From NCBI GenBank assembly GCA_947470575.1, contig CANITX010000005.1:1-45129 (forward strand): a stretch of DNA of 45,129 nucleotides, read 5' to 3'. Each line of letters starts with the position of its first letter. Position 1 is the first letter of the stretch. Made by a program: the position numbers and the translations under genes. This document shows, piece by piece, positions 1 to 45,129 of the stretch. This DNA is from Rhodospirillales bacterium (GTDB taxonomy: Bacteria > Pseudomonadota > Alphaproteobacteria > Rhodospirillales > CAMCUA01). Under the pieces are notes generated by a model. The model did no database searches, was not told the origin of the DNA, and saw only the letters and a list, made by a program, of their open reading frames with translations.

Positions 1-61
1 ATACGATCTCCGCCTCGCGCAGCTTGCCGATAACTTCTTCAGGCCCGTGCTTCTTGCCCAT
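1..61 (-). CDS. IS3-family transposase OrfA, N-terminal 20 codons only (continues off the left edge)
   Basis: Reverse complement of 1..61 translates MGKKHGPEEVIGKLREAEIV, a characteristic OrfA N-terminus. Confidence 0.75.
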   Translation of the reverse strand, partial: MGKKHGPEEVIGKLREAEIV

Positions 62-124
62 GTTCCGTCTCCTTCAGGGTCCAGTCTAAGTTAACTTTTG
101 GACCGCTCTAAAGGGGGCAGATCA
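1..124 (-). mobile_element. IS3-family insertion sequence, one terminus (truncated by window edge)
   Basis: Minus-strand reading from 124 begins TGATCTGCCCCCTTTAGAGCGGTCC, a typical IS3-family terminal sequence, followed at 61 by the start of an OrfA-like transposase (MGKKHGPEEVIGKLREAEIV). Confidence 0.8.
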
Positions 125-284
125 CCATTCCAGCCCCAATCCGGGACGGAGCGGTGGAATCCAGCCGCTCAACCCACCCCTTTCTGACGACAGGCAACCG
201 TCGAAATTGCTGGCGTGATTACACAGGAATTACACCAGCCACCCTGACGGGCCGGATTTCCCTATCCCTAAGTGCTTGAAAAAA

Positions 285-360
<76 letters not shown>

Positions 361-459
361 CCGGCGACGGAAAAACCGTGAGCCGTGGGGCCTTTCCGAA
401 GGAATGGCCGAGTTCGGGCTTATAGTGAAATTAGGCGGCGCTGTCCAGCGCACCCGGCC

Positions 460-672
460 TCAGGATTCCGCGTCGTCATCGTCGCCGGGAGTCTCGTCGC
501 CGGCCACCCGATAATCGCCCTTCAGCCAGCGCCCGAGATCGAGATCGGCACAGCGGCGCGAACAGAACGGCCGGTGCTGCGCGATGGCCGGCCGGCCACA
601 CATGGGGCAGCGCTTGCCGGTGACGCGCACCACTTTGCCGTCGTCGTCGGGGGGCAGATTGGCGTTATTCAT
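460..672 (-). CDS. yacG: DNA gyrase inhibitor YacG (zinc-binding)
   Basis: 70 aa with CPMCGRP...FCSRRCADLDLGRWLKGDYRV, the YacG four-Cys signature. Confidence 0.93.
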   Translation of the reverse strand: MNNANLPPDDDGKVVRVTGKRCPMCGRPAIAQHRPFCSRRCADLDLGRWLKGDYRVAGDETPGDDDDAES

Positions 673-2087
673 CGGCGGTGGCTTTCGATGCGGAAACCGT
701 CGAGCCCTAAGGCGGCATCGGTTTCGACCACGATGGCCGCGCCGACCATCGCCTCGGCCTTGGCCCGAGCCGCGGCGGCGGGCCCGACCAACGCCCGGGC
801 GACGGACGGCGCCGCAACGAGACGAGGCGGTAAACCCGGCGAGCGGCGGACGGCCACCAGCACGGCGCGCAACGCAGCGAAGGCCACGGCAAGCGGTGCG
901 CGGGCGCGGCGGGGACCATCAACGGCCGGTGACAGCAGCCGGTCGGCCAGCGGCGCGCGATGACGGTCGCGCACCAGTTCGACCAGGCCCAGGCGGGTGA
1001 AGCCGGCGACCCGCACCGGCACCCTATCGTCCGCCGTCGCCGCTTCGAAGGCCGCAAGCACATCGGCGCCGAGGCGACGGTCGCGCAGGGGCAGCATGTC
1101 GCAGAAGATCATCCCGGCGATATTGCGCAGGCGCAGCTGTTGGGCGATGGCCGTCGCCGCTTCCAAATTCACGGCCAGCGCCAGACGTTCGCGGCCGGTC
1201 GCGCCGCCAGGGCCAGAAGCCTGAGCGGAATTGACGTCGATGGCGGTCAGCGCCGCCGTCGGCTCGATGACGATCTCGCCGCCCGACGGCAGGGGCACGC
1301 GAGGATCGAGGGCCGCATCGATCTGCGCCTCGATCCCCATCGTCTCGAATAGGTCGCCCGGCCCGGCATGCTGCTCCAGGGCGGGGAGGAATTCCGGCGC
1401 CGCTTCCGCGCAGTAAGCACGTAGGCCAGCAAGCATGTCGGGGTCGTCGGTGACCAGCTGCGCGAGGACGCCTTCGACATCGTCGCGCAAGGCCGCGCGG
1501 GCCGCATCCAAGGCGGGCTGCAGGCTGAAAGGCGCACGGGCGGCGACGCGGCGGGCGTCGAGACCGCGCCACTTCCGGCGTAAGCCGTCGAGGTCGCGGC
1601 GCAAGCGGGCGGATTCGACGCCGACGGCGGAGGTGCGCACGATGATCCCCTCCCCCGGCGCGATCAGGTCTTCCAGGGCGGTAGTCAGACGGGCGCGCTC
1701 AACCGCGCCGGCGATGCGCTTCGACAACCAGACGCCATCCTGGCCCGGCGCATAAACCAGGAAGCGGCCTGAGACAGTTAGGTCGCGAGTCAGCTTGACA
1801 CCCTTATCGCCGAGGGCTTCCTGCACGACCTGAACCGCCACCGCATCGCCTTCGGACAGCGTGGCGCCGCCGCCCAGCGGCAAGAATCCGGGGCGGTCGA
1901 GGCCGATATCGACGAAGGCAGCGCCGAGACCGCTGGCCACCTGGGCCACTCGGCCCAGGCAAATATCGCCGCTGCGGCCAGCTTCGCCGTCACGTTCGAC
2001 AACGAGATCAACCAGCCGCTCGCCGTCGCACAGCGCCACCCGGGTCTCGCCGGGACCGACGCCGACGTAGATCCGGTCGACGGCCAT
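669..2087 (-). CDS. rng: Ribonuclease E/G family protein
   Basis: Start taken at MAVDRIYVGVGPGETRVAL (2087). S1-like region plus catalytic-region motifs (IEPTAALTAIDVNS, NIAGMIFCDMLPL). Downstream ATG of yacG overlaps its stop. Confidence 0.88.
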   Translation of the reverse strand: MAVDRIYVGVGPGETRVALCDGERLVDLVVERDGEAGRSGDICLGRVAQVASGLGAAFVDIGLDRPGFLPLGGGATLSEGDAVAVQVVQEALGDKGVKLTRDLTVSGRFLVYAPGQDGVWLSKRIAGAVERARLTTALEDLIAPGEGIIVRTSAVGVESARLRRDLDGLRRKWRGLDARRVAARAPFSLQPALDAARAALRDDVEGVLAQLVTDDPDMLAGLRAYCAEAAPEFLPALEQHAGPGDLFETMGIEAQIDAALDPRVPLPSGGEIVIEPTAALTAIDVNSAQASGPGGATGRERLALAVNLEAATAIAQQLRLRNIAGMIFCDMLPLRDRRLGADVLAAFEAATADDRVPVRVAGFTRLGLVELVRDRHRAPLADRLLSPAVDGPRRARAPLAVAFAALRAVLVAVRRSPGLPPRLVAAPSVARALVGPAAAARAKAEAMVGAAIVVETDAALGLDGFRIESHRR

Positions 2088-2091
2088 CGAT

Positions 2092-2721
2092 TCAGCCGTC
2101 CCGCACCGCGCCGAGACCGCGCAGCAGACTGACCGTCTCGTACAGCGGTAGACCAACAACATTGGAATAGGAACCGTTGATCTGGCGAACAAAAGCTTCA
2201 GCCGCGCCCTGGATGGCGTAGCCCCCAGCCTTGCCCTTCCACTCGCCACCGGCAAGATAGGCTTCGACCTCGTTGTCGGTTAGGCGCTTGAACGTGACCT
2301 GGGTCGTCACCCGGCGGCGGCCGATCCGTCCGCCCGGCGCGATCAGGCAAACGCCACTGATCACCCGATGGCGGCGGCCGGAGAGGAATTCGAGGCACCG
2401 CCGGGCTGTCGCCGCATCCTCGGCCTTGGGCAAAACGCGCCGGCCGCAGGCGACGACAGTATCGGCGCCCAGCACAAAGGTATTGGAATGGCCTTCGGCG
2501 ACGGCGCTGGCCTTGGCCTCGGCCAACCGGCCGGCCAATTGGGCCGGCAGCTCATGGCGCCGCGGCGCTTCATCGACATCGGCGGGCAACACCGCTGCCG
2601 GTTCGATGCCGATGCGACGCAACAACTCCAGGCGGCGCGGCGAACCGGAAGCAAGGATGAAATCGGGCAAGGACGTTGAGCGTCCGACTTCAGGCTTGGC
2701 GGGGGGCCCCGCCGCCGTCAT
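2092..2721 (-). CDS. maf: Maf-family nucleoside triphosphate pyrophosphatase
   Basis: ILASGSPRRLELLRRIG...LGADTVV...ISGVCLI; GYAIQGAAEAFVRQINGSYSNVVGLPLYE. Confidence 0.94.
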   Translation of the reverse strand: MTAAGPPAKPEVGRSTSLPDFILASGSPRRLELLRRIGIEPAAVLPADVDEAPRRHELPAQLAGRLAEAKASAVAEGHSNTFVLGADTVVACGRRVLPKAEDAATARRCLEFLSGRRHRVISGVCLIAPGGRIGRRRVTTQVTFKRLTDNEVEAYLAGGEWKGKAGGYAIQGAAEAFVRQINGSYSNVVGLPLYETVSLLRGLGAVRDG

Positions 2722-2765
2722 GTCCGGTCCATCACGTGAAGCGGCCCATCACTTGAACCAGAACG

Positions 2766-2984
2766 TCACTTGAACCGGAACGTGATGCGGCCCTTGGACA
2801 GGTCATAAGGAGTCATCTCGACATTGACCCGGTCGCCGGCCAGCACCCGGATGCGATGCTTGCGCATCTTGCCGGCGGTATGTGCCAGCACTTCGTGCTC
2901 GTTGTCCAGCTTGACCCTGAACATGGCATTGGGCAGCAGTTCCGTCACCGTGCCCTGAAACTCCAGCATTTCTTCTTTCGCCAT
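2766..2984 (-). CDS. infA: Translation initiation factor IF-1
   Basis: 72 aa [72 protein letters not shown]. Confidence 0.98.
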
Positions 2985-3050
2985 CTAGCCCTCATTCCTG
3001 GTGATGTAAGCGGGACAGAAATTAGTCTCCCCGGCGTCTGGGTCAAGACT

Positions 3051-3521
3051 TTATGCCGGACGGTCGCTGGCGCGCCGGGCCGGAACAGCGGCCGGGAAGC
3101 GCGCCTTGATACGGGCGAATAGCTGATCGCGCACCAGCCGATAGGCGTTGAGCCGGGCCTCCCGGGTGCCTTCAATCACCGAAGGATCGAAGGTATTCCA
3201 GAATTCGAGTTCGACAGCCATGACGCGGGTCATCTCAACAGCACGGTGCTGCGCCTCGGGCGACAGGGTGATGACCATGTCGAAAGATTCGTCCTCCAGA
3301 TCGTCGAATCCCTTCGGCCGATGACGGCCGATATCGATGCCTATTTCGGCCATCACCTGGACGACGAAGGGATCGAGCTCACGCGGCCGCACCCCCACGG
3401 AATCGACGAAGATGCGCGTGCCATGGAGATGCTTGAGCATGCCTTCGGCCATCGGCGAGCGCACTGCGTTCATCGTGCATGCGAACAATACAGCAGAGGG
3501 CAAATCGGCCATGCGCCTCAC
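3051..3521 (-). CDS. Low-molecular-weight protein-tyrosine-phosphatase / arsenate reductase-like protein
   Basis: CX5R loop FACTMNAVRSPMAEG and distal FDPS Asp. Confidence 0.88.
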   Translation of the reverse strand: MRRMADLPSAVLFACTMNAVRSPMAEGMLKHLHGTRIFVDSVGVRPRELDPFVVQVMAEIGIDIGRHRPKGFDDLEDESFDMVITLSPEAQHRAVEMTRVMAVELEFWNTFDPSVIEGTREARLNAYRLVRDQLFARIKARFPAAVPARRASDRPA

Positions 3522-4033
3522 CCCCGGATGTGTAGGACGCAGAGCAAGGTGAACAGGCGGCGCGCCGTATCGTCGTCGATGGACGCACGCCCGGCCAGGC
3601 GCTCACGCAGTAGGGACGCCCCTTCGTTGTGCAGACCGCGTCGGCCCATGTCGATGGCCTCGATCTGTGCCGGACGAGCCGATTTGATGGCGGCGTAATA
3701 GCTGTCGCAAATGGTGAAGTAGTCGCGGATCACCGAGCGGAACGGGGTGAGCGACAAGCCGAAGCGGATGAGTTCACGGTCGTCACCGTCACGCACGTCG
3801 AAGATCAGCCGGTTGTCCTCGACAGCAAGGCGCAGAACGTAGGGACCGGGTTGATCGCCGCCGAGATCGAAGCGGTTATCTTCGGCCAGGTCGTAGAGAG
3901 CAACACGCAACTCGTGCTCGACCGCCGGCGAATAACGCGCCGCTGAAGTACGATCGAGAACGACACGGGCGATGCGCCGCGCGTCCGCCGGGCGATCCCC
4001 TGGATGGTCGCCGTCCACCGACGTTGCCGCCAT
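3518..4033 (-). CDS. UPF0262 family protein
   Basis: MAATSVDGDHPGDR...RIARVVLDRTSAARYSPAVEHELRVALYDLAEDNRF; conserved position next to the LMW phosphatase and hisD; overlaps both neighbours tightly. Confidence 0.82.
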   Translation of the reverse strand: MAATSVDGDHPGDRPADARRIARVVLDRTSAARYSPAVEHELRVALYDLAEDNRFDLGGDQPGPYVLRLAVEDNRLIFDVRDGDDRELIRFGLSLTPFRSVIRDYFTICDSYYAAIKSARPAQIEAIDMGRRGLHNEGASLLRERLAGRASIDDDTARRLFTLLCVLHIRG

Positions 4034-4049
4034 GCGTTCCTCCGGGCGG

Positions 4050-5351
4050 TCAGCCCTCCCGCCGGTTAAGCCGGATGGCAAGCGACAAGGCGTGGGCATC
4101 GAGACCTTCGGCGCGAGCCAGCGTTATGGCCGCCGGCCCCACGGCAGCCAGTGCCGCGGCGTCGCAATCGATCATCGAAGTACGCTTGAGGAAGTCGAGC
4201 ACGCCGAGGCCCGAGGAGAACCGGGCGCTGCGCGCCGTCGGCAATACGTGGTTGGGGCCGGCCAGGTAGTCGCCCACCGCTTCAGGCGCAAACCGACCGA
4301 GGAAGATGGCACCAGCATTACGCACGCGCAGAGCCATGGCGCGCGGCGCTTCTACCGCGAGTTCCAGGTGTTCCGGCGCGATGCGGTCGATGAGGGCGAC
4401 GGCTCCGTCGAGACTGGCCAGCAGGATGATCGCGCCATGCTCGGTCCAGCTTTGGCGGGCGATGGCGGCGCGCGGCAGGGCCTTCAGGTGGGACTCGACG
4501 GCGCGTTCGACGGCGTCGGCAAAGACGGCGTCGTCGGTCATCAGGATAGCTTGGGCAGCAGTGTCGTGTTCGGCCTGGGACAGCAGATCGGCAGCGATCC
4601 AGGCGGGATCGTTGGAACCGTCGGCGACGACCAGGATTTCCGAAGGCCCGGCGATCATGTCGATGCCGACAGTGCCGAAGACTCGCCGCTTTGCCGCCGC
4701 GACATAGGCGTTGCCGGGGCCGACGATCTTGTCCACCGGGGCAATGGTTGCCGTACCGTAGGCCAGCGCGCCGACCGCCTGCGCCCCGCCGATACGGTAA
4801 ACCTCGTCGACGCCGGCGATGTGGGCGGCGGCCAGTACCAGCGGATTGAGCCGGCCCTTCAGGGTCGGCACGGTCATCACCAGCCGCGGCACCCCAGCAA
4901 TCTTGGCCGGCAGGGCGTTCATCAGCACCGAGGAGGGATAGGCGGCTGTGCCGCCCGGCACGTACAGGCCAGCGGCGGCTACCGCGGTCCAACGGTAACC
5001 GACACGCAGACCGTCGTCATCGACATGATCGAGGTCGTCGGGCATCTGGCGACGATGGAAGTCGGCGATGCGCCGGGCCGCCATCTTCAGGGCGGCAATG
5101 ACCTGAGGGTCGCAAGCAGTGGCGGCATTGACCAGGTCGTCGGTCGCCACCCGCATGGTTTCCAGGGTCAGATCGAGCCCGTCGAAGCGCCGGGTCAGTT
5201 CGATGACGGCATCGTCGCCACGAGCCCGCACGTCGGCCAGAATATCGGCGACGACACGGTCGACGTCCTCCGAGGCCTCGCGCTTTGCTCCCAGGAAGTC
5301 GCGGAACGCCGCCTCGAAACCCGGATCGCGAACGTCAAGCCGGCACGGCAT
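4050..5351 (-). CDS. hisD: Histidinol dehydrogenase
   Basis: Start at [81 protein letters not shown] motifs. Confidence 0.97.
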
Positions 5352-6033
5352 CGCGGGCCTCACGGAAGCGGCCGAGCCAGAAGTCGATTTCATCGGCGCG
5401 AGTCTTCCAGGCGGCCCGGTTGACGGCGAGGCGGGAGGTGACGCGGGCAATCTGCTCGACCTCGACCAAGCCGTTGGCCTTGAGGGTCGCACCGGTGGAG
5501 ACCAGGTCGACGATGCGCCGGCACAGCCCCATGATCGGCGCCAGTTCCATGGCGCCGTTGAGCTTGATGCATTCGGCATGGACACCGCGGGCGGCGAAGT
5601 GGCGACGCGTCAGGTTCGGGTACTTGGTAGCGACGCGCACGTGGCTCCAGCGTTCCGGATGGTCGGTCGCCAGCAGGTCGGCCGGTTCGGCGACCACCAG
5701 CCGGCAGGCGCCAATGCCCAAATCCTGCGGTGCGTAGATCTCCGGATAATCGAATTCCATCAGTACATCATTGCCGACGACGCCCAGGTGGGCGGCGCCG
5801 AAGGCGACGAAGGTGGCGACGTCGAAACTGCGGACGCGTACGATGTCGATGTTCGGCACGCTGGTTTCGAAGCGCAGCTTGCGTGAGGCGTCATTGGCGA
5901 AATCCGGCTCCGGCTCGATGCCGGCGGCGCGGAGCAACGGCATCACCTCACCGAGGATGCGTCCCTTGGGCAGGGCGATAATCAGCTTGCCGAGATCGGA
6001 CACGTCAGGGCTCCACGTGGGGTCCAGGTTCAA
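5335..6033 (-). CDS. hisG: ATP phosphoribosyltransferase, short form
   Basis: [30 protein letters not shown]...[26 protein letters not shown]; 232 aa; overlaps hisD start by 17 nt. Confidence 0.95.
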
Positions 6034-6084
6034 AGCGGCGCATACATAGACGCTTTTCTCTTGGCATTCCAGGGGCGGTAGCGA

Positions 6085-7167
6085 TCACGCAGATAGCACA
6101 GGCGCGGCGTTCGACGGGGGCTCGAATTGCATCGATAGGGAAAACAGCTCGGTTTCTTCGGCCCGACCACGCAAGGCGGTCCTCCCGACCGAAACCGCCG
6201 TCATCCCGGCAGTAAGCTCGCAGCGCTCCAGCAATTCCCGGGATATCAGGAAGGGCTGCCCCAATTGGCGACAGGCACCGGCGATGCGCGCAGCAGCATT
6301 GACGGTATCGCCGAAATATACGATTTCACGCTTGCGGTCGCCACATTCGCCGGCGGCCACAGGGCCGCCATGCATACCACCGCGCAACTGCGGACGCACG
6401 CCGAAAGTCTTATCGTACCATGGCCCTCTCGCCTCCAGCTGCTGCTGCATCGCGAGCCAGCACCGCAGACAACGGACATCGCGCAGGCCGACCGCTAGCG
6501 GCCATGTCACCACCACCTCGTCACCGATATAACGGTGGACCTCGCCGCCATAGTCGGCGATGACATCATCAAGATCGAAGAAGACCCGGCTGATCAAGGC
6601 ATGGGCACCGTCGTCGCCGAGCCGACGGGCGATCGCCGTGGAATCCACGAGGTCGGCGAACAGGAATATCCTTTCCTCGTGCACCGCCCGGTGATAGCGC
6701 CCGACCATGAAGTTGACCAGGACGCGCGCGCCGACCAGCGTCACGACCTGCAACGCGAACTGAAACGAGAAGAAGACCGCAAACGAATAGCCGACGTCGC
6801 GCAGCAGCGTCGTGGCGTCATAGGGCACCACCGGCTGGCCGAACAGCCCGGCGATGACCGCGCGGCCGGCGAACAGACCGGCGACGATGATGACGCCCGA
6901 TACCAGCGCGCGGATCACAAGACCGACGAGAAAGGACTGGCGGCGCAGCCAGCCGCCGACCGGGCTGGGCACCACGAGCAGTACGAAACCGAACAGGCCG
7001 CCGGCGATCAGCAGGCCGTTGAGGCCGCCCTGGGCGAAGGCCCGCCAGGCCCCGTCGCCCTGCAGCAGGCCGCGGGCCGCGACATAGCCGATACCGGTGC
7101 CGCTGCCGACGAGGGCACTGATCAGCGTCAAACGCAGACGTTCGCGCGTCGCCCTGGTCAGCGCCAT
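6085..7167 (-). CDS. Membrane-anchored class III adenylate/guanylate cyclase domain protein
   Basis: N-terminal hydrophobic segments followed by FLFADLVDSTAIARRLG...HRYIGDEVVVTWP...GGPVAAGECGDRKREIVYFGDTVNAAARI. Confidence 0.88.
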   Translation of the reverse strand: MALTRATRERLRLTLISALVGSGTGIGYVAARGLLQGDGAWRAFAQGGLNGLLIAGGLFGFVLLVVPSPVGGWLRRQSFLVGLVIRALVSGVIIVAGLFAGRAVIAGLFGQPVVPYDATTLLRDVGYSFAVFFSFQFALQVVTLVGARVLVNFMVGRYHRAVHEERIFLFADLVDSTAIARRLGDDGAHALISRVFFDLDDVIADYGGEVHRYIGDEVVVTWPLAVGLRDVRCLRCWLAMQQQLEARGPWYDKTFGVRPQLRGGMHGGPVAAGECGDRKREIVYFGDTVNAAARIAGACRQLGQPFLISRELLERCELTAGMTAVSVGRTALRGRAEETELFSLSMQFEPPSNAAPVLSA

Positions 7168-7200
7168 CGCAGGCTCCCCAACATCGCCCCGCGGAGCCGT

Positions 7201-8487
7201 CTAAGCCTTGACCCGGCCGATGTCGGCGCCACAGGCGGCAAGCTTCTCCTCCAACCGTTCGTAGCCGCGGTCGAGATGATAGACCCGATTGACGACGGTT
7301 TCTCCCTCGGCGGCCAGCCCGGCAAGCACCAGGGAGACCGAGGCGCGCAGGTCGGTCGCCATTACCGGCGCGCCGGACAGGCGGGGCACGCCGCGGACGA
7401 TAGCGGACGAGCCGTGAACATTGATATTGGCACCCATGCGGCAAAGCTCGGGGACGTGCATGAAGCGGTTCTCGAAGATCGTTTCGGTGATCATCGAGGC
7501 ACCCTCGGCGACCGCCATCATAGCCATGACCTGGGCCTGCATGTCGGTGGGGAAACCCGGGAAAGGCTCAGTCATGACGTCGACGCCCATCAGCGGTCGG
7601 CCGTCGCGGCGAACGCGCATGCCGCCCGCCACCGCTTCCACCGAGGCGCCGGCAGCGGTTAGCACGTCGCTGACCGCTTCCATCAGTTCCGGCCGGGCGC
7701 CGTCGAGTGTCACATCGCCGCCAGTAATGGCAGCAGCCACTGCATAAGTACCGGTTTCAATGCGGTCGGGCAGTACCGTATAGGCGGCGCCGTGCAGGCG
7801 CGGTACGCCACGGATGCGCAGGGTATCGGTACCGATGCCCTGGATGTCGGCGCCCATCGCCACCAAGCAGTGAGCCAGATCGACGACGTCGGGCTCGCGC
7901 GCAACATTGGCCAGCACGGAATCTCCACGCGCCAGCGTCGCCGCCATCATGGCGTTCTCGGTACCGCCGACGGTGACCATCGGAAAAACGACATGGCCGC
8001 CGGAGAGTCCATTCGGCGCGCTGGCCTGGATGTAGCCTTCCTTCAATTCGATCTCTGCACCCAACTGCGCCAAGGCCTTGAGGTGGAGGTCGACCGGGCG
8101 GGTGCCGATGGCGCAGCCACCGGGCAGCGACACCCGCGCCCGTCCCGTCCGCGCCACCAACGGCCCCAGCACCAGCACGGAGGCGCGCATCTTGCGCACC
8201 AAGTCGTAGGGCGCTGTCGTGTCTCTGAGGTTCTTGGCGGTGAGCGCGAATACCCGGCCGTCGAAGCCGCCGTTGGTGGCCCCGCCATCCATGGCAATGT
8301 CGACGCCGAGTTCGGCCAATAGGTGCGACATGGTGGCAATGTCGACCAGATGCGGCAGGTTCGATAACGTCAGCGTCTCGTCGGTGAGCAGGCTGGCTGC
8401 CATCAGGGGCAGGGCAGCGTTCTTGGCGCCACCGATGGGGATACGGCCATTCAGTGGCCGGCCGCCGCGGACGATGATGCGGTCCAT
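7201..8487 (-). CDS. murA: UDP-N-acetylglucosamine 1-carboxyvinyltransferase
   Basis: Start at [70 protein letters not shown]. Confidence 0.97.
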
Positions 8488-8780
8488 CGAATCTCCCGTC
8501 GGGCAGGGGGTGGGACGCGACCGTTGCGGCCCCGGATGGAACCGTTCCGCGCGGACCGGCAGGTTATAGCCCCAGGCTCGAGTCGCCTCAAGGACTGCTG
8601 GAAAGGGGATCACCCGGCCATTGCCGGCGACGGACAAGTCGGCAACACGCGGCACACCCCGGCAAGCGGTGCGACGCGCCGCCCAGTCGATGACATTCAT
8701 GGCAGGCTCTGCCCTTCTCTGGCGACGGGTAGCAGGTCGGGAGAAGATGCACCGAGATTCGGGCAACCCTGCGGCGAGAA

Positions 8781-8966
8781 TCAGGCGGGATCGCGGTCGG
8801 GGGCGGAATCCTGTTCCGACAGCGCATCGCCGATGCGGGCACGAACCTGCTCCTTGCGCCGTTTCAGATTTTCGCGCAAGGCTGCCGCCGAGCGGTCCTG
8901 CCGAGCCGCCTTGCGCCGGGCCACCTTGGCCCGCCGGGTCGCAGATATTTCGTCATCTTCGTCCAT
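8781..8966 (-). CDS. Small basic/acidic hypothetical protein (61 aa)
   Basis: [61 protein letters not shown]; alphaproteobacterial-style short charged helical protein. Start inferred. Confidence 0.5.
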
Positions 8967-9092
8967 CCTGCCATGGTGCCGGTGGGTGGCGGTGGATGCA
9001 ACCGTTGCCTCGATCGCCAACGCTGTCGTAGCCGCCGCCCCAGCGCGCTTGCCTGCCTGGGGACCGTATGGCATGTTGCGCCCCGCCCGGTT

Positions 9093-9167
9093 GCCGCCGT
9101 AGCTCAGTGGTAGAGCACACCCTTGGTAAGGGTGGGGTCGAGTGTTCAATTCACTCCGGCGGCACCA
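9093..9167 (+). tRNA. tRNA-Thr(GGT)
   Basis: GCCGCCGTAGCTCAGTGGTAGAGCACACCCTTGGTAAGGGTGGGGTCGAGTGTTCAATTCACTCCGGCGGCACCA; GGT anticodon; encoded CCA. Confidence 0.97.
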
Positions 9168-9201
9168 GTCTTTCCCCCGATGCTGGCACAAGCTCGGCAG
9201 C

Positions 9202-9633
9202 TTAGCCTACGGCCTTCACCATATTGAGCCGGTTGCGGCCGTCGGCGCGGGCGTAAGTAACGCCGTCCATCAAAGCACGCACCAGATGGATACCAAGGCC
9301 GCCGACTGGACGGTCTTCGATGCCGATAGCGAAATCCGGTTCGGGCAGCTCGAGAGGGTCGAAGGCGCGACCGCTGTCTTCGAAAATGACGCTGACAACC
9401 TTGCCTAGGTGAACCAGCCGCACCACCGCATTGTGGTAGCCGGGAGGGTCAGGTGGCGGCACGCCGTCGATGCCATGGCGGACCACATTGGTCAGCAGTT
9501 CTTCAAGCACCAAGCAAAGTTGACCAACGAGTTCGGCAGGCAGACCGTGGGCGGAGCAAAAGCCGGTCACTGCTTCGCCCAACGGGCGGATGGCGTCCAG
9601 TTCCGCCCGCAGCTCGATCCGCAGTTCGCCCAT
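9202..9633 (-). CDS. ATP-binding protein, RsbW-like anti-sigma regulatory factor (GHKL/HATPase)
   Basis: LVLEELLTNVVRHG (N box), FEDSGRAFDPLELP, GGLGIHLVRALMDGVTYARADGRNRL (G box). Confidence 0.88.
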   Translation of the reverse strand: MGELRIELRAELDAIRPLGEAVTGFCSAHGLPAELVGQLCLVLEELLTNVVRHGIDGVPPPDPPGYHNAVVRLVHLGKVVSVIFEDSGRAFDPLELPEPDFAIGIEDRPVGGLGIHLVRALMDGVTYARADGRNRLNMVKAVG

Positions 9634-9789
9634 CGCCCTTCCCGATTCGCTACGCTACCGATACAAACCGTACCCCGCCAGGCAGCGGTAGCCAACCGCC
9701 ACGGGGTATAGCGGCCAGCAGAGGAAGACAGCGGCGACAGCGGCCGTTACAATGTCAAACGCGACCCTTTCACGCAGTGGGAGAAGGCC

Positions 9790-10251
9790 ATGAGGTACCG
9801 AATCGTCGGCGCGGTCATCGCCGCCCTGATCATCGCAACGCAGCCCCCGGGTCTGGCGGGCGCGGCGGACGCAGACGTCATCGGCCGGATCAAGACGGTG
9901 CAGGGGCAGGCCTTCCTCTTGCGCGGGACAGAACGAACACCGGCCACCATCGGCGGCGCCGTACAGCAGGGCGACGCAGTGGAGACCGGCGCCGACGGGG
10001 CCATCGGCATTACCTTCCGCGACAACTCGGTATTTTCCACAGGCCCCAACAGCCGGGTAGCGGTGGACGAATTCCGCTTCGATTCGCAAAATTTCCAAGG
10101 TTCGTTCCAGTCGCGCGTCAGCAAGGGCACCCTAAGCGTGGTGTCGGGCGACATCGCGCGCGGCTCACCCGAAGCGATGACCATTCGCACGCCGCACACC
10201 ATCCTTGGCGTGCGCGGCACTCGCTTTGCCGTCAGCGTCACGGAAGACTGA
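9790..10251 (+). CDS. Exported FecR-domain protein
   Basis: Signal peptide then VIGRIKTVQGQAFLLRG...VQQGDAVETGADGAIGITFRDNSVFSTGPNSRVAVDEF...MTIRTPHTILGVRGTRFAV. Confidence 0.88.
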   Translation: MRYRIVGAVIAALIIATQPPGLAGAADADVIGRIKTVQGQAFLLRGTERTPATIGGAVQQGDAVETGADGAIGITFRDNSVFSTGPNSRVAVDEFRFDSQNFQGSFQSRVSKGTLSVVSGDIARGSPEAMTIRTPHTILGVRGTRFAVSVTED

Positions 10252-10254
10252 GCC

Positions 10255-10881
10255 ATGCAAGTCATATCGACGTTCGCCGCCGCCGGACGCACCCTCCTGG
10301 CGGTCATGCTGCTCCTGGTCGGCGCCTGCGCGCAAAAGCCGCCGGTTTCCGAAAGCCTGATCGTGGTGCTGCCCGACGAGACCGGCAAGGTCGGCGCCGT
10401 TACGGTCGGCACAGGGGGCAATGCCCGCGTGCTCGACTCCGCCTATGCGACCGGCGCGGCCAACCGCGCGGGCCCACTGACGGCTGCGACGCTCAACCCC
10501 GAGGACGTCGACCGGCGGTTCGGCGCGGCGCTCGCCGCCCGGCCGATCCTACCCCGGCGCTTCACGCTTTATTTCGTGGTCGATTCGGAAACGCTGACCG
10601 AACCGTCGAAACTCGCATTCGACGAGGTTTTCGAGGACATCAAGAAGCGGCCGCATTACGAAATCGAGGTGGTCGGCCATACCGACCGGGTCCAAACCAA
10701 CGACTATAATCAGCGGCTGTCGCAGCAACGAGCCAATCAGGTACGCGGCCTCTTGCTGGCGCGCGGCATCGCGGGCGACGCCATCGTCGCCACTGGGCGT
10801 GGCGAGTTCGACTTGGCCGTGCCCACCGCCGACAACGTTCCCGAGCCGCGCAACCGGCGGGTCGAAATCACGGTCCGATGA
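10255..10881 (+). CDS. OmpA-family lipoprotein
   Basis: Lipobox LLLVGACAQ; C-terminal OmpA/peptidoglycan-binding region YEIEVVGHTDRVQTNDYNQRLSQQRANQVRGLLLARGI...RNRRVEITV. Confidence 0.9.
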   Translation: MQVISTFAAAGRTLLAVMLLLVGACAQKPPVSESLIVVLPDETGKVGAVTVGTGGNARVLDSAYATGAANRAGPLTAATLNPEDVDRRFGAALAARPILPRRFTLYFVVDSETLTEPSKLAFDEVFEDIKKRPHYEIEVVGHTDRVQTNDYNQRLSQQRANQVRGLLLARGIAGDAIVATGRGEFDLAVPTADNVPEPRNRRVEITVR

Positions 10882-10899
10882 CGCGCCGCGATTCGCTTT

Positions 10900-13008
10900 T
10901 CAACGGCCGAGATAGCGCAGCACCAGCACGGTGATATCGTCGCTGGCCGGGGCGCCGGCCGTGAAGCGGGCGACATCGTCGAGCACGGCACGGGTCACTG
11001 TCGCGGCGTCGCCGTCTGTCGGCACGCCAGCGAGCAGTGCCTCCAGTCGTTCGAAGCCATAGGCTTCGCCGGCAGCGTTTTCCGCCTCAGGAATGCCATC
11101 GGTATAGAGCACCAGGGTCTCGCCAGGGGCCAGCTTCAAGCTTTCCGCCGGATAGGGAAACTCATCGACCGTGCAGAGCGGCGGGCCGCCGATGCTCGCG
11201 ACCCGGCGCGGCGGCTGGCCGGGGCTGAGGATATAGGGCGGATCGTGGCCGGCGTTGGCGAAAGCAATCTCACCCGTACGGGTATCCAACAGTCCGGTGA
11301 AAACGGTGATGAACAGCATCGCCGGATTCTCCAGGGACACCGCGCTGTTGGTATCGGCCAGGATGGCGTCGATCGTGGTCGCGCCGTCCGGGCGCAGAGC
11401 TCGGGCCTTGCCGAGCGCCTTGGCGACGGCCATGAACAAGGCCGCCGGAACGCCTTTTCCCGAGACATCGCCGACCAGGAAGAACAAACGGTCGGCATCG
11501 ACGAAGGCATAGTCGTAGAGGTCGCCGCCCACCTCCCGGGCCGGCTCGATGGCAGCGTGCAAGTCGATCTCCGGGCGGCCGGGAAAGGCCGGGAAGGTGC
11601 GCGGCAGGATGCCCAATTGGATTTCGCGGGCCGCCGCCAGTTCGCCTTCGATGCGTTCCGCCGCAGCGCGTTCACGGGCCAGGTCTTCCTGCAAGTGGCG
11701 ACGCAGCCGCTCGGCAGCGGCCAGCGACAGCACCAACATGGCCGTGAAGATGGCAACGGTAGAGACTGCCGGCCCCGCCGCATCGATCAGCAAGCCATGC
11801 GCCGCGAAGGCATACCAAGCGCCGGCCGCCGGCAAGACCACCGCGACCAGCAGAGGTAAGGGGCTCAGGCGCGGCCGGACCCGAGGCACCACGACGATCA
11901 TGGCGATGCCGGCAAGCAGTAGGACGGCGGATTCAAGCGGCACCGCCCAACGCGGGCGGACCAACATGCTGCCGGCAAGAATGCTTTCCAAGAGCTGGGC
12001 GTGAACCTCGACACCCGGCATGTTGGCCGCGGTCGGGGTAGCGACAAAGTCGTTGATGCCCAGCGCCGTACTGCCGAGCAGCACCAGCATACCGTCCATC
12101 GCGCCGGGGGCCATGCGGCCCTCCAGCAGGTCGGCGGCGGAGACGAAACGTTCCGGCCGGTGCGGACCGTAATGCACCCAGGCCCGGCCGTCGGGATCGG
12201 TCGGTACGAACAGGTCGGCGACAATGATGCCGACCACGCCGCCAGTATCGGCCTCGACGGTGAAGCCTGCCGCCCCTGACGCGACACGCAGCATCTCGAT
12301 GCTCAAGGCCGGATAAAGCGTCCCGTCGACTGCTACGGCCAGCGGCACCCGGCGCACCATACCATCGCGTTCCGGCGGCACGCTGAGTGCTCCGTTGCCG
12401 GCGGCAACCCTGACGATCTCGTCGAGGCTGGCTAGCAGTCCGCCGTAGGACCAGACGAACGGCAGCGGGTCGCCGCCGCGGACCAGCGAAGCCGTACGTG
12501 GCGGCAGGCGTCCCGGCCGGCCAGGCGGCGGCACCGGTAGCGCCGCCATGCCAAGCACGGCCGGAAGGCGGCCCAGGCTGGCCGCGAGGCGGGTATCGTT
12601 GGACGGCAGCCGGGCGATGTGTTCGCGCAACGCCGGATCGACGTCGAGGTCGGCTTCCGATTCCAGAAGACGGTGCGGCGACAAACGATCGGGTTCTGCG
12701 AACAGGATATCGACGCCGAGCGCCAGCGGCCCTCCTTCGGCTATGGCCTCGACCAGACGGGCGGTCAGACTGCGCGGCCAGGGCCATTGGCCGAAGCGGG
12801 CAAGCGACCGTTCATCGATATCGACGATAGCTACCGGCCCCAGGCCGGGCCGCGGCCAGATCGCCTGAAACGTGTCGAACTGCCACAAGCGGACTTGGGG
12901 AAAGGGCGGCGGATCGAACAGGTGCAGTGCCAACAGCACAGCGAGGCAGAGCATGCCGAGCGGCCGGCCTGAGCCGACACGGAACCAAGCAAGCCAGCGA
13001 CCGGTCAT
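10900..13008 (-). CDS. CHASE2 sensor domain - transmembrane - SpoIIE/RsbU-type PP2C phosphatase
   Basis: N-term CHASE2-type (VAIVDIDERSLARFGQWPWPRSLTARLVEAI), TM segments, then EIQLGILPRTFPAF...REVGGDLYDYAFVDADRLFFLVGDVSGKGVPAALFMA...VLYTDGIPEAEN. Confidence 0.93.
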   Translation of the reverse strand: MTGRWLAWFRVGSGRPLGMLCLAVLLALHLFDPPPFPQVRLWQFDTFQAIWPRPGLGPVAIVDIDERSLARFGQWPWPRSLTARLVEAIAEGGPLALGVDILFAEPDRLSPHRLLESEADLDVDPALREHIARLPSNDTRLAASLGRLPAVLGMAALPVPPPGRPGRLPPRTASLVRGGDPLPFVWSYGGLLASLDEIVRVAAGNGALSVPPERDGMVRRVPLAVAVDGTLYPALSIEMLRVASGAAGFTVEADTGGVVGIIVADLFVPTDPDGRAWVHYGPHRPERFVSAADLLEGRMAPGAMDGMLVLLGSTALGINDFVATPTAANMPGVEVHAQLLESILAGSMLVRPRWAVPLESAVLLLAGIAMIVVVPRVRPRLSPLPLLVAVVLPAAGAWYAFAAHGLLIDAAGPAVSTVAIFTAMLVLSLAAAERLRRHLQEDLARERAAAERIEGELAAAREIQLGILPRTFPAFPGRPEIDLHAAIEPAREVGGDLYDYAFVDADRLFFLVGDVSGKGVPAALFMAVAKALGKARALRPDGATTIDAILADTNSAVSLENPAMLFITVFTGLLDTRTGEIAFANAGHDPPYILSPGQPPRRVASIGGPPLCTVDEFPYPAESLKLAPGETLVLYTDGIPEAENAAGEAYGFERLEALLAGVPTDGDAATVTRAVLDDVARFTAGAPASDDITVLVLRYLGR

Positions 13009-13035
13009 CGTCTCCGGCTCAGCGCATTAGCTCGT

Positions 13036-13995
13036 TCACAAGCGGATTTCCATACCGTCATAGGCGGCAAGTACCCGCAGCGGCGAGCTTTCGCGGCTGA
13101 GCTCTTCGAAGCGCACCGTTTCGTCGTGCAGGGTGGCGATGGCGCGATCGTCGGAGTTGGGATCGTGGTGAAACAGGCAAAGCGTCTTCACCCCGGCCCG
13201 GTGGCAGAGTTCGACGGCGACAATATTGCTGGAATGGCCCCAGTCTTGGCGAATGGTCAACGCATCGGCCAGGGAATACATGGTGTCGAAGATAACCACA
13301 TCGGCGCCGCGGAAAAACTCGACGAAGGCTTCCGTATGTTCCGGATTGTCGAGCTTGTGCTCTGAATCGGTGGAATAGACCACCGTCTTGCCGTCCTTTT
13401 CGAAGCGATAGCCGAAGGAATCGCCGGAATGATACTGCGGGATCGAATGGACGGTCATGCCGGCGACCTGCACCGGCATCCCCGGCGTCATGATGTCATA
13501 GACAATAGTCCCGCCGAGCTGATCGTATTCGACCGGAAAGCTGGGCGCCGCATGCTGGCGGCGCAGCGCCGCCTCGATATTGGGGTGGCAGCCGTGAATG
13601 ATCGTGCGGTGTCCGGGTACGTAGGCCGGCACGAAGAACGGGAACCCCATGATGTGGTCCCAGTGCATGTGCGACACGAAGGCATGATAGACAGGGTCCT
13701 TGCGGCGCTTCGGCTTGGCCATCGCGTAATTGCCAAATGCGCGCAAACCCGAGCCCAGGTCGCAAAAGACGAACTCATCGCTGCCGGCATCGATCTCGAC
13801 ACATGGCGAATTACCGCCGAAGGTACTACCGGTGGCGAAGTCCAACTCCAGATCGATAAAGGCGTCCGCATCGGCGTCGGTCTCGAATCTCCGCCCGCTG
13901 GCCTTGAGCAGCGCTTCGCGCAACTTCTCGCGCACGGCCGCTGCACCTAAAGGCGCCGGCAAGGAGCCTCGCGTTCCCCAGAATCTTACCAACAT
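13036..13995 (-). CDS. Metallo-beta-lactamase-fold hydrolase
   Basis: MLVRFWGTRGSLPAP...VSHMHWDHIMGFPFFVPAYVPG (HxHxDH)...YSTDSEH; MBL phosphodiesterase-like. Confidence 0.9.
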   Translation of the reverse strand: MLVRFWGTRGSLPAPLGAAAVREKLREALLKASGRRFETDADADAFIDLELDFATGSTFGGNSPCVEIDAGSDEFVFCDLGSGLRAFGNYAMAKPKRRKDPVYHAFVSHMHWDHIMGFPFFVPAYVPGHRTIIHGCHPNIEAALRRQHAAPSFPVEYDQLGGTIVYDIMTPGMPVQVAGMTVHSIPQYHSGDSFGYRFEKDGKTVVYSTDSEHKLDNPEHTEAFVEFFRGADVVIFDTMYSLADALTIRQDWGHSSNIVAVELCHRAGVKTLCLFHHDPNSDDRAIATLHDETVRFEELSRESSPLRVLAAYDGMEIRL

Positions 13996-14013
13996 GACCG
14001 TTTCCTTGCCTGG

Positions 14014-14385
14014 TCAGCCGCCCGCGTCGAAAGCTACCGCCGCATCGGCCGACATCGAGAGTAACGATGCGCGCAAATCGGCGAAGACTGGGATGACAAA
14101 ATTGAAGCGGCTGATTTCAAATATTTCACGCACGACGGGAGTCAGCGCGGCAACCGCGATCTTACCCCCGCCAGCCTTACTTTTCTTAGCGGCGACCATC
14201 AAGGTACGCAACCCCACGCTGCTGACATAATCGACCAGGCCAAAATCCAATGCCACCTTTGCCCCGCCCGGCACGTCGACCAAACCAACCAAGCGGCTCT
14301 GGAAGGCAGCCGATGCGTCCTGGTCCAAACGGCCCACCGCCTTCAACACCGTTACATCGGCCAATCGTCGTTCCTGGATTTCCAC
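14014..14385 (-). CDS. STAS-domain anti-sigma-factor antagonist
   Basis: VEIQERRLADVTVLKAVGRLDQDASAAFQSRL...VALDFGLVDYVSSVGLRTLMVAAKKSKAGGGKIAVAALTPVVREIFEIS. GTG start inferred (the longer ORF to 14463 is less STAS-like). Confidence 0.88.
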   Translation of the reverse strand: MEIQERRLADVTVLKAVGRLDQDASAAFQSRLVGLVDVPGGAKVALDFGLVDYVSSVGLRTLMVAAKKSKAGGGKIAVAALTPVVREIFEISRFNFVIPVFADLRASLLSMSADAAVAFDAGG

Positions 14386-14507
14386 GCTATTCCCCCAAGA
14401 CGCCCGACTGCAAACGAACGAGCCCCCTTGGCCCATTCTCGGGGCGGCAATGCGCGGGCGCAAGTCCCGACACGCCGCCCTCTGCGGAGCGCATGTCCCA
14501 ATGCATT

Positions 14508-15194
14508 CTAATAGAGATTCTCCATCACGCTATTGACCGGGACCAGGGCAACGGAGGCGCTGTTGGGCAGGGTCAGGATATGGGCAACGATGGCGGCAAT
14601 GTCATCAGGCTTGCTCATATCCCCGGGAAGGGTGCCGGTATTGACCATCATCTCGGTATCCACCGGACCCGGACATATGGCGGTGGCCCGTATGCCATGT
14701 TGCCATCCGGTCATGCGCAGCCCGTCGGTCATGGCGCGCGCCGCATGCTTGGTCATGGCATAAAGCATGCTGTTGGCGTTCTTCAGCCTGAGCCCCCCCA
14801 GGGAGACAAGATTGACGATGCGCCCATGGCCGCACTTCCTGAGGTGAGGGAATGCGCGTTGACTGAGCATGAAGGGCGCCTTGACGTTGACCTGAAAGAT
14901 GGCGTCGAAAGCGCGTTCTTCCACGTCTTCGAAGGCGGCGCGGTTGACGATGGCGGCATCGTTCACCACGGCATCGATGCCGCCGAACCGCTTGACCGTC
15001 GCCGACACCCATGAATCTGCCGCAGGTATTGGCTCGTTAGCGTCATACGATGTGACAAACACTCGCCCGGTGTCGGCACGCAAATCGGCGGCAAGGCGAC
15101 TCGGGTCACGGACACCAAGACTTAACCGGTAACCATCCGCATGCAACCGTTGCGCAATGGCGCGGCCGATGCCACGAGTAGCGCCGGATAACAT
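14508..15194 (-). CDS. Short-chain dehydrogenase/reductase (classical SDR)
   Basis: LSGATRGIGRAIA, LYAMTKHAAR (YxxxK), CPGPVDTEM. The ATG at 15194 leaves the first beta strand truncated; the true start may be further upstream. Confidence 0.88.
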   Translation of the reverse strand: MLSGATRGIGRAIAQRLHADGYRLSLGVRDPSRLAADLRADTGRVFVTSYDANEPIPAADSWVSATVKRFGGIDAVVNDAAIVNRAAFEDVEERAFDAIFQVNVKAPFMLSQRAFPHLRKCGHGRIVNLVSLGGLRLKNANSMLYAMTKHAARAMTDGLRMTGWQHGIRATAICPGPVDTEMMVNTGTLPGDMSKPDDIAAIVAHILTLPNSASVALVPVNSVMENLY

Positions 15195-15294
15195 AACAAT
15201 GCGATCATTGGGCGGCAGTATGATGACGTCCTCCCGGCTCGTTGCAGCTGGGGAGGATTATAGCCACCAGCCCACCGTTCTTGAATCCCCAGTC

Positions 15295-16809
15295 TTAGCG
15301 CCGAACGATACGCCCTTCCGCAACAGGGGCAACCGCACCCAAGGTTTGGATGTAATTCATGACTGTGGTGGCCATTAGCGTCGCGCCGGATGCATCGATC
15401 AGCACTTTGCCGTTCTTAAACGATCCATAGCCATCGCCCCCGCCAGCCATATAATCGTTGGTCGCCACCCGATAGAGCTTGGCGGGGTCGAGCGGCTGGC
15501 CGCCCACCTTCGCCTCGACCACGCGCTTACCCTTATCCGCCTTGGGATCGAAAACGAAGCTCAGGCCGGAGACCTGCGGAAAGCGGCCAGCGCCGTCCTC
15601 GACCTGCGACACCCCATTCTCCAGCGCCGCCAGCACATCCGATCCCTTCACTTCGAGCAGGACGGTAACATTGCCGAATGGCAATTCGCCCAGGATGTCC
15701 TTGCGGGTCAACTCGCTACCCGCCGGATAGACCTTGTCGCCGCGCAAGCCGCCGCCATTGATGATCGCCACATCGGCATTGACGCCGGCACGCAAGGCAT
15801 CGGCGAATAGATTGCCGAGATTGGTATCGGTGGAGCGCACGCTGCCGCGCCGGGAATCAAGTTCGACCGTGGTCTTGCCAATGACAATGCCAAGTTCCTT
15901 GTCCAGGATCTTCTCATGGCGTTCGACAATGGCCTTGATGCCGGGGTCAGACGCAACCCCAGCAGTCGATATCATCCGCCACTGCGGCACGACGACCAGT
16001 TCCTTCTTATCGCCTTTGGTCACCCATTCGGCGTTGAGATCGATCGCACCCAGGAAATGCGCGTCGTAACCCGATTTATGGATCAACACACCATTCTCAT
16101 AGAACGTGATCGGATCGTGATCGTGGCCCCCGAGAACGAGGTGAATGCCCTTGACCGCTTTGGCCAGATCGCGATCGCCAGCGAGGCTCAAGTGAGTCAT
16201 CGCAACGACGATCTCGGCACCCTGACCCTGCAATGCCTTCACCATGGCCTTGGCGGTTTCGACAGGTGGCGCGAAGGTGATCGACTTGCCCGGCGAGGAC
16301 AGCACCGCCGTTTCCGGCTCCAGCACGCCGAAGAACCCGACCTTAAAACCGCCGACCTCAATGACCCGCGTCGCCTGCAAGCCGCCGGCAGGCTTGCCGT
16401 CGGGCCCTAGAACATTGGCGCCGAGCCACGGGAAGGCCGATTCGGCGAAGCGCTTGGCGGCGATGTCGGGCCCGTAATCGTATTCATGGTTACCGGGAAC
16501 GGCGACGTTGGTGCCAAGAGCGTTGTAGATCTCGATCATCTGCGCGCCCTTGGTCAACGCCGACATTACCGACGGCGAGAGCAAATCACCGCCGAAAGTC
16601 GTCACGCTCAGGGGGTTGGCCGCCCGCTCCGCCTTGAGCAGGGTCATCAACTCGGCCAAGCCGCCTTTACCGCCCTTGGGCGAAATCTCGTAGACGTCAT
16701 TGGTGTGCAAGAATGTAATTTTCGTCGGCGCAGCGATCGCCGCTGCCGCGGAGACAAGAAAATAAAGGACCACCAGACCGTGGGCGGCAGCACGTCTGAT
16801 CCGCATCAT
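15295..16809 (-). CDS. Exported bifunctional metallophosphatase / 5'-nucleotidase
   Basis: Signal peptide; FLHTNDVYEISPKGGKGG, GGDLLSPS, VPGNHEYDYG, VAMTHLSLAGD, LGGHDHDP; C-terminal 5'-nucleotidase domain NLGNLFADALRAGVNADVAIINGGGLR. Confidence 0.93.
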   Translation of the reverse strand: MMRIRRAAAHGLVVLYFLVSAAAAIAAPTKITFLHTNDVYEISPKGGKGGLAELMTLLKAERAANPLSVTTFGGDLLSPSVMSALTKGAQMIEIYNALGTNVAVPGNHEYDYGPDIAAKRFAESAFPWLGANVLGPDGKPAGGLQATRVIEVGGFKVGFFGVLEPETAVLSSPGKSITFAPPVETAKAMVKALQGQGAEIVVAMTHLSLAGDRDLAKAVKGIHLVLGGHDHDPITFYENGVLIHKSGYDAHFLGAIDLNAEWVTKGDKKELVVVPQWRMISTAGVASDPGIKAIVERHEKILDKELGIVIGKTTVELDSRRGSVRSTDTNLGNLFADALRAGVNADVAIINGGGLRGDKVYPAGSELTRKDILGELPFGNVTVLLEVKGSDVLAALENGVSQVEDGAGRFPQVSGLSFVFDPKADKGKRVVEAKVGGQPLDPAKLYRVATNDYMAGGGDGYGSFKNGKVLIDASGATLMATTVMNYIQTLGAVAPVAEGRIVRR

Positions 16810-16890
16810 CAGATTGACCCCCTTGTATCGCCCAAAATGGGCATGACGACGATTAGGTGCGCCGCCTGCTTAGGCGCTTCGCTTGCTGAC

Positions 16891-17601
16891 CTATTTCCCC
16901 GACCAGACGCGCAACGCATCCAGCTTCATCGCACGCTGTTGCTCGGGTGTGTTTTTGTAATCATGGTTAAAAGGAGCCGATTCCCACGAACCATAAGAGG
17001 CATTGGCAATGACCAACCACTTGGTCCCCCAACAGGCCTTGTATTGATCGTAGCTTTGTACTGTATCCATCTTGTCGTCGAGCGGATAGCCGAGAGCGGT
17101 TAAGTTCTGGCGCATGGCTGCTTCCTCTTCCACGGTAAGGTTGGACACGTCGAACACGGCCACACCCTTCGATATGGCATATGTGATGAATTCGAGTGAG
17201 CCTGGCACCGCTCGGGACGTTACGCTCTTGACGAAGCTGTTCCATGTCTTCGCGTCGAAGGACTTTCCTTCTTTGACCAGCCACGCCTGATAATCCGAAT
17301 TGTCGAGCACGGTTTCATCGATATCGAGGATAACGGCCGGCGGTTTGCTCTGAAAGTCGCCGGTCTGCTCGGTAGCCGCCGTCCAATTGCGGTCCACGAG
17401 CGCACGATCCAACAGCATTTCCGCGGCCTTAAAGATTGTCACCGAATTGCCCTGGAATTCCGGCGAACCCTGATTCCACAGGACAGCGTTGGTATTGTCG
17501 TTGGGAACGGCACCTTCAAAGGCCGTAGCAGAGGCAACCATGGTCGCGGCAACGACAATGGTCAGCGCTAAGCGCAAGGGTATATTTATGATGGATTTCA
17601 T
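16891..17601 (-). CDS. Exported HAD acid phosphatase, class C / lipoprotein e(P4)-like (atypically short)
   Basis: Signal peptide; PPAVILDIDETVLDNSDYQ; WGTKWLVIANASYGSWE. The class C GDxLxDF region is not present between LGYPL and WGTKW. Confidence 0.82.
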   Translation of the reverse strand: MKSIINIPLRLALTIVVAATMVASATAFEGAVPNDNTNAVLWNQGSPEFQGNSVTIFKAAEMLLDRALVDRNWTAATEQTGDFQSKPPAVILDIDETVLDNSDYQAWLVKEGKSFDAKTWNSFVKSVTSRAVPGSLEFITYAISKGVAVFDVSNLTVEEEAAMRQNLTALGYPLDDKMDTVQSYDQYKACWGTKWLVIANASYGSWESAPFNHDYKNTPEQQRAMKLDALRVWSGK

Positions 17602-17744
17602 GCTGCCGACCCCTCAAAGATGAAGACGAGAAGCAAGGTGGTACAAACCGCACCGATCACAATCACGACACAACTATAGTTGGCCGACGCAAATCACGAC
17701 AGAAGATTTATTCGGCTGTCCGCTTTACATGGCCTTGTTCATTG

Positions 17745-17772
17745 TTGAAGATTCGACATAGGCTGTTATAGC
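17745..17772 (+). promoter_or_regulatory. Possible sigma70-type promoter (TTGAAG-N16-TATAGC) upstream of the BMP-type transporter operon
   Basis: Pattern match by eye in the divergent intergenic region 17602-17821. Confidence 0.3.
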
Positions 17773-17821
17773 AGCAGCCCAACGCCATCGACCGGCCATC
17801 ACTTAGAGGGGAGCACGTATC

Positions 17822-18829
17822 ATGTCGAAGCGTATGTTTCTGGCAGCAATCATCGTGATCCTCGCAACCCCCGTGACGTCGATGGCCGTGGCAGCCGATA
17901 TCCAACCGGCCATCGTTTATGATTTGGGCGGCAAGTTCGATAAATCCTTCAACGAAGGGGTGTTCGACGGCGCCAGCGCATTCAAAAAGAACACAGGCAT
18001 CGAATACCGCGATTTCGAAATCCAGAACGACTCCCAACGTGAACAGGCACTGCGAAATTTCGCACGGCGCGGTAACGATCCAATATTGGCGGTCGGCTTT
18101 TCACAGGCCGCCGCCGTGGAAAAGGTAGCCAAGGAATTTCCCACTATTCATTTCGCCATCATCGATTCGATGGTCAACCAGCCAAACGTGCAATCTATCG
18201 TCTTCAAGGAACAAGAAGGCTCGTTCGTGGTTGGCGTGTTGGCAAGCATGGCGGCAAAGAGCGGTAAGATCGGCTTCGTCGGTGGCATGGATATTCCGCT
18301 GATCCGTCGCTTTGCCTGCGGCTATATCCAAGGGGCGCGCTACGCCAACGCCAATGTCGAGGTCTTCCAGAATATGACCGGCACGACCGGTGCCGCCTGG
18401 AGCGACCCGGTGAAGGGTGGTGAGTTGGCGAAAAGTCAATTCGACCGGGGCGCTGACGTTGTCTATCACGCCGCCGGTGGCACCGGCATCGGTGTGCTGC
18501 AAGCCGCGGCGGACGCCAATAAGCTCGGCATCGGAGTCGATTCCAACCAGAACCATTTACATCCGGGCAAGGTGTTAACCTCAATGCTAAAGCGTGTTGA
18601 CGTCGCCACCCAACAGACCTTTATGGAAGCGCGGGCCGGTACCTGGAAGCCGGGGCTCAAGGTGTTGGGTCTGAAGGAAAATGGCGTTGGTTGGGCACTC
18701 GACGAAAACAATAAGGCGCTGATCACACCTACCATGAAAGCTGCCGCCGACAAAGCCACCGCCGATATTGCCGCCGGCACAATTCAGGTCCACGACTACA
18801 TGGCTGACAACCATTGCCCCACAAAGTAA
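17822..18829 (+). CDS. BMP-family (purine nucleoside/basic membrane protein) ABC transporter substrate-binding protein
   Basis: Signal peptide; PAIVYDLGGKFDKSFNEGVFDGASAF...GSFVVGVLASMAAKSGKIGFVGGMDIPLIRRFACGYIQGARY; GAGGGGAG-type RBS upstream (gaggggagcacgtatcATG). Confidence 0.94.
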   Translation: MSKRMFLAAIIVILATPVTSMAVAADIQPAIVYDLGGKFDKSFNEGVFDGASAFKKNTGIEYRDFEIQNDSQREQALRNFARRGNDPILAVGFSQAAAVEKVAKEFPTIHFAIIDSMVNQPNVQSIVFKEQEGSFVVGVLASMAAKSGKIGFVGGMDIPLIRRFACGYIQGARYANANVEVFQNMTGTTGAAWSDPVKGGELAKSQFDRGADVVYHAAGGTGIGVLQAAADANKLGIGVDSNQNHLHPGKVLTSMLKRVDVATQQTFMEARAGTWKPGLKVLGLKENGVGWALDENNKALITPTMKAAADKATADIAAGTIQVHDYMADNHCPTK

Positions 18830-18854
18830 CGCCCGGTCGTCTCGGATTGCATCC

Positions 18855-20419
<1,565 letters not shown>

Positions 20420-20423
<4 letters not shown>

Positions 20424-21514
20424 CGCCGGCCGCTGCCAGAGAGTTGCCGCGTTGGGCCACCGCCGGCTTGCTGCCGGTGCTAAACCTGACGGCAGCCTTC
20501 GTCGTTTCCGGGCTGGTCGTTCTGGTCATCGGCGAGGACCCGCTCAAGGTCGTCCGCCTGCTGGTGTGGGGCGCCTTCGGCTTCGAGGAAGCTATCGGCT
20601 ACACCCTCTACTACGCCACCAGCTTCATCTTCACCGGGCTGGCCGTGGCGGTCGCCTTCCATTGCGGGTTGTTCAACATCGGCGGCGAGGGCCAAGCCTA
20701 TATCGGCGGTCTAGGCGTGGCGCTGGTCTGCCTCAACCTAGACGGACTGCCGTTCTGGCTGTTGGCGCCCCTGGCGATTGCCGGCGGTGCGCTGTTCGGC
20801 GCCGCCTGGGCTTACGTGCCGGCCTATCTGCAAGCCTATCGCGGCAGCCATGTGGTCATTACTACCATCATGTTCAACTTCATTGCCTCGGCGACGATGG
20901 TCTATCTGCTGGTCAACGTCATGATCCAGCCGGGACAGATGCAACCGGAAAGCCGAGCCTTCAGCGCCGACGCCCGAATGCCATTCATGCACCAGGCACT
21001 GGCCGGAATCGGCATCGACCTCGCCGCCTCGCCGCTTAACCTGTCCTTCGTCTGGGCGCTGATCTGTTGCCTCCTGTTCTGGCTTTTCATCTGGCACACG
21101 CGCGCCGGCTATGCGCTGCGCGCCGTCGGCGCCAATCCGACGGCGGCGATCTACGCTGGCATCTCGCCTGCCCGTCAGACGATGATCGCCATGCTAATCT
21201 CGGGGGCATTGGCCGGCTGCCTCGGGCTCAACGAACTAATGGGAGTGCAGCACCGGCTGCTGCTGGAATTCACGGGCGGCTACGGCTTTGTCGGCATTGC
21301 CGTCGCGTTGATGGGACGCGGCCATCCGCTGGGCATCGTGCTGGCCGCTATCCTGTTCGGCGCACTTTACCAGGGCGGCGCCGAGCTATCCTTCGAGTTG
21401 CCGAGAATCACGCGCGACATGGTGGTGGTCATCCAAGGCCTGATCATCCTGTTCGCCGGGGCGCTGGAATTCATGTTTCTACCACTGCTCACGCGCTGGC
21501 TGATCAGGGTCTGA
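20420..21514 (+). CDS. Nucleoside ABC transporter permease
   Basis: Hydrophobic; FHCGLFNIGGEGQAYIGGLG, RGSHVVITTIMFNFIA, RAVGANPTAAIYAGIS. ATGA overlap with the ATPase gene. Confidence 0.94.
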
Positions 21515-21523
21515 GGGCTAGGC

Positions 21524-22495
21524 ATGGAAGACGTCACCCTGGTCGTGCTGATCCTCGACTCGACCGTACGGCTGTCGGCACCCTTGGTACTGGCGGCACT
21601 GGCCGGGCTGTTTTCCGAACGCTCGGGCATCATCGACATCGGGCTGGAAGGCAAGATGCTGGGCGCCGCCTTCGCCGCCGCTGCGGCGGCCGCCCAAACC
21701 GGCTCGCCATGGGCCGGCCTTGCCGCCGGTATCGCCGTGTCGGTGGCATTGGCGCTGCTGCACGGCTTCGCCTGCATCACCCATCGCGGCAACCAAGTGG
21801 TATCCGGCGTAGCATTGAACATTTTAGCCACGGGGCTGACCGCTGTGCTGGGCATTTCCTGGTACGCCCGGGGCGGGCGCACACCGCCGCTCGGCGCCGA
21901 CGCCCGCTTTCTGCCGATAACATTGCCCGGCGCCGAGGCGGTGCGCGACGCACCGGTATTGGGCGCGCTCTACTCCGAGCTGCTGAGTGGCCATAGCTTT
22001 CCAGTCTATGTCGCCTGCCTCGCTGTACCGCTGGCCGCCTGGACCCTCTATCGCACCCGCTTTGGACTGCGGCTCAGAGCAGTCGGCGAGAACCCGCTGT
22101 CGGTGGATACCGCCGGCATCTCGGTACCCGGGCTGCGCTACCGGGCGGTGATCTGCGCCGGTATATTGTGCGGCGTCGCCGGAACCTATCTGTCAATAGC
22201 CCAGAGCGCCGGCTTCGTCCGCGAGATGACGGCCGGCAAGGGCTACATCGCACTAGCGGCGCTGATCTTCGGCAAGTGGCGGCCGTTGCCGGCGACAGGC
22301 GCCTGCCTGCTGTTCGGCCTGCTCGACGCGGTAGCCATCCGCTTGCAGGGCACGCCGCTGCCCGGCATTGGCGAGGTGCCGGTACAGTTCATCCAGGCCC
22401 TGCCCTATGTACTGACCGTCATCCTGCTGGCCGGTTTCATCGGTCGGGCAATCCCGCCAAGAGCCATCGGCATCCCATATGTGAAGGAACGCTGA
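21524..22495 (+). CDS. Nucleoside ABC transporter permease
   Basis: LAGLFSERSGIIDIGLEGKMLGAAFAAA, HRGNQVVSGVALNILATGLT, RLRAVGENPLSVDTAGISV. Confidence 0.94.
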   Translation: MEDVTLVVLILDSTVRLSAPLVLAALAGLFSERSGIIDIGLEGKMLGAAFAAAAAAAQTGSPWAGLAAGIAVSVALALLHGFACITHRGNQVVSGVALNILATGLTAVLGISWYARGGRTPPLGADARFLPITLPGAEAVRDAPVLGALYSELLSGHSFPVYVACLAVPLAAWTLYRTRFGLRLRAVGENPLSVDTAGISVPGLRYRAVICAGILCGVAGTYLSIAQSAGFVREMTAGKGYIALAALIFGKWRPLPATGACLLFGLLDAVAIRLQGTPLPGIGEVPVQFIQALPYVLTVILLAGFIGRAIPPRAIGIPYVKER

Positions 22496-22497
22496 GT

Positions 22498-22893
22498 ATG
22501 AGCGACGACTTGCTCGTTGCCGCCCGCCTGGCACTGACGCGCGCCTACGCTCCCTACTCCCGCCATCGGGTCGGCGCGGCGGTACGCGGCCTCAGCGGCG
22601 CCATCTATGCCGGCTGCAACATCGAAAATGCCGCCTATCCTGAAGGCATCTGTGCCGAGGCCGTTGCCATCGCCACCATGATCATGGCCGGCGAGACGCG
22701 GCTGGTCGAGGTTGTGGTAATCGGCGAGACCGATGGCCTGTGTACCCCCTGTGGCGGCTGCCGCCAAAAGCTGCATGAATTCGGTAGAGCGGATGTCCGT
22801 ATCCACGTTGGGGGCCCCGAGGGCACGACGAGCCGAACATTTTCCCTCGACGAATTGCTGCCCCATGCTTTCGGCCCGGACAACCTGCCATGA
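22498..22893 (+). CDS. cdd: Cytidine deaminase
   Basis: APYSRHRVGAAVRG, GCNIENAAYPEGICAEAVAI (HAE-type variant CAE), CTPCGGCRQKLHEF. Confidence 0.95.
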   Translation: MSDDLLVAARLALTRAYAPYSRHRVGAAVRGLSGAIYAGCNIENAAYPEGICAEAVAIATMIMAGETRLVEVVVIGETDGLCTPCGGCRQKLHEFGRADVRIHVGGPEGTTSRTFSLDELLPHAFGPDNLP

Positions 22894-23684
22894 ACAGCGC
22901 CGCCGATGTCATCCGGATGCGTGCCGCCGGCCTGACGCCGCGCATTACCCTGGTGCTAGGCAGCGGGTTGGGCAGCCTGGCCGATGCAGTCGAGGGGGCC
23001 ACCACTATACCTTACGGCGACCTGCCCGGCTTTCCCCAGCCAACGGTCGGCGGACACGCCGGCCGACTGGTGCTCGGCCGGCTCGGCAATCAAGCCGTCG
23101 CCGTCATGCAGGGCCGCAGCCACTACTACGAGCACGGCGAAGCTACGGCGATGAAGGTGCCGCTGACCGCATTGAAAGCCGTTGGCTGCGAGATCCTAAT
23201 CCTGACCAATGCGGCAGGATCGTTGCGCCATGAGGTCGGACCCGGATCGCTGATGTTGATCCACGACCACATCAACCTGACCGGCATCAACCCGCTGGTC
23301 GGCGAACCCGGCGACAACCGCTTCGTCAATATGAGCCCGGCCTACGATGCCGAATTGGCCGACCGTTTCCGCGCAGCCGCGCGGCGCTTGGATATTCCGC
23401 TCGCCGACGGAATCTATATGTGGTTCGTCGGTCCCAGCTTCGAGACGCCGGCCGAAGTCCGCGCCGCGCGCGTGCTTGGCGCCGACGCCGTCGGCATGTC
23501 GACGGTACCCGAGGCCGTGCTCGCCCGATACCTTGACCTACGCGTCGCCGCCGTCTGTAACATCACCAACCTAGCCGCTGGCATGGCCGTCGAGCCGCCA
23601 AGCCATGCCCAAACTCTCGCCAAATCGGCGGTCGGCGCCGCTGCCCTGTCGCGGCTGATCGCCGGCATGCTGGAAGCACTCTGA
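22890..23684 (+). CDS. Purine-nucleoside phosphorylase (trimeric PNP type)
   Basis: VLGSGLGSLADAVEG, GRSHYYEHG, LTNAAGSLRHEVGPGSLMLIHDHINLTG, GPSFETPAEVRAARVLGADAVGMSTVPEA. Confidence 0.95.
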   Translation: MNSAADVIRMRAAGLTPRITLVLGSGLGSLADAVEGATTIPYGDLPGFPQPTVGGHAGRLVLGRLGNQAVAVMQGRSHYYEHGEATAMKVPLTALKAVGCEILILTNAAGSLRHEVGPGSLMLIHDHINLTGINPLVGEPGDNRFVNMSPAYDAELADRFRAAARRLDIPLADGIYMWFVGPSFETPAEVRAARVLGADAVGMSTVPEAVLARYLDLRVAAVCNITNLAAGMAVEPPSHAQTLAKSAVGAAALSRLIAGMLEAL

Positions 23685-23685
23685 C

Positions 23686-25053
23686 GTGCTGGCCCAGGAA
23701 GTGATCCGCCGCAAGCGGGATGGCGCGGCGCTGTCAGCGGAGGAAATCTACTTCATAGTGACCGGCATTGCCGATGGCAGCATCGGCGAAGGCCAATGCG
23801 CCGCCTTTGCCATGGCCGTCTTCTTTCGCGGCATGAACCAGGATGAACGCGCCCTATTGGCAACCGCCATGGCCGCAAGCGGCTCCATCCTCGATTGGCG
23901 CAGCTCCGACCTGCCCGGCCCGCTGCTCGACAAACATTCGACTGGCGGCGTCGGCGATACGGTCAGCCTGATGCTAGCGCCGATGGTAGCGGCCTGCGGC
24001 GGCTTCGTACCGATGATCTCCGGCCGTGGGCTCGGCCACACCGGCGGTACTCTGGATAAACTGCAAAGCATCCCCGGCTACGACGCGACGCCCGACGTCG
24101 AATGTTTCCGCCGGACGGTTGCCGAAGCTGGCTGTGCCATCATCGGCCAGACAACCGAACTGGCACCGGCCGACCGCCGGCTTTATGCCGTGCGTGACGT
24201 CACCGGAACGGTCGAATCCTTAGATCTGATCACCGCCTCGATCCTGGCTAAGAAGCTAGCCGCCGGTCTGGACGGCCTGGTCATGGACGTCAAGTCCGGC
24301 TCCGGTGCCTTCTTCGCGGAACGGGCTCAGGCAGAGGAACTGGCCGCCAGCCTCGTCGGCGTCGCCAACCGTGCAGGCCTGAGGACGACGGCCCTGATCA
24401 CCGATATGGATCAGCCGTTAGCTAGCGCTGCCGGCAATGCGCTCGAGGTACTGCTGACCGTCAACTACCTGACCGGGGCGAAGGGCCACGACCGCCTGCA
24501 CGAAGTCGTGCTGGCGCTGGGCGCCGAGATGCTGCTGATCGGTGGCTTGGCGGAAACGGCGGAAACGGCGATGTCACGTCTGCAAGCAGCGCTCGATTCC
24601 GGCGCGGCGGCGGAACGTTTCGCGCGTATGGTCGCCGCCCTCGGCGGGCCAGCCAACCTCATCGAACAGCCCAACGCCCATCTCGCGCACGCCCCGGTGA
24701 CATTGCCGGCGATGGCTCGCGAGCCCGGCATCGTTGTCGGCATGGACACCCGCGCCGTCGGACTGGCGGTAGTCGAACTGGGCGGCGGACGGCGGCGTCC
24801 CGAGGATGCCATCGACCCTGCGGTCGGCCTGAGCGATATTGCCCCCATCGGCGCGACCGTCGGTTCCAATCGGCCGTTGGCCGTCATCCACGCCCGCGAC
24901 GCGGCCGGCGCCGAACGCGCCCTGCAGGCCATCGCCGCCGCCGTCCGAATCGGCGATGCAGCGCCCACACCCCAGCCCGTGATCTTAAAGCACATCGGCG
25001 CCGACGCCGCGTTGGCAAGGTTGCAACGCCAAAGAAAGGGATACGTACGATGA
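23686..25053 (+). CDS. deoA: Thymidine phosphorylase
   Basis: GTG start; EVIRRKRDGAALSAEEI, DKHSTGGVGDTVSLMLAPMVAACGGFVPMISGRGLGHTGGTLDKLQSIPGY. Confidence 0.95.
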   Translation: MLAQEVIRRKRDGAALSAEEIYFIVTGIADGSIGEGQCAAFAMAVFFRGMNQDERALLATAMAASGSILDWRSSDLPGPLLDKHSTGGVGDTVSLMLAPMVAACGGFVPMISGRGLGHTGGTLDKLQSIPGYDATPDVECFRRTVAEAGCAIIGQTTELAPADRRLYAVRDVTGTVESLDLITASILAKKLAAGLDGLVMDVKSGSGAFFAERAQAEELAASLVGVANRAGLRTTALITDMDQPLASAAGNALEVLLTVNYLTGAKGHDRLHEVVLALGAEMLLIGGLAETAETAMSRLQAALDSGAAAERFARMVAALGGPANLIEQPNAHLAHAPVTLPAMAREPGIVVGMDTRAVGLAVVELGGGRRRPEDAIDPAVGLSDIAPIGATVGSNRPLAVIHARDAAGAERALQAIAAAVRIGDAAPTPQPVILKHIGADAALARLQRQRKGYVR

Positions 25054-25814
25054 GCAAGGCCGCGCCGATGCGCCGCATCTTGGTGACCGGTGCCGCCAGC
25101 GGCATCGGAGCCGCCATCTGCCGCCGTATGGCCGCACCGGGAATGGCGTTATTGATCCACACCCGGCGCAACCGGGAGGGCTGCGAGAATGTCGCTGCCG
25201 AGGCTCGCGCAGCGGGCGCCGAAGTTGCCATAGCATTGGGCGACCTGACCGAGGTGGAAACCGCGGGAAAGCTCGTCGAAGCGGCAATCGCGAAGCTCGG
25301 CGGCCTCGATGTGCTTGTCAGCAATGCCGGCTATGCCTTGGCCAGACAGATCGGCGCCTTCGACATGACAGCGTTCGAGGCAGCGCACCAGACGATCACC
25401 GTCGCCTTCCTCGGCCTGGTGACCGCTGCCCTTCCCCATCTGCAACGGGCGGAGAACGGCCGGGTGGTGGCGATCAGCGCCTTTGGCGCGCATGTGTTCC
25501 GCCCCGACGTGCCGGCCTTTCCGGCTTCGGCCGCAGCGAAGGCGGGACTCGAAGTGCTGGTGCGCGCGCTGGCAGTACAGTTGGCGGCAACGGGGACCAC
25601 CGTCAACGCGGTGGTACCGGGATTCATCGCCAAGGACCCGGGCACCCATTCGTCGTTGACCCCGGAACAATGGGCCGAACAACTCAAACGCGTCCCGATG
25701 GGCCGCCTCGGCCACCCCGACGAAGTGGCCGAGGTCGTCGCCTTCCTAGCATCGAAACCGGCCGCCTACGTCACCGGCCAGACGATCCACGTAAATGGCG
25801 GGCTGGCGATCTGA
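25050..25814 (+). CDS. SDR-family protein with substituted catalytic tyrosine
   Basis: LVTGAASGIGAAI and VSNAG intact, but the YxxxK position reads S-A-A-A-K (FPASAAAKAGLEVL). ATGA overlap with deoA. Confidence 0.9.
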   Translation: MSKAAPMRRILVTGAASGIGAAICRRMAAPGMALLIHTRRNREGCENVAAEARAAGAEVAIALGDLTEVETAGKLVEAAIAKLGGLDVLVSNAGYALARQIGAFDMTAFEAAHQTITVAFLGLVTAALPHLQRAENGRVVAISAFGAHVFRPDVPAFPASAAAKAGLEVLVRALAVQLAATGTTVNAVVPGFIAKDPGTHSSLTPEQWAEQLKRVPMGRLGHPDEVAEVVAFLASKPAAYVTGQTIHVNGGLAI

Positions 25815-25822
25815 GGCAGCCG

Positions 25823-26737
25823 TCAGGCGTCCATCATCTCCACACCCCGACCGGGACGCCGCTCGGTGACCCTTTCGAATGGCGTGAAGCGAACGTCGCG
25901 CTGCTTCTCGAAGATCGATTCGCCGGCGCCAAGTCTGCGCGGCAAGGGCAAGCGCACTGGCACGTCAGCCAGGCGCGGCGCAATGGTGGGCTGACCCGCA
26001 ATGATTCGGGCGTCATAGGCTGCCATGTCCGTCGGCGCCTCGACCAACGGCCAAGCATCGGCCGCCATCGCCGTGATGAACAGCAGGCGGCGGTACCTGT
26101 TTGACATGTTGGACGCCGAACCGTGCAGCGTGCGCGCATGATGCACGGTGATGTCGCCGATCTTGCCGTATAGCGGCACCGCGCGCGTGATAAAGCCCGT
26201 GGCTTCGTCCGGATCGGCGACAGCGCCAACGAAGTAACCTTCCTGGTGATGATCGAGTACAGGGCCCTTGTGACTGCCAGGAACGACCATCAATGGCCCA
26301 TTCTCGTCCGTCACGTCGTCGAGCATGATAGCCAACACCAGCAGGTCGTCATTGGTATGCGGGTAGAAGGCCCAGTCCTGGTGCCACTCCACCGGTTCGC
26401 CGCCGCCACCGGGCTTGAGATTCAACTTCAAACCCTTGTGCCGGATATCGGGGCCGAGCAATTGACGCAACACAGCCAGGATACCCGGGTGCTTAAAAAT
26501 GGCGGCGTAAGCTGGGTGCTGGTCTTCCGGACGCTTGAGACGACGCAGGCGCGGGTTCTCGGGCGTATGGCAATCTTCGACGTCGAACACTTTGTCGCTG
26601 GCACGCACGCCGCGCGACTTTTCAATGAAGTCGTCGGTAACTTGCCGCAGCTGACGGACTTCCGCATCCGAAAGAATGCCCGAAGCCTTCACATATCCGT
26701 TGTTCCGATAGTATTGGACCTGTTCTGGGCTCAGCAT
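25823..26737 (-). CDS. Phytanoyl-CoA dioxygenase (PhyH)-family protein
   Basis: YYRNNGYVKASGILSDAEV; WHQDWAFYPHTNDDLLVLAIMLDDVTDENGPLMVVPGSHKG; HHARTLHGSASNMSNRYRRL (HxD...H). Confidence 0.9.
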   Translation of the reverse strand: MLSPEQVQYYRNNGYVKASGILSDAEVRQLRQVTDDFIEKSRGVRASDKVFDVEDCHTPENPRLRRLKRPEDQHPAYAAIFKHPGILAVLRQLLGPDIRHKGLKLNLKPGGGGEPVEWHQDWAFYPHTNDDLLVLAIMLDDVTDENGPLMVVPGSHKGPVLDHHQEGYFVGAVADPDEATGFITRAVPLYGKIGDITVHHARTLHGSASNMSNRYRRLLFITAMAADAWPLVEAPTDMAAYDARIIAGQPTIAPRLADVPVRLPLPRRLGAGESIFEKQRDVRFTPFERVTERRPGRGVEMMDA

Positions 26738-26916
26738 GGATTATCCCTTATTCAGGAGAAGGCGCGGATTCTGACGTTTTCGTGTCCGGACTTCAATGCG
26801 ATGCGCACGTCTTGCGCCGGGTATTTTGCACAACGCCCCACGCAACAGGGCCGCCGGCCGCGAAATTGATCTCGGCTCCTATTGCTAGGATAAGCCGCCA
26901 GGTCGCCGAAGGAAAA

Positions 26917-27858
26917 TTATGCAGGTGCGTCACCCTCCAACCACGGCGCGCGCCCATCGCCGGCGAGAAAGACGGCGGTAGCGCCGAGGTTCGGCAGCGG
27001 TGTAGCGGCCACTGCTGTAGCCGTGTCGAGCAGTTTTGTAATGCCATGGGCCGCAAGTACGCTGCGCACCGTATCGAGGTCGGCAACTTCTACCGCGAAG
27101 GCAGCCATGAACGGCAGCGTCGGCACTTCGATTCCGGGCAGGATGGCGGCGAGCCCGACCGGTGACAGGACAATGACTCGGCCCCGTTCCAGGTCGAGCG
27201 ACCACCCATCCCAGGACAGCCGGTGCGGCGCGCGGCCGAATAAGCGGGCGTATCGGCCAGCAGCCTCCCTCGCATCGGCGACGCATACGACGATATCGGT
27301 CAGCCGGCGCGCGCCATTGGCATGGGTCATCCAACGCGCCTGCCAGGGCACGTCGGGCGTATGGTGCTGGCAGAATTGGATGCGGCCTTCCTCCATGGTG
27401 CCGGGAGGCACACGGGTCACCGAGAAGCGGGCAATGCGCTTTCCTTCCGGCGTCTCGACGTCGCGCTGCAAACGCACTACCGGAACAGTGGCGAACCCTG
27501 CCGCCGCGATGCGGGCATGATCGGCCTCGGCGTCAGCCGTGCCAAGCGCGATCAAATGCAGGCCGACATAGCGCTTCATCGCGTCTCGCAATTGGTCGGC
27601 GACCGAGCCGCCGGCGAAGGGGCTGAGCAGTTCCAGGTAGCCACGTTCGAACATCGCCAGCCGGTTACCGGTGCCGGCCGGCACGACAGGCTGACCGGGT
27701 CCAAGCGAATGTTGCTGCGCCGTATAGGGCGTCAGGAAGAAGCCGAGGCGCTGCAGCGCCGCCGCACCCTTCTCCATGCCCGGGACGAAGAAGCCGATAT
27801 GATCGAGAACATAATCCCCCCTGGCGGGGATCTGATCTTGGGGATTCATGACCGTCAT
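26917..27858 (-). CDS. VOC-family / glyoxalase-like protein
   Basis: LDHIGFFVPGMEKGAAALQRLGF...DIVVCVADAREAAGRYARLFGRAPHRL. Confidence 0.82.
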   Translation of the reverse strand: MTVMNPQDQIPARGDYVLDHIGFFVPGMEKGAAALQRLGFFLTPYTAQQHSLGPGQPVVPAGTGNRLAMFERGYLELLSPFAGGSVADQLRDAMKRYVGLHLIALGTADAEADHARIAAAGFATVPVVRLQRDVETPEGKRIARFSVTRVPPGTMEEGRIQFCQHHTPDVPWQARWMTHANGARRLTDIVVCVADAREAAGRYARLFGRAPHRLSWDGWSLDLERGRVIVLSPVGLAAILPGIEVPTLPFMAAFAVEVADLDTVRSVLAAHGITKLLDTATAVAATPLPNLGATAVFLAGDGRAPWLEGDAPA

Positions 27859-27869
27859 TCCTTATCGCC

Positions 27870-28982
27870 TCAGGCCACCCGCCGTCGGAACAGCCACGTC
27901 GCGGCGGAGCCGGTGACCAGTCCGATGATCGCCATCGGCCAAAGGTTAGCAGCAACCAACTCCCATGGCGCATCTTGCAGGAATAGGCCTCGCAAGATGA
28001 CCAGCATGTAGCGCAGCGGATTGATCAAGGTCAGCGCCTGAATTGCTTTAGGCATGTTGGCCACCGGCGTGGCAAAGCCCGACAGGATGACCGCCGGCAT
28101 CAGGAACGCGAAGGCGCCGGTGATCGCCTGTTGCTGGGTGCGGGCCAACGCCGAGACCATTAGGCCGATGCCGATAATCGACAGCAGAAATACCGCCAGC
28201 GCCACGGCCAAAACCGCAACGGAGCCGCGAAACGGTATGCCGAAGACCCAGACGGCGGTACCGGCGATTCCCAGCCCCTCGATATAACCGATGATCAGCG
28301 CCGGCATGGTCTTGCCGATCAGGAGTTCAAGCGGGCGCAATGGTGTCATCAGCAGCTGTTCGAAGGTGCCGAGCTCGCGTTCGCGGGCCACCGACAGCGC
28401 GGCGATCACCGTCGTGATAACCAGGGTCAGAATGGCAACCAGCGCCGGCACGATGAACCAGCGGCTGGACAGATTGGGATTGAACCAAGCCCGCACTACC
28501 AGCCGGGGTGGTTGCAACGACCCGGGCTTAGCCTGAGCTGCGGAGAAAGCCCCGACGATCTCGCCGGCGTAGCCAAGCGCCACCAGCGCCGTATTGGAAT
28601 GCCGCCCGTCGACGATCAGCTGCACGGCCGCCTGTCGTCCAGCTGCTAAGTCGGCGCCGAATGTCGGACCGACATGCAACACGGCCTTGGCCATGGCGGA
28701 ATCGATGACGGGCGCGATCTCGCGTTCGCTTTGCAGGCGCGCGACCGGCGCAAAAGCCGGCGAAGCAGTGAAGGCGGCGACCAGCGCCCGGCTTTCCGTG
28801 CCGCCATCCTGGTTGAGCACGGCCAGCGCTACATCGGACACCTCGAAGGTCGCGGCATAGCTAAAGACCAGAAGCTGCATCACCGGTGGCACGATCAGGA
28901 TCGCCCGGGTCCGTCGGTCCGCCCAGATGGCAATGAACTCGCGCGTCACGACGGCCAAGATGCGGCGCCAGACATCCTTCAT
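27870..28982 (-). CDS. ABC-2 type permease (YbhR-like)
   Basis: MKDVWRRILAVVTREFIAIWADRRTRAILIVPPVMQLLVFSYA; ERELGTFEQLLMTPLRPLELLIGK. The ORF extension to 29690 overlaps the upstream permease in another frame. Confidence 0.9.
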   Translation of the reverse strand: MKDVWRRILAVVTREFIAIWADRRTRAILIVPPVMQLLVFSYAATFEVSDVALAVLNQDGGTESRALVAAFTASPAFAPVARLQSEREIAPVIDSAMAKAVLHVGPTFGADLAAGRQAAVQLIVDGRHSNTALVALGYAGEIVGAFSAAQAKPGSLQPPRLVVRAWFNPNLSSRWFIVPALVAILTLVITTVIAALSVARERELGTFEQLLMTPLRPLELLIGKTMPALIIGYIEGLGIAGTAVWVFGIPFRGSVAVLAVALAVFLLSIIGIGLMVSALARTQQQAITGAFAFLMPAVILSGFATPVANMPKAIQALTLINPLRYMLVILRGLFLQDAPWELVAANLWPMAIIGLVTGSAATWLFRRRVA

Positions 28983-30106
28983 TCCAGCCTCCGCCGGGTG
29001 CGCAGCACCGTCAGGCCGAGGAACAACACCGCCATGGCGCCGAGCGCCAACAGATTCGGCCCGATCACCGCCCAGACATCGCCGACTAGAAACAAGGTCT
29101 GTAGGATGGCGACAAAATAGCGGGCCGCGATGGCGTGGGTGATAACCTGTACCCAGCCCGGCATCGAAGCGATGTCGAACAGGAATCCCGACAGCATCAC
29201 CGCCGGTAACATGGTCACCAGCAATGCCGCGATGGAGGCAACGAACTGGTTGCGAGCCACGGTCGAGATCAAGAGTCCGATGCCGAGCATGACCAGCATG
29301 AAGACCGCCGAACAGAGGATCAGCAGCCACACCGAACCGCGGAACGGCACGCCGAAAACTGTGACCGACAGCGTCACCGCCGCCGCCATGCCGCCCATAC
29401 CGAGCAGGAAATAGGGCGCAATTTTGCCGACCAGGAATTCGCCGCGCGTCAGCCGGGTGGTCAGCAGGGCCTCCATGGTGCCGCGCTCCCACTCGCGGGC
29501 GACAACCAGCGCGGTGAGCAGGGCGCCGATCAGGGTCATGACGATGGCGATCAGGCCGGGCACCAAAAAATACCGGCTGTTGACCGCCGGGTTGAACCAG
29601 ACCCGGGCGCGCAGATCGATGGCCACGGCGTCGCGTACGGCGCCGGCGCCCAGGCGTTCGCGGGCAAGCTGGGCGGCCCAGGTGTTCCACACGCCCTGCA
29701 CATAGCCTTCGATGAGGCGGGCCGAGTTGGCATCGGTGCCATCGACGATAAGTTGCACCCGTGCCGCTTGCCCAGTCAGTATCTGGCCAGAGAACGTTTC
29801 GCCGATAACGACGATGCCCTGAACCTGCCGCATGCGCAGTGCCTCTTCCGCCATGCGCCGGTCAACGATCGCGATGGGGGTCAGGTACTTGGATGCAGCC
29901 ATGGCGTGGAAAAAGCCCATGGACTCCGGCGTCGGCCGTTCGACGACCACCGCTACGGGCACGTCGCGCAGGTCAAGAGAGACGCCGAAGCCGAAAAGGA
30001 ACAAAAGTACGGCCGGCAGCACGAAGGCGACGACAATGCTACTGGGATCGCGCAGCATCTGGCGCCATTCCTTGCGGGCGAAGCCGCTGAGCCGGCGCGG
30101 GTTCAT
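28979..30106 (-). CDS. ABC-2 type permease (YbhS-like)
   Basis: MNPRRLSGFARKEWRQMLRDPSSIVVAFVLPAVLLFLFGFG; EWERGTMEALLTTRLTRGEFLVGK. ATGA-type overlaps at both ends. Confidence 0.92.
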   Translation of the reverse strand: MNPRRLSGFARKEWRQMLRDPSSIVVAFVLPAVLLFLFGFGVSLDLRDVPVAVVVERPTPESMGFFHAMAASKYLTPIAIVDRRMAEEALRMRQVQGIVVIGETFSGQILTGQAARVQLIVDGTDANSARLIEGYVQGVWNTWAAQLARERLGAGAVRDAVAIDLRARVWFNPAVNSRYFLVPGLIAIVMTLIGALLTALVVAREWERGTMEALLTTRLTRGEFLVGKIAPYFLLGMGGMAAAVTLSVTVFGVPFRGSVWLLILCSAVFMLVMLGIGLLISTVARNQFVASIAALLVTMLPAVMLSGFLFDIASMPGWVQVITHAIAARYFVAILQTLFLVGDVWAVIGPNLLALGAMAVLFLGLTVLRTRRRLE

Positions 30107-31854
30107 GCAGCATGCTCCCGGTCGTAGGTGGCGATCATGGCGACGAAAGCGTCTTCCAGGGTCGCATCGTCGCCATCGGCATGCTGATGCTTGATCGCAT
30201 CGGGATCGCCCAACGCGATCAGGCGACCGCGATAAATGACGCCAAGGCGGTCACAGTACTCGGCCTCGTCCATGAAATGCGAGGTGACCAAGACAGTGAC
30301 GCCGGATTCCGCCATCACGTCGATACGCCGCCAGAATTCCCGCCGGGCGATGGGATCGACGCCCGACGTCGGCTCATCGAGAAACAAGATGCGGGGACGG
30401 TGCAAGATAGCGCAAGCCAGCGACAACCGGCGTTGCAGGCCAAGCGGCAATTGGCCGGAAGGCGTGTCGACATGCGCCACAAGACCGAAGTCGCCGATCG
30501 CCTCGGCGATGCGCCGGGCACCCTCACGTCGGTCGAGGCCGTAGACGCTGGCGTTGAAGGCCAGATTCTGGCGGACGGTGAGGCTGCTCGGCTGAGCAAA
30601 CGCCTGCGCCATATAGCCCAACCGGGCGCGGGCATCGGCGCGCGCCGTCATCATGTCGAAGCCGGCCACCCGCGCCGTTCCTGACGTCGGCGGCAACAGG
30701 CCGCAAAGCATCTTGAAGGTGGTGGATTTACCGGCGCCATTCGGCCCGAGCAAGCCGAATATCTCCCCGGGGCCGACCTGAAAGGTGACGCCGTCGACAG
30801 CCTTGAAGCTGCCAAAGCTTCGGCTCAGGTCACGGGTTTCGATGGCAGGACCGTTAACCGCCACAGAGGCAACGACGGGAGCGGCAGGAGCGGGAACCAT
30901 GCCGTCTCGATGTTCGAGCAGGCGGGCTATGTAGGCGTCCTCGTATCGCGGTGCCATCGGAACGGGAGACGCATCTGTACCGAGGGATTCGGCCGTTGGC
31001 GGCGGCGCACCCTTGGCCGTAACCAGGCGCAGGGACCGTCCTTGAATCCAAGTATCGATGACGCCCGGTGCCTCTGCGGCCCGTCGGGCGATGCGGCGGC
31101 GGTCGCCGTCGCCCATCGCCACGCGGAAGCTGCGGCCCACCAAAGTCCGTACGAAGGCATCCGGCGGACCATCGTCGAGCACCCGTCCGCCATCGAGCAG
31201 CAGCACCCGGTCGCAACGCGCGGCCTCATCCAAATAGGCGGTGCTCCACAGGATGGCGAGACCGCGCCCGGCCAGTCCTTCGACCATCGCCCACAGCTCG
31301 CGCCGAGAAACAGGATCTACGCCGACCCCCGGTTCGTCGAGCAGCAGCACCTTCGGATCGCCAAGAAGCGTGCAGGCAAGACCGAGCTTCTGCTTCATAC
31401 CACCCGACAGCTTGCCGGCCGGCCGGCCGGTGAAGGCGGCAAGGCCGGACAACGCGAGCAATTCGGAGAAGCGGTCGGGGCGAACAGCCGGCGCCACGTC
31501 GCGCAGGTCGGCGTAGAGGGTCAGGTTCTCGCCGACGGTGAGATCCTCATAGAGGCCGAAGCGCTGTGGCATGTAGCCGACGACCGCGCCCAACGCCGCA
31601 CCATCCTGGCTCGGGTCCAGCCCCATCACCGAAACGTGGCCGGCGTCAGGCAACAGCAGGCCGGCGATGACACGAATCAGGGTAGTCTTGCCGGCGCCGT
31701 CCGGACCCGCCAAGCCGGTGATAACCCCCGCCGCCATGGCCCCCGAGACTCCGTCGAGTGCGACGACCGCCCCCGCCGGGCCATGAAACCGCTTGACGAT
31801 GCCGTCAATAACGACGGTCGCTATCGGGATGGCTTCAGCGCCGGCCGGCGTCAT
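30103..31854 (-). CDS. ABC transporter with two fused ATP-binding domains (YbhF/RbbA-like)
   Basis: Two Walker A (GPDGAGKTTLIRV, GPNGAGKSTTFKM) and two Walker B regions (VLLLDEPGVGVDP, ILFLDEPTSGVDP). Confidence 0.93.
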   Translation of the reverse strand: MTPAGAEAIPIATVVIDGIVKRFHGPAGAVVALDGVSGAMAAGVITGLAGPDGAGKTTLIRVIAGLLLPDAGHVSVMGLDPSQDGAALGAVVGYMPQRFGLYEDLTVGENLTLYADLRDVAPAVRPDRFSELLALSGLAAFTGRPAGKLSGGMKQKLGLACTLLGDPKVLLLDEPGVGVDPVSRRELWAMVEGLAGRGLAILWSTAYLDEAARCDRVLLLDGGRVLDDGPPDAFVRTLVGRSFRVAMGDGDRRRIARRAAEAPGVIDTWIQGRSLRLVTAKGAPPPTAESLGTDASPVPMAPRYEDAYIARLLEHRDGMVPAPAAPVVASVAVNGPAIETRDLSRSFGSFKAVDGVTFQVGPGEIFGLLGPNGAGKSTTFKMLCGLLPPTSGTARVAGFDMMTARADARARLGYMAQAFAQPSSLTVRQNLAFNASVYGLDRREGARRIAEAIGDFGLVAHVDTPSGQLPLGLQRRLSLACAILHRPRILFLDEPTSGVDPIARREFWRRIDVMAESGVTVLVTSHFMDEAEYCDRLGVIYRGRLIALGDPDAIKHQHADGDDATLEDAFVAMIATYDREHAA

Positions 31855-32827
31855 CGGCGATCACGGTCACCGGCATGCCCTGGCGTAAGCCGCTGTCCGG
31901 ATTTGCGACGATCACACGGGCGCGATAAACCAGATCGGTACGCAGTTCCGGCGTCTCGACGGCTTTTGGCGTGAACTCGGCGGTCGGCGAAACGAACCCG
32001 ACAGTGCCGCGATAGACCTTGCCCGGATGGCTGTCGGTGGTGATGCCAACAGCCATCCCCGGGCGTAGCCGGCCGAGATCGGGCTCGCCGACGTAGGTGC
32101 GCACCCACACCGGGTCGGACAGCGCAAGGGAGAACACAACCGAGCCGGCACCGACCACAGCGCCGACCTCGCGGGCGCGGGTCAGCAAGATACCAGCGGA
32201 CGGCGCGACCAGGTTGGTTTCGGTCAGGCGATACCGGGCCAGGGATAGCAACGCCTGCTCCGACGTCAGCAGGGCACGCGTGGCAGCGATATCCTCCTTG
32301 CGCGGACCTTCCTCGATCAGCTTTAGATCGGCCTGGCGCGCTTCGACGGCAGCACGGGCCGACTGCGCCTCGGCACGGGAATCGTCCAAAGTCTGGCGGG
32401 CAGCAAAATCCTGCTGGGCTAGCGTCTGCTTGCGCTGCAGGGTCGCCTCAGCGTTGGCCACGTGGGCGCGCGCCGCATCCAGATCGGCCCGAGCCCGGGC
32501 GATTTCCGGCGGTCGGCTGCCGGCTTCCAACTTGGCGAGCAGCGCTGCCTGGTTCGCCACCCGTGCCTCGGCCACGGCAACCGTATCGGCGTAGGGATCG
32601 GCATCGAGACGTGCAAGCAACTGACCGGCAGCGACGGCCTCGCCCTCGTCCGCCGCCAATTCGACGATCTTGCCTTCGACCACGAAGGCAAGATCGACCT
32701 GACGCACGTCGACGTTGCCATAGAGAGTGAGGAAACCGCCAGGCTGGGTGGTCCTGTGAGCCCACCACCAGCCACCGACACCGACGGCAACGATCAACGC
32801 GATGAGGAAAGGACGCTTGGTTGACAT
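31835..32827 (-). CDS. HlyD-family membrane-fusion/periplasmic adaptor (YbhG-like)
   Basis: N-terminal TM; LYGNVDVRQVDLAFVVEGKIVELAADEGEAVAAGQLLARLD; long coiled-coil; overlaps the ATPase gene. Confidence 0.93.
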   Translation of the reverse strand: MSTKRPFLIALIVAVGVGGWWWAHRTTQPGGFLTLYGNVDVRQVDLAFVVEGKIVELAADEGEAVAAGQLLARLDADPYADTVAVAEARVANQAALLAKLEAGSRPPEIARARADLDAARAHVANAEATLQRKQTLAQQDFAARQTLDDSRAEAQSARAAVEARQADLKLIEEGPRKEDIAATRALLTSEQALLSLARYRLTETNLVAPSAGILLTRAREVGAVVGAGSVVFSLALSDPVWVRTYVGEPDLGRLRPGMAVGITTDSHPGKVYRGTVGFVSPTAEFTPKAVETPELRTDLVYRARVIVANPDSGLRQGMPVTVIADDAGRR

Positions 32828-33206
32828 GCCGCCAGCTTAACCCCACGCCCGACCGAGCAGAAGCCTACATCGTGGCCTTCTGCCCGTTGTGGCGGGCACG
32901 CGCAGCGGAATTTAGGAAATGCGCCGAAAGTAACGATGCCTATTCTTAGGCGCAGAATTGCAGGATCAAGGACCAGCCGCCTGCCGATCCACCAAGCCAC
33001 AGGGTCAAAGCCGCTAGATGCGACAGTGGGGCACTGTCGTCATTCTCATGGGAGAAAAAGAGATCGAACGGCAGCAATCGATCCTCCATTGTGACGATTT
33101 CAACCGTCAGCTTATTTAGAATGACGCACGCTACCGCCCTGTCCCATTAGCCAAAAGTATAAGATAGTCCGACGACCGCGTGACTAGTCGCACGGAGGAC
33201 ATGCCG

Positions 33207-34232
33207 ATGCCCAAAGGAGTCGATACCGTAGCGAGGCGCAACACCGGCAGTATCGTTGCGACTTTGTTCCTGCTATGCGCCCATGTCGCCTGGGCCGAAG
33301 ATATCCGCAAAGCAACCGCATGGGCACCGGGAGTGCCCGCCGAATCCATTGAATGGCGGGTCGGTCCTCCGTCGGACGCCCTCATCCGCTACCTGCGCGA
33401 AGACAACCGCAAGCAGGGATTCCGCCAAGTACCCCGGGCGGCACAGGCCGACCCCGCTTTGGCCGCTGATATCCGCCAAGCCATCGCCACCATGCCTGAG
33501 CCGGTTCGTCGTCTGGTGGCACCCAAGCTGATCGGCGTCTTCACCGTGCGCGACCTCGGCAGTACGGCCTCGGCCGAACACATACAGGGGCCGGACGGTG
33601 GTTGGCACAGGGGCATCGTATCACTGGACGTTGGTGCAATCGATCGGCGGGCAAACACCTGGATATCATGGCGGGAAGGAACCGCCTTCCGTACCGAGCC
33701 CGGCTTCAATATCGTCGGACGCATTGCCGATTTTGCCGACGACGGGCGCATTAACGCGATTCGTTACATTTTACTCCATGAATTCGCCCATATCGCTAGC
33801 ATTGGCGAACCTTATCTGCCGTCTTGGGACCTACCGCCGGCCAAAGGTGAAGAGTGCCGCTTTACTTACGTCTGTCTGTCGTGGACCGACCAAGGCGGGC
33901 GCAGCCGATACGACGATGTCCTGCCCGAACGCCACAGCGTCGCTTACTACCAGCCACCCGAAAAGCGGCTGCCCGCAGCGGCGGCGGAAGGGCTTTATCG
34001 AGGCCTTGGCAGCAGTGACTTCGTTTCCCTCTATGCCGCCACCTCCCCCCACGAGGACTTTGCCGAGGCTTTTGCCAACTACGTCCATGTCCAACTGATG
34101 GGCTTGCCCTACCGTATCGACATCCGGCGTGACGACCGGACGGTGGCAGTGGCCGAGCCATGCTGGTTGGAGGAACGCTGCGCCGTTAAGCGGCGGTTCA
34201 TCGAGGCTCTGCTAGACCTAGCGAAAGGTTGA
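33207..34232 (+). CDS. Exported putative zinc metallopeptidase (HEXXH zincin)
   Basis: Signal-peptide-like VATLFLLCAHVAWAED; RYILLHEFAHIASIGEPYLPSW; distal SPHEDFAEAFANYVHVQL. GGAGG at 33194-33198 favours the ATG at 33207. Confidence 0.75.
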   Translation: MPKGVDTVARRNTGSIVATLFLLCAHVAWAEDIRKATAWAPGVPAESIEWRVGPPSDALIRYLREDNRKQGFRQVPRAAQADPALAADIRQAIATMPEPVRRLVAPKLIGVFTVRDLGSTASAEHIQGPDGGWHRGIVSLDVGAIDRRANTWISWREGTAFRTEPGFNIVGRIADFADDGRINAIRYILLHEFAHIASIGEPYLPSWDLPPAKGEECRFTYVCLSWTDQGGRSRYDDVLPERHSVAYYQPPEKRLPAAAAEGLYRGLGSSDFVSLYAATSPHEDFAEAFANYVHVQLMGLPYRIDIRRDDRTVAVAEPCWLEERCAVKRRFIEALLDLAKG

Positions 34233-34276
34233 GGCGGCGCTCCGACGGGCAGGCGGCAGGAACATGCCAAGGCTGC

Positions 34277-34438
34277 CTAGTTCAGGAAAGCTGCGACCTG
34301 CCAGGTCACCAGAGATGCGATTAGCAAGGCAAGCGCCAAGTGAACCAACGCCGCAAAGCGACGGGCCTGCCGCGATTTGCGCGGCGGCGTCTTATCTGTA
34401 TCAACGGTCGCCTTCATTCGTGGGTTTGTCGTGGCCAT
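34277..34438 (-). CDS. 53-aa predicted single-TM small protein (not in the supplied ORF track)
   Basis: MATTNPRMKATVDTDKTPPRKSRQARRFAALVHLALALLIASLVTWQVAAFLN; basic N-terminus then one hydrophobic helix. Confidence 0.45.
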   Translation of the reverse strand: MATTNPRMKATVDTDKTPPRKSRQARRFAALVHLALALLIASLVTWQVAAFLN

Positions 34439-34616
34439 TATCGAACTTCAGCCGAGGGAGCCGGCCTCCTGGAAACCACCGGCCTTTGAAAAAGGGCGCA
34501 GCATCGATCCAGGGGCTCGGTCTTAAGTCTATTCATCTATCCGGTTTATCGTTCCATTCCAAGACGTATGAGGCTCCGCTGCCCTAGCGAACGTCAAGAT
34601 GTAACGAGCTTGACCG

Positions 34617-34632
34617 AGTGATTGCGATCACT
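34617..34632. promoter_or_regulatory. Perfect inverted repeat AGTGAT-TGCG-ATCACT, possible Crp/Fnr-superfamily operator
   Basis: 16-bp dyad read directly from sequence; spacing resembles TTGAT-N4-ATCAA boxes; lies 40 bp upstream of the 34672 ORF. Confidence 0.35.
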
Positions 34633-34671
34633 GCGCGATACCTATCCGTTAACTAAAAACGGTCCCTTAAG

Positions 34672-34884
34672 ATGAGTAACGTGAGCAGACAGATGAACAC
34701 TACCGCCGAAGATCGTCTCCAGCCAGTTGGTGACCGCACGGATAGCCATGCGGGGATAAGGCCGTCCTCTGCCGAGAAAGACACGCTAGCCGGCCAACGT
34801 GCGCAAGCGGCTATGGCCTGCTATGAGTCCTATATTGCAGAATATCGGGCATGGGCACGCACGCTTCGCCGCCCTACAAGCTGA
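34672..34884 (+). CDS. Small hypothetical protein (70 aa)
   Basis: Open frame MSNVSRQMNTTAEDRLQPVGDRTDSHAGIRPSSAEKDTLAGQRAQAAMACYESYIAEYRAWARTLRRPTS; no competing gene on either strand, no recognised family. Confidence 0.3.
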   Translation: MSNVSRQMNTTAEDRLQPVGDRTDSHAGIRPSSAEKDTLAGQRAQAAMACYESYIAEYRAWARTLRRPTS

Positions 34885-35343
34885 GTTCTAAGACCCATCC
34901 AGCAGCAGCCATCTGCCAGCACCATGACGGTCCGCAAATATCCCCTGCGGCCCACCCCCGGTTCGAGACAACGACTGATATAGTTGTCCCCGCCATTTCA
35001 GATAACGGGGGATATTCGTCGTCATACCGACGAGCGTTCTTTCAGGATTCATAACCGACTACTTAAGGCCAACCGACCGGCGTGCGATACGATGAAACAG
35101 CATTGGCCAACGCGCGGGGCGAAAAACCCCGTGAACCTTATATTGCTAAACAAGCAGCGTTGGTTAATGCAGCCTACGACGAGTCGGTCGCCAACACGGC
35201 TGCTTCTCGGCATCGGAAGTGGGATGGCTCAGGATCGGGTTTCGTCCCATGCTAGAGTATATTAATCTTCAGGCACGGCGCGCTCCGCCGATGGATGCAA
35301 TCCACGCGGCACGCCACCGTCTGCAGACACCGCAATTAGGGGA

Positions 35344-36264
35344 ATGGCAATGCGATTGATCGTCAACGGACAACAAGCTTTCGGAAAGGCCGTTCTCGAA
35401 GCGCTGCTCGAAAGAGGTGGCGATGAAGTGGTCGGCGTTTACTGCGCCCCCGATAAGGAAGGCCGGCGGATCGACCCCCTTAAGGAATTTGCCCTGCAAA
35501 AAGGACTCCCGGTATTCCAGCCCGCCTCCTACAAGGAACCCGCCGTTTGGGACCAAATGCGGTCGCTGAAACCTGATCTGGGTGTCATGGCTTATGTCAC
35601 TATTTTCGTGCCGGAAGAAGCACTTGCCATCCCCCGGCTGGGTACCATCCAATACCATCCGTCGCTACTGCCCCTCCATCGCGGCCCAAGCTCGATCAAC
35701 TGGCCGATCATCATGGGAAAAACACGCACGGGGCTGACCATTTTTTGGCCGGATAACGGCCTCGATGAAGGGCCCATCCTGCTGCAAAAAGAGGTCGATA
35801 TCGGTCCCGATGACACGCTTGGCAGCATCTACTTCAATCACCTGTTTCCGATGGGCGTGCAAGCGATGTTGGAAGGCATCGATCTGGTGCGCGCCGGCAA
35901 GGCCCCCAAAGTCAACCAGGATGATTCCAAGGCAACCTATGAAAGCTGGTGCCGCAAGAAAGACGCCGAGATCGACTGGGCCAAACCGGTCGATCAGGTC
36001 TACAACCTGATTCGCGGAACTAATCCACAGCCGGGCGCCTGGACCAAATACAAAGGCCAAACGTTGGAGATTTACGACAGCGCCAAGGAAGCGGGCACCG
36101 GCACTCCCGGCACCGTCCTCGATATCGGACCGAACGGCGTCATCGTCGCCACCCAAGGCGGAAGTATCCGCATCCAGCGGGTCAAGCCGGACAACGGGGC
36201 CAAGCAGACGGCGGCCGAGTTCGCTGCCGCCAGCGGTCTTGCCAAGGGCGACCGGCTGGGTTGA
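35344..36264 (+). CDS. Formyltransferase-family protein, stand-alone 10-formyl-THF hydrolase-like (resembles ALDH1L1 N-terminal half)
   Basis: IQYHPSLLPLHRGPSSINWPIIMGKTRTGLTIFWPDNGLDEGPILLQKEVDIGPDDTLGSIYFNHLFPMG plus a C-terminal Fmt_C-like region (IDWAKPVDQVYNLIRGTNPQPGAWT). Confidence 0.88.
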   Translation: MAMRLIVNGQQAFGKAVLEALLERGGDEVVGVYCAPDKEGRRIDPLKEFALQKGLPVFQPASYKEPAVWDQMRSLKPDLGVMAYVTIFVPEEALAIPRLGTIQYHPSLLPLHRGPSSINWPIIMGKTRTGLTIFWPDNGLDEGPILLQKEVDIGPDDTLGSIYFNHLFPMGVQAMLEGIDLVRAGKAPKVNQDDSKATYESWCRKKDAEIDWAKPVDQVYNLIRGTNPQPGAWTKYKGQTLEIYDSAKEAGTGTPGTVLDIGPNGVIVATQGGSIRIQRVKPDNGAKQTAAEFAAASGLAKGDRLG

Positions 36265-36286
36265 ACTGTCGCTCGATTCGGGGCCG

Positions 36287-36715
36287 TCAGCTCTGAATGT
36301 AGCTTTGGAGCTGCTCGGTTTCCGATTCCAACTGTTCCAGCCGGTGCTTGACCATATCGCCGATGCTCACGATGCCAACCAGACGGCCGTCTTCGACCAC
36401 GGGAATGTGGCGAAACCGTCCGGCAGTCATGTCGCGCATGATATCTTCGACATGACTGTGCAACGTGCATGTCATCACCTTACGGGTCATGAGCTTTTCA
36501 ATTGGCATCGCAAGCACGGACGCACCGTGCTGGGGCAAGCCACGCACGATGTCGCGTTCCGACAAAATGCCGACAACCGCCCCGGCTGCATCCGTAATGA
36601 CAAGAGCACCGATACGATGCTCCTTGAGCAAGTTTGCCGCCGCGGCAACCGTGGTCTGCGGCATGGCGGTGACGACAACGCTACCCTTGGTGTGGATGAC
36701 TTTCTGAACTTGCAT
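36287..36715 (-). CDS. CBS-domain pair protein
   Basis: MQVQKVIHTKGSVVVTAMPQTTVAAAANLLKEHRIGALVITDAAGAVVGILSERDIVRGL...GRFRHIPVVEDGRLVGIVSIGDMVKHRL. Confidence 0.93.
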   Translation of the reverse strand: MQVQKVIHTKGSVVVTAMPQTTVAAAANLLKEHRIGALVITDAAGAVVGILSERDIVRGLPQHGASVLAMPIEKLMTRKVMTCTLHSHVEDIMRDMTAGRFRHIPVVEDGRLVGIVSIGDMVKHRLEQLESETEQLQSYIQS

Positions 36716-36986
36716 GATTCCCTCACGGCAGCCTACCCAGCGCTGTGAGCGAACCGGCCTATACCGCCCTTCGCGGTGGCACATGAAAAGTAGAACGGCA
36801 ATCGGCCCGCCGTCCGGCATTCTTATTTCGCACCGGTTATTTACTGGCGACACATCAAGATCGCCGCACTTCCCGTCACGCATCCCCACCGGAGGAAGGG
36901 CGAACTTCGGTTCGCCCGCACAAAAACCATACCACAAATATATGTCAAAGCACTATCCGGAACCCGGGCTCAAGGAACTCGCTTGT

Positions 36987-39155
36987 TCAATCCTTGGCAG
37001 CAAGCCTCGCGGAAGCAGCAACCCGGGTCGCAAAAAATTCCCGCGCTTCCTCCAAATGCATCGGCGGGCAGAACAGGTTTCCCTGAACAAGATCGCATTT
37101 GACGTTGCGCAGGAATTCGCTCTGCGCTTCGGTTTCCACTCCTTCGCCGACGACCTTCAGGCCTAACCTGTGGGCCATGTCGATTACAGCCTGAGTTATC
37201 CTGGCGTCATCGGGGTTGTGTGTAATTTCGCTTAGGAATGCACGATCGATCTTGACCGAGGTGAAAAGCAGACGCTTGAGAAAGTTGAGCGGCGAATAGC
37301 CAGTTCCGAAATCGTCGATGCATAGACGCACACCATTGGCCGATAGCTCCGCCAACATATTGCGTACCCGCACCTCATCCTCCATCAACAGACCTTCCGT
37401 AAATTCCAGTTCCAGGCAACCAGGAGCAAGGCCGCTAAGGTCGAGCGCCTTGTTAACCATGGTCAGAATGCGCCCTTCGCGAAACTGCCGGCTGGAAACA
37501 TTGATGCACAGGCGTAGGCCGTTGGCTCCCTTCTCTTGCCAAGACTTGACCGCACGGCAAGCCGTATCCATCGCTCATTCGCCGATAGCGCCAATCAACC
37601 CCTTTTCCTCGGCAACCGGGATGAACCGCGCGGGCGGTACCAAACCAAGCTCGGCACTCTCCCAACACAATAAAGCCTCGATCGCAACAGGTTGCCCGGT
37701 CGCCACATCGAAGATCGGTTGATACAATATAGTGAATTCTTGTCGCTCGAGAGCCCGTCGCAGATAGGACTCAAGCCGCATTTGCTCTACAGCCCGAGCG
37801 TTGATTTCGGTCGTGAAGAACCGATAAGCATTTCGCCCCTCACCCTTCGCCCGATAAAGGGCTGCATCGGCATTTTTCAACAGAACATCCGGGGAATCCC
37901 CGTCGTCGGGGAAAACCGTGATGCCGATACTGACCTGGGCAAACATCTCCTGCCCATTGATGTTGTAGGGCACGCGAAACGCTTGCATGAACTTGCTGGC
38001 AACCACGGCGGCACTATTGCTGGATTCGATTTCCTGCAAGACAACCGTGAACTCATCGCCACCAAAGCGGGCAACCGTATCCTCGGCGCGCACGCATTCA
38101 GTCAGCCGCTGAGCCACCTGACGCAACAACTCATCCCCGGCTGCGTGACCCAGCGTGTCGTTGATGTCCTTAAAATTATCAAGGTCGAGGAACAGAACGG
38201 CGGCTGATTCTTCATCGCGCTTGGCCCGGCTGAGGACTTGATTCAACCGGTCGAGAAACAGCGTGCGGTTAGGCAAACCGGTAAGGGAATCGAAATTTGC
38301 CTGACGCAGCAAGCGGCGTTGCGCTTCGCGCAGGTCTTCCTCGGCCCGACGCCGTTCGGCAATTTCCTGGGTCAGTTCGGACGTCCGCTCGTCGACCCGC
38401 TTCTCCAGCATCGTATTAACTTCGTTAAGCGCCTCCTCCACCTGCAGTCGCTCGGCGTGCTCATGCGCGAATTGCTGCTTGCTTTCGGCCAATCGGCGCT
38501 CAGTTTCCAACTGGGCATCGTGTTGATGTCGGATGATGCCTTCAGCCCGCCTTACCACAAGAAGCAGCCCGCCATAGAAGGTGGCAGCCACCGCGGCTAG
38601 TATGGCAACAAGGTAAAGCGCCGACCGCTGGATTTTAGCGATCCCGTCGGTAGCGTCGGCTGTGATTTCGAGAACGCCTGTTACTTTTCCCGCTTTGTCA
38701 AAGCTCGGCCAATAGGTGGAAACCACATGGCGGTTGTAAACGACACCCGAAAATGTCGTCACCTCATGCTTGAAACCTAACGTACTTGCCGTTCGCCCGG
38801 TCAGCGTCCGCTTAAAAGTCGGATCGTCGCCGACCTCCGCGCTGATCTCGTCGGGAACGGTAGAGTACATCACCCGCCCCCGCGGATGGAGAACCTTGAT
38901 CTTAAGGACAGGCAGCCCATCCACCAGCATCGCCAGAGAGGACCCGAAGCTCCGGATATTTGATCCGGTTAGCAACCAATCCAGGCGGGGGCCAAGACCG
39001 TTGGCCAAAGACCTTGCCAAGGAAAGATTCTGCCCCTCGATCAGGTGAACCAGATCGCTGCGAGCATTCCACCAATACAGGTAGGATAGGCCAGAAACAG
39101 TGACGGCGAGGGCAAGCGCGCAAATGATCGAGAAGTGCCGCAACAGCCGAAACAT
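36987..39155 (-). pseudogene. Membrane GGDEF-EAL protein interrupted by an in-frame TGA
   Basis: ORF 37575..39155 (TM-periplasmic loop-TM-coiled coil-GGDEF with ARFGGDEF; EAL start IEALLCW) ends at TGA 37575-37577. The same frame continues directly as 36987..37571 with the rest of EAL (INVSSRQF, ELEFTEGLL, IDDFGTGYSPL, VKIDRAFL, GEGVETEAQ). Confidence 0.85.
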
Positions 39156-39421
39156 GCCGTAACTTCCAATGAAGGATGCAACGTCAACCGCCACAGACAT
39201 CCATGGCAACGAATCTTACCATGGCATGCAGCTTGCCCCCGTGCAACCGGGCGACGCCTCCTCCTGATATCGATCTCCCCAAGCCGATATCGGAAAAGGC
39301 TTTTTTGCCAATGCGCCGTCGATTGTCGGCAGGGGCTTTCACCAACGACACCGCCTAAGAGGCTGGGCATCGGGCATCCATTGGCTTAATAGTTGAGGGC
39401 GCATTCAACGGCCATGGGAAA

Positions 39422-39916
39422 ATGGGGATGACCGGACACGTCGACCGCAGCGCATTGGTGGCCCTTCTCGAGAAGCTGGGCAATGATAATGACGAGGATG
39501 TGTTATCGGCTGCGCGACAAGCCCATGCTTTGGTTGCCGCCGCCGGCGCCTCCTGGAGCGAGCTGATGGCCTCCGACCGAATTGCGGTAAATAACTATGC
39601 CCCATCGGACGAGGATCGCGAGACAGACGGTATAGTAGAGGACGACCAGGACAACGGATGGGATGACATCGGAGCCAATATGGTTGAAGGAACAGACCTA
39701 GCGAACCTCGCTGACGCAACGACATCGCCGTCCGGTGCGACTCGTGACCACGCCGACATTCTGCGCCTACTGGACCGGCTGCTGGCGCAGGAAAAAGGCG
39801 ACCCTGAATTCTGTGCCGAGTTGGACGGTTATAAACAAGACATCGCCAACGGCGAATTCGACGATCGCGATCGCAGCTATGTCCGCGACCTTTACGACCG
39901 ATTGCGCAAAGTTTAA
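39422..39916 (+). CDS. Hypothetical acidic protein (164 aa)
   Basis: LVALLEKLGNDNDEDVLSAARQAHALVAAAGASWSELM plus C-terminal DHADILRLLDRLLAQEKGDPEFCAELDGYKQDIANGEFDDRDRSYVRDLYDRL. Confidence 0.65.
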   Translation: MGMTGHVDRSALVALLEKLGNDNDEDVLSAARQAHALVAAAGASWSELMASDRIAVNNYAPSDEDRETDGIVEDDQDNGWDDIGANMVEGTDLANLADATTSPSGATRDHADILRLLDRLLAQEKGDPEFCAELDGYKQDIANGEFDDRDRSYVRDLYDRLRKV

Positions 39917-40052
39917 GCCCCCTCCTGACCCTTTGATTGCAATGCCTTGGCAAACAGGCTCAACATTTTGGTATGATGGAGACTAGGCGAGCGACCCCAC
40001 CGGCCGGTCAGGGCTCGGGCAGGTGCCTGATGGGCAGTGCAGTGGATGGGCG

Positions 40053-42130
40053 ATGGGCGATTCAGAGAATGTGACCGTTCCTCCCATGGACGGCGTAACA
40101 GACGAAGTGGCCTTGTTGCGCTTGGCCTTGACCGAAGAACGCCGTCGCCGGGAACGCGCTGAGCGGGCTTTAAGCGCCACCGAATCCACAAGCGATGCCG
40201 CAAGGGACCTACGCGACACGACACCTCAACGCCAGAGCGAAGCGCGGTTCAGAACAGCCTTCCAAAACTCCTCCGTCGGAATGGCGCTGAGCGAGTTGGA
40301 TGGTCGTTTTGTTCTCGTGAATCGGGCAATGTGCACGATACTCGGCTATTCCGAGGCCGAACTGCTCGAAATGTCCGGACCCGACATCGTCCACCCGGAT
40401 CATCGCATAGAGCATGTTGAGGCGCACAGGCAGCTGGTGGCTGGCGACATCGATCGTCACGAATCCGAAAAGAGATACCTGCGCAAGGATAACCGGATGA
40501 TATGGGGCATTGGTAATCTCGCCCTGGTTCGCGACGATGAAGGCTTCCCCATAAATATCATTTGCCAACTTCAGGATGTCACCGAGCGCAAGGCGGCCGA
40601 AGACGCCCTGCGGGGAAGCGAGGCCCGACTGCGGGCAATCATCGATCATTCGCCTACGGCCATCTTCTTGCGCGATAGGGATGGCCGCTACTTGTTGGCC
40701 AACTCCGAATACGAGCGACGCAACGGCTTCGCTCCGGGTACGGTTGTCGGCAAGACCGTTCATGAGCTATTCCCCCGCGAACGCGCCGATTACTTCATGA
40801 GCCGTGACCGTTCGATCTTCGAGATGGGGCAATTGACACAGCGGAAGGCCACGTCTCCCTCAACAACGGCGCGACAATGACGACATTAATCTTGCGCTTT
40901 CCGGTTCCCGGGCCGGACGGCAAGATTCATGCCGTTGGAGCAGTCTCCGCCAACATCACCGAACGCAAAATGGTCGAAGTGGCCCTGAAGGCGAGCGAAG
41001 CCCGCCTCAGGGCGGTTATGGACAACTGTCCAGCGGCTGTCTGCATCCGCGATAGGAACGGGCGCGTCATCCTATCCAATCGTGAATTCGACCGGCGGCG
41101 CGGCTTGCCGGCCAACAGTATAATCGGCGCCCATGTTTACGATTTCTGGTCCAAGGAACAGGCCGATACCATCCTGGCCGCGGATCGAGCGGTGATTTCG
41201 GGCGGCCGAATGTCCGCCAGTGAAAAGACCGAAGCCTTCGCCGACGGTTTGACGCGCACAGCACTCATTGTTCGGTTCCCAATTCAACGCGATGACGGTG
41301 AAGTTGAATCGCTCGGCATCATCTCCACTGACATCACGGAAATCCGCGAAGCGGAAGCGAAGCTGCGTCAGCAGCAGACCGAACTAGCCCACATCTACCG
41401 CCTGAACATCATGGGCGAAATGGCCACTGGCTTAGCCCATGAGCTTAACCAGCCGCTGGCGGCCATAATCAGCTACACGCAAGGTTGCGTACACCGCATG
41501 CATACCGGTGCGGACAGTTCCGAAGAACTGATCTCCGCCATGAGCAAAGTTATCGATCAGGCAACACGCGCCGGCGACATCATCAACTGGATGCGCGGCT
41601 TCGTGCGTAAGGGTGGAGATGAGAAATCGCCGACGGATCTCAACGTGCTGCTGAGCGAAGCCGTCGATGTTATCAGCCATGAGATCGGCAAGCAGGAAAT
41701 CCTGCTCGAACTGGACCTCAGCCCCCAGCATCTCATCATCGGGGCCGATCGCACGCAAATCCAACAGGTGGCGCTCAATCTCATCCGAAATGCCATTGAG
41801 GCCATGCACGCCATACCGCCGGCTCAGCGCAAGCTGGTGCTTCGCAGCCGCGCAGGAGGCGATATGGCTAGGGTCACCGTTATCGATAACGGACCAGGCA
41901 TCCCGGAGGCTTACCGAGATCGCCTTTTTGATCCGTTCTTCACCACCAAACAGGATGGTCTGGGCATGGGCCTCTCAATCTGCCGAACGATTATCGAGGA
42001 CCATGGTGGCAAGCTAGCTATAGACCCCACTAGCGGCAGCGGCACTACCTTTCACTTTTCGCTGCCTTTACGTGCCGAAGTCCAACCGCGTTCTCATGCT
42101 CCGCTTCCATCCGACACGACGGCCGAATAA
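40053..42130 (+). pseudogene. PAS-PAS-PAS sensor histidine kinase split by a frameshift (ORFs 40053..40880 and 40877..42130)
   Basis: ORF1 ends inside a PAS domain; ORF2 resumes the same PAS in the -1 frame (TLILRFPVPGPDGKIHAVGAVSANITERK), then PAS, H-box GEMATGLAHELNQPLAAIISY, N-box LNLIRNAIEAM, DNGPGIP and GLGMGLSIC. Confidence 0.82.
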
Positions 42131-42145
42131 ACACTTATCCCCCTA

Positions 42146-43501
42146 TTACCCCGACTGTGCCCGTTCTTGTCTCTTGCCTGCACCGGGCCCTTCCAACAGC
42201 CCTCCACGCGACAGCAGTTCGTCACGAACATTACGGGGTGGCACGGATTCAACTTTGCCACCCACCTCTAGCGACATGGCCGCAACGATGCCGGCGGCCT
42301 CCCCCATGGCAAAGCATTGTGCCGCAACCCGCAAGGATGCTTGGGCTTCGTGGTCCGCCGAGGCGCACCGACCGGCGACCACCAGATTGCGGGGGCCCGT
42401 CGCCGGCAACAGGGCGCCGAGCGGAATATCGTACCACCCACCGTCGGGCAACCAAACCCAACGGGTGGCCCTATCGGTACCGTGCTCTTCGATGGGCCAA
42501 CTGCAACGGGCGATGGCATCGTCGAAGCGAGCCAGCGACAGCACGTCGGCCGACGTAAGGCGATGACGCCCGACGATCCGGCGGCTTTCGCGGATGCCGA
42601 TCTGGGTGCCGAAGTCGAGAAGATACGCCCCGGCAAAGCCGGGCACATGCCCACGCAATGCGGCTATGTACTCTTGGACCTGCCGGCGTCCAGATCGCTC
42701 CGCGGCGCTGAGTTCAACCGTATCGAGCACATTGGGCGATCGCCCTTCGATGTCGACGCGTGTGATATTCAGGTGAGCGGTGCCATCCCGTCCCGGGAAA
42801 ATGCCGCCGGCTGTCCGGGGCAAGTCGAATCCGGCTCGTACCGCGTTCTCCAATGCCGCATGCAATTCCGGGCGCTTAAGTCGACTTACGGCTGTCGTAT
42901 CGACACCCCCGAGTCGAAACATCGTCGTCGGGAACTGCAAGGAAGCCAAATCCAATTCAAACGACACACCGGCCAAGGCGGCTACATCGCCATCGCCGGA
43001 GCCATCGACAAAGGCCCGAGCACGAACCGCCCAGCGCCCGTCCCGCCCCTGAAAGACGGCAGCGGCAAGACGATCGCCCTCGACCACGACATCGCAAAGC
43101 AGGGCGTGCAGGGCGACTGTCACACCGCAGGCCTCCGCCACATCGTCGGCAACCAGCCGAACCCCGGCCGAATCATAGGGCACGGTTGCCGCCTGCAACC
43201 AACGGACAGGATCCCGCGCCGCGTCGATCGCCTTCAACCGGTCAACAAACTCAGCCGCGAAGCCACCGACCGTCGGAAAATAGTCCTCGCCGTCGACGGT
43301 ATATAACCCGCAAATACTGCCGAGCGTCACGGCACTGAGCGTACCGCCGAGGAAGCCATATCGATCGGCCAGCATGACCGACGCCCCGGATCGCGCTGCG
43401 GCGACAGCGGCGGCAATACCGGCGGCCCCCCCGCCGATAACTAGGACGTCGACTTCGGCTCGCACAGGAGTCGAACGCGCTGGCTCGTGGATCTTATCCA
43501 A
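42146..43501 (-). CDS. FAD-dependent oxidoreductase
   Basis: VDVLVIGGGAAGIAAAVAAARSGASVMLADRYGFLGGTLSAVTLG; AFVDGSGDGDVAALAG; RIVGRHRLTSADVL. Confidence 0.9.
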   Translation of the reverse strand: MDKIHEPARSTPVRAEVDVLVIGGGAAGIAAAVAAARSGASVMLADRYGFLGGTLSAVTLGSICGLYTVDGEDYFPTVGGFAAEFVDRLKAIDAARDPVRWLQAATVPYDSAGVRLVADDVAEACGVTVALHALLCDVVVEGDRLAAAVFQGRDGRWAVRARAFVDGSGDGDVAALAGVSFELDLASLQFPTTMFRLGGVDTTAVSRLKRPELHAALENAVRAGFDLPRTAGGIFPGRDGTAHLNITRVDIEGRSPNVLDTVELSAAERSGRRQVQEYIAALRGHVPGFAGAYLLDFGTQIGIRESRRIVGRHRLTSADVLSLARFDDAIARCSWPIEEHGTDRATRWVWLPDGGWYDIPLGALLPATGPRNLVVAGRCASADHEAQASLRVAAQCFAMGEAAGIVAAMSLEVGGKVESVPPRNVRDELLSRGGLLEGPGAGKRQERAQSG

Positions 43502-43650
43502 AGACTGCTCCCGAAATCACCGCCCCGCCCCGAAGCCCCATTCGGTCCTCACATTACCAAGAATTCATCTTGCGGACAGCCGACGGTAAGGGCAGGCCCT
43601 CTATCTTTGCGTCAACGAGTGTCTTCATTTCTTGGTGACGGAGGTATCAC

Positions 43651-45129
43651 ATGTTCCGCGATGAATCATCTACGCCGACGTATCGTTCTGCCCCGGGACG
43701 GCGGCTTCGAGCCGGCTTTCTTGCAAGCGTTGCCGTCATCGGCCTGGGTATCGGCTTTGTCACGAGCCATATGGTCAGCGCCAGCGGTCCGGTCATTGAT
43801 ACCCCGCTATCGACAGCCAACGCGCCGGCCAGCTTCTCGATCCTGGCGAAAAAGGTATCGCCAGCCGTGGTCAATGTCGCCGCAGAACGTACCGTGGGCG
43901 ACCGCTCCATGGTCACGCGGCGCAACAACCAGATGCCGTTCCCTCCGGGGTCCCCCTTCGACGAATTTTTTCGGCGATTCTTCGATGAGCACGGCCAGAA
44001 CCGTCCGTTCGGACCTGGACAGGGCGATAATAACGACGACGACAACGCTCCGGGTCGGGGACAGCGCGCCCAATCCCTGGGGTCAGGATTCTTCATCGAC
44101 GCCGAAGGTCACGTGGTCACCAACAACCACGTCATTGAGGACTCCGACAAGATCAAGATCATTCTCAACGACGGCAGCACGTATGATGCCACTGTCGTCG
44201 GCCGCGATCCGAAAACCGACTTGGCCCTGCTGAAAGCCAACGTCGGCAAGCCGATCTCCTACGTCACCTTCGGGGATTCCGACAAGGCCGAGGTCGGCGA
44301 CTGGGTGGTGGCCGTCGGCAATCCATTCGGCCTCGGCGGTACGGTGACGGCAGGCATCATCTCCGCCCGCGGCCGTGACATTCAATCCGGCCCCTATGAC
44401 GATTTCCTACAGATCGATGCCTCGATCAACCGGGGCAACTCGGGTGGGCCGCTATTCGATCTCACTGGCCAGGTCATCGGCGTCAACACCGCCATCTATT
44501 CGCCCAATGGCGGCAGCGTCGGCATCGGCTTCGCCATACCTTCCAGCCTGGTCAAACTGGTGGTCGCCGACCTGAAGGACGACGGCAAAGTGAATCGCGG
44601 CTGGCTCGGCGTCAGCATTCAACCCGTGACGCCCGATCTGGCGGAAAGCCTTGCCCTGGACAAGCCACGAGGTGCGCTCATCGCCGAGGTCACGAGCGAC
44701 GGCCCCGCTGCCAAGGCCGGACTGCGCCAGCGCGACGTGATTCTGTCGGTTGGCGATACCGCCATTGACGATGTCCGAGCCCTGGTTCGCCATGTCGCGA
44801 GCCTACCGCAGGGGCGTAAGGTCGACATCACCATCTGGCGCGACAGCGCCAAGCGCACAATAAGCGCGACGATTGGCGCCACCCCGGCGGAACAGGTTGC
44901 CACCGCTTCCGGTAAAGCCGAGGGCAAGTCAGCCCCAGCCGCTCGCCTTGGCCTCACCGTGGCTCCCATGACGGCGGAAACCAAGGCCCGCTTCGGCATC
45001 AAAAATGCCACCGCCGGCGTCATCGTGATCGACGTCAGCGGCGACGGTCCCGCCGCTGAGGCTGGACTCCGCCCTGGCGATGTCATCGTCAAAGCGGGCG
45101 ACAAGACAGTCGAGAGCCCGCAGGCCTTG
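43651..45129 (+). CDS. DegP/HtrA (Do-family) serine endoprotease, truncated at right edge
   Basis: ATG at 43651 after GGAGG; N-terminal TM/signal (AGFLASVAVIGLGIGFVTSH); SGFFIDAEGHVVTNNHVIED (His), KTDLALLK (Asp), INRGNSGGPLFD (Ser); PDZ repeats. Open to the window end. Confidence 0.95.
   Translation, partial: MFRDESSTPTYRSAPGRRLRAGFLASVAVIGLGIGFVTSHMVSASGPVIDTPLSTANAPASFSILAKKVSPAVVNVAAERTVGDRSMVTRRNNQMPFPPGSPFDEFFRRFFDEHGQNRPFGPGQGDNNDDDNAPGRGQRAQSLGSGFFIDAEGHVVTNNHVIEDSDKIKIILNDGSTYDATVVGRDPKTDLALLKANVGKPISYVTFGDSDKAEVGDWVVAVGNPFGLGGTVTAGIISARGRDIQSGPYDDFLQIDASINRGNSGGPLFDLTGQVIGVNTAIYSPNGGSVGIGFAIPSSLVKLVVADLKDDGKVNRGWLGVSIQPVTPDLAESLALDKPRGALIAEVTSDGPAAKAGLRQRDVILSVGDTAIDDVRALVRHVASLPQGRKVDITIWRDSAKRTISATIGATPAEQVATASGKAEGKSAPAARLGLTVAPMTAETKARFGIKNATAGVIVIDVSGDGPAAEAGLRPGDVIVKAGDKTVESPQAL

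Follow-up and report, generated by a model that had tools for sequence, protein, structure and literature searches.

The window analyzed here makes up an entire 45-kb contig from a draft genome of 3.43 Mb, probably alphaproteobacterial by its UPF0262, his, and murA genes, and the six genes of interest lie side by side within it. At one end, a minus-strand gene (9202–9633) encodes an RsbW-like HATPase, the predicted kinase of the STAS protein (Pfam HATPase_c_2, E 2.7e-21). It diverges from a plus-strand gene (9790–10251) for a FecR-domain protein (Pfam FecR, E 4e-10) that is predicted to be exported, having a hydrophobic, signal-peptide-like N-terminus. Next on the plus strand (10255–10881) is an OmpA-family lipoprotein with the lipobox LVGAC, predicted to bind peptidoglycan (Pfam OmpA, E 7e-18). 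These two plus-strand genes converge on the minus-strand gene (10900–13008) for a 702-residue membrane phosphatase combining a CHASE2 domain (E 4e-53) with a SpoIIE/PP2C domain (E 1e-43, 149.6 bits in Pfam). Also on the minus strand are the genes for a phosphodiesterase-like metallo-β-lactamase (MBL)-fold hydrolase (13036–13995; Pfam Lactamase_B_2, E 2e-19), our proposed output enzyme, and for an anti-anti-sigma-like STAS-domain switch protein (14014–14385; Pfam STAS, E 1e-13), whose predicted phospho-acceptor is Ser56 in the motif DYVSSVGLR. The STAS protein scores 51.8 bits against TIGR00377, slightly under the cut-off; its GTG start gives 123 residues, and an in-frame TTG further upstream would give 149. 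STAS and MBL share one reading frame, with a single stop codon between them. As the original prediction had it, all six genes are complete at these positions, with curated Pfam matches. A class III cyclase gene is also present at 6085–7167, 2 kb beyond the HATPase.

Topology prediction gives the phosphatase one N-terminal transmembrane segment and about three more after CHASE2, which would place CHASE2 in the periplasm and the phosphatase domain in the cytoplasm; it finds no transmembrane segments in STAS, MBL, or the HATPase. Ser56 of STAS, two residues ahead of a conserved glycine, is at least 97% conserved across 87 sequences, in keeping with the serine site that had been claimed for this protein. 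Conservation is equally high (at least 97%) for the HATPase N-box residues E45 and N49, D86, and the glycines G111 and G114 (64 sequences), and, in relatives, for the intact metal-binding aspartates of the SpoIIE domain (D496, D514, D637, D690, and D691) and the intact metal ligands of the MBL protein (HxHxDH with H189, D210, H254, H276, and H277). Because these catalytic and phosphorylation residues are so well kept, we take the proteins to be functional and not degenerate. By sequence, the phosphatase, the STAS serine, and the N and G boxes of the HATPase all have the features of a partner-switching module of the RsbU/V/W type.

The original prediction treated the genes as one functional neighborhood and named the recurrence of HATPase, FecR, OmpA, MBL, and STAS genes beside CHASE2-PP2C homologues as the check. 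For this comparison we used 80 MBL relatives with flanking sequence, one genome per species (80 of the 540 relatives reported), plus others from whole-genome searches, and annotated neighboring genes with profiles trained on the cassette. A locus was counted if it reached at least 0.7 kb upstream and at least 5.5 kb downstream of the MBL start; 74 loci qualify. All six genes occur together in 56 of the 74, the window included, which bears out both the neighborhood and its recurrence. The layout STAS> MBL> CHASE2-PP2C> <OmpA <FecR HATPase> is near-universal: STAS, present in 70 of the 74 loci, is upstream of MBL on the same strand in 70/70, and the phosphatase, present in 68, is downstream on that strand in 68/68. 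OmpA is on the strand opposite MBL in 57 of the 58 loci that have it and FecR in 58 of 59, and the HATPase, linked in 59 of the 74 loci, is on the MBL strand in 57. This locus set includes close relatives; at an MBL divergence above 15%, 46 complete cassettes are left. Going by record titles, the cassette spans Alpha-, Beta-, and Gammaproteobacteria and is carried by culturable genera such as Duganella, Rugamonas, Sphingomonas, and Novosphingobium; the few unexpected names among them (Klebsiella, Verrucomicrobia, Rokubacteria) come from draft bins and were judged untrustworthy.

To avoid the circularity of an MBL query, we also searched with the phosphatase, in order and class samples drawn from the window's own class. 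This returned 13 near-full-length relatives; the MBL gene adjoins in all 12 with contig on that side, and STAS is present in all 11 testable cases. Most other CHASE2 matches in these genomes covered the CHASE2 half only, and those examined were mainly adenylate/guanylate cyclases. In a further sample of 399 genomes, used for the fusion search described below, both new MBL matches adjoin STAS and CHASE2-PP2C. Linkage counts from the MBL-first and phosphatase-first queries together rule out a chance neighborhood. The genes could still sit together through genomic position or shared descent rather than joint function, and part of the synteny is indeed vertical, given that the window and two other loci (L141 and L160) have a common murA-hisG-hisD neighborhood. 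We consider this reading very improbable and largely refuted: gene order stays constant across three classes while the surrounding genes differ, the 46 cassettes that remain after redundancy is removed differ by more than 15% in MBL, and one genome carries the cassette split up as two separate parts, both intact. Judged from sequence and gene order, the six genes are one signaling cassette, real and widespread.

The six genes are not equally constant. STAS, MBL, and the phosphatase form an invariant core, and FecR, OmpA, and the HATPase are variable. Five loci have the core triad alone and three more add a cyclase to it; in a few, one of FecR, OmpA, and the HATPase is absent, so that none of the three accessory genes is indispensable. 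RsbW-like HATPases were found in all ten cassette genomes searched, six of which have no linked copy. In the split cassette mentioned above (genome G426), one contig (L157) carries STAS-MBL-PP2C, and OmpA-FecR are found on another (L170) beside a divergent HATPase, the only PF13581 match in that genome. The cassette here divides into two coherent sub-units, both of which were kept. The claim of a single unit thus stands for the STAS-MBL-phosphatase core and has to be relaxed for FecR, OmpA, and the HATPase, which are absent or encoded elsewhere at a minority of loci. Separately, one locus (L045) has the gene order of the window with the N-termini of FecR and the HATPase both missing at one junction, which is probably an assembly or deletion artefact.

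CHASE2, FecR, and OmpA had been proposed to form an envelope-sensing front end, and they do behave as a set. Evolutionary distances of CHASE2 and OmpA co-vary in a mirror-tree comparison, and at another locus (L054) the same FecR/OmpA pair is divergent from a CHASE2-histidine kinase. There are precedents as well: the BiofilmReg operon of Burkholderia encodes a LysM-FecR protein, a CHASE2 histidine kinase, and a response regulator (PMC5192318), and a CHASE2 cyclase pathway in Sinorhizobium requires the outer-membrane protein NsrA (PMC13001267). Together with the L054 pair, these systems indicate that pairing a CHASE2 receptor that faces the envelope with exported proteins is a design already known. 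As in BiofilmReg, an exported FecR domain and a peptidoglycan-binding module are encoded here beside a CHASE2 receptor. The output differs, being a histidine kinase and response regulator in BiofilmReg and a SpoIIE/PP2C partner switch in the cassette, and LysM and FecR are joined in one protein there, whereas FecR and OmpA are separate proteins here.

What does the switch control? No sigma factor is found among the scanned window proteins, and when 261 flank proteins were scanned twice against Pfam, the 25 commonest families included no recurrent sigma factor or effector and nothing recurrent but lineage-specific neighbors. A conserved sigma factor or other output gene in the flanks is thus ruled out as a recurrent feature at the level of these families. 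The linked sigma factor of a sigma-controlling partner switch is accordingly absent from the scanned window proteins and the recurrent flank families, as had been claimed from the window itself.

Several observations point instead to the MBL hydrolase. One locus (L081) has a natural STAS-MBL fusion of 473 residues next to a divergent HATPase; no further fusions were confirmed in the sample of 399 genomes. An AlphaFold2 model of this fusion has both domains folded, joined by a linker with pLDDT <50, and gives no confident domain-domain pose or usable interface. We also compared co-variation between the proteins as mirror-tree partial correlations controlling for the other cassette genes, a crude statistic by which STAS and MBL (0.34 ± 0.06) are as closely tied as the CHASE2 and SpoIIE halves of one polypeptide (0.35 ± 0.06). 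The HATPase-STAS value is near zero (0.05 ± 0.07), which is awkward for a tight kinase-substrate pair, crude as the method is.

Natural deletions provide a further line of evidence. A Duganella locus (L124) has both flanks in common with three cassette loci (L127, L131, and L138), and the match extends to the sequence ahead of STAS, yet STAS, the phosphatase, OmpA, FecR, and the HATPase are gone; no full-length phosphatase homologue was found elsewhere in that genome. Its MBL gene is intact, with dN ~0.08, dS ~0.7, and dN/dS ~0.12, indicating that it was kept under selection after the regulators were lost. Two further loci (L074 and L123) keep MBL and a small unknown gene and lack the other five; their downstream flanks match a cassette locus (L112). 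Persistence of the enzyme after its regulators are lost is more readily expected of an output than of a scaffold. Together, the fusion and the lineages that keep MBL alone favor the non-sigma output, possibly through MBL, that had been proposed, and these comparisons suggest that the switch controls the MBL hydrolase, probably a phosphodiesterase, and not a sigma factor.

RsbW-like HATPases classically bind sigma factors, and the module could be a conventional partner switch in which the HATPase sequesters a regulator encoded in trans (a sigma factor, an anti-sigma factor, or another protein), with the MBL protein an accessory that perhaps does housekeeping or modifies the signal upstream of the switch. 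Several genomes have the HATPase gene at a distance from the core, and partner switches with distant targets are known, as for HsbA-FlgM (PMC6482189); the target of SypA is unknown (PMC8256260). It would be hard on such a reading to see why the supposed accessory is found in every phosphatase-first match that extends far enough, is fused to STAS in L081, and is the component retained when the rest is lost. We therefore hold an unlinked target to be unlikely, if well short of negligible, and return to MBL as the output.

The AlphaFold2 model of the MBL protein has a pLDDT of 90.9, and its nearest folds in the PDB are RNase Z (1y44, the top match), Bacillus subtilis YhfI, PhnP, yeast PDE1, and phage-type Apyc1. 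It scores 56.1 bits against NF041851, a cyclic-nucleotide phosphodiesterase family with a cut-off of 400, and 55 bits against the RNase Z family TIGR02651 with a cut-off of 292.95; both scores are far too low to file it in either family. A PDB sequence search with the MBL profile returned mainly RNase Z-like and YhfI-like hydrolases and no decisive relative. The top fold match and the weak RNase Z profile matches could mean that MBL is the output but acts on RNA or another non-nucleotide substrate such as a small molecule, in which case the target of control would be the turnover of RNA or a metabolite and not a cyclic-nucleotide second messenger. We regard this as possible but doubtful: YhfI, PhnP, PDE1, and Apyc1 score nearly as well as RNase Z, cyclases adjoin some cassettes, and a distant MBL paralogue lies near CHASE2-cyclases.

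The MBL protein is most likely a phosphodiesterase, and a cyclic nucleotide is possibly its substrate and our leading guess. YhfI prefers cAMP and cGMP (PMC9117128), and the Pfam family to which the cassette MBL belongs includes the cyclic-nucleotide phosphodiesterase Rv1339 (PMC9293780). Only a handful of cassettes adjoin cyclases, among them L047, where a CHASE2-cyclase precedes STAS by 18 bp, and L085, where a dCache-cyclase lies downstream; the window has its class III cyclase 2 kb away. With the atypical class II cyclic-nucleotide phosphodiesterases (YhfI, Rv1339, and Corynebacterium glutamicum CpdA; PMC9293780, PMC9117128) the cassette MBL has in common the MBL fold, Lactamase_B_2, and HxHxDH with the remaining metal ligands. 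It differs from them in falling so far below the NF041851 cut-off, in traveling with STAS, and in having a conserved stretch of about 37 extra residues (~19–57 in the window protein), largely helical in the model. This insert, present in cassette MBLs, is absent from stand-alone MBL paralogues at 30–35% identity, and it is tempting to speculate that it is a docking element for STAS. Substitutions specific to the switch-less MBLs do not cluster in it.

Our preferred reading, which we consider somewhat probable, is a partner switch that senses the envelope and controls an MBL-fold hydrolase, most likely a phosphodiesterase. The exported FecR protein and the peptidoglycan-binding OmpA lipoprotein would report the status of the envelope or surface to the periplasmic CHASE2 domain of the PP2C phosphatase. 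On the cytoplasmic side, STAS would be phosphorylated on Ser56 by the RsbW-like HATPase and dephosphorylated by the phosphatase. The phospho-state of STAS would set its partner, either the HATPase or the MBL hydrolase, and this choice would turn the hydrolase up or down. Here we infer the STAS phosphorylation, the partner exchange, the direction of control, the MBL substrate, and the signal itself. In the fullest version, a transenvelope CHASE2/FecR/OmpA sensor would act through the partner switch on an MBL phosphodiesterase that degrades a second messenger, and STAS would dock on the helical insert; this version is more tentative and, in our estimate, less likely than not. If it is true, a partner switch would govern the breakdown of a cyclic nucleotide instead of its synthesis.

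The output of Gram-negative partner switches is often unknown, and to our knowledge few ligands of CHASE2 have been found. The cassette makes both CHASE2 sensing and the targets of STAS switching directly testable questions: sensor parts, switch, and candidate enzyme output are co-encoded in ~5 kb, in culturable genera, and there is a strain, Duganella sp. OV510, naturally without the regulators. We found no published description of the six-gene cassette in the open-access full-text literature and, as far as that literature shows, it is an undescribed variant of the partner switch, in which CHASE2, FecR, and OmpA form the front end and the output is probably the MBL hydrolase.

Like RsbU/RsbV/RsbW (SpoIIE/SpoIIAA/SpoIIAB), the cassette has a PP2C phosphatase, a STAS protein with a conserved serine, and a HATPase kinase, all with intact active sites. 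Unlike that system, it has no sigma factor in the scanned neighborhood, its STAS protein is the operon partner of an MBL hydrolase and at one locus is fused to it, and the sensor consists of CHASE2 together with FecR and OmpA. By analogy, the nearest functional precedents are SiaC-SiaD (PMC7647112) and HsbA-HsbD (PMC6482189) of Pseudomonas aeruginosa, where the SiaABCD and HsbRA/HsbD partner switches control a diguanylate cyclase. There, too, a small protein is thought to act, depending on its phospho-state, on a second-messenger enzyme that is encoded nearby (SiaD) or elsewhere (HsbD). SiaC is phosphorylated on threonine, whereas the predicted site in the cassette STAS is a serine, and the sensor architecture also differs. 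Moreover, SiaD and HsbD are GGDEF cyclases that make c-di-GMP, whereas the output of the cassette would be an MBL-fold hydrolase.

In a gammaproteobacterial group, a small protein of about 130 aa is encoded directly 3' of the MBL-fold metallo-hydrolase gene, both at the cassette locus L112 (about 10079-10468) and at L074 (9993-10394) and L123 (9993-10466), and it stays with the MBL gene where the remaining cassette is missing. At these three loci, the small protein has no Pfam match.

Five loci in genomes of the window's order (L049, L051, L052, L058 and L059) carry a distinct MBL-fold paralogue (30-34% identity) at most about 7 kb from a CHASE2-adenylate/guanylate cyclase. The helical insert of the cassette MBLs is absent from the four of these paralogues that were aligned. 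The paralogue may be a phosphodiesterase paired with that cyclase. Several of these loci also have OmpA-like genes that resemble MotB and lie beside a MotA-like gene.

Within the window itself, a membrane class III adenylate/guanylate cyclase is encoded on the minus strand at 6085-7167, 2 kb past the HATPase gene, with murA and hisG on either side. A GGDEF protein, also on the minus strand (37575-39209), has at its C-terminus an EAL domain match that extends no further than position 61 of the 236-position profile, starting from its first position; it may be a GGDEF-EAL protein that has been truncated or frameshifted.

L155 (genome G278) has a tandem pair of STAS-domain reading frames (4237-5869) upstream of its MBL gene, in a single cassette. 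At L045, both FecR and the HATPase are without their N-terminal parts at a single junction (about 4160). The genome is a draft, and the gap probably reflects a collapsed assembly or else a genuine deletion.

Genome G000 has a second partner-switch cluster (L048, G000:C48, 14994-18085), in which MlaE-like permease genes are grouped with genes for STAS, RsbW-like HATPase and GAF-SpoIIE proteins.
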